Below, piece after piece: positions 1-64,000 of a stretch of DNA of 64,000 nucleotides. Below the pieces are notes generated by a model that saw only the letters and a program-made list of their open reading frames with translations, was not told where the DNA came from and did no database searches. A program made the position numbers and the translations under genes. Each line of letters opens with the position of its first letter. The first letter of the stretch is position 1. The DNA comes from Gelidibacter maritimus. Lineage in GTDB: Bacteria; Bacteroidota; Bacteroidia; Flavobacteriales; Flavobacteriaceae. The stretch spans positions 124,001 to 188,000 of the forward strand of contig NZ_JACGLT010000002.1 of the NCBI RefSeq assembly GCF_014062315.1, read 5' to 3'.

Positions 1-175
1 CAAGGACGACATTTTCTTTAGTTTTAAGACTGAATTGACTAGAGTTGATACTCACCGAGTCAATCTGTATAGAAGCCTTCACCGCCATTTTCTTTGTCCT
101 ATAATTGGATGTTGGTTGCTGTGCATACACACAACAACAGGTTAAAAAGAAGATAAGAAGAACAGCAATTTTCAT
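1..175 (-). CDS. secreted protein, N-terminal fragment (runs off window)
   Basis: An open frame starts at the ATG complementary to 173-175 and runs off the left edge, giving 58 residues. The first 19 residues form a typical signal peptide: Lys, a hydrophobic run with three cysteines in a row, then VYAQ ahead of a Gln-rich start. The exported part seen so far is Lys/Ser-rich and matches no family I can name. It is divergent from exonuclease III. Partial at its 3' end, so no function is assigned. Confidence 0.6.
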   Translation of the reverse strand, partial: MKIAVLLIFFLTCCCVYAQQPTSNYRTKKMAVKASIQIDSVSINSSQFSLKTKENVVL

Positions 176-315
176 CTAATACATTAACTTCTAAAGACGG
201 ATATTATTTTATCGTTAAAATGCCTTTAAAATTATCGTATAAAAGTACAGTATTATTTAAGTTTGTGCGAAATCAAGTTTTAACTTAAAGATTCCCATTT
301 TCAAGGGAAATACAT

Positions 316-1080
316 ATGAAAATCATCTCCTATAACGTTAATGGGATTCGTGCAGCACTCAAAAAAGGTTTTATAGAGTGGTTAAAAAGTGCCAATCCAG
401 ACGTCATTTGCCTTCAAGAGATCAAAGCGATGGAAGAACAATTGGACGTGTCTGTTTTTGAAGAAGCAGGTTATCGTTATCACTATTGGTTCAGCGCGCA
501 AAAGAAAGGCTATAGTGGTGTGGCGATCCTCTGTAAGACCGAACCCAACCACGTTGAATACGGCACAGGAATTGCGTCAATGGATTATGAAGGACGAAAC
601 CTGAGGGTGGACTATGACAACGTTTCTATTATGAGTTTATATTTACCGTCTGGCACCAATGACGCCCGCTTGCAGCATAAACTTGACTATATGGATATGT
701 TCCAGGTTTATATTGATGAACTTAAAACACGCATCCCGAATTTGATTATTTTAGGCGATTATAACATTTGCCACGAAGCCATAGACATCCACAACCCAGT
801 AGGACTTTCCAATGTTTCTGGTTTTCTACCTGTGGAGCGCGAATGGATTGGGAATTTTTTAGATCGTGGGTTTATAGATTCGTTCCGACATTTTAATAAA
901 GAACCTGAGCATTATACCTGGTGGAGCTACCGAGCCAATTCAAGAGCAAGAAACAAGGGCTGGCGATTGGATTATGCTTTAGTAAGCGACCCATTACAAG
1001 AAAAACTAAAACGCAGCGTTATCTTGTCAGATGCCGTGCATAGCGATCATTGTCCGATATTACTGGAAATTGAGAGATGA
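316..1080 (+). CDS. xth: exodeoxyribonuclease III
   Basis: Cytoplasmic DNA repair enzyme of the exonuclease III/AP endonuclease family. It cleaves 5' of abasic sites and removes 3' blocking groups. The 254-residue length is typical. Visible family residues are Asn7 in the opening SYNVNG motif, Glu35 in LQEIK, the LGDYNICH metal and catalytic motif near residue 146, and the C-terminal SDHCPI motif with His245. A TAnnTTTG-type -7 box (TAAGTTTG, 258-265) lies 51 bp upstream, though no good TTG sits at the right distance. It is read alone, divergent from the secreted-protein fragment and followed by an OmpA lipoprotein gene. Confidence 0.95.
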   Translation: MKIISYNVNGIRAALKKGFIEWLKSANPDVICLQEIKAMEEQLDVSVFEEAGYRYHYWFSAQKKGYSGVAILCKTEPNHVEYGTGIASMDYEGRNLRVDYDNVSIMSLYLPSGTNDARLQHKLDYMDMFQVYIDELKTRIPNLIILGDYNICHEAIDIHNPVGLSNVSGFLPVEREWIGNFLDRGFIDSFRHFNKEPEHYTWWSYRANSRARNKGWRLDYALVSDPLQEKLKRSVILSDAVHSDHCPILLEIER

Positions 1081-1152
1081 TGACGGTGGACCGATGACGG
1101 AAGTCCGAAGACTGCCGATGTCAAATAAACCTAACAATAAATACTTATAAAA

Positions 1153-2109
1153 ATGATTAAAAAATTGTCCCTTATTGCGTTGACGCTTGTGCTGACCACG
1201 TCTTGTGTATCTAAAAAAATCTATACCGATTTAGAAAGTAAATACGCCAACTTAAGAAAAGAGAATCGGGAAATTGCTGATGAAAATGCCAACCTAAAAA
1301 AGGATTTAATCCTGGCACAAAATAGATTATCTCAATTACAAAGAGATTACGATGATACCACCGCGAAACGCAATCAGCTTCAAAAGGAGTATGACATTAC
1401 GAGTACCAATCTTAGAAATCTACAGGAATCGTATCAGGCCTTAGAGAAAAACAGTTCTTCTGCAATTGCCGAAAACTCCAGAAAGAATAGAGAGTTATTA
1501 GCACAATTGGACGCAAAAGAGCAAGCTTTAGCCAATGAAAACTCGCGTTTGCAAAAATTAAAAGAAGATATGGAAGCCCGTTCACAACGGATTGCAGAGC
1601 TTGAAAGCGTGATTGCCGCGAAAGATGCAGCCATGAACAAACTAAAAAATGCGATTTCTACTGCATTGACCAATTTTGAAGGCAAAGGTCTGACCGTTGA
1701 ACAGCGTGATGGCAAAGTCTATGTCTCCATGGAAAATAAGTTATTGTTTCAATCAGGCAGTTGGGCCGTGGGCGCTAATGGTAGAGAAGCCGTAAAACAA
1801 TTGGGAAGCGTATTGGCTCAAAATCCAGATATTGCCATTCTGATAGAAGGCCATACGGACACTGATCCTTATAATGGCACTGGGCCAATGAACAGTAACT
1901 GGGATTTATCCACTAAACGAGCTACCGCTATTGTTCAAATTCTAAAAGAGAATCCTGCCATCAATCCAGAGAACCTAACCGCCGCTGGTCGTGGTGAATA
2001 TGCCCCAATCGCATCCAACGATACGGCTGAAGGCAAAGCCAAAAACAGACGTATTGAAGTTATTCTGACACCTAAATTAGATGAGATTTCGAGATTATTG
2101 AATGATTAA
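1153..2109 (+). CDS. OmpA-family lipoprotein with coiled coil
   Basis: Outer-membrane lipoprotein that should tether the envelope to peptidoglycan. Residues 1-18 form a lipoprotein signal ending at LTTSC, with Cys18 as the lipidated residue. About residues 25-175 are a long Lys/Glu/Gln/Asn-rich heptad region that should form a coiled coil. Residues about 190-310 are the OmpA C-terminal peptidoglycan-binding domain, with the signature IEGHTDTD, later NWDLSTKRA, and a closing NRRIEVIL. This domain order is common in Bacteroidota. A perfect 13-bp hairpin follows 5 bp after the stop. The exact biological role beyond cell-wall binding is not shown. Confidence 0.88.
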   Translation: MIKKLSLIALTLVLTTSCVSKKIYTDLESKYANLRKENREIADENANLKKDLILAQNRLSQLQRDYDDTTAKRNQLQKEYDITSTNLRNLQESYQALEKNSSSAIAENSRKNRELLAQLDAKEQALANENSRLQKLKEDMEARSQRIAELESVIAAKDAAMNKLKNAISTALTNFEGKGLTVEQRDGKVYVSMENKLLFQSGSWAVGANGREAVKQLGSVLAQNPDIAILIEGHTDTDPYNGTGPMNSNWDLSTKRATAIVQILKENPAINPENLTAAGRGEYAPIASNDTAEGKAKNRRIEVILTPKLDEISRLLND

Positions 2110-2114
2110 TTGAT

Positions 2115-2160
2115 CATAGACCAGTCATTCCCGATAGCTATTGGGGCTGACTGGTCTATG
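2115..2160 (+). terminator. hairpin after OmpA gene
   Basis: Perfect 13-bp inverted repeat (arms 2115-2127 and 2148-2160) around a 20-nt loop. The loop itself holds a smaller imperfect palindrome, CCCGATAGCTATTGGG. Only a weak T-run follows, so it may be a terminator, an mRNA 3' stabiliser, or a REP-like element. Confidence 0.55.
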
Positions 2161-2219
2161 TTTAATCAAATATGGAAAAGTTTAACTAACAAGGAAATTC
2201 CTCCCCGATAGCTGTCGGG
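2130..2219. repeat. two copies of a 16-bp REP-like palindrome
   Basis: CCCGATAGCTATTGGG at 2130-2145 and CCCGATAGCTGTCGGG at 2204-2219 differ at three positions and are both near-palindromic. They flank the 75-bp space before the aldo/keto reductase gene. A degenerate relative (CCCAATA...TATCGGG) is at 13823-13839, next to the RNase G gene. Short palindromes of this kind are typical intergenic repeats, but I cannot name the family. Confidence 0.45.
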
Positions 2220-2236
2220 ATTCGCAGAGAGTACAT

Positions 2237-3271
2237 ATGAAATACACCACACTACCACACACAAATATAAAAATCAGCAAACTGTGTTTGGGCACGATGA
2301 CTTGGGGACGCCAAAACACCCAAGCTGAAGCTTTTGATCAAATGGATTATGCATTTGATAAAGGCATCAACTTTTTTGACACTGCCGAACTCTATCCTGT
2401 TCCTTCAGAACCAAAATCCTATGCAGATACGGAGCGCATAATTGGCAACTGGTTTGAAAAAACAGGACATAGAGACAAGGTTGTATTGGCTTCTAAAATT
2501 GCGGGACCGGGAGAATACACAGCCCACATTAGGACCACTGGCTTTAGTCCAGAAGCCATAAAAGATGCAGTCAATAAAAGTTTAAAACGGTTGAAGACCG
2601 ATTATATAGATTTATACCAACTCCATTGGCCAGAACGCAATACGAATACTTTGGGCCAACGCGATTATAAACATGAAGAGGAGCAATGGCAGGATAATTT
2701 CAATGAAATCCTCCATACTTTGGATGGCATCATTACTTCTGGAAAAATTAGACATATAGGAATATCTAATGAAAAAGCCTGGGGAACAATGCGTTATTTG
2801 GAAGAATCTAAAGTGCATAAATTACCAAGAATGCTCACTATCCAAAATGCCTATTCTTTGATCAATCGGATTTTTGAAGGTGATATGGCTGAAATCGCCA
2901 TGAGAGAAAATATTGGACTTTTGGCGTACTCACCGATGGCCTGTGGGGTGCTTTCAGGAAAATATGTAAAAGGTGAGGATACTGAAAATTCAAGATTAAA
3001 TCTTTTTACCAGATTTGCGAGATATAGCAGTCCGCAATGTACTGAGGCTACCAAAAAATATCTTGCCATAGCAGACCAGCACAATTTGTCTTTGGCACAG
3101 ATGTCATTAGCGTTTGTTACTCAACAGCCGTTTGTAACCAGTAATATTATTGGAGCTACCAATTTAGATCAACTTAAAGAAAATATTGATAGTATTCATT
3201 TGAACTTAAGTCAGGAAGTTTTGGATGCTATTGAAGAAGTGCATAAGGAAATTCCAAATCCCTCAGCATAA
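2237..3271 (+). CDS. aldo/keto reductase (Tas-like)
   Basis: NADP-dependent oxidoreductase of the aldo/keto reductase superfamily, with a predicted TIM barrel in the cytoplasm. The catalytic tetrad is visible: Asp48 (FFDTAE), Tyr53 (ELYPVP), Lys87 (LASKIAG) and His130 (YQLHWPE). The length of 344 residues, the NxLGQRDY-type insertion near residue 140 and the C-terminal SNIIGATNLDQL cofactor-binding motif resemble the Tas subgroup. The natural substrate cannot be told from sequence. It is a single-gene unit ended by a bidirectional terminator shared with the convergent lipocalin-like gene. Confidence 0.9.
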   Translation: MKYTTLPHTNIKISKLCLGTMTWGRQNTQAEAFDQMDYAFDKGINFFDTAELYPVPSEPKSYADTERIIGNWFEKTGHRDKVVLASKIAGPGEYTAHIRTTGFSPEAIKDAVNKSLKRLKTDYIDLYQLHWPERNTNTLGQRDYKHEEEQWQDNFNEILHTLDGIITSGKIRHIGISNEKAWGTMRYLEESKVHKLPRMLTIQNAYSLINRIFEGDMAEIAMRENIGLLAYSPMACGVLSGKYVKGEDTENSRLNLFTRFARYSSPQCTEATKKYLAIADQHNLSLAQMSLAFVTQQPFVTSNIIGATNLDQLKENIDSIHLNLSQEVLDAIEEVHKEIPNPSA

Positions 3272-3287
3272 TTTAATAGGAAACAAA

Positions 3288-3317
3288 AAAAAGCGAATCG
3301 TGTAGGATTCGCTTTTT
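3288..3317. terminator. bidirectional intrinsic terminator
   Basis: 12-bp perfect stem (3288-3299 and 3306-3317, core GCGAATC) with a 6-nt loop, A-run on one side and T-run on the other. It lies between the convergent aldo/keto reductase and lipocalin-like genes. Confidence 0.85.
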
Positions 3318-3339
3318 ATATTTTATAGCGTATTTCGAC

Positions 3340-3879
3340 TTATACCGGCTGTTCATCTACCGTAGCCTTTTCAAATGTAAATGTCACCTCGGCTGTTTTC
3401 TGAGCGCCATTAACATCTCTAAATTGCAAAATTACGTCGTAAGAATATTGATCCTCCTCTGCATTTGTCTCAATCGAAATTTGCTGAGAAGCACAGTTAG
3501 CGACTAAAGTCAAATTATTACCGCTTAGACTCCAGGTGCCATCAAAAGTTAGTTTGTTGTTGCATTCATCAGCTAAATACCCCTGTCTATAAACTAATGT
3601 TCTGTCAGCCATAAAGTGATACTCCAAATCTCGATCACAGTCCGAATATTGATTAAAAAGATCTGTGCTTGGATTGTCCTCATCGTCATTGGTAAGATCT
3701 AGAGCCACATCGGATTCCATAGCAACAAGATTCCAAGTGCCAGTAAATGCAGTTTCAGTTGCAGATAATTCCCCTGTTAAAGGTTCTGGGCATTTGATTC
3801 CATCATCAGAATTACAACTGAAAATTGAAAGTGCACCGATCACAAACAACGATTTGATACTTAAAATTGATTTTTTCAT
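3340..3879 (-). CDS. lipocalin-like lipoprotein
   Basis: Predicted surface lipoprotein of 179 residues. The signal peptide ends at SIFSC with Cys22 as the lipid site. The residues after it (NSDDG) are acidic, resembling the export signal that sends Bacteroidota lipoproteins to the cell surface. The mature part has the GTWNLVAMES start and the later FDGTWSLSGNNLTL motif found in Bacteroidota lipocalin-like domains, and is rich in predicted beta strands. Ligand unknown. It is transcribed alone and ends at the shared bidirectional terminator. Confidence 0.8.
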   Translation of the reverse strand: MKKSILSIKSLFVIGALSIFSCNSDDGIKCPEPLTGELSATETAFTGTWNLVAMESDVALDLTNDDEDNPSTDLFNQYSDCDRDLEYHFMADRTLVYRQGYLADECNNKLTFDGTWSLSGNNLTLVANCASQQISIETNAEEDQYSYDVILQFRDVNGAQKTAEVTFTFEKATVDEQPV

Positions 3880-4071
3880 GTTTTTTTGTAGTTTTTGAGT
3901 TCATTAAGTAAGATGCTCGATATTTGAAAAGGTTGCTTCTAAAAAATGGAAATTATTAGTTATGTTATAATTTAAGCAAAACAATTCGCTGAAGACCTAA
4001 TAACCAACGCAGTAATCCTAAAAACTTTTTGCGTTGCAAGCGATAGAAGAAACAGAACCATTTAAAAAGAA

Positions 4072-4099
4072 AGAACCGAGGTCCCTCAACCTCGGTTCT
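4072..4099. terminator. orphan terminator-like hairpin
   Basis: Perfect 11-bp stem (4072-4082 and 4089-4099, core GAACCGAGGT) with a 6-nt loop in the 547-bp gap between the divergent lipocalin-like and hydrolase genes. Read on the minus strand it is followed by a T-rich tract (TTTCTTTTT). No gene on either strand ends here. The rest of the gap (3880-4426) is AT-rich and holds no convincing small ORF. Confidence 0.55.
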
Positions 4100-4426
4100 C
4101 CTAATTTGCGTTTTTTATATTGTGTAGATTTAGGGTCACTAAGTCAACAACATATGCAAATATTAATTAATTAATCCATTGAACTAAAACCAAAGTCTCA
4201 GTACACTTCAAATGTAAACTAATTATTGAAACAATCAGTTTAAACACATATTAAATCGATGAAATGCACTAAATTTTAACATATATCGACTAAATGATGT
4301 ATTTCAACGATGAGATACCGTGTCATACGACTGATTTTTTTCGCTTTATGCATATCACTTTTTTAATATTATAACGTTAACTAATAACATGCGTGATGTA
4401 TCTTCGTTAACAAAATAAAACATTCT

Positions 4427-5344
4427 ATGAGAAATTTAATTCTTCTTTTTAGCCTTTTCACTGGTTTGACGTTTGCTCAAGCCCCTTATTCAGAATCTCA
4501 AATCAGCGTTTCAAAATGGATTGACGGCAGTTTGCTGATTCCAACATCAGGATCAAACCATCTGGCCATTATAATTGGTGGTTCCGGTCCAACCGATAGA
4601 GATGGCAATCAGAATTTTCTAAAAACCAACAATCTCAAAAAATTGGCGCAAGAGCTTGCCTTAAATGACATTGCAACTTTTAGATATGACAAACGAATTG
4701 TCAAACAGATCAAAACGAATGCTGTGGACCCGGACATTAAATTTGATGATTTTGTATCAGATGCCATTGATGTGGTCAATTATTTTAAGACCAAACAAAA
4801 TTTTGAAAACATCTATATTATAGGTCATAGTCAAGGAAGCTTAATAGGTATGCTAGCTGCAGAGCAAGGTGTCAATGGTGTTATATCGCTGGCCGGTGCG
4901 GGACAATCTATTGATGCCGTGGTGATAGAACAAGTGCAAAATACAGCGCCAATGTTCACTGAAGAAACCAAACGGATTTTTGATATCCTAAGATCCGGAA
5001 ATACAACTACCGATTATCCACCAGCGCTTGGATCAATATTTGATAGCAGCGTACAGGAATTTATGATGAGCTGGATGAAATATGACCCAATCATCGCCAT
5101 AAAAAAATTAGACATTCCCATCCTAATTATCAATGGCACAAAAGATCTCCAAGTTAGTGTTACTGAAGCTGAAACACTACATAAGGTTTCAGAACAATCA
5201 GAACTAAAACTTATTGAGAACATGAACCATGTTTTATATATAATACAAGGAGATGCTCAAGAAAATGCTAAATCGTATAACGACTCTAATAAAAAGGTTT
5301 CAGAAGAACTAATAGAGGCCACCGTAAACTTTATTAAAAAGTAA
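4427..5344 (+). CDS. secreted alpha/beta hydrolase
   Basis: Exported serine hydrolase of the alpha/beta-hydrolase fold, 305 residues. Residues 1-18 are a signal peptide ending LTFAQ. The nucleophile elbow is GHSQGS with Ser135; an oxyanion-like GGSGPTDRDG motif is at 51-60. A probable acid is in IINGTKDLQV and the His in ENMNHVL completes the triad. This resembles the family of secreted esterase/dienelactone-hydrolase-like proteins common in Flavobacteriia; the substrate is unknown. A strong terminator follows directly. Confidence 0.85.
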   Translation: MRNLILLFSLFTGLTFAQAPYSESQISVSKWIDGSLLIPTSGSNHLAIIIGGSGPTDRDGNQNFLKTNNLKKLAQELALNDIATFRYDKRIVKQIKTNAVDPDIKFDDFVSDAIDVVNYFKTKQNFENIYIIGHSQGSLIGMLAAEQGVNGVISLAGAGQSIDAVVIEQVQNTAPMFTEETKRIFDILRSGNTTTDYPPALGSIFDSSVQEFMMSWMKYDPIIAIKKLDIPILIINGTKDLQVSVTEAETLHKVSEQSELKLIENMNHVLYIIQGDAQENAKSYNDSNKKVSEELIEATVNFIKK

Positions 5345-5364
5345 ACTTCAGACCATTTTCCATA

Positions 5365-5396
5365 AAAAAAGCATCTCGAAATCGAGATGCTTTTTT
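5365..5396 (+). terminator. intrinsic terminator
   Basis: 8-bp GC-containing stem (GCATCTCG, 5371-5378 with 5383-5390) extended by an A-run and T-run, loop AAAT. It ends the hydrolase transcript. Confidence 0.85.
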
Positions 5397-5514
5397 ACTA
5401 ACTAACCAACCAAATTGTAATATTAACGTCTCTAAAGGTTAACTACTCCTTTTTGGTATTGTAGAGCATAATTATTACACTACACCTACTTCCAAATTCC
5501 GTGCCAAACATCAT

Positions 5515-5545
5515 TTGTGTGTTAAAAACGTTTTGTATATCTTTA
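5515..5545 (+). promoter_or_regulatory. Bacteroidota-type promoter for SPFH gene
   Basis: TTG at 5515-5517, a 20-nt spacer and TATCTTTA at 5538-5545. This matches TTG / TAnnTTTG except for the last base. It lies 36 bp upstream of the ATG. Confidence 0.45.
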
Positions 5546-5581
5546 TGATATCAATATGATATTATAATAAATAACTACCAG

Positions 5582-6442
5582 ATGAAAGAAGAAAAAATTA
5601 TAATCCCTGCCAACGGCTATTTAATGCTATTCCTATTCCTTATCCTATTTATTGGTGGCATTGTTGCTATTGCTATCACAAAAAATGCTTTATATGCTTT
5701 TGCGGTTTTGGGAGCATTATTTATAGCACCTGGGTTTTTAATGGTGCAGCCCAACAATTCCAGAGTCCTTTTATTATTCGGAAAATATGTAGGAACCGTT
5801 AAGAGGAATGGATTTTACTGGGTCATTCCATTTTATACAAAAACTAAAATCTCGTTAAGAGCGAGTAACTTTGACAGTGAACGTTTAAAGGTGAATGACA
5901 AATTAGGCAACCCTGTCATGATCAGCACCATTTTGGTCTGGCGTGTAGAGAACACATACAAAGCGGCTTTTGATGTGGATAATTTTCAAGATTTTGTTCG
6001 TGTTCAAACCGATGCAGCCGTGAGAAAGTTAGCCAGCATGTATCCCTATGATAATTTTGCAGATGAAGGCTTGATTGAGGATATCACTTTAAGATCAAGT
6101 GTAAACGAAGTGAGTGAAGCGCTGGAAAAAGAACTAGAGGAACGCTTAGCCATTGCAGGAATTGAGGTCTTGGAAGCACGAATAGGCTATCTGGCCTACG
6201 CTCAGGAAATAGCGAATGCCATGCTCAAGCGTCAACAAGCCACCGCTATTGTTGCAGCACGACATAAAATTGTGCAAGGCGCCGTTAGCATGGTAGAAAT
6301 GGCTTTGGAAGAATTAAGCAAAAAAGATATCGTGCATTTAGACGAGGAACGCAAGGCGGCCATGGTAAGTAATCTTATGGTGATTTTGTGCAGTGATAAA
6401 GACGCTACTCCTGTTGTGAACGCCGGAACATTAAACCATTAA
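5582..6442 (+). CDS. SPFH/Band 7 domain membrane protein
   Basis: Membrane-anchored SPFH (stomatin/prohibitin/flotillin/HflK) protein of 286 residues. Two hydrophobic segments (about 12-32 and 38-56) come first, then the SPFH core beginning at [23 protein letters not shown] and running to about residue 225. It ends with a helical region ([19 protein letters not shown]) typical for oligomerising SPFH proteins. Families of this kind scaffold membrane microdomains or modulate proteases such as FtsH. The next gene in the same direction is a small Arc-like protein, a neighbour I have seen associated with this type of SPFH gene. Confidence 0.85.
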
Positions 6443-6681
6443 TAGAATCAAGAACTTCGGAGCCTATCCAACCTACACGAGCAGACAGGCCCATAAGGCA
6501 CGAATACCGGATTGTCTTCAAGACAAGCTTCGAAATATTATAACCCACTGGGTTAATCATGATGTGGAATCCAAAAAGACACATAAATTTACCCCCACAA
6601 ATTGTCCAATTTTTGTTGCTGTTGATTGGTAAGAAAGACATAATTATAACGACAAAACACCCTATAAAAACAGATAGTTGA

Positions 6682-6867
6682 ATGGCCAAAAAAAAAGCCT
6701 TTGCACTTCGCATGAATGAAGAAATGCTCAATGCCGTTGAAAAATGGGCTTCTGATGAATTTAGGAGCACCAATGGTCAAATTGAATATATCCTTATGCA
6801 AGCTTTAAAGAAAGCGAACCGCCACCCCAGACCATCCAGCAATGATACGCCCGAAGGCGACACCTAA
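6682..6867 (+). CDS. small Arc-like (ribbon-helix-helix) protein
   Basis: 61 residues. The segment KKAFALRMNEEMLNAVEKWA...STNGQIEYILMQALKKA has the strand-helix-helix pattern of Arc/MetJ-type DNA-binding proteins: an alternating strand carrying basic residues, then two amphipathic helices. The tail (about 47-61) is Pro/Asp-rich and probably disordered. The 239 bp between it and the SPFH gene hold no other convincing gene. A dimeric DNA-binding role, or a partner role to the SPFH protein, is inferred from fold and position only. Confidence 0.65.
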   Translation: MAKKKAFALRMNEEMLNAVEKWASDEFRSTNGQIEYILMQALKKANRHPRPSSNDTPEGDT

Positions 6868-7106
6868 GCCGACATTGATTTTAATTGTCACATAAACACC
6901 TCTTACAATACAATATATTCCCACCTCATACCTAATGGAAATCAAGAACCATATTAGTTGTATGACCAACGTAATCGGGCGATATGCTGCTGACTATTAA
7001 AACCCACTTCTGCGAATACACACGCTTTTAAAAAAATAAACTGGAATTAAGTGTCGCTTTTTTTAAAACATAAATTGTAGTATTTTGCGGGTCAAACTAA
7101 CTTACC

Positions 7107-8816
7107 ATGTCGCATTTCCATAAACTTTTAGTGTTTTTAGGTTTAATAATTATTACAACATTTTCTGCTAAAGCTCAAACCCTGACCTTTGATAAAGCCA
7201 ACGAGAGCTACTCAGAGAATTTCGATATTCCAGTCAGCGTTGATTCCATAAGCTTTAGTCGGTTTCAGATCAACCTCTCTACAAATGACCCATCAATTAT
7301 CGTCAATCAGGTAGTTTTAAATAAAAAATTCTCAAAAGGAACCTTACAATTTGCTGCTACCGGGTCTAATTATACTATTGAGTATTCAAGTGAAACGCCA
7401 ATTTCAATATTAAAAAGAGAGAAATTATTCGATTTAAAATTGAATACTAGCAATAGATTCTCCGATGAGAATTTGATTGTTATCAATGAAAGTAATTTTT
7501 ACAACCAATCAGATCTGCTTTCCGTCAATAATCAGATAAAGCCCTCATCGGTTAACAAATTTGTTCTTTTTAAGAATGACGCCATTGTCTTTGGGCTTTT
7601 AATGCTGGCTTTGGGCTTTGTTTTTTATACTGAATCTAAGAAGGACGGTTTCTGGTCAAAGTTTTACAAGTACATTCCAGGACTTTTGATGTGTTATATG
7701 ATTCCGGCTATATTCAATTCTTTGGGCTTGATTTCCGCCGATGTCTCACAAACCTACTACATTGCGAGTCGCTATTTGCTACCAGCCTCGTTGGTATTAC
7801 TGACCATTAGCATCGATTTAAAAGCCGTTTTTAACTTAGGATGGAAGGCCTTGGTCATGTTTTTTACTGGAACCATTGGTATTGTCATCGGCGGCCCCAT
7901 TGCCATTTTGATCATCTCCACCTTCTCACCTGAAACTGTAGGTGGCGCCGGATTTGATGCTGTTTGGAGAGGCTTGGCAACTTTAGCAGGAAGTTGGATT
8001 GGCGGGGGTGCCAATCAAGCAGCCATGTTAGAGATTTACGGTTTTAACCAAGAGCTTTACGGAGGTATGGTTTTGGTAGATATTGTAGTAGCCAATATAT
8101 GGATGGCAGTCCTTTTATTGGGTATTGGCAAGCGCGAGAAAATAGATAATTGGTTAAAAGCAGACAATACAGCAATCAATGCTTTGCAGGAAAAAGTGCA
8201 AACATTTAGCGAAAAAATCATCCGTATTCCATCACTGACCGATTTAATGATGATTCTTACCTTTGCCTTTGTTGCGGTAGGGATTGCACATTATGGTGCT
8301 GATGTCATTTCCACCTATCTTTCTAACAACTTTGTTGCGGTAAGCGATCCAAGAAGTGCACTCTCCTCATTTGGAAGCCAATTTTTTTGGTTAATTTCCA
8401 TTTCAACCTTAATCGGAATTTTGTTATCCTTTACAAAAGCCAAGAATTACGAAGGGGCCGGTGCCAGTAAAGTGGGCAGTGTTTTTATCTATATCTTGGT
8501 AGCTACCATCGGAATGAAAATGGATTTGGGCAAAATTTTCGAAAATCCAGGACTGATTTTAATTGGTTTGGTATGGATGGGCATTCATGCAGGACTTTTA
8601 ATCCTAATTGCCAAACTTATTAAGGCACCTTACTTTTTCTTGGCTGTTGGAAGTCAGGCAAACGTTGGCGGTGCAGCTTCTGCTCCTGTCGTTGCAGCAG
8701 CCTTCCACCCTTCATTGGCAACGGTTGGTGCGCTTTTAGCTGTTTTCGGATATGTAGTAGGAACTTATGGTGCCCTTTTATGTGCTGAACTCATGAGAAT
8801 AGTTTCTGTAGGTTAG
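7107..8816 (+). CDS. DUF819 membrane protein with extra secreted N-terminal domain
   Basis: Integral membrane protein of 569 residues. Residues 1-23 are a signal peptide (ending SAKAQ). Residues about 24-150 form an extracytoplasmic beta-rich domain whose opening (FDIPVSVDSISFSRFQINL...) resembles cohesin-like adhesive folds. From about 155 to the end it is a DUF819 multi-spanning domain with Gly-rich helices (LAGSWIGGGANQAAM, VGSQANVGGAASAPVVAAA). DUF819 proteins look like transporters of unknown substrate. The N-terminal fusion is not part of a plain DUF819 protein. It stands alone between AT-rich gaps. Confidence 0.8.
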   Translation: MSHFHKLLVFLGLIIITTFSAKAQTLTFDKANESYSENFDIPVSVDSISFSRFQINLSTNDPSIIVNQVVLNKKFSKGTLQFAATGSNYTIEYSSETPISILKREKLFDLKLNTSNRFSDENLIVINESNFYNQSDLLSVNNQIKPSSVNKFVLFKNDAIVFGLLMLALGFVFYTESKKDGFWSKFYKYIPGLLMCYMIPAIFNSLGLISADVSQTYYIASRYLLPASLVLLTISIDLKAVFNLGWKALVMFFTGTIGIVIGGPIAILIISTFSPETVGGAGFDAVWRGLATLAGSWIGGGANQAAMLEIYGFNQELYGGMVLVDIVVANIWMAVLLLGIGKREKIDNWLKADNTAINALQEKVQTFSEKIIRIPSLTDLMMILTFAFVAVGIAHYGADVISTYLSNNFVAVSDPRSALSSFGSQFFWLISISTLIGILLSFTKAKNYEGAGASKVGSVFIYILVATIGMKMDLGKIFENPGLILIGLVWMGIHAGLLILIAKLIKAPYFFLAVGSQANVGGAASAPVVAAAFHPSLATVGALLAVFGYVVGTYGALLCAELMRIVSVG

Positions 8817-8854
8817 TTTTAAAAGGAATTTTATAAGATATTTGCCGACCTAAA

Positions 8855-8947
8855 ATTCAGAATTCCCGCCTAAGAAAAAGCTATCTGTTTTTACAAAAGT
8901 TTCGGGCAACCGGACGGACAGGGCAAGCAGAGGTTAAAATTCTGAAT
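8855..8947. repeat. short inverted-repeat element between DUF819 and DUF4369 genes
   Basis: Ten-bp perfect inverted repeats (ATTCAGAATT at 8855-8864, AATTCTGAAT at 8938-8947) enclose 73 bp that are richer in G+C than the surroundings (CGGGCAACCGGACGGACAGGG). It looks like a REP/MITE-type intergenic repeat. No other copy is in this window. Confidence 0.35.
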
Positions 8948-8983
8948 AGGCCATTGCATTTGTAATTAAACATAAAAAAATAA

Positions 8984-9676
8984 ATGAAAAGAATTGCGTT
9001 CATCATCACTTTACTTATTGTATCGTCCTGTGCAAAGGACAACTCAAATTTCACTCTTAAGGGGACCATCAAGGGGTTAAAGAAAGGAACCGTATATCTA
9101 CAAAAAATAGAGGATAGTGTGCTCGTTTCGGTTGATTCGATTAAAATTATTGGCGACAAGGAATTTCAACTGCAAACGCATTTAGAAGCCCCTGAAGTTT
9201 TTTATTTAAAACTGGATAAACAAGGAGAAGAAAATAATCTTATTCCGTTTTTCGCAGCTGAAGGCGTCACAGAAATCAACACCACATTGAAAAACTTCTT
9301 TATGGATGCAAAAATCAAAGGGTCCGCGCAACAGGAAAAATTGCAAGAATTCAAATTGATGATGGATAGATTTCAAGATAAAAACCTTGATCTGATAAGA
9401 GATAATCTCGAAGCCCAAAGAAACAACGATACCATTCAGATAGATTCGAGTTTAAAGGAATACAACAATTTAATTGTCAGAAAATATCTGTACACTATCA
9501 ATTTTGCCATCAACAATAAAGACAGTGAGATTGCTCCATATTTGGCAGTATCAGAAATCCCAGACGCTAATCTTAAATATTTAGATACCATTAATCAAGC
9601 ATTGCCTCCAGAAATTAAGACCTCCAAATACGGAAAGGAATTACAAGGCTTGATTGATGAGCGTAAAAAAGAATAA
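8984..9676 (+). CDS. DUF4369-type lipoprotein
   Basis: Lipoprotein of 230 residues. The signal ends VSSC (Cys16). The N-terminal half, FTLKGTIKGLKKGTVYLQKIEDS...DSIKIIGDKEFQL, is the DUF4369 beta domain often found at the front of Bacteroidota thioredoxin-like lipoproteins. Here the protein stops after a helical region and has no CXXC thioredoxin domain. Role unknown; probably periplasmic or outer-membrane facing. Confidence 0.75.
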   Translation: MKRIAFIITLLIVSSCAKDNSNFTLKGTIKGLKKGTVYLQKIEDSVLVSVDSIKIIGDKEFQLQTHLEAPEVFYLKLDKQGEENNLIPFFAAEGVTEINTTLKNFFMDAKIKGSAQQEKLQEFKLMMDRFQDKNLDLIRDNLEAQRNNDTIQIDSSLKEYNNLIVRKYLYTINFAINNKDSEIAPYLAVSEIPDANLKYLDTINQALPPEIKTSKYGKELQGLIDERKKE

Positions 9677-9783
9677 ACCATCTGGTTTGTAGTGGTTTGA
9701 TGATTAGTGTCGGTATTAATTAAATATTAAATTGAAATACTTCAAACGGATATTCGTTACTTTGTAAAAGACATTTAAAAGTA

Positions 9784-12117
9784 ATGCACATTAATAAAGT
9801 CAAGCTCATCAGATGGGCTAAGCGAATCGGCTACGGTTTAGGAATTCTCTTAGCTCTTTTTATTTGTTTTTATGCGAGCATTTATTTTGGTCTCTGGGGA
9901 AAAATCCCAGATTCGGAAGAATTGGCGCGCTTAAAACAAAGTCAAGCTACCCAGGTTTTGGATGCCAACGATGATTTGATTGGTAAAATTTATGTTTACG
10001 ATAGACAATCGATCAAGTATACCGACTTTCCACAACATCTCATTGATGCCCTGATTGCTACGGAAGATGTGCGGTTTTACGAACATAATGGTATAGACAA
10101 CAAGAGTTTACTCCGTGTTTTCTTTAAAAGTATTTTACTGTCAAATGATTCGTCCGGAGGCGGCAGCACCATTACCCTTCAATTGGCCAAAAACCTATTT
10201 GGCAGAAAAGACTATGGTACTTTGGGTATTGTCGTCAACAAAATCAGAGAAAGCATCGTAGCGAGACGTATCGAAAATCTTTATTCAAAAGAAGAAATTC
10301 TCACCCTATACCTCAACACAGTTCCTTTTCCAGACAATACTTACGGTATTGAAAGTGCTTCAGAAAAGTTTTTCAACTCCCATACTACAGATTTGACCTT
10401 GGTGCAATCAGCTGCTTTGGTAGGATCTCTTAAAGCCAATACAAGTTACAATCCGCGCCGATATCCTGAAAAATCGCATATCAGAAAAAACGTGGTCATC
10501 GGTCAAATGGAAAAATACGGCTACCTCACTCCTACTGAAGCCACGCAAGCCAAAACTGATAGCATCAGCATCGACTATCAGAATTATGCACCCAACGAAG
10601 GATTAGCTCCGTATTTCAGAGCACAGATCAAAACGCAATTGGACAGTTTGCTCAAACAAAAAAAATATTTGAAACCTGATGGTGAGATGTATAATATTTA
10701 TCATGATGGTTTAAAAATTTACACCACTTTAGACAATACGATGCAGCGCTATGCAGAGGCAGCAATGAAAGAGCATATGTGCGATTTGCAGCGTCAGTTT
10801 GAAAAAGCCTATGGACAAAATGCACCTTGGCTCAAAGGAAAACATGCTTTTGAAGCCGCAAAAAAGCGGTTAAACGTATATAAAAAACTCAAAGCTCAAG
10901 GTTTGGATGAAAAAGCCATTGAAGATTCTTTGAGTCAAAAACATCAAACGGATTTGTTTTCATGGGATGAAAACACCGTAAAATCCATGTCCACTCTAGA
11001 TAGTTTGGAATATTATTCTAAATTCCTCAATGTCGGCCTTCTCTCCTTAGATCCTGCCAACGGTGCCATTAAAGCTTATGTTGGCGGGATTGACTACGGC
11101 TTTTTCCAATTTGACCATATTGTACAAAGCAGGCGCCAAGTAGGCTCAACGTTTAAACCTATTGTTTATACCGCAGCTTTGGAGAATGGGATGGATCCGT
11201 GCAACTATTTCCCCATAAAAGCCATAACCTATACCGATGTGGATAATTGGCGTCCCACAAATGCTGGAGGTTCTGAGGACGATGACATGAATTATTCATT
11301 ACAATATGCATTGAGCAATTCCATCAATACCATTGCTGTGAAAGTTCTATATGAAACCGGCATCAACAAAGTTATTGAACAAGCCAAACGAATGGGTATC
11401 AAGAGTGACATTCAGCCTGTACCATCCATTGCTTTAGGATCTTCAAACCTTACGGTCTTGGAACTGGCCACAGCATATACCACTTACGTTAATGGAAGCA
11501 AACCATCAAACCCAATTTTTATCAGAAAGATAGAAGACAAAGACGGCAATATCATCGCCTCTTATGAGGATTTGTATCCAGACAATGGTTCCAACGCGGA
11601 AATGGCTTTCAGTGATGATACCCGGCAAGTGATGTTAGAATTTATGAAAGCTACGGTCAATGAAGGTACTGCCGCTCGGTTAAGATCAAGCTATCAATTA
11701 CCTAATGCCATTGCCGGAAAAACAGGAACAACCCAAGATAATAAAGATGGCTGGTTTGTTGGGATTATGCCAAAATTAGTTACCGTAACCTGGGTTGGTA
11801 ATGACAATCAGCAAATAGGTTTCAGCTCTACCGGACTTGGCCAAGGCGCCAATTCGGCATTGCCTATTTTCGCAAAATACATCCAGAAACTAAATGCTGA
11901 TTCTAAATATAACAGCATTACCAAAGCTACTTTCGAGGCACCTTCCGAAACGGTATTGAATGCTTTGGACTGTGAACCCACAAAAGCTGACGGATTTTTT
12001 AAACGTCTTTTCGGAAGTAATAAAGACGAACGCAAATTTGAAAAGAAAGAGAAAAAGAAAGGTGGTGGTATTTTTGGGTGGCTGAAGAAGAAGGAGAAAA
12101 AAGAAAAGGAAGAATAG
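9784..12117 (+). CDS. mrcA: penicillin-binding protein 1A (class A, bifunctional)
   Basis: Bifunctional peptidoglycan synthase, 777 residues. A short basic tail and one membrane helix (about 14-36) are followed by the GT51 glycosyltransferase with catalytic Glu94 in IATEDVRFYEH and the GGSTITLQLAKN motif. The transpeptidase has the nucleophile Ser455 (STFK), the SxN motif in LSNSIN, and the KTGT box at Lys646. The C-terminus is a Lys/Glu-rich low-complexity tail that probably faces the periplasm. It is monocistronic and ends at a terminator shared with RNase G. Confidence 0.95.
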   Translation: MHINKVKLIRWAKRIGYGLGILLALFICFYASIYFGLWGKIPDSEELARLKQSQATQVLDANDDLIGKIYVYDRQSIKYTDFPQHLIDALIATEDVRFYEHNGIDNKSLLRVFFKSILLSNDSSGGGSTITLQLAKNLFGRKDYGTLGIVVNKIRESIVARRIENLYSKEEILTLYLNTVPFPDNTYGIESASEKFFNSHTTDLTLVQSAALVGSLKANTSYNPRRYPEKSHIRKNVVIGQMEKYGYLTPTEATQAKTDSISIDYQNYAPNEGLAPYFRAQIKTQLDSLLKQKKYLKPDGEMYNIYHDGLKIYTTLDNTMQRYAEAAMKEHMCDLQRQFEKAYGQNAPWLKGKHAFEAAKKRLNVYKKLKAQGLDEKAIEDSLSQKHQTDLFSWDENTVKSMSTLDSLEYYSKFLNVGLLSLDPANGAIKAYVGGIDYGFFQFDHIVQSRRQVGSTFKPIVYTAALENGMDPCNYFPIKAITYTDVDNWRPTNAGGSEDDDMNYSLQYALSNSINTIAVKVLYETGINKVIEQAKRMGIKSDIQPVPSIALGSSNLTVLELATAYTTYVNGSKPSNPIFIRKIEDKDGNIIASYEDLYPDNGSNAEMAFSDDTRQVMLEFMKATVNEGTAARLRSSYQLPNAIAGKTGTTQDNKDGWFVGIMPKLVTVTWVGNDNQQIGFSSTGLGQGANSALPIFAKYIQKLNADSKYNSITKATFEAPSETVLNALDCEPTKADGFFKRLFGSNKDERKFEKKEKKKGGGIFGWLKKKEKKEKEE

Positions 12118-12172
12118 AATACACTGCACTGATAAAATTCATAATCAAACAGATAAAAACAAAAGCACAAAA

Positions 12173-12204
12173 AAACCCCTCATTTCCAAAGAAATAAGGG
12201 GTTT
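12173..12204. terminator. bidirectional intrinsic terminator
   Basis: 14-bp stem with one mismatch (12173-12186 and 12191-12204, core AACCCCT), CAAA loop, flanked by A- and T-runs. It lies between the convergent PBP1A and RNase G genes. Confidence 0.8.
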
Positions 12205-12209
12205 ATCAA

Positions 12210-13751
12210 TTAATCGATTTTGTCTCCATTTTTATCAAAAAAATGGTATTCAAGATATGTGTAAGCATCTCTGGGCAGTACTTTTACCCATTTTTTATGT
12301 TCTAAAAACCATTTTGACCTGATGGACGGGAATCCTTTGGTCAAAAAGGCTGCTATAAAAGGATGTGTGTTTAAGGTCACCTTTTTGTAGTCTTTTTTGA
12401 AAATCCGCTCCATGTCCTGCTGAATGCGTTGAACCACTTTAATTGGTGCTTCAATTTCATCACCGCTGCCATCGGGATTTTCTTCTTTTGTTTCAATATT
12501 CCTTTCTGGGCGCACCCGCTGCCTTGTAATTTGGATCAGACCGAATTTGCTAGGAGGTAATATCTTATGCTTTGCTTTATCATCTTTCATTTCGTCACGA
12601 AGATGATTGTAAAGTTTTTTCCGATTCTCTGCCTTGGACATGTCAATAAAATCCACCACAATAATGCCTCCCATATCGCGTAAACGCAACTGTCGGGCAA
12701 TTTCAGTAGCTGAAATTAAATTGACTTCTAAAGCAGTATCCTCTTGATTTTTTTCTTTGTTGGATCTATTGCCACTGTTCACATCAATCACATGGAGTGC
12801 TTCAGTGTGCTCTATCACAATATAGGCACCTTTGGCCATGGATACCGTGCGACCGAATGAAGTTTTTATTTGTCGCTCAATACCATGTTTCTCAAAAATG
12901 GGCACGCCATTTTGATAATGTTTCACAATTGATTCCTTTTTTGGTGCAATTTGATGCACGTAATCTTTGATCTGCATATAAAGTTCCTCATCATCCACAA
13001 CAATACTTGAGAATGAATCATTAAAAATGTCCCTCAAAATTGAGGACGCTTTGTTCATTTCTCCAAGTACCTTACTTGGATGGGGCGCTTTGTGGAGTTT
13101 TCTACACATTGCGGTCCAACGGCCCAACAAATTCTGCAAATCAGTGTCTATCTCTGCAACTTTTTTACCCTCAGCAACCGTTCGGACAATAACGCCAAAA
13201 CCTTTCGGAGTAATGCTTTTGACCAATCGTTTTAAACGATCTTTTTCCTGCTTCGATTCTATCTTTTGAGAAATAGAAATTCGGTCAGAAAATGGCACCA
13301 AAACAATATACCTCCCGGCAATTGACAACTCGCTACTTAGGCGAGGCCCTTTGGTTGAAATGGGTTCTTTTACAATTTGGACCAAGAGCGATTGATTTGA
13401 TTTTAAAGCGTCGGCAATACTGCCGTTTTTGTCAATGTCTTTTTCAAATTGAAAGTTTTTGAGTAGAAAATCTGTATGTTTTCCTGTGCTTACACGTTTT
13501 ACGAATTTTAAAAGTGAAGGTAATTTTGGGCCTAAATCATGATAATGCAAAAATGCATCTTTTTCATAACCTACATTTACAAATGCAGCATTTAGCCCAG
13601 GAACAGCCTTTCGGATCTTGGCGATAAACACATCGCCAACCGAAAAGTTGTTATCCTCTTCATCTTTATGCAATTCAATAAGTTTTCCATCTTTTAATAA
13701 GGCAAAATCAACAAAATCTGAACTCGAACGAATAATTAATTCTTTATCCAT
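12210..13751 (-). CDS. rng: ribonuclease G/E family protein
   Basis: Endoribonuclease for rRNA maturation and mRNA decay, 513 residues. An S1 RNA-binding domain is inserted near the start (SVGDVFIAKIRKAVPGLNAAFVNVGYEKDAFLH). The catalytic DNase I-like part holds the metal ligands in HVIDVNSGN and GGIIVVDFIDM. It lacks the long RNase E C-terminal scaffold, so it fits RNase G. It lies downstream of the HU and 30-residue basic protein genes on the same strand, a conserved Bacteroidota neighbourhood. A terminator sits between them, so it probably has its own promoter. Confidence 0.93.
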   Translation of the reverse strand: MDKELIIRSSSDFVDFALLKDGKLIELHKDEEDNNFSVGDVFIAKIRKAVPGLNAAFVNVGYEKDAFLHYHDLGPKLPSLLKFVKRVSTGKHTDFLLKNFQFEKDIDKNGSIADALKSNQSLLVQIVKEPISTKGPRLSSELSIAGRYIVLVPFSDRISISQKIESKQEKDRLKRLVKSITPKGFGVIVRTVAEGKKVAEIDTDLQNLLGRWTAMCRKLHKAPHPSKVLGEMNKASSILRDIFNDSFSSIVVDDEELYMQIKDYVHQIAPKKESIVKHYQNGVPIFEKHGIERQIKTSFGRTVSMAKGAYIVIEHTEALHVIDVNSGNRSNKEKNQEDTALEVNLISATEIARQLRLRDMGGIIVVDFIDMSKAENRKKLYNHLRDEMKDDKAKHKILPPSKFGLIQITRQRVRPERNIETKEENPDGSGDEIEAPIKVVQRIQQDMERIFKKDYKKVTLNTHPFIAAFLTKGFPSIRSKWFLEHKKWVKVLPRDAYTYLEYHFFDKNGDKID

Positions 13752-13918
13752 GTTGTTAATTTAAATCCGTTGCAACATACATCACAACAGATGGATTATA
13801 CTAAATTTTTTGACACAGGATTCCCAATAAAATATCGGGATAATTCCGGTAAACCTATGAAGACCACAACCAGCGGCCAAGCATAAATTTTATATCAAAG
13901 AACGTTACTGTAAAACCG

Positions 13919-13944
13919 AAAAAGTAGTTATAAAACTACTTTTT
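13919..13944 (-). terminator. intrinsic terminator overlapping the small basic gene's stop
   Basis: Perfect 11-bp stem (13919-13929 and 13934-13944, core AGTAGTT) with loop ATAA. The TAG stop of the 30-residue gene is inside the stem. Confidence 0.75.
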
Positions 13945-14028
13945 CTTTTTGTGACGGTTAGCGCGTCTACGTTTTTTACGCTTATGCGTCGCTACCTTAT
14001 GTCTTTTTCTTTTTTTACCACTTGGCAT
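13936..14028 (-). CDS. 30-residue highly basic protein, probably ribosome-associated
   Basis: Reads MPSGKKRKRHKVATHKRKKR and continues with ten more residues, almost all Arg, Lys, Asn or His. More than half of all residues are Lys, Arg or His. Very similar 30-residue proteins sit beside HU and rng in many Bacteroidota. The composition is that of small ribosomal proteins such as THX. A Bacteroidota-specific ribosomal protein is my inference; I cannot verify which one. It lies 40 bp after the HU stop on the same strand and ends in its own terminator, so it is probably cotranscribed with HU. Confidence 0.75.
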   Translation of the reverse strand: MPSGKKRKRHKVATHKRKKRRRANRHKKKK

Positions 14029-14068
14029 AAATCAAGTCTTTTTTAGATTAATATTTCTTTTAATGTTG

Positions 14069-14359
14069 TTACTCTACTTCAACATTCATCTTTACACTTT
14101 CCACAAATACTTTTGCAGGTTTAAATGCTGGAATGTTGTGTGCTGGTATTTTAATAGTGGTATTTTTAGAAATGTTTCTACCTGTTTTTTCCGCTCTTGT
14201 TTTGATTATAAAGCTTCCGAAACCTCTTAGGTAAACATTATCTCCACCTTCTAAAGAGGTTTTTACTTCGTCCATAAACGTCTCAACGGTTGCTTGAACA
14301 TCTCCTTTTTCCATTCCTAATCTCTCAGAAATTTTCGCTACTAGATCAGCTTTTGTCAT
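14069..14359 (-). CDS. hup: HU-family DNA-binding protein
   Basis: Nucleoid protein of 96 residues. It has the helical dimerisation part (MTKADLVAKISERLGM...VQATVETFMDEV) and the DNA-binding arm with GFGSFIIKTRAEKTGRN and a Pro-containing tip (IPAHNIPAFKPAK). Slightly shorter and more acidic at the C-terminus than some HU proteins. It has its own promoter just upstream and is followed by the 30-residue basic gene. Confidence 0.95.
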   Translation of the reverse strand: MTKADLVAKISERLGMEKGDVQATVETFMDEVKTSLEGGDNVYLRGFGSFIIKTRAEKTGRNISKNTTIKIPAHNIPAFKPAKVFVESVKMNVEVE

Positions 14360-14400
14360 TGTTATTAATTTTAGGGTTTATCTATTAATTATAAGGGACG

Positions 14401-14432
14401 CAAATATAGGCATTTTAATTTCAATATTTCAA
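14401..14432 (-). promoter_or_regulatory. promoter of HU gene
   Basis: On the minus strand TTG (14430-14432), a 21-nt spacer and TATATTTG (14401-14408), a full match to the Bacteroidota -7 box TAnnTTTG. It lies 42 bp upstream of the ATG. Confidence 0.65.
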
Positions 14433-14493
14433 GCCTAATTAATTAAAATTTAACGTTGTAAAGCTTTATTTTTGTTCAGTTTTACAAAAATAT

Positions 14494-15537
14494 ATGAATT
14501 TCAGCAGAACATTAATCGCTTGGTTTTCAAAGCATAAGCGCGACATGCCTTGGAGGAATACCAAAAACCCTTATTATATCTGGCTGTCAGAAATAATCTT
14601 GCAACAGACACAAATAACCCAAGGACAGCCCTATTATGAAGCTTTTGTTAGCAAATATCCAACAGTTTTTGACCTTGCAAATGCGCAAGAAAGCGAGGTT
14701 TTAAAACTTTGGCAAGGATTGGGCTATTACTCCAGAGCTCGAAATCTACACGCTTCGGCAAAATATGTGGCCAATCAATACCATGGTATTTTCCCTAACA
14801 CCTATAAAGACCTTTTAAAATTAAAAGGCGTTGGTGATTATACGGCCAGTGCCATAGCTTCCATATGCTTCAATGCGCCAACAGCAGTGGTTGACGGCAA
14901 TGTGTATAGAGTCTTGTCGCGGTATTTTGGCATTGATACCCCTATAAATTCCACAAAAGGCATTAAAGAGTTTAAAACACTCGCCACCTCTTTAATAGAT
15001 CATGAAAATCCGTCAGACCATAATCAGGCCATTATGGAGTTTGGTGCCATTCAATGTAAACCAAAAAACCCATACTGTCATACCTGCCCCTTAAATGAGA
15101 GTTGTGTGGCACTTCAAAAGAATATAGTCGATCAATTACCGGTCAAACTAAAAAAGACAAAGATCAGTACCAAGTATTTTAATTTTATCGTGACGCTTTC
15201 AACCGATAATAAAACCATATTTCAAAAAAGAACACAAAAAGGTATTTGGCAGAATCTGTATCAATTCCCATTATTGGAATCAGATAAGAAACTTAAAATT
15301 GCTGACTTTAAAAAACAGCCTTTTATAAGGTCATATTTTAAGGACACGTCTTTTGAATTTAGCCTTTACAATGATAAAGACATTGTGCATAAACTTTCAC
15401 ACCAGCATTTACATACCAAATTTTGGATTGTAGAAATTGATCAACTCCCCAAAAAAGGCATACCAATTACTGACTTAAAGCGCTACCCAACTTCTATCTT
15501 GATTAGTAATTTTATAGATGAGTTTTTTGATGATTAA
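14494..15537 (+). CDS. mutY: A/G-specific adenine glycosylase MutY
   Basis: Base-excision repair enzyme that removes adenine mispaired with 8-oxoguanine, 347 residues. Visible features are catalytic Glu33 (WLSEIILQQTQ), the helix-hairpin-helix LKGVGDYTASAI with the following VVDGNVYRVL catalytic Asp, and an iron-sulphur motif with spacing C-x6-C-x2-C-x5-C (QCKPKNPYCHTC and onward). The C-terminal about 120 residues form the NUDIX-like recognition domain. A -7 box TATTTTTG is at 14467-14474. It heads the mutY-ssb-gldE-gldD order typical of Flavobacteriia. Confidence 0.95.
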   Translation: MNFSRTLIAWFSKHKRDMPWRNTKNPYYIWLSEIILQQTQITQGQPYYEAFVSKYPTVFDLANAQESEVLKLWQGLGYYSRARNLHASAKYVANQYHGIFPNTYKDLLKLKGVGDYTASAIASICFNAPTAVVDGNVYRVLSRYFGIDTPINSTKGIKEFKTLATSLIDHENPSDHNQAIMEFGAIQCKPKNPYCHTCPLNESCVALQKNIVDQLPVKLKKTKISTKYFNFIVTLSTDNKTIFQKRTQKGIWQNLYQFPLLESDKKLKIADFKKQPFIRSYFKDTSFEFSLYNDKDIVHKLSHQHLHTKFWIVEIDQLPKKGIPITDLKRYPTSILISNFIDEFFDD

Positions 15538-15838
15538 GCTAAATGTTTTTTTGCACAAACCTTAACCAGAGAAAAACATGTGTTACATAGAGAAGTAACT
15601 AACACTCATCATTGCGTTAACATTGAAGGTCATGCCACCATATTAGTATCATTAAAAAATGATAGCAAACAAATTTCCCTTCTAAACTTTTATGTCCCCG
15701 TTCTGAAGAATCGCATCAAAAGGATTGTCAATTCAGCTTCACAAATTGAAACGCAAATAATATTAACTCATATTTTTTCATTACTTTTAATAAAATCAAT
15801 GCAAATGGTTAATTTTGCAATTAAATTCTAATATAATT

Positions 15839-16288
15839 ATGTCAGGCACTTTAAATAAAGTCATGTTAATTGGACACTTGGGCGATGATGTGAAAATGCA
15901 CTATTTTGATGATAAAAATTGTGTCGGACGGTTCCCATTAGCTACCAACGAGACGTATATCAGTAAGCAAACCAATGAGCGCATCAGCAATACTGAATGG
16001 CATAACATTGTGGTGCGCAATAAAGCCGCTGAAGTTTGCGAGAAATATTTAAGTAAAGGCGATCGCGTTTATATTGAGGGCCGCATTAAAACAAGAAAAT
16101 GGACCGATGACAAGGGCGTTGAGCGTTATTCCACAGAAATCCAATGTACGGATTTCACCTTTTTAACCACTAAAAAAGAAAGCCAGGACAACCCCTCAAG
16201 CCAAGAACCTCCTTCATCTCAAGGGCCACCTGCAACAGACCCAACGGTTGCCGAACCCAAACAAGATAAAGATGATTTACCGTTTTAA
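15839..16288 (+). CDS. ssb: single-stranded DNA-binding protein
   Basis: 149 residues with an OB fold (GTLNKVMLIGHLGDDVKM...EWHNIVV...YIEGRIKTRKW) and a disordered Pro/Ser/Gln tail ending DDLPF, the acidic tip that recruits partner proteins. The start at 15839 (MSGTLNKV) is chosen over an in-frame ATG 8 codons earlier because family members begin there. A TAATTTTG box is at 15810-15817. The 301-bp gap before it holds no convincing gene. Confidence 0.95.
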   Translation: MSGTLNKVMLIGHLGDDVKMHYFDDKNCVGRFPLATNETYISKQTNERISNTEWHNIVVRNKAAEVCEKYLSKGDRVYIEGRIKTRKWTDDKGVERYSTEIQCTDFTFLTTKKESQDNPSSQEPPSSQGPPATDPTVAEPKQDKDDLPF

Positions 16289-16312
16289 AAATTCTAACTA
16301 ATTACTTTTGTA

Positions 16313-17620
16313 TTGGACCCTGAACCCACGCAATTCCTAATTCTTCAATACTCTGAGAACTTCGAGTTTATTATAGGTGTCATTCTAATAGGTGTTCTAC
16401 TTGCTTGTTCTGCCCTTATTTCAGGTGCTGAAGTAGCTTTTTTCTCTTTAACCCGTTCAGATATTGATCAAGGTTTGGAGGAGAAACCGACCGCCTTCCA
16501 GATCATTTCGACACTTTTGGAACGTCCCAAAAAATTATTGGCAACCATTCTTGTGGCAAACAACTTTATCAATATTGCCATTGTCATCTTATTTGCATCC
16601 GTCGGAGAATTTGTATTCTACCAAATTTCGATTGGTTGGCTTCGTTTTGCTTTAGAAGTTGTTGTTGTCACTTTCTTGATTCTTCTTTTTGGGGAAATCA
16701 TCCCTAAGATTTATGCCAATAGAAACCGAATCAAGTTTGCAGTTTTCATGGCATCACCACTCAAATTCTTAGATGTTTTTTTCTCACCAATTAGTTTGCC
16801 AATGCGTTCCATTACCCTTGGCATTCATAATAAATTGGGAAAACAGAAATCCAACCTAAGTGTGGACCAATTGTCCCAAGCCTTAGAACTTACTGGCGAA
16901 CATGAAACGACTATAGAAGAACATAAAATTCTGCAAGGCATAGTTTCTTTTGGCAATACGGATACCAAACAGGTCATGCGCCCGCGTATTGACATCTTTG
17001 CTTTGAACACCGAGTTAAAGTATTCTGAAGTCATTCCAGAAATCATCAAAAACGGATATTCCAGAATTCCTATCTACAAAGAAACTATTGATAATGTAGT
17101 GGGCATCTTGTACGTTAAAGATCTCTTGCCTTATATTGACCGAAAACAATTTGATTGGACCACCTTGTTACGCGAGCCATTTTTTGTTCCCGAAAATAAA
17201 AAGCTTGATGATTTAATGGCTGAGTTCCAGGACAAAAAAGTGCATTTGGCAGTGGTAGTTGATGAATACGGAGGGACTTCAGGCCTAGTATCGCTTGAAG
17301 ATGTTATTGAAGAAATTGTAGGCGATATCAGTGATGAGTTTGATGATGATGACTTGACTTACAGTAAGATTGATGAGTACAACTATGCGTTTGATGGTAA
17401 AACGCCATTAAAAGATTTTTATAAGATTGTCAACCTTGAAGACGAGTCTGATTTTGAAAACAACAAAGGAGAAGCAGAAACTATTGCTGGCTTTGTATTG
17501 GAAATTTCTGGAATTTTCCCAAGACGAAACAGTAAAATAAATTTCAAGAATTATGTTTTTACAATTGAAGTTTTAGATAAAAAGCGCATCAAACTTGTAA
17601 AATTTACTATTTTAAAATGA
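16313..17620 (+). CDS. gldE: gliding motility-associated protein GldE (HlyC/CorC family)
   Basis: 435-residue membrane protein. A DUF21 region with about three or four helices (residues 15-190) is followed by paired CBS domains (about 210-335) and a CorC/HlyC C-terminal domain. GldE partners GldD in flavobacterial gliding and type IX secretion. The start is TTG at 16313, giving MDPEPTQF, the usual GldE N-terminus. Only 24 bp separate it from ssb. The stop overlaps the gldD start (ATGA), so the two are translationally coupled. Confidence 0.93.
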   Translation: MDPEPTQFLILQYSENFEFIIGVILIGVLLACSALISGAEVAFFSLTRSDIDQGLEEKPTAFQIISTLLERPKKLLATILVANNFINIAIVILFASVGEFVFYQISIGWLRFALEVVVVTFLILLFGEIIPKIYANRNRIKFAVFMASPLKFLDVFFSPISLPMRSITLGIHNKLGKQKSNLSVDQLSQALELTGEHETTIEEHKILQGIVSFGNTDTKQVMRPRIDIFALNTELKYSEVIPEIIKNGYSRIPIYKETIDNVVGILYVKDLLPYIDRKQFDWTTLLREPFFVPENKKLDDLMAEFQDKKVHLAVVVDEYGGTSGLVSLEDVIEEIVGDISDEFDDDDLTYSKIDEYNYAFDGKTPLKDFYKIVNLEDESDFENNKGEAETIAGFVLEISGIFPRRNSKINFKNYVFTIEVLDKKRIKLVKFTILK

Positions 17621-18198
17621 TGAAATCCAAATACGTTGTTTTTGCCCTATCTGTATTATTCTGCTTTTCCTGTGGTGATGACCCCGTTCCAAAACCAAAA
17701 GGGTTTTTAAGATTAGATTATCCGCAAGCAAAATATCAAGAAATTGATGCCGATTTGCCCTTTGTTTTTGAAAAGAACACTCTGGCAGCACCCGTGAAGA
17801 AAATTAAAATGGAAAGCAAGAATTTGTCTTACGGTGTCAATATTGACTACCCAACCCTAAAGGGGACCATTTATCTGACTTATATTAAGGTAACTGATGA
17901 CAATCTTATTCCATTGATTAGAGATTCACAGAATCTCACCCAAGAGCATACCCAAAAAGCCGATGCCATTGAAGGCGATTTTTACGAAAACAGAGACCAT
18001 CAGGTTTATGGCATGTTCTATGAAATTGGTGGCAATGCTGCATCGCAATCTCAATTTTATGTGACCGATAGTATCAATCATTTTTTAAATGGGTCGCTCT
18101 ATTTTTATGCGAAACCCAATTATGACTCCATATTACCTGCAGCCGATTATTTAAAAAAAGATATCAAACATATCATGGAAACCTTAAAATGGAAATAA
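17617..18198 (+). CDS. gldD: gliding motility lipoprotein GldD
   Basis: 193-residue lipoprotein needed for gliding and type IX secretion in flavobacteria. The signal ends LFCFSC with Cys19, followed by GDDP, a surface or outer-membrane-type acidic motif. The mature start KPKGFLRLDYPQAKYQ and the late YFYAKPNYDSILPA motif are characteristic of GldD. It overlaps gldE by four bases. The pair is expected to be cotranscribed with ssb. Confidence 0.93.
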   Translation: MMKSKYVVFALSVLFCFSCGDDPVPKPKGFLRLDYPQAKYQEIDADLPFVFEKNTLAAPVKKIKMESKNLSYGVNIDYPTLKGTIYLTYIKVTDDNLIPLIRDSQNLTQEHTQKADAIEGDFYENRDHQVYGMFYEIGGNAASQSQFYVTDSINHFLNGSLYFYAKPNYDSILPAADYLKKDIKHIMETLKWK

Positions 18199-18211
18199 AA
18201 AACTTCTACTA

Positions 18212-18239
18212 TTGTAGATTACAATAATCCTTATATTTG
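18212..18239 (+). promoter_or_regulatory. promoter of pyrH
   Basis: TTG at 18212-18214, a 17-nt spacer and TATATTTG at 18232-18239. Matches the Bacteroidota consensus. It lies 21 bp before the pyrH ATG, so the leader would be only about 15 nt. Confidence 0.6.
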
Positions 18240-18260
18240 CTAAACTTTTCAATACAACAA

Positions 18261-18968
18261 ATGAAATACAAAAGAATCCTTCTCAAGTTATCTGGCGAAG
18301 CATTAATGGGAAATCGCCAATATGGAATTGACCCAAAACGATTGGCAGAATACGCCGAAGACATTAAAGACATTACAAATCAAGGCGTTGAAGTAGCCAT
18401 TGTTATTGGTGGAGGAAATATTTTTAGAGGGGTTGCAGGAGCCAGTCACGGTATGGACCGCGTACAGGGTGACCACATGGGCATGTTAGCAACAGTTATT
18501 AACGGTTTGGCCCTTCAAAGCGCCTTAGAAGATGCTGGTATTCCAACACGCCTACAGTCCGCTGTTCATATTGATCAAGTAGCGGAACCATTTATAAGAA
18601 GAAAAGCCATGCGCCATTTAGAAAAGGGCCGGGTGGTAATTTTTGGTGGCGGCACCGGAAATCCTTATTTTACAACAGATTCGGCAGCCGTTTTAAGAGC
18701 CATTGAAATAGAAGCCGATGTGATCTTAAAAGGAACACGGGTTGATGGCATTTATAACACCGATCCGGAAAAAGACCGGTCTGCAACTAAATTTGATCAT
18801 ATTACTTTTGAGGATGTGTTGCGTAAAGGATTAAAGGTAATGGATACTACGGCCTTTACGTTAAGCCAAGAAAATGAATTACCGATCATTGTATTTGACA
18901 TGAATAAAAAAGGAAATCTTCTGAAAGTAGTTTCTGGAGAAAAAATTGGAACAAAAGTTAATCTATAG
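18261..18968 (+). CDS. pyrH: uridylate kinase
   Basis: UMP kinase (ATP + UMP to ADP + UDP), 235 residues, amino-acid kinase fold. Seen are [14 protein letters not shown] (phosphate loop), [10 protein letters not shown], the [19 protein letters not shown] site, [15 protein letters not shown] and [12 protein letters not shown]. The ATG at 18261 is chosen because an upstream in-frame TTG overlaps the promoter. It is followed 57 bp later by frr, the normal pairing. Confidence 0.95.
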
Positions 18969-19025
18969 ATCAATAAAAGCCGTTTGGCTCAAATTTTGAA
19001 ATGTTTTAGAAATTAAAAATTTTTA

Positions 19026-19586
19026 ATGATGAACGAAGACATTAATTTTATATTGGACAGTGCAAAAGAAGCGATGGAAAATGCCATTAAGCATCTTGAA
19101 AAACAATTCTCAAACATTAGAGCAGGTAAGGCAAGTCCTGCCATGCTCGGAAATGTTACGGTCAATTACTACGGGACCCAAACCCCATTGGCGCAAGTAG
19201 CCAACGTTAATACGCCTGACGGCAGGACTATAGCAGTACAGCCATGGGAAAAAAAGATGCTTCAAGAAATTGAAAAAGGCATCCAGATTGCCAACTTAGG
19301 GTTCAACCCAATGAACAATGGCGATCTCATCATTATTAATGTACCCCCTTTAACTGAAGAGCGTCGTCGTGAATTGGCAAAGCAAGCTAAAGCGGAAGCG
19401 GAAGATGCTAAAATTGGTGTTAGGAGTGCCAGAAAAGATGCCAATACAGAAATCAAAAAACTGGACGACCTCTCTGAAGATCTTCAAAAAGGCATAGAGC
19501 AGGATGTACAACAATTAACAGATAAATACGTTAAGAGGATTGATGATGCTTTAGAAATAAAAGAAAAAGAAATCATGACCGTATAA
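19026..19586 (+). CDS. frr: ribosome recycling factor
   Basis: 186 residues. It releases the post-termination ribosome together with EF-G. Characteristic segments are IRAGKASPAML, YYGTQTPLAQVANV, IQVAN-like IQIANLGFNP, and VPPLTEERRRELAKQAK. Two ATGs in tandem (19026 and 19029) make the start uncertain by one residue. It probably shares the pyrH transcript. A terminator follows at once. Confidence 0.95.
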   Translation: MMNEDINFILDSAKEAMENAIKHLEKQFSNIRAGKASPAMLGNVTVNYYGTQTPLAQVANVNTPDGRTIAVQPWEKKMLQEIEKGIQIANLGFNPMNNGDLIIINVPPLTEERRRELAKQAKAEAEDAKIGVRSARKDANTEIKKLDDLSEDLQKGIEQDVQQLTDKYVKRIDDALEIKEKEIMTV

Positions 19587-19588
19587 AT

Positions 19589-19612
19589 AAAAGCGACTCA
19601 CAAGTCGCTTTT
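19589..19612 (+). terminator. intrinsic terminator after frr
   Basis: 10-bp stem (19589-19598 and 19603-19612, core AGCGACT), CACA loop, T-run. It ends the pyrH-frr unit. Confidence 0.85.
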
Positions 19613-19645
19613 TTAGCTTTAACCTAATCATTACCTGTATGCTAT

Positions 19646-20929
19646 ATGCCTAAATACTGTGCTTGCTTTCTTTTTATCATTTGTATATGGTCTGCGCAGT
19701 CACAAGTTCCCGAAAAAATAGGAGATACGCTCAGTGTTGTTGAACAAGATTCTTTAAAGAGAAGTAAGTTTTTTAAGCAGATTGGCAATGGCTTCTTCCC
19801 TACTAAGTATATCGATATAGATTTAAGATACTTGATAAAATTCAATCAGTATGAGGGATTCCGAACAGGTTTGGGCGGTAGGACCAACAATAACCTATCA
19901 GAAAAATACCGAATGGTTGGTTATGTCGTCTATGGATTTAAAGACCATCATTTTAAATATAGTATAGGTGGCGGCTTTAGAATCTCAAAAAGTACGGACA
20001 CTTGGGTTGATTTTTCCTATACTGACGATTTACAGGAAACGGGAAGCTCTACTATTTTAACCGATAAGCGCTTTTTTTCATTTTTTGAACCGCGCTTATT
20101 GAATATTAGTCTTTTTCATCACCATATTACCAAAAATGTATCTCTTGAACACCGTCTGACACCTTATCTACTGTCAGAAATTGAACTGTCAAGAAGCAAT
20201 ATCACCCCCACTTACGACTACACTTTTTTTGTAGACGATGATGCGTACAAAGAGTTCCGCATGACAATGGCAAAAATATCATTGCAATGGAACCCCTTTA
20301 ACACTTTTGAATCTGATGGCGATATTGAAATTGAAAAAGACGGATTCCCTAACTTTACACTACAACTTTCAAAGAGTTTTAAAGATGTATTGGGCAGTAA
20401 TTTTAATTTTTTCAAAGCCGATTTTAGAACCATATACAAATTTGACATCAACCCCGAGGGCAGTTCTTTTGCAGAAGCTACCTTAACAGGAGGTATTGCT
20501 GCCGGAAAAACTCCGTTGACCCATTTATACCATACCTATCCAAACAACCTAGATAAACAGACCATCCTACAACGCTTCTCGGTTGCAGGAATCAACAGTT
20601 TTGAAACCATGTATTTCGACGAATTTTTTTCTGATAAATTCGCGACGCTCCAACTTAAATATTACTTAAAGACTTTTGACGTCTCAAAACACATACAGCC
20701 ACAAATCGTTTTTATTTCACGAATGGCCTTGGGCGAGATGGATCATTTAGAACGTCATCAAGACATTGAATTCAAAACATTGCACAAAGGATATACCGAA
20801 GTGGGCATGGAAGTGAATAAGATTCTATTCGGTTTTGGGCTTAGCTTTGCCTACCGCTATGGTGCATATCACTTGCCCGAGTTTGCAGATAATGTTGCTG
20901 CGAAGTTTACTTTTAATATTAGTCTGTAA
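19646..20929 (+). CDS. outer-membrane beta-barrel protein (DUF5686-like)
   Basis: 427 residues with a signal peptide (CIWSAQS), then repeated amphipathic beta strands. Motifs such as FNQYEGFRTGLGGRTNN near residue 65 and the closing FAYRYGAYHLPEFADNVAAKFTFNISL resemble the C-terminal barrel of DUF5686 proteins. The carboxypeptidase-like regulatory domain usually found at their front is missing. Function unknown; an outer-membrane location is inferred. It is followed 50 bp later by an RND-type exporter, so they may be linked. Confidence 0.7.
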   Translation: MPKYCACFLFIICIWSAQSQVPEKIGDTLSVVEQDSLKRSKFFKQIGNGFFPTKYIDIDLRYLIKFNQYEGFRTGLGGRTNNNLSEKYRMVGYVVYGFKDHHFKYSIGGGFRISKSTDTWVDFSYTDDLQETGSSTILTDKRFFSFFEPRLLNISLFHHHITKNVSLEHRLTPYLLSEIELSRSNITPTYDYTFFVDDDAYKEFRMTMAKISLQWNPFNTFESDGDIEIEKDGFPNFTLQLSKSFKDVLGSNFNFFKADFRTIYKFDINPEGSSFAEATLTGGIAAGKTPLTHLYHTYPNNLDKQTILQRFSVAGINSFETMYFDEFFSDKFATLQLKYYLKTFDVSKHIQPQIVFISRMALGEMDHLERHQDIEFKTLHKGYTEVGMEVNKILFGFGLSFAYRYGAYHLPEFADNVAAKFTFNISL

Positions 20930-20979
20930 ACAAACGATTAAGGTTTTGTTTTTTTACCTTTGTAACAGTAATAAACATT

Positions 20980-23379
20980 ATGTCCAAACTGTCTACAAAA
21001 AGCTTCTGGGAAGTTGTAGCGCGATCAATTTTGCGCAACAAGATTATCATCCTCGTCCTTATCGTGTTAGCCACGTTTTTCCTTAGTACCCAATGGAAAA
21101 ATATGCGTTTTACCTTTACCGAGGCCAATCTTCTCCCTGATGACCACGAGGTCAACATCACTTACAACCAATTCTTAAATATTTTTGGAGAAGAAGGCAA
21201 CCTTGTTGTTCTTGGCGTCAAGGACCCCTCACTATTTACGGTAGAAAAGTTAAATGCTTGGAACCGTTTGTCAGAAAACTTCAAAAGCTATGACGAAGTT
21301 GAGACCGTACTTTCAATAAAGGATTTACAAAAGCTCGTCAAAAACACTGAAAAGCAAAAATTTGATCTACAGCCTTTTATCACGGATTATTTAACAACTT
21401 TAGCTGAAATTGACACCCTGCAACAAGAGCTTTTTCAACAGTATCCTTTTTATGACAACTTTCTTTTTAATAAAGAGACACGCACGATAAGAACCGCCAT
21501 ATATCTCAAAAAAGATATTGTAAATACCTCAATAAGAAAAGATTTTATTATAGACATCCTCCAAACCGAGGTTGATAATTTTGAAAGAGATTATGACTTG
21601 GATGTCAGGGTTTCAGGAATGCCTTATATCAGAACGCTTAATTCTCAAAATATCGTCGATGAAATTGGCTTGTTTATTGGTGCAGCACTGTTTGTCACCT
21701 CCTTTATTTTCTTTCTGTTTTTCAGATCGTTTAGAGCTACCTTGATTGCATTGGTTGTTGTGTCATTTGGCGTAATGTGGACCTTTGGCATCATTGGTCT
21801 TTTGGGTTACGAAATAACGGTCTTAACCGCTTTAATTCCCCCTTTGATTATCGTCATCGGGATTCCGAACTGTATTTTCCTAATCAACAAGTATCAACAG
21901 GAAGTTAAAGACCACGGGAACAAGGTCAGGTCACTACAACGGGTCATCACCAAAACCGGAAATGCCACCTTAATGACAAATGCTACGACAGCTGTAGGTT
22001 TTTCCACCTTTATCTTGACAGAAAGCTCGCTATTAAACGAATTTGGCGTTGTGGCATCTTTAAGTATTATTGCCATTTTTTTGCTATCCATACTTATTAT
22101 TCCGATAATTTACACCTTTCTCCCCTTCCCAAAAGAACGCCATTTAGAGCATCTTAACCGACGTTGGACCAGTGGATTCGTAAATTGGATGCAGCGGATG
22201 GTTAAAGAACGTCGCATCACCATTTACATTACTGCAGTAAGTTTATTGACCGTGAGCTTGATTGGGATTTACCAAATTAAAATTTCGGGAAGCCTTATTG
22301 AAGATATGCCTCAAAACACGGAGTTTTTCAATGACATTCGATTTTTTGAAAATGAATTCAATGGTATCATGCCTTTGGAAATCATGGTAGATACCAAACG
22401 CAAAAGAGGGGTCATGAAACTGAGTACGCTCAAACGCATGGAGGAGTTGGAAGCGCATATTATTGAAACACCTCAGTTATCACGACCTATTTCTGTAGTG
22501 AGTTTGGTTAAATATTCCAAACAAGCGTATTATAATGGTAATCCAAAATACTATCAGTTGCCAACCAGTCAGGAAAATAGTTTTATCCTCTCTTATGCCA
22601 AAAACTCCAATACAGAAGCCGATCTTTTACAGAGTTTTGTGGACAGTACAGGACGTTATGCACGTATCACAACGTTTATGAAAGATATTGGTACGGACAA
22701 AATGGAACGGATAGAAGAAGACCTTCAAACTGAAATCAATAAACTGTTTCCGGCTGAAAACTATAACGTCATCATGACCGGTAAAGCCTTAGTGTTTCAA
22801 AAGGGGACGAATTATTTAGTGAAGAATTTGGCCATTTCCTTATCGCTTGCCATTTTCTTGATTGCCTTATTTATGGCCTATCTTTTCAGATCGTTTAGAA
22901 TGATTGTCATTTCACTTATCCCCAATCTTTTACCCTTATTGATTACCGCCGGATTGATGGGCTATTTGGGCGTTCCGTTAAAACCTTCTACAATTTTAGT
23001 GTTTAGTATTGCTTTTGGAATTTCGGTGGATGACACCATTCACTTTTTGGCAAAATACCGTCAAGAATTACAAGTTAATAAGTGGAAGATCAAAAAATCA
23101 GTTTATGGCGCATTGCGGGAAACTGGAGTAAGTATGTTCTACACCTCCATCGTATTATTCTTTGGGTTTTCCGTATTTACGCTTTCCAGTTTTGGAGGCA
23201 CCGTCGCATTAGGTGCTTTGGTATCCGCCACCTTACTGTTTGCCATGTTGTCCAATTTACTATTGCTGCCATCCTTACTTTTATCCTTAGAAAGAAGTAT
23301 TGCCAACAAGGAAACATTGAAGAAACCTACCATTAATATTATTCCTGAAGAGGATGACAATGACGAAAATACGAATTAA
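20980..23379 (+). CDS. MMPL/RND-family exporter
   Basis: 799-residue inner-membrane protein with the twofold RND layout: helix 1 (about 20-38), a periplasmic domain (to about 215), helices 2-6 (about 220-395), helix 7 (about 415), a second periplasmic domain and helices 8-12 (about 615-765). The sterol-sensing-type segment PNCIFLINKYQQEVKDHG and its second copy FGISVDDTIHFLAKYRQE are visible. Substrates of this subgroup are probably hydrophobic (lipids or hopanoids), but that is inference. A TACCTTTG -7 box is at 20955-20962. The C-terminus is acidic. Confidence 0.85.
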   Translation: MSKLSTKSFWEVVARSILRNKIIILVLIVLATFFLSTQWKNMRFTFTEANLLPDDHEVNITYNQFLNIFGEEGNLVVLGVKDPSLFTVEKLNAWNRLSENFKSYDEVETVLSIKDLQKLVKNTEKQKFDLQPFITDYLTTLAEIDTLQQELFQQYPFYDNFLFNKETRTIRTAIYLKKDIVNTSIRKDFIIDILQTEVDNFERDYDLDVRVSGMPYIRTLNSQNIVDEIGLFIGAALFVTSFIFFLFFRSFRATLIALVVVSFGVMWTFGIIGLLGYEITVLTALIPPLIIVIGIPNCIFLINKYQQEVKDHGNKVRSLQRVITKTGNATLMTNATTAVGFSTFILTESSLLNEFGVVASLSIIAIFLLSILIIPIIYTFLPFPKERHLEHLNRRWTSGFVNWMQRMVKERRITIYITAVSLLTVSLIGIYQIKISGSLIEDMPQNTEFFNDIRFFENEFNGIMPLEIMVDTKRKRGVMKLSTLKRMEELEAHIIETPQLSRPISVVSLVKYSKQAYYNGNPKYYQLPTSQENSFILSYAKNSNTEADLLQSFVDSTGRYARITTFMKDIGTDKMERIEEDLQTEINKLFPAENYNVIMTGKALVFQKGTNYLVKNLAISLSLAIFLIALFMAYLFRSFRMIVISLIPNLLPLLITAGLMGYLGVPLKPSTILVFSIAFGISVDDTIHFLAKYRQELQVNKWKIKKSVYGALRETGVSMFYTSIVLFFGFSVFTLSSFGGTVALGALVSATLLFAMLSNLLLLPSLLLSLERSIANKETLKKPTINIIPEEDDNDENTN

Positions 23380-23435
23380 AAAAAACTCAAATACATACAG
23401 TTTGAGTCGCTATTTAGAATTTCAAAGTTTGGCAC

Positions 23436-23465
23436 TTGAAACCTCATAGGCTTTTTTTATCTTTG
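23436..23465 (+). promoter_or_regulatory. promoter of asnS
   Basis: TTG at 23436-23438, exactly 19 nt, then TATCTTTG at 23458-23465: a full match to the Bacteroidota housekeeping consensus, 14 bp before the first ATG. Confidence 0.7.
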
Positions 23466-23479
23466 CACTCTTAAATTTT

Positions 23480-24919
23480 ATGACAATGACATCTAAAACC
23501 GTTGCACAACTATTAAAGGCCGATTTCAAATCGGAGGACGTTGACATTAAAGGCTGGGTAAGAACCTTTAGAGCCAATCGATTTATCGCTTTGAATGATG
23601 GATCTTCCCTTCAGAACATACAATGTGTTGTGGACTTTGAAAACACCGACGAAAAAACATTGAAGCGTATTACTACTGGTGCTGCAGTCCATATTAAAGG
23701 CCAATTGACTGAAAGCCAAGGTAAAGGGCAATCTGTTGAAATTCAAGTAGAAAGCATTGTTATTTTAGGCGATTCTGATCCGGAGACCTTCCCGATCCAA
23801 CCCAAAAAACACTCTTTTGAATTTTTACGTGAAAACGCGCATTTGCGCACTAGAACCAATACGTTTAGTGCCGTGATGCGACTACGATCTACTTTATCTT
23901 TCGCCATTCATAAGTACTTTAATGACAATGGATTTTACTATATGCACACCCCCATAATTACCGGAAGTGACGCTGAAGGTGCGGGTGAAATGTTTCGTGT
24001 AAGTGCCTTGGATCCTAAAAATCCACCACTGACAGAGGATGGTGAAGTAGATTATAAACAAGATTTCTTCAGCAAAGAAACCAATCTTACCGTTTCCGGG
24101 CAGCTGGAAGCCGAGGCGTATGCCATGTCATTAGGCAAAGTCTACACGTTTGGGCCAACGTTTAGGGCTGAGAACTCCAATACATCTCGCCATTTGGCAG
24201 AGTTCTGGATGGTTGAACCAGAAGTTGCCTTTATGGATCTGGCAGGAAATATGGATTTGGCTGAGGACTTCCTCAAATCAGTCCTCAAATATGTTTTGGA
24301 TCACAACCGTGAGGACTTAGAGTTTTTAGAGCAGCGTTTGTTGGATGAAGAAAAGACAAAACCAAAGGCTGATCGATCAGAGTTGAAACTGATTGACAAG
24401 CTGAAGTTTGTGATTGAAAACAACTTTAAGCGGGTAAGTTATACCGAAGCCATCGACATATTGAAGGATTCAAAACCGAATAAGAAGAAACAATTCAAAT
24501 ATACTATTGAAGAATGGGGTGCGGATCTTCAAAGTGAGCACGAGCGATTTTTAGTTGAAAAGCATTTTAAAAGTCCTGTGATTTTATTTGATTATCCAGC
24601 CAACATCAAAGCGTTTTATATGCGATTGAATGAAGATGGAAAAACCGTTCGTGCCATGGATATTTTGTTCCCAGGCATTGGTGAAATGGTTGGAGGATCA
24701 CAACGTGAAGAGCGCTTGGAGGTCCTTAGAGAAAAAATGAAAGCCTTGGACATTAATGAAGAAGAATTATGGTGGTATTTGGAATTACGCAAATACGGTA
24801 CGGCTGTGCATTCAGGATTCGGACTTGGCTTTGAACGTTTGGTCATGTTCGTTACCGGAATGGGAAATATCCGAGACGTCATTCCTTTTCCAAGAACACC
24901 ACATAACGCCGACTTTTAG
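23480..24919 (+). CDS. asnS: asparaginyl-tRNA synthetase
   Basis: Class II synthetase of 479 residues. An N-terminal OB anticodon-binding domain (VDIKGWVRTFRANRFIALNDGSSLQ) is followed by the catalytic domain with motif 2 (FGPTFRAENSNTSRHLAEFWMVEPE) and motif 3 (GFGLGFERLVMFVTGM). The SGQLEAEAYAMSLG segment separates it from the aspartyl enzyme. MTMTSK or the second Met may be the start. A consensus promoter sits immediately upstream. Confidence 0.95.
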   Translation: MTMTSKTVAQLLKADFKSEDVDIKGWVRTFRANRFIALNDGSSLQNIQCVVDFENTDEKTLKRITTGAAVHIKGQLTESQGKGQSVEIQVESIVILGDSDPETFPIQPKKHSFEFLRENAHLRTRTNTFSAVMRLRSTLSFAIHKYFNDNGFYYMHTPIITGSDAEGAGEMFRVSALDPKNPPLTEDGEVDYKQDFFSKETNLTVSGQLEAEAYAMSLGKVYTFGPTFRAENSNTSRHLAEFWMVEPEVAFMDLAGNMDLAEDFLKSVLKYVLDHNREDLEFLEQRLLDEEKTKPKADRSELKLIDKLKFVIENNFKRVSYTEAIDILKDSKPNKKKQFKYTIEEWGADLQSEHERFLVEKHFKSPVILFDYPANIKAFYMRLNEDGKTVRAMDILFPGIGEMVGGSQREERLEVLREKMKALDINEEELWWYLELRKYGTAVHSGFGLGFERLVMFVTGMGNIRDVIPFPRTPHNADF

Positions 24920-25061
24920 ACAGGACACGAGCAACACGAACTTTTACTATCGGAAGTCAGTCGCTGCAAGGTCTGAAAACGTAAATTTTTCACAAAACAA
25001 TCTGCATTTATTACTTATGTAGATTGTTTTTTCTATTTTTAGAGTAAATCTTTTAATACGC

Positions 25062-26522
25062 ATGCTTAAACAGTATTTACAGTTCAAATTGTCACAAAAG
25101 TTGTCGCCGCAACAGATTCAGTTGATGAAACTGATTCAATTGCCTACGCAAGCATTTGAGCAACGTTTAAAACAGGAGATGGAAGAAAATCCTGCTTTGG
25201 AAGCTGGTAAGGAAACGGATGAATTTGACAACCAACTGGATGAATTTGACAATACTCAGGATGACTTTGACGAGCATGAGCAAATTGGTGAAGACATCAA
25301 CGTAGATGAGTACTTAAGTGACGATGATATTCCTGATTACAGGACTCAAGTAAGTAATTATAGTGCAGATGATGAAGATAGGGACATCCCTTTTGCCGCT
25401 GGGACGTCTTTTACGCAATATTTGACCAATCAACTTAATACTTTCAGGTTAACTGATGATGAACGAGATATTGCTGAGTTTTTGGTGGGCAGTGTAGATG
25501 AAAGCGGCTATATCCGACGATCATTATCTGATATTACTGATGATTTGGCCTTTACTCAAAACGTTTTTACTGATGAAGCGTCGATAGAGAAAGTGCTTCA
25601 TGTGGTACATCAATTGGATCCTGCGGGCGTAGGCGCCCGAAATTTGCAAGAGTGTTTAAGTATCCAATTACACCGAAAAGAGAAAAATCCGGATGTTGAA
25701 TTGGCCATTGAGATTATTGATACCGCATTTGATCAATTTACGAAAAAACATTACAAAAAATTGATTCAGAAATTTGACATTAGCGAGCTTCAACTTAAAG
25801 ATGCTATTGAAGAAATAGAACGTCTGAATCCTAAGCCGGGTGGCTCCTACTCTGGAAATAATAGAATTGTTGAGCATGTTGTTCCTGATTTTGCCATTAA
25901 GATTGTGGATGGCGAATTGGAACTGACCTTAAACGGCAGAAATGCACCAGAACTACACGTATCTAGAGAATATAGCAACATGATGAAAGGCTATAGGGAG
26001 TCCAAAAACAAATCCAAGTCCCAAAAAGATGCGGTCATGTTTATCAAGCAAAAACTGGATGCTGCCAAATGGTTTATTGAGGCCATTAAACAGCGTCAGC
26101 AGACCTTATTTGTAACGATGAGTGCTATTATGCACTATCAGAAGGACTACTTTTTAACTGGCGATGAGCGGAAGCTTAGACCCATGATTTTAAAGGATAT
26201 TGCTGAAGAAATAGATATGGATGTTTCAACAGTGTCACGCGTGGCAAACAGCAAATATGTAGACACTCCTTACGGCACGAAGTTAATCAAGGAATTTTTC
26301 TCAGAATCTATGACCAACGACCAAGGTGAAGAGGTCTCCACACGCGAAATTAAAAAAATTCTCGAAACCGTCATAGAAAATGAAAATAAGAGAAAGCCAC
26401 TAACCGATGAAAAATTGGCGGCTATCTTATTGGAAAAAGGCTATCCTATCGCGCGACGCACCGTTGCAAAATACAGGGAACAATTAGACATATCTGTAGC
26501 GCGATTACGAAAACAATTATGA
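25062..26522 (+). CDS. rpoN: RNA polymerase sigma-54 factor
   Basis: 486 residues. Region I is Gln/Leu-rich (LKQYLQFKLSQKLSPQQIQLMKLIQLP). An acidic region II follows (Asp/Glu stretches, about 55-105), then the core-binding domain and an HTH (MDVSTVSRVANSKYVDTPYGT). The RpoN box is ARRTVAKYRE near the end. No enhancer-binding activator gene is in this window. The stop overlaps the next gene's ATG. Confidence 0.95.
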   Translation: MLKQYLQFKLSQKLSPQQIQLMKLIQLPTQAFEQRLKQEMEENPALEAGKETDEFDNQLDEFDNTQDDFDEHEQIGEDINVDEYLSDDDIPDYRTQVSNYSADDEDRDIPFAAGTSFTQYLTNQLNTFRLTDDERDIAEFLVGSVDESGYIRRSLSDITDDLAFTQNVFTDEASIEKVLHVVHQLDPAGVGARNLQECLSIQLHRKEKNPDVELAIEIIDTAFDQFTKKHYKKLIQKFDISELQLKDAIEEIERLNPKPGGSYSGNNRIVEHVVPDFAIKIVDGELELTLNGRNAPELHVSREYSNMMKGYRESKNKSKSQKDAVMFIKQKLDAAKWFIEAIKQRQQTLFVTMSAIMHYQKDYFLTGDERKLRPMILKDIAEEIDMDVSTVSRVANSKYVDTPYGTKLIKEFFSESMTNDQGEEVSTREIKKILETVIENENKRKPLTDEKLAAILLEKGYPIARRTVAKYREQLDISVARLRKQL

Positions 26523-27127
26523 TTCATTACCTTTTAAAAAGCATCTCATATATTTTCCATCCACTACTCATGCCCCTATTGGGTGTGATTTTTTATTTCT
26601 CAAAAACACCCCGTTTTATTCCTCTGCCTGTGATAAAAGCGAAGCTGTTTTCGGTAACCATCCTCACCATCATTTTACCAATACTCTTATACTTTTTGCT
26701 CAAAACTATTAAGAAAGTGGAATCCTTGGAACTTAAAACGAGCAAAGAGCGCATCACCCCCCTGATACTAAATGTATTGATCATGGTCCTGATCTTAAAA
26801 AGGGTCTTGTCTTATGACGAAATACCAGAATTGTACTACTTCTATCTCGGTATCCTCTTCTCTACCTTGACCTGTTTATTCTTGGCCATTTTAAAATTTA
26901 GAGCAAGTATCCACATGATTGGCAGTGCAGGATTTTTTATGTTTGCGGTGGCATTGAGCATTCATTTTAAAATCAATATCAATGGTACTATTGCTTTGAT
27001 GTGTATCATTATGGGTGGCATTGCAACGTCTAGATTGCACCTAAAAGCCCATAACAATGCAGAGCTGTTAGTAGGCTTTTTCGTTGGGTTAGTACCACAA
27101 TTGGTATTGTTGAATTACTGGCTCTAG
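26519..27127 (+). CDS. PAP2-like membrane protein
   Basis: 202 residues, about six membrane helices. Late motifs ASIHMIGSAGFFMF and TSRLHLKAHNNAELLVGFFVG line up with motifs 2 and 3 of the PAP2 (phosphatidic acid phosphatase) fold, but the usual SGH and second His residues are not all present. Activity is therefore doubtful. It overlaps rpoN by four bases and is probably cotranslated with it. Confidence 0.65.
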   Translation: MIHYLLKSISYIFHPLLMPLLGVIFYFSKTPRFIPLPVIKAKLFSVTILTIILPILLYFLLKTIKKVESLELKTSKERITPLILNVLIMVLILKRVLSYDEIPELYYFYLGILFSTLTCLFLAILKFRASIHMIGSAGFFMFAVALSIHFKININGTIALMCIIMGGIATSRLHLKAHNNAELLVGFFVGLVPQLVLLNYWL

Positions 27128-27192
27128 AGCCGTTTAAATCACATCTAAGCAGTGTTAGCAACACCGTGCGTATATCCCTGGTTTAAGTAATA

Positions 27193-27891
27193 CTAAAGTA
27201 TATAAAACATCAAACCAATTTTAATACTATTCATGTCCACGGCCTTTCCGTCCAATTTTGCCGAATCCTTGAAGATGGAGTTTAGCCCGTAGTAGACGTG
27301 AAAATTCCAAGTAGAATACCCCGCATTCAAGGTGAGTCCATATTGGAATTTGTTAAAATCATCAATCTCACTCAGCCTGACATCATCAATACTTCCGATA
27401 AATTTAGAGGAATTATAAAGAATATACCCAAGTTTTATACCGGAGTATATACGCCAGAATTTATAATCTTGAGCAGTTGAGGTTCGCCATCGGTACTGAA
27501 ACGGCATCTCAATTAAATAGGTGGTAAATTTATTTCTTTTAATGGTAATCTGACTTTCATCAATAATCTGATAGGTATAGCCGCCATCAGGGTCAGACGA
27601 AATCAGCATGTTCTGATTGTAGGAGTTCACAGATAGTCCCAAGCCCACCCCAATAGCCCTATTGCGACGTTGGTTGATGGGCATGTCTTTAATGACTCCA
27701 AAATGAATCCCACTAGAAAAGCCACTTTGTTTGATTGCTTTAGGTTTTTTACCTAGCAACTCATAGGTAATTGAAAAGTAAAACTGGTCTTCTTTATACT
27801 TATGATCTACAAAAGTGGTATCAACAGATTGTTGCGCAAACAGAATTGATGTGGCACAAGAAAACAGAATAATAAATATAAAGCTTTTCAT
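27193..27891 (-). CDS. outer-membrane beta-barrel protein (PorT-like)
   Basis: 232 residues from the ATG complementary to 27889-27891, chosen because it begins the signal peptide (MKSFIFIILFSCATSILFAQ); an upstream in-frame start adds 15 non-signal residues. The mature protein alternates strands such as SSGIHFGVIKD, AIGVGLGLSVNSYN, YLIEMPFQYRW and FQYGLTLNAGY and ends in a membrane-type strand, IKIGLMFYIL. Related to the PorT-type barrels of Bacteroidota. It could be the secretion-linked PorT or a paralogue. Confidence 0.7.
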   Translation of the reverse strand: MKSFIFIILFSCATSILFAQQSVDTTFVDHKYKEDQFYFSITYELLGKKPKAIKQSGFSSGIHFGVIKDMPINQRRNRAIGVGLGLSVNSYNQNMLISSDPDGGYTYQIIDESQITIKRNKFTTYLIEMPFQYRWRTSTAQDYKFWRIYSGIKLGYILYNSSKFIGSIDDVRLSEIDDFNKFQYGLTLNAGYSTWNFHVYYGLNSIFKDSAKLDGKAVDMNSIKIGLMFYIL

Positions 27892-27936
27892 ACTACAAAT
27901 ATAATTGATAATGCGGCGGATTTGAATTGATACCAT

Positions 27937-27968
27937 AAAAAAAGCATCCCATTTTATAAGGATGCTTT
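27937..27968 (-). terminator. terminator of the exb operon
   Basis: 9-bp stem (27941-27949 with 27960-27968, AAAGCATCC) and an A-run that reads as a T-run on the minus strand, just after exbD. Confidence 0.75.
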
Positions 27969-27995
27969 ATAGACTATTTAACTAATAAACTAATG

Positions 27996-28475
27996 TTACC
28001 TATTCTCAGATATATCACCTTTTTTGGTCGTATAGTTTATTTTTAATGCATTTTCTTTTCTAAGTTCCTGCTTAACGTCACTCACCAGACCCATATTGGC
28101 ATTTTCATCTACCTTAAGTGCCACGGTTAAAAACGGAACCAGCTCCTCTCTTTTAGAGGCTCTTTCTGACGCAATAAACGCCTTAATATCAACTAAGTCA
28201 GCAAACTTGTCATTCAACTGAATTCGCGATTCTGTTCCGAATTGTCCTTGGAAGGCCTCTTGAGGTTTTCCAATATAGATATACATTATCAAATCCTTCT
28301 TATCAAGTTTCTCGATTTGGTCAGCATAAGGTAATTTGTTTTCCACCTTCAACGTTGTATCACGCATTGTAGTTGCCACCATAAAAAAGAACAATAGCAT
28401 AAATACAATGTCGGGTAAGGATGCCGTTGATATTGCCGGTAATTCGCCTGACTTCTTTTTATTAAATTTGGCCAT
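27996..28475 (-). CDS. exbD: ExbD/TolR family protein
   Basis: 159-residue inner-membrane protein of the ExbB-ExbD proton-driven motor that energises TonB-type outer-membrane transport. There is a short cytoplasmic start, one membrane helix with a conserved Asp (SLPDIVFMLLFFFMVAT) and a periplasmic domain. It is last in a four-gene operon with another ExbD, a membrane protein and ExbB, 21 bp after the previous gene. Confidence 0.9.
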   Translation of the reverse strand: MAKFNKKKSGELPAISTASLPDIVFMLLFFFMVATTMRDTTLKVENKLPYADQIEKLDKKDLIMYIYIGKPQEAFQGQFGTESRIQLNDKFADLVDIKAFIASERASKREELVPFLTVALKVDENANMGLVSDVKQELRKENALKINYTTKKGDISENR

Positions 28476-28496
28476 TATTGATGTTTTTCTAAATTA

Positions 28497-29096
28497 TTAT
28501 TGAACTTCTGACAACTTCTGAGGGTATTCAATTTTAACTCTTTCAATTTTCTCTTTCAGAGCGTCTTTATTCCCTATCCAATTGACATCTTTATAGTTGG
28601 CTTCCATTTCCTTTAAAGTGGTTCCATAAAGTTCTGTGGCCCTTCTATCTCTCAATTGATTGTACGCTGCAACTAACTCATTCTGAACGGAGATGTAAGT
28701 ACCATATTTGGTTTCTCTCTCATTCTTTAACGAAATAATCGCTTTGTCAGGATTGTCCGATGATTTTGGATCCTTCTTCCCTTGGCAATAAGAACATGCT
28801 TCTTCTCCTGTGCCACCACCATTGTCCAAAAACTCTACAGCGGCCTGTCTTAAATCTTTAAGCTCCATTAACTCATCTTCAACCATGAGCTGGTTTTTTC
28901 CGTTAATTAACACTGTAAAGATGTTCTTTTGCCGAATAATAGGTGGCTCTACCTCTTGATCGTCAATAGGAGGTAATCTTCTATTTAAACCTGTATCAGT
29001 TTCAATGGTTGTTGTTACCAAGAAAAAGATAAGAAGTAAGAATGCAATATCAGCCATGGATCCTGCATTAACTTCGGGTGCTGATCTTTTTGCCAT
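28497..29096 (-). CDS. exbD: ExbD/TolR family protein with Cys-pair insert
   Basis: 199-residue second ExbD of the operon. The helix ADIAFLLLIFFLVTTTIE carries the conserved Asp. The periplasmic domain is longer than usual and contains an insert with CSYCQGKKDPKSS (about residue 100), a CxxC-like pair absent from the 159-residue paralogue. This two-ExbD arrangement is typical of Flavobacteriia. It lies two bases from the next upstream gene, so it is translationally close. Confidence 0.88.
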   Translation of the reverse strand: MAKRSAPEVNAGSMADIAFLLLIFFLVTTTIETDTGLNRRLPPIDDQEVEPPIIRQKNIFTVLINGKNQLMVEDELMELKDLRQAAVEFLDNGGGTGEEACSYCQGKKDPKSSDNPDKAIISLKNERETKYGTYISVQNELVAAYNQLRDRRATELYGTTLKEMEANYKDVNWIGNKDALKEKIERVKIEYPQKLSEVQ

Positions 29097-29098
29097 AA

Positions 29099-29551
29099 TT
29101 ACTTAGAGATTTTTTTGATTCCTGATAATAACATTGCTACAGCAGCTCCTATAATAAGAATGTAAAATGCTACCAAGCCTGCACCAACCATGTGTGCCTC
29201 ACCTTCTGTTGCGGGAACTCCATTATAGAAATAGTCTCCGGCATCAGAGCCACTAGACAATATATAAGATATGATCAGTACTCCTGCAAAGGCTCCTACT
29301 CCAATTAACGTACTTTTCAAAGAACCTGTATTTGTAAACAAGTTTTGTAATACGAAAATTAGAACGAGAAGAATGGTCAATGCAAAAATAACATATGTTA
29401 CATAAAGCATTGGATCAAGAACGGCACTATCGCCATCTGCAGCAGCCGATTGAATTGCCGTATCACCTTTAGAGATCACCATCACTAAAAAGATAATACC
29501 TGCAAGCCCCAAAAGTCCCGCTACTATTTTTAATATTCTGTGTAAATTCAT
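29099..29551 (-). CDS. membrane protein in exb operon
   Basis: 150 residues with about four membrane helices (residues 7-27, 44-66, 78-98, 122-144). It has no recognisable domain. Similar small proteins are found between ExbB and ExbD in flavobacteria. Its position, 2 and 21 bp from its neighbours, implies a part in the same motor complex or its assembly. Confidence 0.7.
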   Translation of the reverse strand: MNLHRILKIVAGLLGLAGIIFLVMVISKGDTAIQSAAADGDSAVLDPMLYVTYVIFALTILLVLIFVLQNLFTNTGSLKSTLIGVGAFAGVLIISYILSSGSDAGDYFYNGVPATEGEAHMVGAGLVAFYILIIGAAVAMLLSGIKKISK

Positions 29552-29572
29552 AATTTTCTTTTATTGTGCGGT

Positions 29573-30358
29573 TTATCTTTTGTATCTCACGAGCATATCC
29601 ATCAAAGTGATAGATGCATCTTCCATGTCATTTACAATACTATCAATCTTAGCGATGATATAGTTGTAAAATACCTGAAGGATAATTGCCACGATAAGAC
29701 CAAATACCGTTGTTAAAAGTGCAACTTTAATACCACCAGCTACAAGTGAAGGCTGCATATCTCCAGCTGCTTCAATTTTATCAAAGGCCTGGATCATACC
29801 AATAACCGTACCCATGAAACCGAGCATTGGTGCCAATGCAATGAACAATGAAATCCAAGACACGTTTTTCTCCAACTGTCCCATTTGTACGCCACCGTAA
29901 GCTATAACAGCTTTTTCTGCAGCATCCAAATCTTCATCTGCACGATCCAATCCTTGGTAATATATTGAGGCAACAGGTCCTTTTGTATTTCTACAAACCT
30001 CTTTTGCAGCTTCAATACCACCTGATTGTAAAGCATCTTCTACATTTTGTACTAATTTTTTAGTATTTGTAGTTGATAAGTTTAAAAAGATAATTCTTTC
30101 AATGGCAATTGCAAGTCCTAAAATCAAACAAAGCAATACGATACCCATAAAGCCAGGGCCACCTTCAATAAAACGTTTCTTTAATTCTTGATGAAACCCA
30201 AGTTCTTCTTCTCCAGACGTAGCCGTAGTTTCATCTTCTTGAGTTACTGTTGCAACAGTTGTAGTTGCCATTGACGCTGTAGCCGCATAGTTATTTGCAC
30301 TTACAGTTCCGAAAGCCATGATTCCTGCAATGGCTAGGGTAGAAAATAGTCTTTTCAT
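29573..30358 (-). CDS. exbB: ExbB/TolQ/MotA family proton channel
   Basis: 261 residues from the ATG complementary to 30356-30358 (MKRLFSTLAIAG). This start gives a signal-like helix; an earlier in-frame ATG would add 18 residues. Residues 65-85 are a further helix, and the core ends with the paired helices of TolQ/ExbB (VSWISLFIALAPMLGFMGTVIGMIQAFD and GIKVALLTTVFGLIVAIILQVFYN). It is the first gene of the operon. An N-terminal extension before the first core helix is usual in Bacteroidota. Confidence 0.92.
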   Translation of the reverse strand: MKRLFSTLAIAGIMAFGTVSANNYAATASMATTTVATVTQEDETTATSGEEELGFHQELKKRFIEGGPGFMGIVLLCLILGLAIAIERIIFLNLSTTNTKKLVQNVEDALQSGGIEAAKEVCRNTKGPVASIYYQGLDRADEDLDAAEKAVIAYGGVQMGQLEKNVSWISLFIALAPMLGFMGTVIGMIQAFDKIEAAGDMQPSLVAGGIKVALLTTVFGLIVAIILQVFYNYIIAKIDSIVNDMEDASITLMDMLVRYKR

Positions 30359-30532
30359 TGTTCTGATCTTAATTTTATTAGTTAAAGTGTTAAAGATATA
30401 AAAAAATTGCAATTAAAAAATAAAAATACGGGAGAGTATCTCAGATTTAATATTGTGGTTAATCCTTAATCTTACCCATAGATTGCAAAATAAATTTCAA
30501 TTGAAATTCTGATTCCGCTCGAAATTAAATTG

Positions 30533-30620
30533 CAGAGAGGAAGGGATTCGAACCCTCGACACCCTTTTGAGGTGTACACACTTTCCAGGCGTGCGCCTTC
30601 GACCACTCGGCCACCTCTCT
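30533..30620 (-). tRNA. tRNA-Ser (anticodon GGA)
   Basis: 88-nt class II tRNA on the minus strand. Acceptor arms AGAGAGG and CCTCTCT pair. The D arm has TGGCCGAGTGG, the anticodon GGA is complementary to 30584-30586, a long variable arm is present and the T arm has GGTTCGAATCC. CCA is not fully encoded (GCA follows). Confidence 0.95.
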
Positions 30621-30692
30621 AAAATTTACAGCTCAATTGCTTTGCCAAATAACGAAAAAAAATATTGGCGTAAAAAATTTTATACGTTAATT

Positions 30693-31724
30693 TTAAAACA
30701 TTTCCCCTCTTAAGGAGGTTTCAAAGATGGTTTTGAACGTTTTAAGTGAAATTTTCTCTCCTAACATATACATTAATTTGGCCACTGCTGCCTCTGTTGT
30801 AATGTCTTTACCTGATATGACACCAATATTTTTGAGCTGTGAACTGGTTTCATACTGTCCCATAATAACACTTCCGCCCGAACATTGTGTCACATTAATG
30901 ACAGGAATACCCTTTTTTATGGTTTGTTTGATCAGATTAATAAACCAATTGGCTGTGGTTGTATTCCCAGCGCCATAGGTTTCCAAAATGATTCCTTTTA
31001 TATCAGGTGACGAAAACATACACTCCAACACGGATTTTGAAATCCCAGGAAACATCTTTATTAAGGCGATATTGTTTTCAAGTTTTTTATGAACCTTAAA
31101 TTTTTTACGGACATTCGGTTTAAAAAGATACTCTTTTGACACTTTTAAATGCACTCCGGATTCTGCTAAATCAGGATAATTTAAAGATTCGAAGGCTTCA
31201 AAATGCTCAGCGTTGATTTTTGTGGTCCGATTACCTCTGTATAATTTATATTCAAAATAAAGCCCAACCTCTCTGATTACTGGCCTACCACGATGTCGTA
31301 GAGAGGCCATTTGAATAGTGGTAATCAGATTCTCCTTGGCATCCGTACGCAAATCGCCAATAGGCAATTGCGAGCCCGTAAAAATGACCGGTTTGGCTAA
31401 ATTCTCTAACATAAAACTTAACGCAGAAGCGGTATAACTCATCGTATCACTACCGTGTAAAACAACAAAACCATCGAAATCCTCATAGTAGAGCTCGATA
31501 AGCTCGGCTATTTGAACCCAGTAATCGGGATTCATGTCAGAGGAATCAATTGGTTTTTCAAAAGAAACCGTCTTGATTTTACAATCTAAAAGCTTCAATT
31601 CGGGTATTTGTTTGAGCAAATTACTAAAATCGAAAGCTTTTAAAGCACCTGTATCGGCATTTTTAATCATACCAATGGTTCCGCCTGTATATATTAATAA
31701 AATATTGGGTTTTTGGCTAGACAT
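30693..31724 (-). CDS. ansA: type I L-asparaginase
   Basis: Cytoplasmic asparaginase (Asn to Asp + ammonia), 343 residues with no signal peptide. Catalytic Thr sites are in IYTGGTIGM and VVLHGSDTMSYTASAL. The GSQLPIGDLRTDAKEN segment and the C-terminal GVISGKDITTEAAVAKLMYMLG are family motifs. It starts two bases after the tatD stop, so the two are cotranscribed, an arrangement common in Flavobacteriia. Confidence 0.93.
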   Translation of the reverse strand: MSSQKPNILLIYTGGTIGMIKNADTGALKAFDFSNLLKQIPELKLLDCKIKTVSFEKPIDSSDMNPDYWVQIAELIELYYEDFDGFVVLHGSDTMSYTASALSFMLENLAKPVIFTGSQLPIGDLRTDAKENLITTIQMASLRHRGRPVIREVGLYFEYKLYRGNRTTKINAEHFEAFESLNYPDLAESGVHLKVSKEYLFKPNVRKKFKVHKKLENNIALIKMFPGISKSVLECMFSSPDIKGIILETYGAGNTTTANWFINLIKQTIKKGIPVINVTQCSGGSVIMGQYETSSQLKNIGVISGKDITTEAAVAKLMYMLGEKISLKTFKTIFETSLRGEMF

Positions 31725-31726
31725 GT

Positions 31727-32494
31727 TTAGACTTTAAAAATGGCTTTTGAATTTTCAGTGGTAATTTCGGCAATTTTCTCTTCGGATAGTCCATAGAGCT
31801 CAGATACTTTTTCAAGCACATTTATTATGTAGGCACTTTCATTGCGTTTTCCCCTAAATGGTGTTGGCGCCAAATACGGAGAATCTGTCTCCAATACGAT
31901 GTGCCTCAAATCTATTTGATTTAAAAACTTGTCAATACCACCATTCTTAAATGTAACCACGCCGCCAATACCTAACTTCATATTAAATGAAATAGCGCGC
32001 TTTGCCTGTTCCAAGTCACCCGTAAAACAATGAAAGATACCAAATAGATCCTCAGATTTTTCAGTTTCCAAAACCTCAAATATCTCATCAAAAGCATCTC
32101 TACAATGGATGACAATGGGCAATTGATACTGTTTTGCCAGACGTATTTGATGTTTGAAAGCGTCTTTCTGGATTTGCAATGTACTTTTGTCCCAATACAA
32201 ATCGATGCCGATTTCTCCAATGGCGATAAATTTCCTCTGAGAAAGCTGATCTTCAACGTGGTTCAACTCAGCTTTATAGTTTTCCTTGACTGAAGTGGGG
32301 TGCAAACCCGTCATCAAATAAACATGATCTGGAAAATCGGCTTCCAATTGAAGCATGGCTTTTGTGTAAGTAGAATCTATGGCAGGAATAAAAAAACGGG
32401 TCACATTGGCTTCTATGGCACGTGCCATCATTCCCTTTCGGTCTTCGTCAAAAGCATCACTATATAAATGAGTGTGGGTATCTGTTACAATCAT
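31727..32494 (-). CDS. tatD: TatD family hydrolase
   Basis: Metal-dependent TIM-barrel nuclease, 255 residues. The start ATG complementary to 32492-32494 gives MIVTDTHTHLYSD with the opening HxH metal motif; an earlier in-frame start adds nine residues before it. Further motifs are FIAIGEIGIDLYWDKS, VIHCRDAFDE, GIFHCFTGD and LETDSPYLAPTPFRGKRNE. A CAAAAATA on this strand (32499-32506) reads as a -7 box TATTTTTG. It precedes ansA. Confidence 0.93.
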   Translation of the reverse strand: MIVTDTHTHLYSDAFDEDRKGMMARAIEANVTRFFIPAIDSTYTKAMLQLEADFPDHVYLMTGLHPTSVKENYKAELNHVEDQLSQRKFIAIGEIGIDLYWDKSTLQIQKDAFKHQIRLAKQYQLPIVIHCRDAFDEIFEVLETEKSEDLFGIFHCFTGDLEQAKRAISFNMKLGIGGVVTFKNGGIDKFLNQIDLRHIVLETDSPYLAPTPFRGKRNESAYIINVLEKVSELYGLSEEKIAEITTENSKAIFKV

Positions 32495-32713
32495 CTTGCA
32501 AAAATATAGGTTCTTTTGCAAATAACCTTAATTAACGGCTACAGTGTTAAAAGATCAAATTTCAATCGAATGTACCTTTTAAACCAAGTATAAATGTAAT
32601 ACCGCATTTAAACTTGTTCATAAATTCCATAGCTAAGGCCAAATAGTTCAATCACAGCATCATAGAAAAACACAACAGCGCTTTCTATACAGCGTTTCAA
32701 AATTAAATTAGTA

Positions 32714-33451
32714 TTACTGTAACTTTCTTAGAAGCTTCTGTGCACTTTGAAAATCATCAGCGTCTTCAGGAATCGTTTTTAAAACGGCGATACTTGCAGA
32801 TTCATCTTTCTGTTTCAATTTGCTTAATGCCAAATACCATTTCGCTTTGGTGCTATAAACGGATGGCGATTGAATTACATTTTGATAGAGTTTATCGGCC
32901 TCGTCATACCTATTTAATTCCACCAATGAGATGGCCTTATAGAGTTGAAGCTCCAAATTATTCGGATCTTTCTGAAGTAATTGACTAAGATGTTGTTCAG
33001 CATCCTTATAATCCTTGTTGTTGAAGGCTTTTTCTGCTTGGTTCTGCAAAGCATTGTCACTGCCCCTAACCGTCAAGCTAATAGTGCCATAATTTGCAAA
33101 ATCATCATAGGTTGGGCTCGAGAACTGCTGTGCAATCACAACACCAAAAAGCAAAATAACACCGGCTGCAACTGAATAGTACCACGGTTTTATGCGTAAC
33201 ACTTTAGTTTTTCCAGATGCTTTCTTTTCAAAATACCCTGAAGAAATACGCTCTAAGTTCTCTTTAAAGTGCTGTGTTTGTTCTTCGTTCTTGAACTTAT
33301 GTTCCAAAAAAGCTTCAGCCTGCTGGTAGTCAATAAAAGCCAATTTGAAGTCAGGATCTGTATTAAGCCGATTTTCAAACGCTTGGATACTTTCAGTATC
33401 TAAGCTTCCTGAAAGATAATCGTCAAATAATATAAAGTCTTGTTCTTGCAT
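32714..33451 (-). CDS. membrane TPR protein with anti-sigma-like N-terminus
   Basis: 245 residues. The N-terminal part (FDDYLSGSLDTESIQAFENRLNTDPDF, about 8-35) resembles the short helical front of Bacteroidota anti-sigma factors. One membrane helix follows (about 90-107), then an extracytoplasmic tail with three or four tetratricopeptide repeats (about 130-240). It starts two bases after the sigma-factor stop, so they are coupled. An anti-sigma role whose periplasmic TPR part senses a partner is inferred, not shown. Confidence 0.75.
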   Translation of the reverse strand: MQEQDFILFDDYLSGSLDTESIQAFENRLNTDPDFKLAFIDYQQAEAFLEHKFKNEEQTQHFKENLERISSGYFEKKASGKTKVLRIKPWYYSVAAGVILLFGVVIAQQFSSPTYDDFANYGTISLTVRGSDNALQNQAEKAFNNKDYKDAEQHLSQLLQKDPNNLELQLYKAISLVELNRYDEADKLYQNVIQSPSVYSTKAKWYLALSKLKQKDESASIAVLKTIPEDADDFQSAQKLLRKLQ

Positions 33452-33453
33452 GG

Positions 33454-34038
33454 TTAGGGTTTTACATGTTGGTATTTTGGCGACGCCTGGACCATTTTAG
33501 TAAGCTGGCCTATGCATAGCGATTTCTTTTTTCGCGCATAAGCATAGGTAACTCCAATACTTTCAGCAACTTCTTGCATTGATTTAATTTTAAAAGATGC
33601 TTTGAGCAAATCTTTACAAGCCTGTCCTAATTTCTGAAACATGTCTTCAAACAGCTCATGTTGCTGTTCATTTAACCTGGTTTCAAAAACAAGTTCTAAA
33701 GCGTCGTCACCATCAGATAGCAATGCTTCATTAATTGTTACCCCTTTTGTATCACTTTTCTTTAAATTATTTAACCATCTCCGTTTACAGAGCAAGAAAA
33801 AATAGGCATCAAACGGACATGTTAACTGAAGATTCTTTTCATGTGCCTGATTATAGATGGTCATGATTGTTTCTTGGATCACATCTTTTGCTTGGTCTTC
33901 ATCACCACTATTTTGCTTGATATAATTGATAACCTTAGGTGCAAATTTCTCATAGATGGATTGAATTACAAAACTGTTGTTTTGCTTTAAACCCTCAACA
34001 TATTTTTGGTCTTGGTGAATTATTTTTTGGCTCATCAA
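33454..34038 (-). CDS. ECF-type RNA polymerase sigma factor
   Basis: 194 residues. Region 2 contains SIYEKFAPKVINYIKQNSGDEDQAKDVIQETIMTIYNQ and the FDAYFFLLCKRRWLNNLKK continuation. Region 4 contains MFQKLGQACKDLLKA...SMQEVAESIGVTYAYARKKKSLCIGQL. This is the sigma-70 extracytoplasmic-function layout. It is divergent from the secreted and CHAT-protease genes and coupled to a membrane TPR protein. A -7 box (TATATTTG complementary to 34072-34079) is upstream. Its target promoters cannot be identified here. Confidence 0.85.
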   Translation of the reverse strand: MMSQKIIHQDQKYVEGLKQNNSFVIQSIYEKFAPKVINYIKQNSGDEDQAKDVIQETIMTIYNQAHEKNLQLTCPFDAYFFLLCKRRWLNNLKKSDTKGVTINEALLSDGDDALELVFETRLNEQQHELFEDMFQKLGQACKDLLKASFKIKSMQEVAESIGVTYAYARKKKSLCIGQLTKMVQASPKYQHVKP

Positions 34039-34173
34039 CCCTCGTATTTTCTACTAAAGTAAAAAAAGTTTCAAATATAGGGGTAACAATTCTTAACGGG
34101 TTTTGATATAAGGTTGAATCAGCAAAGGAAACGACGCTGAAGAGAATATAAATTAATCCAAAAACTCCTCATT

Positions 34174-34617
34174 ATGAAAAATTCAATCTTAATTATCGCA
34201 GCTGCTCTTTTATCATTTTTACAAATGAATGCTTTTAATGATAACGCAAGTCTTAACAATTTTGACAATGACCCTAAGATGACCGTAGATCATCTTATTC
34301 AAATCTACGAATGGAACGTAAAAACAAATCACACTTACTATTCCGGAACCTCAACCAGTGCGGCACATGCCACAAAAATGATTGCGCTTGTCAGTACTGG
34401 AGAAGTTATTCTTGAAAAGACCATTCAAAGCTACTTTATGCTTGAAACAGATGTCAAACAAAATGCCAAAAGAATTTATTTATGGGAAGTGAGCAGCGCC
34501 CATGGTCATGCCCAGGGCTATTCTGCTTCGGAAAATGCGGCGCGTAGAATGATCCATTTAGTTGCACGTGGTGATATTATTACCTCTAAGATCATTAAAA
34601 GCGGCCTTTCAGATTAA
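34174..34617 (+). CDS. secreted protein with duplicated 43-residue domain
   Basis: 147 residues, signal peptide 1-20 (ending MNA). The mature part consists of two ungapped 43-residue repeats, residues 44-86 and 101-143. They share 18 identical positions, including I-Y-x-W-x-V at the start and M-I-x-L-V-x-x-G-(E/D)-(V/I)-I-x-x-K-x-I-x-S at the end. I recognise no known family. It is the first rightward gene opposite the sigma factor, with a lipoprotein next and a possible terminator hairpin between. Confidence 0.75.
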   Translation: MKNSILIIAAALLSFLQMNAFNDNASLNNFDNDPKMTVDHLIQIYEWNVKTNHTYYSGTSTSAAHATKMIALVSTGEVILEKTIQSYFMLETDVKQNAKRIYLWEVSSAHGHAQGYSASENAARRMIHLVARGDIITSKIIKSGLSD

Positions 34618-34627
34618 ATATTCCGTA

Positions 34628-34655
34628 AACAGGGTAACAAAATCGTTGCCCTGTT
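34628..34655 (+). other. hairpin between the secreted and lipoprotein genes
   Basis: 11-bp stem with one G-T pair (34628-34638 and 34645-34655, AACAGGGTAAC/GTTGCCCTGTT). No T-run follows, so it may be an attenuator or processing site. Confidence 0.45.
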
Positions 34656-34690
34656 GATATAAAAATGACAACAATTAAAATCCATTAATT

Positions 34691-35689
34691 ATGAAATATT
34701 TAAAAACAATTTTCGGAAAGATAAGCTTAATAGCTTTAGTATTGACCACATTGACTTTGCTCATGCTAACATTAACAAGTTGCAGTCTTAATGACAATGA
34801 TTATACCGCCCAAATTATGCCGCCCACAGCGCAACAGTTTGCAGGTATCAGAGCCCAAAGTTTAGAAAATATTACGCAACACTTTGAATTTAACGCTGAT
34901 GACGGCTACATCTCTTTAACCACTAACAATGGAGTGGAAGTCTCCATATATGCCAATTGCCTTTCTAAAGACGGAAACCCGGTCACCGGAGCTGTAGCCT
35001 TGGAATACGTTGAGATCTTTGAAAAAGGAAACATGATTACCACAAATAAACCAACCATGGGCCGTATGTCAAACGGTGATAAAGCCATGCTCGTTACGGG
35101 AGGTGAATTCTATTTTGAAGCCACTCAAGATGGTATTGCCTTAGAGATTAATTGTCCAATGATAATTAAAGTACCAACAAGTCTAACAGGTGGCGATGAT
35201 CCTGAAATGATCATGTGGCAAGGCAGTATTGACGATAACGGCGATTTAACCTGGGAAGAAGAAGGTGATGTAGCAGGTGAAGCTGGTTTATTTATTCAAG
35301 GTGGAAATTACCTTGCCTTTGTGCAAAATTTTGGATGGACCAATATTGATCGTTTTTATAGTGATCCGCGTCCCAAAACCACCATTAAAATACAGCCACC
35401 ACTTGGATACACCTATGAAAACAGTGCGGTATATTTATCATATGATGGTGAAGATTCAGGCCTAGCTTTATTGGACACTTTTGACAACGGACTGTTCAGT
35501 GAGCATTACGGACAAATACCTATCGGTTTGGATTGCCATATAATTTTCGTCACCGAAGATAATGGTGTTTGGCGCTATGCAACAAAAGCAGTAACAATTG
35601 CCGAAAATCAGGTCACCGCCTTTAGCATTGAAGAATCTACAGTAGCTACAGAAGCTGAACTCATATCAATAGTAAATAATTTGCCTTAA
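34691..35689 (+). CDS. large lipoprotein, hypothetical
   Basis: 332 residues. The signal ends TLTSC with Cys31, followed by SLNDNDY. The mature protein is rich in beta strands (EFNADDGYISLTTNNGVEVSIYANCL...) and resembles Bacteroidota surface lipoproteins of unknown role. No catalytic motif is visible. It is followed 74 bp later by a PKD/barrel gene, with a strong terminator between them. Confidence 0.7.
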   Translation: MKYLKTIFGKISLIALVLTTLTLLMLTLTSCSLNDNDYTAQIMPPTAQQFAGIRAQSLENITQHFEFNADDGYISLTTNNGVEVSIYANCLSKDGNPVTGAVALEYVEIFEKGNMITTNKPTMGRMSNGDKAMLVTGGEFYFEATQDGIALEINCPMIIKVPTSLTGGDDPEMIMWQGSIDDNGDLTWEEEGDVAGEAGLFIQGGNYLAFVQNFGWTNIDRFYSDPRPKTTIKIQPPLGYTYENSAVYLSYDGEDSGLALLDTFDNGLFSEHYGQIPIGLDCHIIFVTEDNGVWRYATKAVTIAENQVTAFSIEESTVATEAELISIVNNLP

Positions 35690-35701
35690 TTTAACCTGCA
35701 G

Positions 35702-35732
35702 AAAAGCGATGGTTGTCAAGACCATCGCTTTT
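35702..35732 (+). terminator. intrinsic terminator
   Basis: 12-bp stem (35702-35713 and 35721-35732, core AGCGATGGT), 7-nt loop, T-run. It separates the lipoprotein gene from the PKD/barrel gene. Confidence 0.85.
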
Positions 35733-35763
35733 TGTATTTTAGCAAGGAATCAATGCTTTTAAC

Positions 35764-37716
35764 ATGAGAACCTTTTTATCCGTCATTTATTTTTGCTGTT
35801 GTGGTCAATGGCTTTTCGCACAAACAGAAGCCTCGCATGACAGCCTCTCTCGTATAGCAACCATAAAGCATGAAGTCCTTGGCAATACCATTCAATTTAC
35901 GCCACAAACGCCAACATTAGAGCAAATTGCGGGGGCGCCAAAAGCCTTTTACTCTCATTTCTGGGAATTTGGTGACGGCAAGTACAGCAAGGAAGAAAAC
36001 CCAGAACACACTTATAAATCTGCGGGTGATTACGACGTCAAGCTTTGGGCCACCAATAATTATGACACTGGAAAGCCGCCCACCACCCGTCCTAAAAAAA
36101 TTAGCGTCAATAACCCCGATCCATCATACCAGGATGAAGCTTCCATGACCGAGGATTTAATGTTAATCCGCAACAGAGAACCCATGCCCCAAGAAGAAAT
36201 TGTTGTGGTATTAAGCTATAAAAACTACTTAAACTACACCACAAACGGAAAATTATTTATGTTTTATAACGAGCAAAAGTATAAAGCAGATAATTTTGAA
36301 GTGGTAGATATTAGAATGTATCACAATGAAAATCAGGTACACGAAACTGATTTTGTCTATACCAATACCACCCATGATTCAGATAGAGATTTTGTCGCTT
36401 CCGCAGATAGAAATCAGCAGCATTTAAAAGGTCAGGTCCAAGACACCACCATCAAGACCAATTTACAGTTCACACTTGAGGATGCTAAGGCCGAATATAG
36501 AGACTGGGAAACCTTAGAGTTTCAGAATATGGAACCCAACGAAGAACGAAATCTGTTTTTCACCTTAAAAACCCCTCCAGAAATGCTAAAAGATACGAGT
36601 GCCATTATTTCGATACGGGGAGTTTATGTGCCTGATGCCAATTTTGACAACCATAAGGTAAAAGATATGGAAATGGAAATTGTCACTTCCCACGACCCCA
36701 ATAAAATGTCAAGTAACGGCACTTTCATGAACTACCGTACAGTACGTTTTAAGACTTTAAAATACAAAATCAAGTTCCAAAATAATGGCGAAGGGCCAGC
36801 AAGGACCATCCGATTGGAAACCGATATTCCTGAAATATTGGACAAACAATCCATCGAGGTCACAGATATGTATCCCAAGTGCGAAATCTGTCCCGATTAT
36901 GAAGTGCGCTATAGTTGTTTAGACACCGCCTTTACCGATAAGAAAGCTATTTTCACATTTAAAAACATCTACCTCCCTGGCAGTGAACAAAAAAATGTCA
37001 AAGATTACGATTCTACCAAAGGCTTTGTAAAATATAACATCAAGTTTGCCAAGGATTTTCATAAGAAGAGCACCAAAAGTCAAACCGCTATTTATTTTGA
37101 TAAGAACGACCCAATCATCACCAACTACTCAACTACCCGTTTTATTCCCGGACTCTCCATAGGTGCAAAAGTCGGGTACAATGCATATTCAGATTTAAAA
37201 AACTCTGAAAGCTACTTTGTAGGCGCTACAATTTCGCCTTACAAATCTTATCGTTGGTATTGGCAAGTAGAATTGTTAAACAGCTTCCATAACTATGACG
37301 CCAAGACGCATGTTTTTGATGAAATTATCGACATGGCTCAACAGAGATCATTGCAGCGCACCACCACAAACTCACATTTTCAAAATGTCGATTGGGAAAT
37401 TCCAGTACTTGTGCGTTACAATATCAATAATTATTTTGGGATTGGCGCCGGATTACAAGGCATGTTTTCTTTGAGTAAAAAACAGGATCAGGAAATTTTG
37501 ATTGAACAATTTGAAGGTATTACAGATGAATACGTCATGCAGACCCAACTCACAAAAAGTAGTCATAGTAGTGGTTTCAACAATTTCAGAACGGGCTTAT
37601 TACTTGATGTTACTGGCGGTTTTGCTCGGATTGGCCCCAGTCTTGGCGCAAGATATGTGCTGAATTTAAAGGAAGACTTTAATTATCTTCAGTTTTATGC
37701 AATTTGGAAATTTTAA
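35764..37716 (+). CDS. PKD-domain protein with C-terminal barrel
   Basis: 650 residues with signal peptide (about 1-19). Residues 35-115 form a PKD domain (SHFWEFGDGKYSKEENPEHTYKSAGDYDVKLWATN). A long middle region (about 120-460) contains a DUF11/conserved-repeat-like segment (YKIKFQNNGEGPARTIRLETDIP) and four Cys at about 376-391 (CEICPDYEVRYSC). The last about 190 residues are alternating strands that look like an outer-membrane barrel. A surface adhesion, sensing or secretion role is inference. Confidence 0.7.
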   Translation: MRTFLSVIYFCCCGQWLFAQTEASHDSLSRIATIKHEVLGNTIQFTPQTPTLEQIAGAPKAFYSHFWEFGDGKYSKEENPEHTYKSAGDYDVKLWATNNYDTGKPPTTRPKKISVNNPDPSYQDEASMTEDLMLIRNREPMPQEEIVVVLSYKNYLNYTTNGKLFMFYNEQKYKADNFEVVDIRMYHNENQVHETDFVYTNTTHDSDRDFVASADRNQQHLKGQVQDTTIKTNLQFTLEDAKAEYRDWETLEFQNMEPNEERNLFFTLKTPPEMLKDTSAIISIRGVYVPDANFDNHKVKDMEMEIVTSHDPNKMSSNGTFMNYRTVRFKTLKYKIKFQNNGEGPARTIRLETDIPEILDKQSIEVTDMYPKCEICPDYEVRYSCLDTAFTDKKAIFTFKNIYLPGSEQKNVKDYDSTKGFVKYNIKFAKDFHKKSTKSQTAIYFDKNDPIITNYSTTRFIPGLSIGAKVGYNAYSDLKNSESYFVGATISPYKSYRWYWQVELLNSFHNYDAKTHVFDEIIDMAQQRSLQRTTTNSHFQNVDWEIPVLVRYNINNYFGIGAGLQGMFSLSKKQDQEILIEQFEGITDEYVMQTQLTKSSHSSGFNNFRTGLLLDVTGGFARIGPSLGARYVLNLKEDFNYLQFYAIWKF

Positions 37717-37808
37717 GTCAAATTGATATGACTTTTAAGATCATAGTCGGTATTAAAGAACAAATCGCAATTCAAAATGGTCCATTTTAAAACAATACAA
37801 TCTTAAGA

Positions 37809-40391
37809 ATGAAAAGCATCTGCTTCATCATCTTTTTTATTAGCGGAGTTACCTTGTCCCAAAATTTGGAGGAGCAGATTTACAGTGCCACTGAAGCATT
37901 TATTGCCAACAAAAACGACCACTCTTACCAACGTCTAGTACAGCAGGAAAATAATTTTAAGTCTGAGATTAAAAGTAAGGACGAACAACTTGCACTCGTG
38001 TTCTTACAATGCAACAAGGCATTCTACCTCAAAGACACCAATCAGTTAAGAAAAGCCATTTCCACCTACGAAGAGGCTTGGCAACGTTATAGCTACCATG
38101 AGCTTTCAATTATATCAGATTTTGATATCATTGAATATTGCTTAAAACCGCTTGGTAATTTATACACAAAGACAAATAATTATACCAATGCCGAAAACAC
38201 CATTCATCAGTACATTGGATTAGCTGAAAAAAGTAAAAATAAAGCTCAAAATATTGCAGGAATAATCAATTTGTCGGCTTTATACCAAACGCGAGGAATG
38301 CATTCATCAGTATTAAAGATGGTGGCAAAAGGAGAGCGTATTTCGGGAGTTAGCAAATTGCAGGAAGAAAAGTTAACCAATTTAAAAGCCTTTAGTGCTT
38401 TAGCTCTGAAAAGCCAGATTGATAAAGATATCCCTAAAAACCAGGATATGCCAATTATTGAAAAGCCGTTCGCAAAACACAGATTGGCCTACCAGCTGGC
38501 CCTCAAAAACAAGGATCATACTAAGGCATTGGAACATTTCCAACGGTCAAAACAATTCCAGAACAACGAAGAGCTCACCATTAGAGCCATGGCAAAACGG
38601 GATATGGAAGAAGCCCAATTGTATTATGTTTTGAATGACTTTGATAACGCAGATTTATTTTTGGAAAATGCTTTAAGATTATTGCTTCCCAATTATCACA
38701 ATCAAAAACTCCCTGAAGAATCAGATCTTTATGCAGAAAATACCTTAATAGATATTTTTGATCTTAAGGCCCGGTTGCAAACTCAAATTGAGAATGCATT
38801 GGCATATTATGACCTGAGCTTTTATGTTACCAATCTACTCACTTCCAGTCTGACCTCTCAGGAATCAAAGTTGGCCAATTTAAATAGCAATAGAAAGCGC
38901 AGTGAATGGTGTATTGATTTATTGTTTGACGCATATGAAAAAGACCCAAATCCTAAACTTTTTTATCGCGCATTAAATTATGCTGAAAAAGATAAGGCCG
39001 CTGTTTTACATGAAGTGTTTCAGAAAAAGTCATTGCTGTCTAAACATCCCAACGACCGTCTTTTGCTTAAAGAGCAAGAACTTTTGAAAGAACAAGAACG
39101 GCTTACCGATGTTTTGATCAAAACCAAGTTGGGGTATCAGTCCTTACAAAACGAGAGTTTAAACAAAGAGTTACTGGAAGTAAGCATTGCATTAAAATCC
39201 GTAGCTCAAGCCATTAACGATAAATATGGTGCCACGCAAAATCAGACCATTGATTTTGTAAAGCTATCAAACCAATTGGAGCTTGACCAAGCAGCTCTTG
39301 CCGTATATTTTTATGGTAACAAAGCCTTATATAAATTCTCAATTACAGCAGGCACACATCAACTTTCTAAAATTGAATTGAATACGCAGTTTACAAAAGC
39401 CATCACTGATTTCATTCATTTATTTGACCATGCATCTGTCATAAACAATAACGTCAATAGCTTCACTTTTCAAGCCTTTGAGCTTTATAAAATCTTAAAA
39501 CTTGATCAGATAGTCACGCAACCCAATCTTATTATTATTCCCGATGGCCTCTTAAATTTCGTCCCTTTTGAGACTTTGCTTACTGAGTCTACCGAGACTA
39601 ACAATTTTTCAAAGATGCCATTTCTGGTCACTTCCAACAATGTTGTCTACAACTCTAATATTAATTTTTATCTCCAAGATCGAAAAAAGTCGTCCAACCA
39701 TCAGATTCTTGGTGTTTTTCCTGTCTTTGAAAATAGCAATCAAGAGCTTCGCTATTCCGTTGACGAAGCGCATTCCATCCAAGAGATTGACGAAGCTAAG
39801 GTACTAATGCATACTGAAGCTACTAAAACTGAATTTTTAAAAACCGCTGCAGATTTTGGCATTTTACATTTGTCAACCCATGCCACTGGTGGTGATTTTA
39901 TAAATCCAGCCAGTATTGCATTTTACGATCAACCCTTAACAGTCAACGAATTATACAGCTTAGATATCCAGCCCGAGCTTGTCATTTTAAGTGCATGCGA
40001 AACTGGAATTGGGAAATTACAAAAAGGCGAAGGTGCTATGAGCATTGCACGTGGCTTTCAATATGCAGGTGCCAAAAACCTATTATTCTCACTTTGGCAA
40101 ATCAACGATGCATCAACAGCAACATTAATGGATTTGTACTACACATCTTTTGAGAAAACAAAATCGGCTCATTTTGCAAACCGGCAATCAAAACTCGATT
40201 ATTTACAGAACCCATCCATTAGCACTACCAAAAAATCGCCTTACTACTGGGGTGCCTTTGTATATTATGGTAAGATTGAACCTCCCGTTACGCGTGGAAA
40301 CATCATTTATTATTTCTTTGGGATGATTGCAGTGTTATTTGTTTTATTTTTATGGTTTAAAAATCACAAAACAACTAACTTAAATGATTGA
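37809..40391 (+). CDS. TPR-CHAT caspase-like protease with C-terminal membrane anchor
   Basis: 860 residues. A signal peptide (about 1-17) is followed by tetratricopeptide-type helices (about 30-440) and a CHAT domain (about 520-825). The catalytic dyad is visible: His691 in LHLSTHA and Cys730 in LSACETG. A single helix (about 832-850) and a short basic tail end the protein. The protease would lie outside the cytoplasm. CHAT proteins cut specific partner proteins; the TPR part is the probable sensor. It overlaps the next gene by eight bases. Possible partners are the neighbouring sigma-factor/TPR pair and the retropepsin-like protein. Confidence 0.85.
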   Translation: MKSICFIIFFISGVTLSQNLEEQIYSATEAFIANKNDHSYQRLVQQENNFKSEIKSKDEQLALVFLQCNKAFYLKDTNQLRKAISTYEEAWQRYSYHELSIISDFDIIEYCLKPLGNLYTKTNNYTNAENTIHQYIGLAEKSKNKAQNIAGIINLSALYQTRGMHSSVLKMVAKGERISGVSKLQEEKLTNLKAFSALALKSQIDKDIPKNQDMPIIEKPFAKHRLAYQLALKNKDHTKALEHFQRSKQFQNNEELTIRAMAKRDMEEAQLYYVLNDFDNADLFLENALRLLLPNYHNQKLPEESDLYAENTLIDIFDLKARLQTQIENALAYYDLSFYVTNLLTSSLTSQESKLANLNSNRKRSEWCIDLLFDAYEKDPNPKLFYRALNYAEKDKAAVLHEVFQKKSLLSKHPNDRLLLKEQELLKEQERLTDVLIKTKLGYQSLQNESLNKELLEVSIALKSVAQAINDKYGATQNQTIDFVKLSNQLELDQAALAVYFYGNKALYKFSITAGTHQLSKIELNTQFTKAITDFIHLFDHASVINNNVNSFTFQAFELYKILKLDQIVTQPNLIIIPDGLLNFVPFETLLTESTETNNFSKMPFLVTSNNVVYNSNINFYLQDRKKSSNHQILGVFPVFENSNQELRYSVDEAHSIQEIDEAKVLMHTEATKTEFLKTAADFGILHLSTHATGGDFINPASIAFYDQPLTVNELYSLDIQPELVILSACETGIGKLQKGEGAMSIARGFQYAGAKNLLFSLWQINDASTATLMDLYYTSFEKTKSAHFANRQSKLDYLQNPSISTTKKSPYYWGAFVYYGKIEPPVTRGNIIYYFFGMIAVLFVLFLWFKNHKTTNLND

Positions 40392-40839
40392 TTGCAACGA
40401 TCTGTCCCTTCAGGATTTTCTTTTGGAAAAAGGCTATGTTAAAGTCAAATTGAAATTGACCAAAACAAATCATTTTGAAATCAAAGCAACCTTAAACGGA
40501 GTCAAAGGTCTTTTTATTTTAGATACTGGTGCCTCCAATTCCTGTGTAGGTTTTGAAGCTATTGAAACTTTTAAACTTACCGCAAAGGATTCTGAAGTCA
40601 AAGCAGCCGGCGCCGGCGCATCGGATATGTTGACACAGATTTCTAAGAAGAACAAACTCAAAATAGGAAAGTGGAAAAAAGACAAAGTAGCTCTGGTACT
40701 TTTCAATTTGACCCACGTCAATACAGCACTTCTAAACTATAATTCAAAGCCTGTAGATGGCATTATAGGTGCCGATATTTTGAAGAAAGCAAAAGCTATT
40801 ATTGACTATAACAAACGCTATGTGTATTTAAAACTGTAA
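40384..40839 (+). CDS. retropepsin-like aspartyl protease family protein
   Basis: 151 residues, no signal peptide. A flap-and-floor pattern typical of the retropepsin-like fold is seen: FILDTGAS with Asp47, then VDGIIGADILKKAKAIIDY. One such domain has to dimerise to be active. It overlaps the CHAT gene by eight bases (ATGATTGA), so the two are translationally coupled and likely work together. A protease pair, or a binding fold without cleavage activity, are both possible. Confidence 0.8.
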   Translation: MIDCNDLSLQDFLLEKGYVKVKLKLTKTNHFEIKATLNGVKGLFILDTGASNSCVGFEAIETFKLTAKDSEVKAAGAGASDMLTQISKKNKLKIGKWKKDKVALVLFNLTHVNTALLNYNSKPVDGIIGADILKKAKAIIDYNKRYVYLKL

Positions 40840-40905
40840 TAATTTTCCTTCGTTTTCAATATATTAGAGTTATATTTAAGTCCCTATACTTATTATTAAT
40901 AGCAC

Positions 40906-41541
40906 ATGGCATCCTCTATCATAATAGCAGACGATCATCCTCTTATCCTTAAAGGTCTGACTGATTTTTTAATTGAAAAGGAATATAATCTTATCGGAAG
41001 CGCCGTAAATGGCAGGGACGCCTTTGAAATGATCAAATCCAAGCAGCCAAAAATTGCCATCTTAGATATTCAGATGCCATTTATGACCGGTTTGGAAATT
41101 GCAGAAAAATGCAAGGCATTAGAACTTCCCACCAAAATCATTTTGATTACATTTGAAAAGGATGAACAGATTTATAATCAAGCAAAAGCACTGGAGATTT
41201 ATGGCTATGTACTTAAAGAGTTTGCGTTGGTGGAAATTGAAAATTGTATTGCAGCGGTGTTAGATGGAAAATCCTATTTCAGTCCTGAGCTCATTGAATA
41301 TTTAGAAATAGTTGAGCCTCCAAAAGAACTTGAATTACTTACTCCCACCGAAATTGAAGTATTGAGACTTATTGCTTTAAATAAAACGGCAAAAGAAATC
41401 GGCAGCATTCTTTTTATCTCAAGCAGAACCGTCGAAAAACACAAGAGCCATATTATTAGAAAATTGGATTTAGAGTCCAAAGTTGGCAGTTTAGCCCTTT
41501 TCGCTAAGGAAAACGAGGAGTTTCTTGGTAAAAATACGTAG
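40906..41541 (+). CDS. NarL/LuxR-type response regulator
   Basis: 211 residues. The receiver domain has acidic pair Asp9-Asp10, phosphoacceptor Asp54 (AILDIQMPF) and Lys104. The LuxR-type HTH is at about 143-195 (LTPTEIEVLRLIALNKTAKEIG...SSRTVEKHKSHIIRKL). No cognate histidine kinase is adjacent. The gene is 66 bp after the retropepsin-like gene. Its stop codon lies inside the first palindrome of the repeated promoter modules, which are candidate target sites. Confidence 0.9.
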   Translation: MASSIIIADDHPLILKGLTDFLIEKEYNLIGSAVNGRDAFEMIKSKQPKIAILDIQMPFMTGLEIAEKCKALELPTKIILITFEKDEQIYNQAKALEIYGYVLKEFALVEIENCIAAVLDGKSYFSPELIEYLEIVEPPKELELLTPTEIEVLRLIALNKTAKEIGSILFISSRTVEKHKSHIIRKLDLESKVGSLALFAKENEEFLGKNT

Positions 41542-41583
41542 TTCTACGTATTGTTTAGCATTATTATAATCACGACATTTACA
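41533..41583 (+). promoter_or_regulatory. palindrome-promoter module 1
   Basis: Perfect palindrome: AATACGTAG (41533-41541), TT, CTACGTATT (41544-41552). Its end overlaps a TTG (41551-41553). Twenty nt later comes GACATTTACA (41574-41583), a degenerate -7 box (six of eight matches to TAnnTTTG). The palindrome centre is about 44 bp before the expected transcript start, fitting activation by a DNA-bound dimer. It is followed by ncRNA candidate 1. Confidence 0.7.
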
Positions 41584-41587
41584 GAGC

Positions 41588-41653
41588 TATTAATCAATTT
41601 CTATTTAGGGGAATCAAAAAGCTCTGGATTGTAACTGATCCAGAGCTTTTTTA
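41588..41653 (+). ncRNA. small RNA candidate 1
   Basis: Predicted start about 41588, end at the T-run of a strong hairpin (41616-41629 with 41638-41651). No ORF is present. The single-stranded part contains TTAGGGGAATCA, shared with candidate 2 (TTAGGGGAATTA), and CTATTAAT, shared as well. It could also be the processed 3' end of the response-regulator mRNA, because no terminator lies between. Confidence 0.6.
41616..41651 (+). terminator. terminator of small RNA 1
   Basis: 14-bp perfect stem (core GCTCTGGAT), 8-nt loop, T6 run. Confidence 0.8.
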
Positions 41654-41855
41654 TAAACCGATTGGCATGAAAACATGATTAGTATCTTTTCGATCCTTTT
41701 TTTGCTCCCATTTTAAGTGCATCTTCTACTATCTATTTTTCACTTAAAGTTAAGTGATTGTCTAAACAGCGTTTATATTTATTAGGATAAAAGTAGATGT
41801 ACTTCATCGTCATTTAGTAAGAATACTCTAAGAAAAAGTCAAAATCGATCAAAAT

Positions 41856-41905
41856 ATACGTAGAACTACGTATTGTTTGGTGTTATTAAATAGTCGAAAT
41901 TTACA
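41856..41905 (+). promoter_or_regulatory. palindrome-promoter module 2
   Basis: ATACGTAG (41856-41863), AA, CTACGTAT (41866-41873), TTG at 41873-41875, 20 nt, then GAAATTTACA (41896-41905). Spacing from palindrome centre to -7 box is identical to modules 1 and 3. Confidence 0.7.
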
Positions 41906-41909
41906 TTGC

Positions 41910-41974
41910 TATTAATTCTTAGGGGAATTATTTATAAGGCTCTGGATCTTTGCTGATTCAGGGCTTTATTTTTT
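41910..41974 (+). ncRNA. small RNA candidate 2
   Basis: Starts about 41910 and ends in a hairpin (41935-41948 with 41955-41968, three G-U pairs) plus T-run. Its 5' half repeats the CTATTAATTC...TTAGGGGAAT element of candidate 1, and the hairpin begins with the same GCTCTGGAT. The two are clearly diverged copies. No ORF. Confidence 0.6.
41935..41968 (+). terminator. terminator of small RNA 2
   Basis: 14-bp stem with G-U pairs (core GGCTCTGGATC), 6-nt loop, followed by T6. Confidence 0.7.
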
Positions 41975-41991
41975 AAGCACTATCGTTCAAA

Positions 41992-42042
41992 AATACGTAG
42001 AACTACGTATTGTTTAACGTCCGTTTAATGCCGAATTTTACA
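41992..42042 (+). promoter_or_regulatory. palindrome-promoter module 3
   Basis: AATACGTAG (41992-42000), AA, CTACGTATT (42003-42011), TTG at 42010-42012, 20 nt, GAATTTTACA (42033-42042). Same geometry as modules 1 and 2. It leads into the 36-residue membrane-peptide gene rather than straight into a terminator. Confidence 0.65.
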
Positions 42043-42120
42043 TTTCAATAAGCTTATTGATTTCTGTGAGGGTACACCTCTAAATAAGTTAATAGGAAGA
42101 ACCTAAATTTCTTAAAACCT

Positions 42121-42231
42121 ATGAAAATCATGAAAAATAATTTCGAAAGTGGCAATCGTTTACTAATCATAGGGCTTATAACGAGTGCTATATTGATAAT
42201 AACTGCAAATATTCTGGTTAATTTTTGTTGA
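42121..42231 (+). CDS. 36-residue single-helix membrane peptide
   Basis: Starts MKIMKNNFESGNR, then one hydrophobic helix (LLIIGLITSAILIITANILV), ends in Cys before TGA. It lies about 70 nt downstream of the expected start of promoter module 3 and ends 50 bp before a terminator. Short, so coding status rests on its position in the module and its clean hydrophobic profile. The fourth codon is also ATG, an alternative start. Confidence 0.45.
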   Translation: MKIMKNNFESGNRLLIIGLITSAILIITANILVNFC

Positions 42232-42282
42232 ATTTGAGTTATCCTTCTTAAACATTCAAATCTGTTTGATATAGGACAATAA

Positions 42283-42315
42283 AAAAGGGCACCTTAATAT
42301 TTAAGTTGCCCTTTT
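42283..42315. terminator. bidirectional terminator
   Basis: 15-bp stem with one mismatch (42283-42297 and 42301-42315, core AAAGGGCA), loop TAT, A/T-runs on both sides. It lies between the small-peptide gene and convergent sucB. Confidence 0.75.
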
Positions 42316-42337
42316 GTATTTTATTGTCTTTTTTAAT

Positions 42338-43606
42338 TTACAATTCCAATGCTCTCTTAACATCATTATCCATTAAGAGCTCTGTAGGATTTTCAAGCGC
42401 CTCTTTGATGGCCACTAAGAATCCAACACTTTCTTTTCCGTCAATAATTCTATGGTCATAAGACACCGCCAAATACATGATTGGTCTAATCTCGACGTGC
42501 CCATCTATTGCTACAGGACGTTCCACAATATTGTGCATTCCTAAAATTGCACTTTGTGGCGGGTTGATAATTGGTGTGGACATCATGCTGCCAAAAACAC
42601 CACCGTTAGAGATTGTAAAGGTACCGCCAGTCATCTCATCTACCGTCAGTTCTCCGTCTCGTGCTCTGATGGCCAAACGTTTTACTTCGTTCTCTACGCC
42701 TCTGAAGGATAGGTTTTCAGCATTTCTGATTACTGGAACCATCAGTCCTCGTGGACCTGAAACCGCAATACTAATATCACAAAAATCATAGCTCACCATT
42801 TCCTGACCATCAATCATAGAGTTAACTGCCGGATATTCTTTTAAGGCTCTAACAGCAGCTAAGGTAAAGAAACTCATAAAACCTAAGCCAACACCATGTT
42901 TGCTTTTGAAAGTTTCCTTATACTCTTCACGTAATTTGAAAATTGCGGTCATATCCACCTCATTAAAGGTGGTTAACATGGCTGTTTCATTTTTGGAAGC
43001 TACCAAACGCTCTGCAACTTTACGACGCAACATAGACAGCCTTGAACGTGAAACACCACGATTCCCTCCTGTTGGCGTACCCATTGAAGGGGTTGCCTTT
43101 ACAGCATCATCCTTGGTGATACGACCATCTTTACCAGTGCCTCGAACATCTGAAGCCGACATGTTTTTCTCTGCCAAAACCTTTTTGGCTGCCGGACTCG
43201 CAGCTCCTGAAGCATACGTTTTTTGATCAGGGTTTGGTGCTTTTTCGGAATCCTTCTTATTCGGAGTTTCCTTATGTTCCTTGGAAAGTTCTTTTTCAAC
43301 ATCTTTGTCACCAGAACCCTCATCACCTGTACTCTCAGGCTTAGCATCTGAATCACCTGAAGGTTTTTCGGCAGCGGTGTCAATTAAGCACACCACAGCA
43401 CCCACGGCAACCGCATCTCCTACTTCTGCCTTCAAGGTAATCGTACCACTAGCTTCTGCTGGAAGCTCCAAGGTAGCTTTGTCGCTATCTACTTCTGCAA
43501 TGGCTTGGTCTTTTTCTACATAGTCACCATCAGCGACTAACCATTCTGCAATTTCTACTTCTGTAATGGATTCTCCTGGTGAAGGAACTTTCATTTCTAA
43601 AATCAT
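42338..43606 (-). CDS. sucB: 2-oxoglutarate dehydrogenase E2 (dihydrolipoamide succinyltransferase)
   Basis: 422-residue E2 of the TCA-cycle 2-oxoglutarate dehydrogenase complex. The lipoyl domain holds Lys43 in [10 protein letters not shown] Glu/Lys/Ser-rich linker (about 85-135) is followed by the peripheral subunit-binding domain ([32 protein letters not shown]) and the catalytic domain with DHRIIDG near the end. It follows sucA by 29 bp on the same strand. Confidence 0.95.
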
Positions 43607-43635
43607 CGTATTCTATATTTTAGTATTATTTTTAT

Positions 43636-46398
43636 TTATCGTTGGTTGTTTTTTGTTTTGTCAAACACATAATCAATCACTTCTTTATGACGGCGTTTCG
43701 AGCGTGTTGCACTTCCCGCTGCCGGCGCACCATAAGCGCGTCGCGAAGCTAACCTAAAGGATTTGGCCTCTTCAAAATGCATCATCATAAAGCTATACGC
43801 CCCCATATTGCGAGGCTCTTCCTGTGCCCAGACAATATCATCGGCATTTTTATATTTTTGCATGATCTCTCTCAACTGTTTTGCAGGTAAAGGAAACAGC
43901 TGCTCTATTCTTACTAATGCAACATCCTCTCTTTTCTCTTCTTCCCTAACTTCCAAAAGATCATAATAGAATTTTCCGGTCATAAAAACCAAAGTTTTCA
44001 CTTTATCCGCCTTAGCTTTTTCATCATCAATGACCATTTGGAAACTTCCATTTGCAAATTCATCGACGGTTGAAACCACTAAAGGATGTCTCAGTAAACT
44101 TTTTGGTGTAAAAATAATGAGCGGTTTTCTGAAGTTGGTCTTCATCTGCCTTCTCAACAAATGGTACATATTTGCCGGCGTTGTACAATCGGCCACAAAC
44201 ATATTATCACTGGCACAAAGCTGTAAAAATCGTTCCATACGCCCTGAAGAATGCTCAGCACCTTGACCTTCATAACCATGTGGCAACAACATAACCAAGC
44301 CGTTTTGCAATTTCCATTTATCTTCTGCTGCGGAGATGTATTGGTCTATCATAATTTGGGCACCATTTCCAAAATCACCAAATTGCGCCTCCCAGATTGT
44401 CAATGTATTCGGACTTGCCATGGCGTAACCATAGTCAAATCCTACAACGCCATATTCAGAAAGCAATGAATTATAAATATAAAATTTACCTTGTTCATCA
44501 TTAATATGGTTCAACAGAACAATTTCTTCCTCACTGTCTTCCACTTTTATAACGGCATGACGATGTGAGAAGGTGCCGCGTTCAACATCCTGACCCGAGA
44601 AACGAACGTCATGACCCTCAGATAATAGTGTCCCGTAGGCCAAATGCTCAGCCATAGCCCAGTCCAACTTATTTTCATCAAACATGGTTTTTCTGGATTG
44701 TACAAGACGCTCTATCTTACGTATGAATTTTTTGTCTTCTGGCAGAGTGGAAATAACTTCTGCAATCTTAGATAATTTCTCTTCAGAAACCGTTGTATCT
44801 ACATCTTGCATCATCATATTAAGATCTGCGTATTCATAGCCAGTCCATTCATCATGCATAAATGCTGTAATGACCGTTTTTTCCTGTTTACGCGAATCCT
44901 CTAATTCTTCTTCTAAAGAAGCCTTATAAGTTTCTTCTAATTTTTTGACGTAATCCTTATCTACAAGGCCTTCTTTAATAAGAAGATCAGCATAAATCTC
45001 TCTCGGATTTTCATGCTTTGCAATGGCTCTATATAATTTAGGTTGGGTAAAACGAGGCTCGTCACCCTCATTATGTCCGTATTTTCTATACCCTAAGAGA
45101 TCAATAAATACGTCTCTCTTAAAAGTCATTCTAAAATCTAAGGCAAACAACATGGCATGCACTACGGCTTCAACATCATCAGCGTTAACGTGCAATACTG
45201 GTGACAAAGTGACTTTACCCACATCAGTACAGTAAGTACTTGAACGGGCGTCAAGATAATTAGTTGTAAACCCTATTTGATTGTTTATTACTATATGAAT
45301 GGTACCATTGGTTTTGTACCCTTCCAAATTTACCATCTGAATTACTTCATAAACCAATCCTTGCCCTGCGATAGCAGCATCACCATGAACAATAATAGGC
45401 AACACCTGTGATGGGTCGTCAGCATATTTATCGTCCTGTTTGGCTCTAGCAATTCCTTCTACCACGGCACCTACAGTCTCTAAATGAGAAGGGTTCGGCG
45501 CAATGTTCAAGTTTATTTTCTTGCCCCCTTTAGATTCTCTATCGCTCGTCCATCCTAAGTGGTACTTTACATCGCCATCAAATACTTCCTGCTCATAATC
45601 CTTTCCATCAAATTCGCTAAAAATATTCTTAGCCGATTTTCCAAAAATATTGATCAGCGTACTCAAACGGCCTCTGTGTGCCATGCCCATAACAAATTCT
45701 TTCACCCCTATTTCTGCGGCACTTTCAATAAGCGCATCAAGCGCAGGAATCAGAGATTCGCCACCTTCCAATGAAAAGCGTTTTTGTCCTACATACTTAG
45801 TATGCAAAAAGCTTTCAAACGTTACGGCTTCATTCAATTTGCTCAGAATATGCTTTTTCTGATCAGCAGAAAAGTTTGGCTGATTATCATTGATATTCAG
45901 CTTTTTCTGGATCCATTCAATTTCTTTCGGATTTCTGATGTACATATACTCCAACCCTATGGAAGAACAGTAAATCTTTTCAAGATGCGTAATGATACTT
46001 TCCAAGGTCTGAGGTCCAATACCCAAAATTTCACCTGCTGAAAAAACAGTTTTTAAATCTTCTTGAAGAAGTCCAAAGTTTTCAATAGCTAAAGTAGGTT
46101 CGTATTTTCTTCGTTCTCTAACCGGATTGGTTTTTGTAAACAAATGGCCTCTATTTCTGTACCCGTCAATTAGTCTTATAACATTGAATTCCTTGTGCAT
46201 GTGTTCAGGAACTTCAGGCGAAATACAAACAGCGCCATCATCATAGACGGCCTCACTGTTTTCTGATCCAAAGTCAAAACCTTGAAAAAAGGCTCGCCAA
46301 CTTGGTTCAACGATATCTGGGTTTCGTAAATATTGATCGTATAATTCAGCAAAATAAGCTGAGTGAGCGGCATTTAAAAAGGAATATTTATCCATCAT
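43636..46398 (-). CDS. sucA: 2-oxoglutarate dehydrogenase E1
   Basis: 920-residue thiamine-diphosphate enzyme. It starts with the short E1 N-terminal helix for complex binding (SFLNAAHSAYFAELYDQYLRNP). The core has GMAHRGRLSTLINI, the GDAAIAGQGLVYEVIQM thiamine site and the pyrimidine part with LLPHGYEGQGAEHSSGRMERFLQL. The C-terminus ends with ARRAYGAPAAGSATRSKRRHKE. It is the first gene of the sucA-sucB unit. A TATTTTTG box is complementary to 46433-46440. Confidence 0.96.
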   Translation of the reverse strand: MMDKYSFLNAAHSAYFAELYDQYLRNPDIVEPSWRAFFQGFDFGSENSEAVYDDGAVCISPEVPEHMHKEFNVIRLIDGYRNRGHLFTKTNPVRERRKYEPTLAIENFGLLQEDLKTVFSAGEILGIGPQTLESIITHLEKIYCSSIGLEYMYIRNPKEIEWIQKKLNINDNQPNFSADQKKHILSKLNEAVTFESFLHTKYVGQKRFSLEGGESLIPALDALIESAAEIGVKEFVMGMAHRGRLSTLINIFGKSAKNIFSEFDGKDYEQEVFDGDVKYHLGWTSDRESKGGKKINLNIAPNPSHLETVGAVVEGIARAKQDDKYADDPSQVLPIIVHGDAAIAGQGLVYEVIQMVNLEGYKTNGTIHIVINNQIGFTTNYLDARSSTYCTDVGKVTLSPVLHVNADDVEAVVHAMLFALDFRMTFKRDVFIDLLGYRKYGHNEGDEPRFTQPKLYRAIAKHENPREIYADLLIKEGLVDKDYVKKLEETYKASLEEELEDSRKQEKTVITAFMHDEWTGYEYADLNMMMQDVDTTVSEEKLSKIAEVISTLPEDKKFIRKIERLVQSRKTMFDENKLDWAMAEHLAYGTLLSEGHDVRFSGQDVERGTFSHRHAVIKVEDSEEEIVLLNHINDEQGKFYIYNSLLSEYGVVGFDYGYAMASPNTLTIWEAQFGDFGNGAQIMIDQYISAAEDKWKLQNGLVMLLPHGYEGQGAEHSSGRMERFLQLCASDNMFVADCTTPANMYHLLRRQMKTNFRKPLIIFTPKSLLRHPLVVSTVDEFANGSFQMVIDDEKAKADKVKTLVFMTGKFYYDLLEVREEEKREDVALVRIEQLFPLPAKQLREIMQKYKNADDIVWAQEEPRNMGAYSFMMMHFEEAKSFRLASRRAYGAPAAGSATRSKRRHKEVIDYVFDKTKNNQR

Positions 46399-46517
46399 TT
46401 TGTAAAACGTTCAGATGTTTTCAGATTTTATTCAAAAATACAACTTTTAGCAAAATAAGAATTGCTTTTAGTATATTTATATGATATAACTGTATCAATA
46501 AACAAAATACCAAATTT

Positions 46518-47051
46518 ATGCGATTCTCACTAAATAAAACCTTGTTTTCTTGTATTATTATGATATCATTAACCTTAAACGGCTTGGCACAAATAAATGC
46601 AGGTCAATCTTCTACAGATTTCTGGAATCACGTCCGGTTTGGAGGCGGGATTGGATTGAGCTTTGGTGATGGTTTTTTTAGTGGCACATTGGCTCCAAGT
46701 GCTATTTACCAATTCAACCCACAGTTTGCACTAGGGGTTGGACTTAATGGCACGTACAACAAACGCAAAAACTATTACAAGTCGACCGTTTTTGGAGGAA
46801 GCCTGATTGGCTTGTTCAATCCCATTCCCGAAATTCAATTATCGGCAGAATTTGAAGAGCTCAACGTTAACCGAAAATGGGATGATAGATTGAACATTGC
46901 TGATGAAAACTATTGGTACCCCGGATTGTTTTTGGGCGCTGGTTTTAGGTCTCACAATGTGGCGGTTGGGATTAGATATGATGTCTTATACGATAAAGAC
47001 AAAAGTATCTACGCAGATCCTTGGGCACCGTTTGTAAGGGTTTATTTTTAG
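46518..47051 (+). CDS. small outer-membrane beta-barrel protein
   Basis: 177 residues with signal peptide (about 1-24, ending GLAQ). Then about eight amphipathic strands (VRFGGGIGLSFGDGFFSGTLAPSAIY; FALGVGLNGTYNKR; VFGGSLIGLFNP) and a terminal FVRVYF barrel signature. Similar small barrels often sit beside sucA in flavobacteria; I do not know their function. Divergent from sucA. Confidence 0.75.
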   Translation: MRFSLNKTLFSCIIMISLTLNGLAQINAGQSSTDFWNHVRFGGGIGLSFGDGFFSGTLAPSAIYQFNPQFALGVGLNGTYNKRKNYYKSTVFGGSLIGLFNPIPEIQLSAEFEELNVNRKWDDRLNIADENYWYPGLFLGAGFRSHNVAVGIRYDVLYDKDKSIYADPWAPFVRVYF

Positions 47052-47830
47052 GAAAGATGTAAATTGCCGCAATAGGCTCTTCCAAAAATGGCATCAACAG
47101 GCAAGCTTCTGATTCTGATTGTATGACACCGCTCCATAAGATTTATACGCTATACATTTATCCATAGTTTTAAATATATGCAAGACTATCATCGCATCAA
47201 GCTGGAAAACATAAAACAATAAAAACGGAACACCTTGATTCTTGGGTTTTCAGCCCAGTTGTTTTCAATAATATATTTTGCAGCTCACCTGGTTCATCGT
47301 ACCTTTGAGACGTTCCAAATAACGAATTTAGGCTTAACATTTTATTTGGTTTAAAGTGACCTAGGGCATGAACTATGTTTTGCACAGCAATGCATAAAAC
47401 GATGATATGCTCTCTTTAGGGTTTTCACCATACATACTCAAGATTAAAAGCAAATTTATACTCCTTACCCTATTCACTTTAGGCCATACCATTAGACATG
47501 TTTGTAGGGAGGGCAGAAAACAAGGTGATGCCCTTAGTGAGATTTGAATTAGGCATTGCATTCGTATAAATAGTCGTTGCATTTGACAACTTGTTTTTAG
47601 GGTTTTAATCTCAAACTATTTATAGGATTTCAAAAGACGATTGGATCAAGGTATCATCAGCAATGTTTCTATGATAGGTCATTCCAATACTGAAAAACAA
47701 CAAGTTGTTTTCATAAATAGCATAAGGTTTGTTAAAAATTTAACTCTAAATTGTAAAAATTAAAATACGAAGCTTTTATTTTCGTTGTAGGTTTGCAGGA
47801 GAAATAGCGACCAAATAATTAAATAAATTA
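47052..47830. other. 779-bp gene-poor region
   Basis: No supported gene. Two short overlapping minus-strand frames (47197-47385, 47373-47582) have no signal peptide, no family match and poor codon use. The tract has more even base composition than true AT-rich spacers, so it may be a decayed gene. A -7 box TAGGTTTG (47788-47795) belongs to the following deaminase gene. Confidence 0.5.
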
Positions 47831-48265
47831 ATGCCAAGGAAAAAACAGCTACGCTACGACAAGGCGTATTTAAGAATAGCACAGGAATGGGGGAAATTAT
47901 CCCATTGCAAACGCAAGCAAGTGGGTGCACTTATAGTAAAGGACAGGATGATTATTTCTGATGGTTATAATGGCACACCTACGGGTTTTGAAAACTATTG
48001 TGAAGATGATGAAGGTTACACCAAATGGTACGTTCTTCATGCCGAAGCCAATGCTATTTTAAAAGTAGCGGCCTCCACACAATCGTGTAAGGGCGCTACC
48101 TTATATATTACATTATCTCCTTGTAAAGAATGCAGCAAATTGATCCATCAAGCTGGCATCATTCGTGTTGTATATCACCAAGGCTATAAAGATGATTCCG
48201 GACTTGCATTTTTAGCTAAAGCCGGTATAGAGATCGAACTTATTGAAGAATTATCCGCAGAATGA
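47831..48265 (+). CDS. dCMP/cytidine deaminase family protein
   Basis: Zinc deaminase, 144 residues, probably dCMP deaminase feeding dUMP and dTTP synthesis. The zinc site has His70 and Glu72 (HAEAN) and Cys98/Cys101 (SPCKEC). The N-terminal CKRKQVGALIVKDRMIISDGYNGTPTGF is the deoxycytidylate deaminase pattern. It overlaps the S41 protease by four bases. Related to ComEB. Confidence 0.9.
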   Translation: MPRKKQLRYDKAYLRIAQEWGKLSHCKRKQVGALIVKDRMIISDGYNGTPTGFENYCEDDEGYTKWYVLHAEANAILKVAASTQSCKGATLYITLSPCKECSKLIHQAGIIRVVYHQGYKDDSGLAFLAKAGIEIELIEELSAE

Positions 48266-49854
48266 TATCTAAGAAAAAATATATTCCATTACTAATTGGT
48301 GTTGCCATTGCAGCAGGCGTCTTTATTGGTGGAAAACTCAATTTCACGGATACTTCTGATCGTTTATTTACCTCTAACAGCAAAAAAGACAAACTTAACA
48401 GGCTCATTGATTATATTGATTATGAATACGTTGACGCTGTAAATACTGACAGCATTGTGGATGTTACGGTTAATGGTATTTTAGACAAGCTCGATCCACA
48501 TTCCGTTTATATTCCGAAAAATGAAATGCAACGGGTCAGCGAAAACATGAAGGGCGATTTTGTTGGAATAGGGGTCAGTTTTTACACTTACAAAGACACC
48601 ATAGCAGTCATCAGATCACTTCCAGGAGGCCCGAGTGATAAAGCTGGGATTAAAAGTGGTGACCGAATTATCATGGCCGACGGTGATTCTATCTTTGGGC
48701 ATCAATGGAGCAACGAAGAGATCATTAAGCGCTTAAAAGGTGAAAAAAACTCTAAAATTAATCTAAAAGTTTACCGAAAAGGTGAGAAAGAACTGCTTGA
48801 CTTCACCTTAAGACGAGCCAGCATCCCTATAAAAAGTGTGGATGCGGCCTATATGATCACAAAAAATCTGGGCTATATTAAAATAAACCGGTTTGCTGAG
48901 TCCACATATCGAGAATTTAAAAAGGCCTTGGATAATCTGCAAGACGAAGGGGCTACCAAATTAGTACTTGATTTACGAAATAATCCAGGTGGTTTCTTGG
49001 GGATTGCTGAACAAATTGTGGACGAGTTTTTAGAACGTGGTAAATTGATCCTTTTCACAAAAAACAAATCCGGACGGATTGAAAAAAGCTATGCCACCCG
49101 AAAAGGCGATTTTGAAGAAGGCGAAATATTTGTTCTGATCAATGAAAATTCTGCTTCTGCCAGCGAAATTATTGCGGGCGCATTACAGGATAATGACAAA
49201 GGCACCATTATAGGGCGTAGAAGCTATGGAAAAGGACTTGTACAACGTGAAATGGCACTAGGTGATGGCAGTGCAATACGCTTGACAGTATCTCGCTATT
49301 ACACCCCAACGGGGCGCTCCATTCAACGGCCTTATGACCATGGCCATAATCAAGAGTACTACAATGATTATTACAAACGTAGAAGCAGCGGAGAGCTTAA
49401 TGATGAAGTGAACATTCAAGTAGCCGATTCCTTAAAATTTACAACCCCGAAAGGAAAGGTGGTTTATGGCGGCGGTGGCATTATACCTGATGTCTTTGTG
49501 CCTTTAGATGTGAGCATCCAGAATGAGACCTTAAATTATATCAAACAAAGTGGTTTAATCAGTTATTTTGTTTTTGAAGAGCTGGATAAAGATCGTGAGA
49601 GCTACCGCGGTGTTTCACAACAAGATTTTATTTGCAACTTTGAGGTTAGCGATGATATTGTTATCAAATTCCAAGATTATTTGAATGGAAAACAAAGAGC
49701 AAGGGTAACTTTTGTGGCTTACAACAATGAAATGAAACAATTTATCAAAGCTGCATTAGCAGATCAGTTGTATGGCTCTAATGCTTCTGAAGAGATCCTC
49801 AATGCTACTGATGATATGATTGAAGAAGTATTAAGAATAATCGAAAACAAATAA
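48262..49854 (+). CDS. S41 family C-terminal processing protease
   Basis: 530 residues. An N-terminal membrane anchor (about 7-24) precedes a PDZ domain (about 95-180, GDFVGIGVSFYTYKDTIAVIRSLPGGPSDKAGIKSGDRI). The S41 core has LDLRNNPGGF, catalytic Ser in NENSASASE and Lys in SYGKGLVQ. A C-terminal domain follows (about 410-530). This enzyme trims C-termini of periplasmic proteins. Its start overlaps the deaminase stop (ATGA). Confidence 0.93.
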   Translation: MISKKKYIPLLIGVAIAAGVFIGGKLNFTDTSDRLFTSNSKKDKLNRLIDYIDYEYVDAVNTDSIVDVTVNGILDKLDPHSVYIPKNEMQRVSENMKGDFVGIGVSFYTYKDTIAVIRSLPGGPSDKAGIKSGDRIIMADGDSIFGHQWSNEEIIKRLKGEKNSKINLKVYRKGEKELLDFTLRRASIPIKSVDAAYMITKNLGYIKINRFAESTYREFKKALDNLQDEGATKLVLDLRNNPGGFLGIAEQIVDEFLERGKLILFTKNKSGRIEKSYATRKGDFEEGEIFVLINENSASASEIIAGALQDNDKGTIIGRRSYGKGLVQREMALGDGSAIRLTVSRYYTPTGRSIQRPYDHGHNQEYYNDYYKRRSSGELNDEVNIQVADSLKFTTPKGKVVYGGGGIIPDVFVPLDVSIQNETLNYIKQSGLISYFVFEELDKDRESYRGVSQQDFICNFEVSDDIVIKFQDYLNGKQRARVTFVAYNNEMKQFIKAALADQLYGSNASEEILNATDDMIEEVLRIIENK

Positions 49855-49957
49855 CGGAACAATTTTTTGTGGATATTTTCACGGGTAGCAATTGATATAG
49901 AAACCGCGGTTGGGCACAAAACTTATCGCAAACAAATAGTACCGCTCCTCTTTTAAA

Positions 49958-50294
49958 TTATAACTCCTCCAATATGGATTTCCCACTCAATTAGTCGCCC
50001 GAAGCTCATTACCTGTTCTCATGAAGTCTTAGTTTTCCATTTTTGAGCAATTCAGGTTTTGAATAGTAGATTCCAATCATTAATTCTCCTTGGTTATTAA
50101 CTTGATGATAACGCATTTCAATATGACCACCAGTATGTAATAAACCCATCAAATGGTCTTTTATGATGCGCCCATCTTTATACCAAGAGGAGAAAATATT
50201 AGCGGTTTACTTCCACTCAAAAATCGTTTTTTTTCGAAGTTCACCATTTTTCGGAATTTTGAACCGTTCGAAATATTTTGTCGTTGTAGTTCAC
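49958..50294 (-). pseudogene. decayed small gene of the flavobacterial 'N-acetylglutamate synthase'-annotated family
   Basis: Read in one frame after a single base correction, the minus strand encodes 111 codons similar to a small flavobacterial protein, including KDGRIIKDHLMGLLHTGG, IEMRYHQVNNQGELMIG and the ending SGKSILEEL. The start is GTG (NYNDKIFR follows). An extra A in a run of A after NSE shifts the frame. In-frame stops interrupt it after EWK, after LHEN-R (two in tandem) and after SGD. The family name comes from memory of database annotation and does not imply that activity. Confidence 0.75.
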
Positions 50295-50365
50295 TTAACT
50301 ATGCGTACTAATAATATTGACATTTAAAATCACTGCTGATAAGCCAAATACGCATTTTAAGTGCT

Positions 50366-50974
50366 CTATAGTTGGATTTTATCGTGTACATGGGCATCTT
50401 TCCCATCGTTCCAAAGGGTTAGAATATCAGTGGCCACTTGAGCACCACTCCCCGATGCAATGGCAAATTGACTTCTCCAGCCTGCCAGGGTGCCTGCAAC
50501 ATACAAACCTTCGTCTACTAGATGATCAGCGTTTTTCAACCAAATACGTTCTTTAGCCGCAGCAGCTCTTGGATGAGCTTCAATATATGCTTCCAAGCCC
50601 TTAATAGTAATCAGTTTGGTATAGCCCACAGCAACAACGACTGTCTTGGAATTATAAGTCTGTTTATTTGTTGTTACCTCAAAACCTTCACCAGTCCTCA
50701 AGATGGCCTGGACTTTTTCACGATCAATCTGATCAACGTGTGGATATAATTCGGAGAGTTGTGCTTTACCCTGCAATAGAATATCTGAACCTAAAGTTCC
50801 TGAATCAAGGCCCAAAACATTATTGAATTTTGCGGTTTGCAAATGGGATGTTCTTTGGTGCGCAATCAAACCGATGCGCTTATTCTCGGCATATGACTTC
50901 GATTTTGCCGATCCTAATACCAAAGCACACGACATTCCAGCCGCTCCTGCTCCAACAATCATAACATCATACAT
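50366..50974 (-). CDS. short FAD-dependent oxidoreductase (thioredoxin-reductase-like)
   Basis: 202 residues. The N-terminal MYDVMIVGAGAAGMSCAL is a Rossmann dinucleotide fold; the C-terminal GLYVAGTLAGWRSQFAIASGSGAQVATDIL is the FAD-binding end of thioredoxin-reductase-like proteins. The central NADPH domain and the CxxC redox pair are missing, so it is shorter than thioredoxin reductase (about 300 residues). It overlaps the 69-residue membrane gene by eight bases. Electron partner unknown. Confidence 0.8.
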   Translation of the reverse strand: MYDVMIVGAGAAGMSCALVLGSAKSKSYAENKRIGLIAHQRTSHLQTAKFNNVLGLDSGTLGSDILLQGKAQLSELYPHVDQIDREKVQAILRTGEGFEVTTNKQTYNSKTVVVAVGYTKLITIKGLEAYIEAHPRAAAAKERIWLKNADHLVDEGLYVAGTLAGWRSQFAIASGSGAQVATDILTLWNDGKDAHVHDKIQL

Positions 50975-51176
50975 TTCGATTCTGTTTTGAAAGGTTCTCG
51001 ATGCGTTTTGAAATTCTTAAAATCTGTAATAAAACAATCGCACAAAGGGAAAGGATAATGGTAACTACTGCCACAAAACTTTCTCCCTGCAATAAGCTGT
51101 TGAAATTTAGCTTTCCAACATTGAAAGCAATTAATCCCAAGGCGACAACGGTTAAAATTATAGTAGCGATTTTCAT
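50967..51176 (-). CDS. small two-helix membrane protein
   Basis: 69 residues. Two membrane helices (about 4-20 and 33-52) and a basic C-terminal tail. No known domain. It is the middle gene of a marC to FAD-protein operon, 19 bp after marC and overlapping the FAD gene. Its role is probably linked to its partners. Confidence 0.6.
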   Translation of the reverse strand: MKIATIILTVVALGLIAFNVGKLNFNSLLQGESFVAVVTIILSLCAIVLLQILRISKRIENLSKQNRNV

Positions 51177-51195
51177 ATATTAAGTATTGATTCGA

Positions 51196-51783
51196 TTAAG
51201 ACAATATGAACAATGTCTTGATATTATGGGCAAATAATTTTACAGCAATGGCCAATAAAATCACACCAAATATCTTTCGGATGACATTAATCCCGCTCGG
51301 CCCGAGAAAACGTTCTATTCTTGCCGACGTTTTTAAGACGATAAAGATAACAACAACATTTAACAAAACCGCCACAATAATATTTTCAACAGAATATTCT
51401 GCTCTTAATGACAATAAAGTGGTCAAACTACCAGGACCTGCAATCAACGGGAATGCCAACGGGAAGACTGTTGCGGTCATACTGCCGCTATCTTCGGTTT
51501 TGTACAAGGTAATGCCAAGGGTCATCTCTATAGCAATAAAAAACAGGATAAACGCTCCAGCCACAGCAAAGGAATTGATGTCAATACCAATTAAAGATAA
51601 AATATTTTGACCTAAAAATAGAAAAAGAATCAGTATCAAACCTGCTATAATAGAAGCTTTACCACTTTCGATATGGCCAAATTTTTTGCGTAAATCAATA
51701 ATAATTGGGATGTTCCCAATGATATCAATAACCGCAAAAAGAATCATGAATGCGGTGAAAATTTCTTTCCAATCAAGTTGCAT
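51196..51783 (-). CDS. marC: MarC family membrane protein
   Basis: 195 residues, six predicted helices in two related halves (FTAFMILFAVIDIIGNIPIIIDL; VFPLAFPLIAGPGSLTTLLSL). This is the MarC (UPF0056) family, integral membrane proteins without a settled function. The name reflects the family, not a role in antibiotic resistance. First gene of the three-gene minus-strand operon. Confidence 0.88.
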   Translation of the reverse strand: MQLDWKEIFTAFMILFAVIDIIGNIPIIIDLRKKFGHIESGKASIIAGLILILFLFLGQNILSLIGIDINSFAVAGAFILFFIAIEMTLGITLYKTEDSGSMTATVFPLAFPLIAGPGSLTTLLSLRAEYSVENIIVAVLLNVVVIFIVLKTSARIERFLGPSGINVIRKIFGVILLAIAVKLFAHNIKTLFILS

Positions 51784-51915
51784 ATTATTAAGCTTTAAAC
51801 TTTTTGCAAAAGTAGATTATTAATACTAATTTATAATATTTATAACTATATATTTTAGCTACTTTTGCAGCCTACATTTTTTATATAATTCAGCTCATTT
51901 TTAAGTCCATAGACT

Positions 51916-52488
51916 ATGTTTCAATTAGGAAAAACCATTGTTTCAGAAGACATCCTTGAAAAGGATTTTGTATGCAATTTAGCCGCTTGCAAGGGTGCTT
52001 GTTGTATTGACGGCGATGCCGGCGCTCCTTTAGAACTGGAGGAGACCAAAATAATGCAGGCCATTTATCCTAAAATTAAGCCGTTTTTGCGTCAAGAGGG
52101 CATTGATGCCATTGAGGCTCAAGGCACATTTATTACGACAGAAGACGGCGAATTTGAAACGCCGTTAATTGATGGTGCAGACTGTGCCTACGTGATTTTT
52201 GATAAGAAAGGAACCGCACTTTGCGCTTTTGAGGAGGCCAACAACCAAGGTGAAACTGATTGGAAAAAACCCGTATCTTGCCATTTATATCCTGTGCGTG
52301 TTAAGGAGTATTCTGAATTTTCTGCCATTAATTATCATCAGTGGGAAATTTGTGATGACGCCTGTACCTTAGGAAAAGAACTTCAGGTACCCATCTACAA
52401 ATTTGTTAAGCACGCCCTGATTAGAAAATTTGGCGAAGATTGGTATATGGAACTGGAAAAAGTGGCTGAAAATCAAAAATCTCATTAA
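51916..52488 (+). CDS. DUF3109 family protein
   Basis: 190 residues with eight cysteines: CNLAACKGACC near residue 20, DCAYV, LCAFEE, VSCHLYP, and ICDDAC near the end. This Cys pattern is that of DUF3109, which probably binds metal or an iron-sulphur cluster. No signal peptide; cytoplasmic. A -7 box TACTTTTG is at 51860-51867. Function unknown. Confidence 0.88.
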   Translation: MFQLGKTIVSEDILEKDFVCNLAACKGACCIDGDAGAPLELEETKIMQAIYPKIKPFLRQEGIDAIEAQGTFITTEDGEFETPLIDGADCAYVIFDKKGTALCAFEEANNQGETDWKKPVSCHLYPVRVKEYSEFSAINYHQWEICDDACTLGKELQVPIYKFVKHALIRKFGEDWYMELEKVAENQKSH

Positions 52489-52552
52489 TACCCTAGCAAG
52501 TTAACCAGCGATAAATAACATAAATATCTATTAAACCTTCAAAATCTTTCAG

Positions 52553-52690
52553 GACCAACACCCAGTTTTGAGTCGCTCACAATTTTTTTTCTATAGACCG
52601 AATGGTTTTTTACTGCGTCAGGTTTAAATGTAATAATGGTCCACTCCCTCATCATCAATGGCATTTGACGCAGTCAAACGCTCGTTAGGC
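52553..52690 (+). other. attC-like site upstream of a hypothetical gene
   Basis: 138 bp ending in the integron core sequence GTTAGGC (52684-52690). At its start lies GACCAAC (52553-52559), a one-mismatch match to the complementary RYYYAAC. The ends can pair: CAGTTTTGAGTCGC against GACGCAGTCAAACGCTC. Size and layout are those of a gene-cassette recombination site. No integrase gene is in the window, so the call is tentative. Confidence 0.35.
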
Positions 52691-52752
52691 ACAATCAGCA
52701 TTGAGAGTTTCAGTCCTTATTTCTATTTTTGAGAACGACAGAACCCTACGAC

Positions 52753-53364
52753 ATGAATACTTTTACCTCCATCATTATTGCCTTATACTCTATTACTTCT
52801 ATATTTTCAGAACGAATTGCAGTCACCATTATTTTTGAAAATTTCAGCGACAAAACTGCCATTTCTGGGGTGTTCTACATTTCAGAAACCAACCAAAGAC
52901 TTGAAATCAATTCGTTAGAGCCATTCACCATTACACTTCCAAAGAAAGGAAGATACCAATTTGAATTTTATTCTGAAGATGTCAAGGCATTTATCTATTA
53001 TCCGACTAAAATTACAAAACGGAAAAATACGGTGACCATAAGATTGGAAAATAGAACAAATAACTCTGAAGCTATCTCAGTTCCGATAAAAGATATTTCC
53101 AATTTTTCTAATGAGCAAATTGAAGATGGCATAAATAATGGCACAATCAACTTTATTGTTCACGGGTTGACCGCTCTTAGTCCTGATGCTATAAAACTAT
53201 TTAAAGACGTCTATGGCATTGGATTTATAAGCGAGAACTGTGTTATAGACCCAATGTCATACAGAACCGCAATCAACACCAATAAGAGAATTGAAGCCTA
53301 CCTGAATTACAAATTTGGAGAGGATTGGCAAAACAAATTGCCCGCACCACCTTTTGGGCTATGA
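52753..53364 (+). CDS. hypothetical protein downstream of attC-like site
   Basis: 203 residues from ATG 52753; an upstream in-frame TTG adds eight residues but overlaps the leader. The first about 20 residues look like a short signal or membrane segment (FTSIIIALYSITSIFS). Then a beta-rich domain (FSDKTAISGVFYISET...YQFEFYSEDVKAFIYYPTKI) and an alpha-helical end with a compact GIGFISENCVIDP motif. No family is recognised. The leader TTGAGAACGACAGAAC recurs imperfectly after the stop (53377 onward, TTGAGAACAACAGAAC). It may be a mobile single-gene cassette. Confidence 0.6.
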   Translation: MNTFTSIIIALYSITSIFSERIAVTIIFENFSDKTAISGVFYISETNQRLEINSLEPFTITLPKKGRYQFEFYSEDVKAFIYYPTKITKRKNTVTIRLENRTNNSEAISVPIKDISNFSNEQIEDGINNGTINFIVHGLTALSPDAIKLFKDVYGIGFISENCVIDPMSYRTAINTNKRIEAYLNYKFGEDWQNKLPAPPFGL

Positions 53365-53490
53365 CATCCCACTTATTGAGAACAACAGAACGCTCTTCCA
53401 TTAAAATTTTAAGGGTAATCAAAAACTCTTAGCGAATCAGATTTTACGATAACGTGGTTTTTAATGTTCTACTTAAAACTGAGCGCATAC

Positions 53491-55482
53491 TTAAGCGGAC
53501 GACTTTAATCTATTGGCTCGCATAGGCACATGCACAATAACCTTAGTGCCCAACGGTCGTTCTTCTGCATCATACAAATCTTCAATATCCATTTTATAAT
53601 CCGTAGTAAACCGTTTAGAGAAATTGGCCAATCGTGCTCTGGTTATGGCTATGCCAACTGATCTACTTTTAAGCACGCGACCATCGTTTATCTTTTTTGA
53701 AGCCTTTCTTCCAATGCCATTGTCAGTAATTGAAATGGTTATAAAATCATCATTGTCCTTGTACACCTTTAATTCTATTTGCTTGTTGGCCTTTTTAGAA
53801 GATAGACCGTGCCATAAGGCATTTTCAAGAAATGGCTGCAAAATAAGCGAAGGCACTTTTATAACTGAAGTATTAATCCCAGGCTCAACGTCCACCACGA
53901 AGTTAATTTCATTAGAAAACCGGATGTTTTCAATATTCATGTAGAGTTGCATGGTCTCAAGTTCATCTTCTAATGAAATCTCCTTTTCAGTAGAAGCAAT
54001 CAATATTTTTCTGATGAATTTTGAGAATTTATTCAGATAGTAAACTGCATTTTCCTTTTCGTTATTGATAATATAAAGCTTGATGGAATTCAATGAGTTG
54101 AAGATAAAATGCGGATTCATTTGACTCCTCAACATATCTTGCTCTAAAGTCAATATTTGCTTTTCATGGCTCAACTGCCTATTACGGTTAATGGCAATCA
54201 TAATGCCAGCAACAATGGTCAAAGTTAGAAGTGCCGCCCAAAATATGGTTTGATTACGTTGCAGTTTTGATCTTACCAATTCATTCTCATTGGCGAGTTG
54301 TATAATCTGATTGGTCTTGGCTTCATTTTCATATTGAATGATAATATCGCTTACATATTGCATATTACGCTCTGTGAAAATCGTTTTTTCAAGTTCAACA
54401 GCTTTCTCATAATGTTTCAACGACGCTTCGTAATCATTCTTTTTCTTATATAACTCTGACAAATGTTTATGCGCATCAACGGTAGAGGTTTTTAATCCGT
54501 AGGTTCCTGAAACCTCCAGTCCTTTTTTGAGATTGATTTCGGCCAAATCATCCATCTGTAATTCTTGTTGCACCCAACCCAGATTTATGTAGGCATAAGA
54601 AATATAATATTGATCGCCCAGTTTGATTGCTTTCTTCAAACCTTTTTCAATAATAACTTTAGCCTCGTTATACTTTTTTTGTTTGATATATACCTGTCCG
54701 ATGCTATTATAGCAAATTACCCGGCCAACTTCTGAATCAATCTGCTCATTGTAGTTTAAAGACCGTTTATAGTTTTTAAGCGCAAGATCCAGGAGTCCTT
54801 TGGCCTCATCAGCATAACCTATATTGTGGTAATTAATGGCCAATCCTAATCTATTTCCCAATTGATTTTCGATGACCAATGATTTTTCAAATTGTTCAAT
54901 GGCCAGATCATACTGTTTTAAAGTCAGATAGATGTTTCCCATGCTATTTTGGGAAACCGCGATACTGAGCATCAGTTCATCTGTTGGGTCTTGGACAGAT
55001 CTTGCAAGGTCCAAGGCTTTTTTATGATAATCGAGTGCAGGTTTTATAAAATCCATCCGGCGGTAAACAACACCTATCATATTCAAACTAACAACTTCCA
55101 GTTGTATATTATTGGCGGCTTTTGCCAATTCTTCAGCCTCATGATGGGCTTTTAATGCAGCATCATAAAGTGATTTATTCCTATAGATTTCCCCCAATTT
55201 ATTCAGGGCATAACTCTCCACTTCCAGCGACTGCGCATCTGAGGCCTTGGTTACCAATCGCTTCAAGACCAAACTGTCCTTTTGAAAATCCGAAAATAAA
55301 GAGTGTATTTCGGTATAGTTTTTTGGCCAAGTGGACTCTATTTTTTGCAATACCGATTCTAAATCAGTGGCCTTATCATCTTGAGCATGCACAATTGGCA
55401 TGGCAAGAAAACAGACCAACGCTATTACATAGGGATATATGTTTACTTTCAAAATGGCTATTAGGTTTAGGAGATATTGCAT
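53491..55482 (-). CDS. TPR sensor histidine kinase (LytS-type)
   Basis: 663 residues. Signal peptide (ends VHAQ), then tetratricopeptide repeats (about 40-370) outside the membrane, one membrane helix (about 400-422) and a His-kinase domain with phosphoacceptor His458 in MNPHFIFNSLNSIK. The ATPase domain carries the N and G boxes (LENALWHGLSSKK, ISITDNGIGRKASKK). This is the LytS/YpdA-type kinase paired with the LytTR regulator four bases upstream. The signal may be a peptide or protein bound by the TPR part. Confidence 0.92.
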   Translation of the reverse strand: MQYLLNLIAILKVNIYPYVIALVCFLAMPIVHAQDDKATDLESVLQKIESTWPKNYTEIHSLFSDFQKDSLVLKRLVTKASDAQSLEVESYALNKLGEIYRNKSLYDAALKAHHEAEELAKAANNIQLEVVSLNMIGVVYRRMDFIKPALDYHKKALDLARSVQDPTDELMLSIAVSQNSMGNIYLTLKQYDLAIEQFEKSLVIENQLGNRLGLAINYHNIGYADEAKGLLDLALKNYKRSLNYNEQIDSEVGRVICYNSIGQVYIKQKKYNEAKVIIEKGLKKAIKLGDQYYISYAYINLGWVQQELQMDDLAEINLKKGLEVSGTYGLKTSTVDAHKHLSELYKKKNDYEASLKHYEKAVELEKTIFTERNMQYVSDIIIQYENEAKTNQIIQLANENELVRSKLQRNQTIFWAALLTLTIVAGIMIAINRNRQLSHEKQILTLEQDMLRSQMNPHFIFNSLNSIKLYIINNEKENAVYYLNKFSKFIRKILIASTEKEISLEDELETMQLYMNIENIRFSNEINFVVDVEPGINTSVIKVPSLILQPFLENALWHGLSSKKANKQIELKVYKDNDDFITISITDNGIGRKASKKINDGRVLKSRSVGIAITRARLANFSKRFTTDYKMDIEDLYDAEERPLGTKVIVHVPMRANRLKSSA

Positions 55483-55486
55483 AGGT

Positions 55487-56221
55487 CTATAACTTTTCTA
55501 AAAAGTCAGATTTTCGTTGTCTTGCTACAGGAATCTTAAAATTTGATATCATGACCACATAGCCTTCACTTTTAATAAATTCCTTGATTTTTTTAAGGTT
55601 GATAACGTAGGAATTATGAATTCTAAAAAATTGATTTTCCGGTAAAATATCGTTCACCTCCTTTAACTTCTTTGTAATCACAATTTTTTGAGCATTTTCC
55701 ATGACGATCGTGCTATAATTCCCATCTGATTCCACGTATTCAATTTCTTCTACATCCAAAAAAATAAGTTTCCCATCCGTATTGATGGTGATTCTTTTTT
55801 TATCAAATCTCGCATTAAAATTAAGCAATACCTCCTCAATTTTATTTGAATTCATTAATTTAGAGGTGTGTTTTTTAACCTTCTTTATAGTCTCTTCCAA
55901 ATCATCAGAATCAATAGGTTTTAATAAATAATCTATAGCTTCATTCTTTAACGCTTTTATGGCAAATTCATTATATGCGGTGGTAATGACCACTGCAAAA
56001 TCCTTGTTGGTAAGTTTCCCAAGTAACTGAAATCCATCCATTGTTGGCATTTGAATATCCAAAAACAGACAGTCAAGAACATTATTATCTATATACACAA
56101 TGGCATCTTCAGGGCTTGTGAATGTTTTGACAACCTCTATCTCATCACTAAAGCTCGAAAGCTCCCAAGTGAGGCTTTGTATGGCCTTTGGCTCATCATC
56201 AATTATTACAGCTTTTATCAT
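55487..56221 (-). CDS. LytTR response regulator
   Basis: 244 residues. The receiver domain has Asp8-Asp9, phosphoacceptor Asp55 (LFLDIQMP) and the KP motif in LLKPIDSDDLEE. The LytTR DNA-binding domain is at about 140-240 (VEEIEYVESDGNYSTIVMENAQKIVITKKLKEV...NSYVINLKKIKEF). LytTR proteins bind paired direct repeats about two helical turns apart. Such repeats occur 135 bp upstream of its own ATG. The gene is in an operon with the kinase (four-base gap). Confidence 0.93.
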   Translation of the reverse strand: MIKAVIIDDEPKAIQSLTWELSSFSDEIEVVKTFTSPEDAIVYIDNNVLDCLFLDIQMPTMDGFQLLGKLTNKDFAVVITTAYNEFAIKALKNEAIDYLLKPIDSDDLEETIKKVKKHTSKLMNSNKIEEVLLNFNARFDKKRITINTDGKLIFLDVEEIEYVESDGNYSTIVMENAQKIVITKKLKEVNDILPENQFFRIHNSYVINLKKIKEFIKSEGYVVMISNFKIPVARQRKSDFLEKL

Positions 56222-56355
56222 AATTTAAATATAATAATATTAAAGTTGGAACTTTTATAAAATTGTATGCTTAGTAGTATTTAATGTATAGCGAGTCTGT
56301 TTTTGACGTTTTTAAAAATCCAATAGCATTATTTTATCATAATTCATGTAAGAAT

Positions 56356-56389
56356 TACCAACTATACATTATTTCATACCAACTATACA
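56356..56389. promoter_or_regulatory. direct repeats, candidate LytTR binding site
   Basis: TACCAACTATACA at 56356-56368 and again, identically, at 56377-56389: period exactly 21 bp. On the other strand each contains ATAGTTGGT, eight of nine matches to the published LytTR half-site pattern [TA][AC][CA]GTTN[AG][TG]. Their centre is about 62 bp before the predicted start of the rightward ncRNA. Confidence 0.6.
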
Positions 56390-56433
56390 AATGTCACTAG
56401 GTATATCCTTTAATTTTATGATATTTGAACAAG

Positions 56434-56540
56434 GGATTTATTTATTACCCAATTACAAAAAGTGATCGTGGGGATTCACTTTTAGATTAAATGCTATTAA
56501 TCAAATAAAAAGTCAGGGTTCGTCCCTGGCTTTTTCAATA
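56434..56540 (+). ncRNA. structured small RNA candidate
   Basis: A weak -7 box (GATATTTG, 56420-56427) lies behind the LytTR-like repeats. The expected RNA has one hairpin (AAAGTGA/TCACTTT, 56457 to about 56483) and ends at the terminator 56507-56535. It shares GCTATTAATCAA with small RNA candidate 1. No ORF of more than a few codons. Extent is approximate. Confidence 0.45.
56507..56535 (+). terminator. strong intrinsic terminator without a gene
   Basis: 12-bp stem with one G-U pair (56507-56518 and 56524-56535, core AGTCAGGG/CCCTGGCT), loop TTCGT, T5 run. Confidence 0.8.
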
Positions 56541-56588
56541 AAACCCCAGATTTAAACAATTATCTTAGTTAGTTTAGTTAATTTTTAG

Positions 56589-56628
56589 GAAAAGCATCTT
56601 TTTCTCCATTTTGAAAGCGATGCTTTTC
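56589..56628 (+). terminator. second hairpin in the same gap
   Basis: 10-bp perfect outer stem (GAAAAGCATC, 56589-56598, with 56619-56628) plus a partial inner pairing. The remaining gap to 57009 is AT-rich with no convincing gene; the aspS -7 box TAAATTTG is at 56983-56990. Confidence 0.5.
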
Positions 56629-57009
56629 TTGTTAAGGCAAGAATACGCTTTTAAACCATCTTCATTCCTAATCAAGTTACAGCCTTATTGTTCTTTCAAA
56701 TAGTGATTCAACCATTATATTTTCTACTTAGGCGAATATAGTAGGAATTACCAATCTAACCAACGCTATAATAGACTTAACACTGAGCAATGCTCTATTT
56801 TAAACGCATTCTCTCAAAGCCATTCTTTATAAATCAATGGCGCAGATTAAGGAAAGGAGCCTACAATTGTAAATGAGCTGGAAATAATAGACCAAATGAG
56901 GAGGCAAACACCCTAATTATCAGATATTGACAAAACGCCAACAATTGTTTTCTCTTTTTATTTATTACTCACATAACTTCATTAAATTTGCACTTCAATT
57001 TTTCATACT

Positions 57010-58764
57010 ATGTACAGAAGTCACAACTGTGGTGAGTTAAGAGCATCACATATCGATAAAGAAGTAACACTTTCAGGTTGGGTTCAGAAGGTGCGCGATA
57101 AAGGATTCATGCTTTGGGTAGATTTGCGTGATCGTTACGGCATTACACAACTTGTTTTTGATGATGAGCGCAGCTCAAAAACCTTAATGGATCAAGCCCA
57201 GAGTTTAGGCCGTGAATACGTTATTCAGGTCAAAGGTAAAGTCATTGAACGTGCTTCCAAAAATACTAATATTCCAACGGGGGACATTGAAATATTAGTT
57301 TCTGAGTTGACCGTCTTAAATACCGCAATTCTTCCACCTTTTACCATTGAAGACCATACTGATGGTGGCGAAGAATTACGCATGAAATACCGCTATTTGG
57401 ACATCCGTAGAAATCCTGTAAAAAACAGTTTGATTTTCAGAGCCAAAGTAACACAGGAGGTCCGCAACTACTTATCGAGCGAAGGTTTTGTAGAGGTTGA
57501 AACACCGTATTTAATAAAGTCCACACCAGAAGGCGCACGCGATTTTGTGGTACCAAGCCGTATGAATGAAGGGCAATTTTATGCGCTTCCACAAAGTCCA
57601 CAAACCTTTAAGCAATTGTTAATGGTTGGTGGCATGGACAAATATTTTCAGATTGTGAAATGTTTCAGGGATGAGGATTTACGTGCGGACAGACAACCGG
57701 AATTCACACAAATAGATTGTGAAATGGCTTTTGTGGAGCAAGAAGATATTTTAAATGCTTTTGAAGGCTTGACTCGTCATTTATTAAAGGAAGTCAATGG
57801 AGTTGAGATTGACAAATTTCCACGGATGACCTATGACGAAGCCATGCAGAAATACGGAAATGATAAGCCTGACATCCGTTTTGGGATGGAATTTGGTGAA
57901 TTGAATGAAGTCACTCAACATAAAGATTTTGGTGTATTCAACAGCGCAGAATTGGTGATTGGTATTGCCGTTCCGGGTGGCAATACGTACACTCGTAAAG
58001 AAATTGATCAATTGATTAAATGGGTTAAACGTCCTCAAATTGGGGCTTCGGGCATGATTTATGCGCGTTATAATGACGATGGCACCTTTAAATCGTCTGT
58101 TGACAAATTTTATGATCAAGAAGATCTGGCAAAATGGGCAGAATTGACTGATGCCAAACCTGGAGATTTAATCTGTGTACTTTCAGGAGACATCCATAAA
58201 GTAAGACCGCAATTAAGCGCCCTACGCATGGAATTGGCAACACGCTTAGGATTGCGAGATCCTAAAGTTTTTGCACCATTATGGGTGGTCGATTTTCCAT
58301 TATTGGAATGGGATGAAGACACCCAACGTTACCACGCCATGCACCATCCGTTCACAGCTCCAAAACCTGGCCAATTGGAGTTATTGGATACTGATCCGGG
58401 CGCAGTAAAAGCCAATGCCTACGATTTGGTGTTGAATGGAAATGAAATTGGTGGCGGATCCATCCGAATCCACGATAAGAAAACCCAAGCTTTAATGTTT
58501 GACTACTTAGGATTTACGCCAGAAGAAGCCAATGCACAATTCGGGTTTTTAATGGTTGCTTTCCAATATGGAGCACCTCCACATGGTGGGTTGGCCTTTG
58601 GATTGGATAGATTGGTGGCCATTTTAGGTGGACAGGAAACCATTCGTGATTTCATTGCATTTCCAAAAAACAATTCTGGTCGCGATGTCATGATTGATGC
58701 TCCAGCACCAATAGACGACAAACAACTTGAAGAATTAAGTTTAAAACTTAACATAAAGCCATAA
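57010..58764 (+). CDS. aspS: aspartyl-tRNA synthetase
   Basis: 584-residue bacterial-type class II synthetase. Anticodon-binding OB fold at the start ([26 protein letters not shown]), motif 2 ([21 protein letters not shown]), the bacterial GAD insertion (about 290-405), and motif 3 ([16 protein letters not shown]). The length is typical of the bacterial enzyme. A TAAATTTG -7 box is 20 bp upstream. Its terminator overlaps a false start of the next gene. Confidence 0.96.
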
Positions 58765-58770
58765 TAATAT

Positions 58771-58793
58771 ACGTCCTGCTCAATGCAGGACGT
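58771..58793 (+). terminator. intrinsic terminator after aspS
   Basis: 9-bp perfect stem (ACGTCCTGC, 58771-58779, with 58785-58793), 5-nt loop, T-run. The ATG at 58783 lies inside the hairpin, so the true start of the following gene is 58807. Confidence 0.8.
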
Positions 58794-58806
58794 TTTGAAT
58801 ACAACA

Positions 58807-60609
58807 ATGCCAAAACATAAATCGCTAAAACGTTTTTTAATTCTGAGATATAAGTATATCTCACAGAAAAACTATGTTTACTTATTATGTATTGTGGTAG
58901 GCTTAATGGTTGGTCTCGCATCTGTGGCATTAAAAAACATCACATTTGCCATAGAGAAAGTATTGGAACAGGGCATTGTTGTTTCAGAAAACCAATTATA
59001 TTTTATTTTACCTTTTATAGGACTGTTCCTCGTATATCTCTTTAGAAAATATCTCATTAGATCAGAGCTTGTTCCTTCGGTACCATCATTTTTAAAACGG
59101 GCCATCCCATCATTACTGTATTCTCTATTAAGACAAAAAGGGCTATTGTCTTATAAACTTATTTATCACCCACTAATTTTGGCGCCACTAACCGTAGGCT
59201 TTGGTGGTTCTGTCGGGTTATTAGGTCCAGCCATTACGTCAGGTTCTGCTTTAAGCTCCAATTTAAGCAGATTGCTACATGTGGATAAAAAAACGCGAAC
59301 CTTACTTATTGCCTGCGCAACGGCAGGAGCCATGGCATCCATGTTTAAATCGCCCATAGCAGGAATTGTTTTTGCCATTGAAGTGTTTAGTCTCGATCTT
59401 ACCTTCGTATCATTATTGCCCCTATTAATCGCTTCAATTTGTTCAATCTTAACTTCATACTTTTTTTTAGGTGATGAAGTCCTGTTCAATTTTTCGGTTT
59501 CAGATAATTTCTCGATTTCTGACACACCATTTTATATCATTTTAGGCATCGGAACGGGGATTGCTTCATTGTATTTTACGAAGATCTACTTTGCGATTTA
59601 CGCTTTTTTTGACCGATTTAAAACCCGATTTGTAAAGTTGCTGGTTGGCGGTTTAGCCATTGGGATTATGCTCTATTTCATTCCACCGCTTTATGGGGAA
59701 GGCTTAAGTTTTACCCGTGATTTGTTCAGTGGGGATTATTTGAGTGCCTTGGGCGCCAATCCGTTTGATCAATATCTTAATAATGTTTGGGTGGTCATTG
59801 TCCTTCTGCTCGGCTTTTCACTTTTTAAGGTCATTGCTATGACCACCACCTTTGCTGCTGGTGGCGTGGGCGGTGTTATCGTACCAACTATGGTAATGGG
59901 AAGCGCTTTGGGGAATGTAATTGCAAAAACCTTAAATAGCTTGGGCTTAGGGCTTACAGTGTCTGAAGCCAATTTCACTTTGGTAGGCATGGCAGGATTG
60001 ATTGCAGGAGTCATTCATGCACCGTTGACCGCTATATTTTTAATTGCCGAAATTACCGGTGGGTATGCGCTATTTGTGCCTTTAATGATTACTGTTGCCA
60101 TTTCATATATGATCACCAAAAACTATATGGAACACACAATTTATACACGCGAATTGGCGGAGCGCGGCGATTTGTTAACACATGACCGAGATAAAAATGT
60201 GCTCACCCTCATGCGACTTGAAAGTGTGATTGAAAGAAACTTTATTCCGTTGCACCCAAAAATGACTTTTGGTGAAATGCTTCACGAAGGGGTTTCAAAA
60301 TCAACCCGAAATTTGTTCCCAGTAACAGACTCCGACAATCAATTTTTAGGAATAATTTTGTTGGATGATATCAGGGAGTTGCTATTTGATCAGAAGTTAT
60401 ATGATACTACTTTTGTTGAAGATTATTTACATAATCCTCCAAATGTCATTAATTTTGATGAAGATAGCATGCAAACCGTTATGGACAAATTCCAAAGTTC
60501 AGGAGCTTGGAACCTTCCCGTCCTAAAAAACGGAAAATACGATGGCTTTGTATCAAAATCTAAACTATTGACAGCGTATAGACGTCAATTGATTAACTTT
60601 AACAAATAA
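58807..60609 (+). CDS. ClC-family chloride channel/antiporter with CBS domains
   Basis: 600 residues from ATG 58807 (MPKHKSLKRF). Ten or more membrane helices (about 25-445) carry the ClC selectivity motifs GGSVGLLGPAITSGSAL and AAGGVGGVIVPTMVMG. Two CBS domains at the C-terminus (about 465-585) probably sense nucleotides. Whether it is a channel or an H+/Cl- exchanger is not settled by sequence. It overlaps the next small gene (TAATG). Confidence 0.92.
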   Translation: MPKHKSLKRFLILRYKYISQKNYVYLLCIVVGLMVGLASVALKNITFAIEKVLEQGIVVSENQLYFILPFIGLFLVYLFRKYLIRSELVPSVPSFLKRAIPSLLYSLLRQKGLLSYKLIYHPLILAPLTVGFGGSVGLLGPAITSGSALSSNLSRLLHVDKKTRTLLIACATAGAMASMFKSPIAGIVFAIEVFSLDLTFVSLLPLLIASICSILTSYFFLGDEVLFNFSVSDNFSISDTPFYIILGIGTGIASLYFTKIYFAIYAFFDRFKTRFVKLLVGGLAIGIMLYFIPPLYGEGLSFTRDLFSGDYLSALGANPFDQYLNNVWVVIVLLLGFSLFKVIAMTTTFAAGGVGGVIVPTMVMGSALGNVIAKTLNSLGLGLTVSEANFTLVGMAGLIAGVIHAPLTAIFLIAEITGGYALFVPLMITVAISYMITKNYMEHTIYTRELAERGDLLTHDRDKNVLTLMRLESVIERNFIPLHPKMTFGEMLHEGVSKSTRNLFPVTDSDNQFLGIILLDDIRELLFDQKLYDTTFVEDYLHNPPNVINFDEDSMQTVMDKFQSSGAWNLPVLKNGKYDGFVSKSKLLTAYRRQLINFNK

Positions 60610-60842
60610 TGAAATATCTAATAATCATTCTTACTATTGCGGCGGTGGGCAGTATTGCCGCAGGACTTATTTTCGAGACTGAATATTCCCAAAAATTTAT
60701 TGGTTTCGGAACCATGGGTCTATTTGTCTTGGTGTTTCCACTATTTGCCTATTACCGATGGAAAGATAAAGACTTTAGGGATTATATGTTGACCAAAGAA
60801 AATCTTGATAAGATGCGGGATAAGGAAAAACACAACTTTTAA
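60609..60842 (+). CDS. small membrane protein
   Basis: 77 residues, two helices (about 3-22 and 31-50) and a charged cytoplasmic tail (YRWKDKDFRDYMLTKENLDKMRDKEKHNF). The stop of the ClC gene and this ATG overlap (TAATG), so it is cotranslated. Unknown family; possibly an accessory of the channel. Its 3' end overlaps tadA, which is convergent, by four bases. Confidence 0.65.
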   Translation: MKYLIIILTIAAVGSIAAGLIFETEYSQKFIGFGTMGLFVLVFPLFAYYRWKDKDFRDYMLTKENLDKMRDKEKHNF

Positions 60843-61288
60843 TTCAGATTCCGTTTTTCAATAAAAAATCGTTTTAAGAGTTGGGAAGATTCTTCCGCCA
60901 AAACACCACCAATAACGACAGTTTTTGGATGTAGTCTCGTGTTCAGGGTAGTACAGCCTCTTTCCTCATCTCTTGCGCCATAAACAATCTTGCTAATTTG
61001 ACTCCAATACAGTGCACCGGCACACATTTGGCAGGGTTCTAAGGTGACATACAAGGTACAGTTGTGCAAGTATTTACCGCCTAAAAAATGAGATGCCGCC
61101 GTAATGGCCTGCATTTCAGCATGAGCTGTTACATCAACAAGGAGTTCGGTCAGGTTATGCGCTCTTGCGATAACTCTGTTATCAATCACAATTAGTGCTC
61201 CCACAGGTATTTCACCTTTTTCAAAAGCAGTCTCAGCTTCCTGCAAAGCTTTTTTCATAAAATAAACATCATCAAAAGGATTCTCCAC
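60839..61288 (-). CDS. tadA: tRNA-specific adenosine deaminase / nucleoside deaminase
   Basis: 149 residues. It deaminates adenosine-34 of tRNA-Arg to inosine. Zinc site His56 and Glu58 (HAEMQ) and Cys86/Cys89 (PCQMC). The family motif EIPVGALIVIDNRVIARAHN and the ending ERGCTTLNTRLHPKT are present. It could also act as a guanine deaminase; the family is hard to separate by sequence. Divergent from dxs. Confidence 0.85.
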   Translation of the reverse strand: MENPFDDVYFMKKALQEAETAFEKGEIPVGALIVIDNRVIARAHNLTELLVDVTAHAEMQAITAASHFLGGKYLHNCTLYVTLEPCQMCAGALYWSQISKIVYGARDEERGCTTLNTRLHPKTVVIGGVLAEESSQLLKRFFIEKRNLN

Positions 61289-61349
61289 AAGGCAATCTTC
61301 AAGGGTTAAAAATCAAAAATACAATTTCAAATGCTACATTTGTACTCTG

Positions 61350-63128
61350 ATGAAAAAATTATTGGAACATATCAATTCACCTTCCGATTTAAGAGCCTTA
61401 AATCAAACGGATTTACCGCAACTTGCCAAAGAATTGCGCGAGTTTATTATTGATATTGTCGCCACTAAAGAAGGGCATTTAGGCGCGAGTCTTGGAGTAG
61501 TAGAACTGACGCTTGCACTCCATTATGTCTATAATACACCTGAAGATTTGTTGGTTTGGGATGTTGGCCATCAGGCTTACGGACATAAAATTTTGACGGG
61601 AAGAAAATCTATTTTTCATACCAATAGACAGCTCCATGGTATCAGTGGTTTTCCTAAACGGGATGAAAGCAATTATGATACGTTTGGTGTTGGACACTCC
61701 TCTACCTCTATTTCTGCAGCGTTGGGAATGGCTATTGCCTCTCAGTTAAAAGGCGAACACAAGCATCATGTTGCCATTATTGGCGACGCATCCATTGCCA
61801 GCGGAATGGCCTTTGAAGGTCTCAATCATGCAGGTGTTACGGATGCTGATGTATTGGTCATCCTTAATGATAATGCTATTGGGATTGATCCGAGTGTGGG
61901 TGCTTTAAAACAATATCTGACCAACGTCAAAAAAGGTACTGAAAAACAAGACAATATTTTTGAAGCTCTAAATTTTGATTATACCGGTCCTATTGATGGG
62001 CATGATTTAGATGCGATCATCAAGGAACTTAACCGTCTCAAAACCGTAACAGGTCCGAAATTTTTGCACGTCATAACTACCAAAGGTAAAGGCTTGAGAC
62101 AGGCTGAAGAAAATCAAGTTACCTATCATGCGCCAGGGAAATTTGATTCCATTACTGGAGAGTTAGCTATAAAATCAGCGTCTACACTCACTAAGTTCCA
62201 AGATGTTTTCGGCCTGACCATTGTTGAATTGGCTGAGCAAAACCCGAAGATTGTAGGCATAACTCCTGCCATGCCAACCGGAAGTTCTTTAAAATATATG
62301 ATGGACCTAATGCCGGATCGAGCTTTTGATGTGGGCATTGCAGAACAACATGCCGTCACACTTTCCGCAGGAATGGCGACCCAAGATATGTTGGTTTTTT
62401 GTAATATTTATTCTACGTTTTTACAGCGTGCCTATGACCAAGTCATTCATGATGTTGCCTTACAAAATTTACCGGTCGTATTTTGTTTGGATCGTGCGGG
62501 TTTGGTGGGTGAAGATGGTGCCACACACCACGGTGTTTTTGATTTGGCCTATCTGAGATGTATTCCCAACCTCATCATTTTCGCACCACGGAACGAAATT
62601 GAATTGCGCAACATCATGTACACAGCACAATTGGGACTTCAGCATCCTATCGCCATAAGATATCCTCGTGGTTATGGGGCCATTCCGGATTGGAAACAAC
62701 CTTTTAAAAAATTGGAGATTGGAAAAGGTGAATTACTTACAGAAGGACGTGATATCGCCATATTAACCATCGGATTTATTGCGGAAAACGCCAAGGAGGC
62801 CATTTCAAATTTAAGCACTAAAAACAAAGTTGCCCACTACGATATGCGTTTTGTAAAGCCGTTGGACGAAACTCTTTTACATGAGATTTTCAAAAAATAT
62901 GCATATATCATTACCATTGAAGATGGTACGATCAAAGGCGGATTTGGATCAGCAGTCTTAGAGTTTGCCGCAGAGCACAACTATTTCATTCCCGTTAAAA
63001 CATTAGGTGTACCAGATACTTTTATGGAACACGGTAGTGTTACACAATTACAAAAACTGGCAAATGTAGATGCCTACCACATTCTTAAAACCATTGAAGC
63101 TGGTTTAGTGTTCCTCAAAACCCACTAA
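61350..63128 (+). CDS. dxs: 1-deoxy-D-xylulose-5-phosphate synthase
   Basis: 592 residues, thiamine-diphosphate enzyme that starts the MEP isoprenoid pathway (pyruvate + glyceraldehyde-3-phosphate). It has GHLGASLGVVELTLALH, VGHQAYGHKILTGRK, IIGDASIASGMAFEGLNHAG (GDA instead of the textbook GDG) and the transketolase region DRAGLVGEDGATHHGVFDLAYLR. A TACATTTG -7 box is at 61335-61342. The 3' end overlaps a small gene on the other strand. Confidence 0.95.
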   Translation: MKKLLEHINSPSDLRALNQTDLPQLAKELREFIIDIVATKEGHLGASLGVVELTLALHYVYNTPEDLLVWDVGHQAYGHKILTGRKSIFHTNRQLHGISGFPKRDESNYDTFGVGHSSTSISAALGMAIASQLKGEHKHHVAIIGDASIASGMAFEGLNHAGVTDADVLVILNDNAIGIDPSVGALKQYLTNVKKGTEKQDNIFEALNFDYTGPIDGHDLDAIIKELNRLKTVTGPKFLHVITTKGKGLRQAEENQVTYHAPGKFDSITGELAIKSASTLTKFQDVFGLTIVELAEQNPKIVGITPAMPTGSSLKYMMDLMPDRAFDVGIAEQHAVTLSAGMATQDMLVFCNIYSTFLQRAYDQVIHDVALQNLPVVFCLDRAGLVGEDGATHHGVFDLAYLRCIPNLIIFAPRNEIELRNIMYTAQLGLQHPIAIRYPRGYGAIPDWKQPFKKLEIGKGELLTEGRDIAILTIGFIAENAKEAISNLSTKNKVAHYDMRFVKPLDETLLHEIFKKYAYIITIEDGTIKGGFGSAVLEFAAEHNYFIPVKTLGVPDTFMEHGSVTQLQKLANVDAYHILKTIEAGLVFLKTH

Positions 63129-63263
63129 ATCTAATTGCTTATGTGTTTTAGGAGTGTTGGCTTGCGATGACTGTTCTTTCGTATGTGAAAGATCATTGAC
63201 TACAAATAAAAAAGCGACAGTTATTAATAAGATAACAATGGCGGTAAACGCATTCTTTTTCAT
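63105..63263 (-). CDS. 52-residue single-helix membrane protein
   Basis: MKKNAFTAIVILLITVAFLF and so on: one N-terminal helix, then a polar tail (HTKEQSSQANTPKTHKQ) ending GFEEH. Its last 24 bp overlap the end of dxs on the other strand. Too short for most gene calls. Signal-anchor-like; likely inner membrane with an outside tail. Unknown function. Confidence 0.6.
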   Translation of the reverse strand: MKKNAFTAIVILLITVAFLFVVNDLSHTKEQSSQANTPKTHKQLDLVGFEEH

Positions 63264-63335
63264 AATAATTAAGTTAGGAATCCATCAAATATACATAAAT
63301 ATCGTTTAAATGCAAATTTATCCGATAAAAAGCAA

Positions 63336-64000
63336 TTAAAAGTGGGTTCCTTTTAGTTTTTTATGAGTTAAAATAGCTTTACTATCAGAAAATTTGGCCA
63401 CATAATTGCAAATACCCAATAAGCTGTCGTATAAGTTTTCTTGATCGAGATCTAAAGATTTCGGGAAGATTTTAAGTATCAATTTATGATAGTTGCTCAA
63501 GGTACCTTGATGATGATTACTGATAGCATCTGTAAATACATCTAAAATGCCGTCAATGATTTTAAAACCTGCTATTTCCTTGTCCACAACTTCTTCCGAC
63601 TGATATACTTTTTCAACACTTAACTTGATAATATCATCTATCTGTGCTTGATATTTAGAAAGATCCAATAAAGCCTTATCGAAACTGCCGTTGAGAATAG
63701 CTTCCTCATGGGTCATAAATAGCTCAACAGCTTCATTGATTAAGGTACTAATTGCCAAGGCGCGTAAATAACTGACACGATCCTCGGTGTTGGATAAGGC
63801 ATGGTAATTTTTTGAGTTAATGTTGTTTTTGACCAGTTTGATGAGATATTCCAAGGCAAATTCCTCCTCAATCAAACCTAAATTGATGCCATCTTCAAAA
63901 TCAATTATAGTGTAACAGATATCATCAGCAGCTTCTACAAGAAAAGCCAAGGGGTGTCTGGAGTAGCTCAAATCTTCAGGGTTTCCTCGATTGATGAGTC
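63336..64000 (-). CDS. dgt: deoxyguanosinetriphosphate triphosphohydrolase, C-terminal part (runs off window)
   Basis: 221 residues of an HD-type dNTPase that hydrolyses dGTP to deoxyguanosine and triphosphate. The frame stays open to the right edge; a TTG inside it at about 63971 is not the start. The signature RHPLAFLVEAADDICYTIIDFEDGINLGLI is the last HD-associated segment of dGTPases. The HD motif itself lies beyond the window. Confidence 0.88.
   Translation of the reverse strand, partial: LINRGNPEDLSYSRHPLAFLVEAADDICYTIIDFEDGINLGLIEEEFALEYLIKLVKNNINSKNYHALSNTEDRVSYLRALAISTLINEAVELFMTHEEAILNGSFDKALLDLSKYQAQIDDIIKLSVEKVYQSEEVVDKEIAGFKIIDGILDVFTDAISNHHQGTLSNYHKLILKIFPKSLDLDQENLYDSLLGICNYVAKFSDSKAILTHKKLKGTHF

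Follow-up and report, generated by a model that had tools for sequence, protein, structure and literature searches.

A response regulator (RR) gene of the NarL/LuxR type (40906–41541, + strand; 211 amino acids) lies in the 64-kb window, the whole stretch of DNA analyzed here. Its product carries a receiver domain (Pfam Response_reg, PF00072, 5e-22) and a C-terminal LuxR/GerE helix-turn-helix (PF00196, 1e-14), and residues D9, D10, D54 and K104, which we take to be the phosphoacceptor Asp, the acidic pair and the Lys, are invariant among 20 aligned orthologues. A gene for a retropepsin-like (clan AA) aspartyl protease precedes it (40384–40839, + strand; Asp_protease_2, E 8e-11), and three tandem palindrome-plus-promoter modules follow directly 3′ of it. 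Each module opens with the palindrome TACGTAGnnCTACGTA; a TTG, 20 nt of spacer and a GAnnTTTACA box follow, and transcription is predicted to start 43.5 bp from the centre of the palindrome. As the original prediction had stated, every module has its box 31.5 bp from the palindrome centre and a spacer of 20 nt, and the RR stop codon falls within palindrome 1 (41533–41552; 16-mer 41535–41550). The TTG touches the right palindrome edge in each. This palindrome, a predicted RR site, and palindrome 3 (41992–42011; 16-mer 41994–42009) both have exact arms. Three copies of the arms had also been claimed; three palindromes are indeed present, and the one correction, a trivial one, is that palindrome 2 (41855–41874; 16-mer 41857–41872) begins its left arm with T in place of A. 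An exact match to the full arms, AATACGTAG..CTACGTATT, occurs twice in the window, versus 0 in 100 shuffles.

The promoters, all on the + strand, extend from the TTG through the spacer to GACATTTACA in module 1 (41551–41583), GAAATTTACA in module 2 (41873–41905) and GAATTTTACA in module 3 (42010–42042). For modules 1 and 2 the start is predicted at the G of GCTATTAAT; in module 3 the base at this position is a T, which makes that start less sure. A sigma-70 promoter scan was uninformative (6 found versus 4.4 expected). Downstream of promoters 1 and 2 lie a predicted class B small RNA (RNA 1, 41586–41654, + strand, from predicted start to terminator; fold z −4.9) and a class A small RNA (RNA 2, 41908–41974, + strand, with a UUAGG(G)-loop hairpin and a terminator; fold z −5.3). 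Module 3 precedes a 36-codon open reading frame (ORF) with one hydrophobic span (42121–42231, + strand), and its predicted mRNA (42045–42320, + strand) starts according to the box register and ends at an inverted repeat (42278–42320). The feature as first delimited ended at 42042 and excluded this product. The proposal of three short transcripts is refined accordingly: modules 1 and 2 end in a hairpin-plus-T stretch some ~66 nt beyond their predicted starts, whereas module 3 appears to be the promoter of a membrane-protein mRNA.

A looser palindrome-plus-box pattern gave three exact matches in the genome of the window, all at this locus, and one further one-mismatch site elsewhere; the reversed-pattern control also gave one. 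Because the exact pattern is confined to the locus, the RR looks dedicated, and any wider effect would come from the small RNAs. By eye, further palindrome copies (L006–L011) were seen in the same genome within repeated sequence TACGTATAGGAAAG... Ahead of the retropepsin gene, the window contains ECF sigma-like, lipoprotein-like, PKD/DUF7849 and TPR-CHAT genes (33454–40391). This cassette looks inserted, as such genes occur in 7/80 related loci by the count of CHAT, and for the same reason the CHAT protease was rejected as a component of the system.

Conservation of the modules among relatives

A scan by RR alignment recovered 534 relatives. The analysis used the 80 best of them as named loci, which come from Gelidibacter, Psychroserpens, Winogradskyella, Formosa, Xanthomarina, Mangrovimonas and others, metagenome-assembled genomes included. 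Absence or lack of conservation of the palindrome beside orthologous regulators would have spoken against the original prediction, and these loci show neither. Between −30 and +1200 from the RR stop codon, an exact TACGTN6ACGTA was found in 80/80 of these closest loci, with one copy in 2, two in 50, three in 26 and four in 2, so that 78/80 have two or more. In the 1.2 kb upstream of the RR, no exact copy was found in any of the 80 loci, and a one-mismatch copy was found in one. The gene neighborhood is similarly stable: among the best 80 of the 534 relatives, the retropepsin-like gene lies directly upstream of the RR in all 80, odhB downstream in 78 and TatD upstream in 73. Sequence comparison establishes both the anatomy of the module and its conservation, which extends to many genera of the family.

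Searching with TACGTAGNNCTACGTANTGTTT (up to two mismatches) recovered matches in 17/59 related genomes, including all nine of the window's genus; these mostly, not exclusively, adjoin the RR, and the reversed control gave three matches in total. In more distant relatives the site is degenerate, with TACGTG forms in G034 and G020. Two observations in this range count against the preferred explanation. In G028, whose RR is 45% identical, no such palindrome was present in the stretch read. In G034 a TPR-histidine kinase gene lies between the retropepsin and RR genes (a 692-aa ORF occupies this position in G020), and no relative of this kinase was found in the flanks of the best 80 loci. Among lower-scoring paralogous RRs, the TACGTAGNNCTACGTANTGTTT search found adjacent palindromes in G035 and G021 only. 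In these two genomes, inspection by eye showed TACGTAGGTCTACGTA-type palindromes just downstream of ~40% identical paralogous RRs (L101, G035:C4; L103, G021:C1), and that of L101 precedes a hairpin-T stretch and then a gene with a signal-peptide-like start.

The promoter register was assessed in 191 modules, comprising 188 from relatives and the three of the window, all picked by palindrome alone. In a gapless alignment, the TTT of the box lies at the same distance from the palindrome in 189/191, extending to the relatives the fixed spacing first noted in the window. Within the box, the A is present in 99% and the G in 82%, and the TTG is complete in 136/191. The position of the box is that of the sigma-A box TAnnTTTG described for Flavobacterium psychrophilum at −12 to −5 (PMC9723704), and just 2/191 modules carry this full consensus.

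Other palindromes were seen in related genomes. At L240 (G000:C5:32314), L241, L242 and L248, in four genomes, a related palindrome TACGACGTTTGACGTA and a box lie between a long ORF and another RR gene (neighbor genes Pfam-checked for L240 only); the version in G013 is TACGTAGTTTGACGTA. In G031:C2, near-identical palindrome promoters TACGTAAGGTTACGTATAGTACA precede two genes (L243 and L244) whose products, judged by eye, start hydrophobic, and these genes are possible extra targets in that genome.

Palindrome type and the DNA-binding domain of the regulator

The inner bases of the palindromes define two main types among 81 arrays (the 80 loci and the window), AGnnCT in 46 and AAnnTT in 29; the six arrays of other types were excluded from coupling tests. 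Palindromes within an array are of the same type in 129/143 pairs, compared to 47% between arrays. The nine RR columns with the highest mutual information with type all fall at residues 163–204, in the DNA-binding part, and the tenth is residue 71. When type was predicted from the nearest neighbor, the binding domain was correct in 75/75 arrays of the two main types, compared to 62/75 for the receiver, 61/75 for the retropepsin, 61/75 for TatD (two misses being rows with no usable TatD) and 46/75 for odhB. The binding domain remained correct in 72/75 when only rows with receivers less than 72% identical were used, while the receiver fell to 24/75 when only rows with binding domains less than 65% identical were used.

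On a tree of the neighbors and the receiver, type changes 13 times, with eight changes forced by well-supported branches. In eight independent pairs, a binding-domain motif follows type in seven, shows no difference in one and is opposite in none (p 0.016), and AAAGTT against TGV is concordant in 8/9 with none opposite (p 0.008); these p values are nominal, as the motifs were chosen after inspection of the data. Recombination could in principle move the binding domain and the first palindrome as a unit. When just the farthest palindrome was considered, at least 142 bp from the RR stop codon in 71 arrays, the binding domain predicted type in 68/71 (the misses include L180), the receiver in 57 and the body of that module in 55. 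One lineage, L186, looks like a natural domain swap from its sequence. Its receiver is 126/135 identical to that of L165, while its binding domain is just 37/69 identical to that of L165 and 50/69 identical to that of the distant L149; its last module is 89% identical to that of L165, but each of its three palindromes belongs to the other type. This pattern speaks against the simple transfer of domain and palindromes in a single DNA block and, together with the farthest-palindrome result, against recombination as the whole cause.

Some palindromes depart from this coupling and count against the preferred explanation: 14/143 within-locus pairs differ in type, and L180 has one palindrome of each type, contrary to its binding domain. 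Overall, the tracking of palindrome type by the binding domain is the best computational evidence that the RR binds these sites directly. The repeated, coupled changes of domain and palindrome also make the specificity of a NarL-type domain directly testable.

Predicted small RNAs and small membrane protein

Among modules other than the last of an array, the 120 nt after the predicted start contain a terminator-like hairpin in 100/110, and 70 of these hairpins end at 54–72 nt. From 102 distinct RNAs of 54–72 nt, 72 were sorted by eye and aligned in two classes, and the 30 fitting neither class well were excluded from the alignments. Class A combines an AAUUC-UUAGGG(A)-GAAUU hairpin with a GCUCU terminator, and class B combines an invariant GCUAUUAAUCA start with a terminator. 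In class A (38 sequences), 97.4% of cells are paired and 14/19 pairs show two-sided change; in class B (34 sequences), 96.6% of cells are paired and 9/12 pairs show two-sided change. Every covariation measure exceeds all 500 shuffles in both classes, pointing to conserved RNA structures. The covariation lies mainly in the terminator, with two two-sided-change pairs in the class A 5′ hairpin. RNA 1 and RNA 2 match their models with E values of 1.7e-9 and 6e-10, each RNA being part of its model's alignment.

Rfam returned no family at the gathering threshold in 40800–42400 of the window, the best match being rli40 (E 1.6e-4; 27.8 bits against a required 100; 63 nt aligned to a model of 263 positions); in the 10 of 80 related loci that were scanned, it returned tRNAs only. 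In the window's own genome, the class models scored below E 0.001 only at RNA 1 and RNA 2, which the models contain, with weak matches above 0.003 elsewhere and on the other strand. Across the family, a class A RNA was found in 64/249 sampled genomes, and 23/26 class A loci from this search have the RR within the fetched 1.5 kb, some of the 26 coinciding with loci in the model. At L238 (G013:C3:361500-372500), two near-identical genes for 221-aa regulator-like proteins each precede class A RNAs, which here lie behind another palindrome, TTACGGnnnnCCGTAA; the one product tested had no Pfam match at 1e-3. In at least one genome, class A RNA thus seems to be linked to a different type of regulator as well. 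A strict TTACGGnnnnCCGTAA-type pattern was found in 0/59 genomes, including G013, where the modules exist, and was evidently too strict to be informative.

The RNA 5′ end GCUAUUAAUCAA was considered as a target-pairing seed and dropped. It recurs elsewhere in these genomes, and the 12-mer GCTATTAATCAA occurs 99 times in nine genomes of the genus versus once for the reversed control (for example, at G000:C56:142996). TTTR stands just upstream at 17/30 places inspected, and the 12-mer may mark start sites generally in this group. Its recurrence is therefore no evidence of a pairing seed.

A single-span ORF is present in the last module of 80/81 arrays, the miss being L170, and encodes 33–38 amino acids in 73/80. 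The ratio pN/pS is 0.20 pooled over 16 close pairs (median 0.49 over 1587 pairs), which indicates that the ORF is coding and that the small membrane protein is under purifying selection. Three representative peptides had no Pfam or NCBIfam match over the cut-off. In module 1 of the window, the membrane-protein ORF of several relatives appears by eye to have decayed (41655–41760).

Readings of the locus and related systems

The original interpretation is strongly supported by these comparisons. We consider it likely that a dedicated NarL-type RR drives two tandem small RNAs and a 36-aa membrane protein. The phosphorylated RR would bind as a dimer to the 16–20-bp palindrome, whose centre lies 43.5 bp ahead of the start in every module. 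From this site, which overlaps the −33 region, it would activate three sigma-A-type promoters whose −7 box is off consensus. Modules 1 and 2 would yield ~66-nt terminated small RNAs, one of each class, and module 3 the mRNA of the single-span protein. The RNAs would probably act in trans, on mRNAs or an RNA-binding protein. The 36-aa protein would probably act at the membrane, for example in feedback on an unlinked sensor kinase, this feedback being a guess by analogy. We infer that the RR binds directly, that it activates and does not repress, that the modules are transcribed, and what the RNAs and the protein do downstream.

Leader attenuation is the strongest rival. Here the terminated RNAs would be attenuator leaders and not free regulators: an RR-driven promoter would be followed by a conditional terminator before the membrane-protein ORF, and ORF-less modules would be decayed copies. 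A hairpin-T stretch does lie between promoter and ORF in 54/80 last modules, in 33 of them at 54–72 nt after the start, a peptide ORF is still present in 14/110 non-last modules, and module 1 of the window has no intact ORF. However, 26/80 ORFs have no such hairpin, that of the window's module 3 included. A class A module with no ORF also recurs in seven of nine other Gelidibacter arrays, with 88–90 nt from start to next palindrome (86 in the window), and is almost constant in sequence nonetheless. Attenuation is thus a reading to be taken seriously, if a doubtful one.

That the RR binds the palindromes yet represses, or acts unphosphorylated, is unlikely. In its favor, the right palindrome edge overlaps the TTG (−33) element, but we infer from the rarity of full consensus boxes (2/191) that these promoters need an activator. 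Highly improbable is a type I toxin-antitoxin locus, with the membrane peptide as toxin and the small RNAs blocking its mRNA: a small hydrophobic peptide adjoins small RNAs, and RNA 2 of the window is among six RNAs with z below −2 against their own peptide mRNA start, but the RNAs lie on the same strand as this mRNA and duplex energies are at chance across 70 RNAs (mean z 0.06, s.d. 1.08), and antisense pairing of RNA and peptide mRNA was rejected. That the palindromes serve another protein, DNA structure or a mobile-element end, with RR adjacency incidental, is very unlikely given the fixed box distance and the coupling of type to binding domain, even if some copies in the window's genome sit, by eye, in a repeat unrelated to these promoters.

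In the preferred reading, an RR drives several small RNAs, a wiring with a known parallel. GacA of Pseudomonas is a NarL-family RR, and Rsm RNAs titrate CsrA/RsmA. A palindromic upstream element, described as a potential GacA site, precedes rsmX, rsmY and rsmZ (PMC2375449), and rsmX-2 is reported to have arisen by duplication (PMC7911923); the likeness to the present locus is one of sequence. A search for CsrA/RsmA (PF02599) that was positive in 3/14 control genomes gave no match over the cut-off of 27 in 39 genomes, with one weak match in G050 (20.1 bits), and CsrA dependence was rejected. The locus further differs in that its RNA modules immediately follow the RR gene, and in that a small membrane protein would be driven alongside the RNAs. 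The locus resembles the GacA/Rsm wiring but, as no CsrA was found, is not classed as a member. It is a tentative suggestion that Flavobacteriaceae have a CsrA-free counterpart of Gac/Rsm, with a dedicated RR, trans-acting RNAs with an exposed UUAGGG-type loop that perhaps titrate an RNA-binding protein, and feedback by the co-driven 36-aa membrane protein. Under the same suggestion, the RR of the window's species would control little beyond a single locus of tandem small RNAs.

Among the literature matches listed for the arrangement, the motif or the genus, no title or abstract opening describes such a locus. Little is known of the regulatory circuits of Bacteroidota, and the locus offers an RR together with a precisely defined candidate site, TACGTAGnnCTACGTA at −43.5. 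It also unites, in one short conserved stretch, two covarying RNA classes that reach no Rfam threshold and a conserved small membrane protein whose tested representatives lack a Pfam or NCBIfam match. The RNAs can be likened to Rfp18 of F. psychrophilum, described as a conserved flavobacterial small RNA (PMC9723704); compared by description, Rfp18 has a third stem-loop, whereas the consensus of the present RNAs shows one or two hairpins. The 36-aa protein, in turn, may be analogous to small membrane proteins controlled by two-component systems, namely MgrB, described as a negative feedback regulator under PhoPQ (PMC10746255), and the 30-aa KdpF under KdpDE (PMC3618439).
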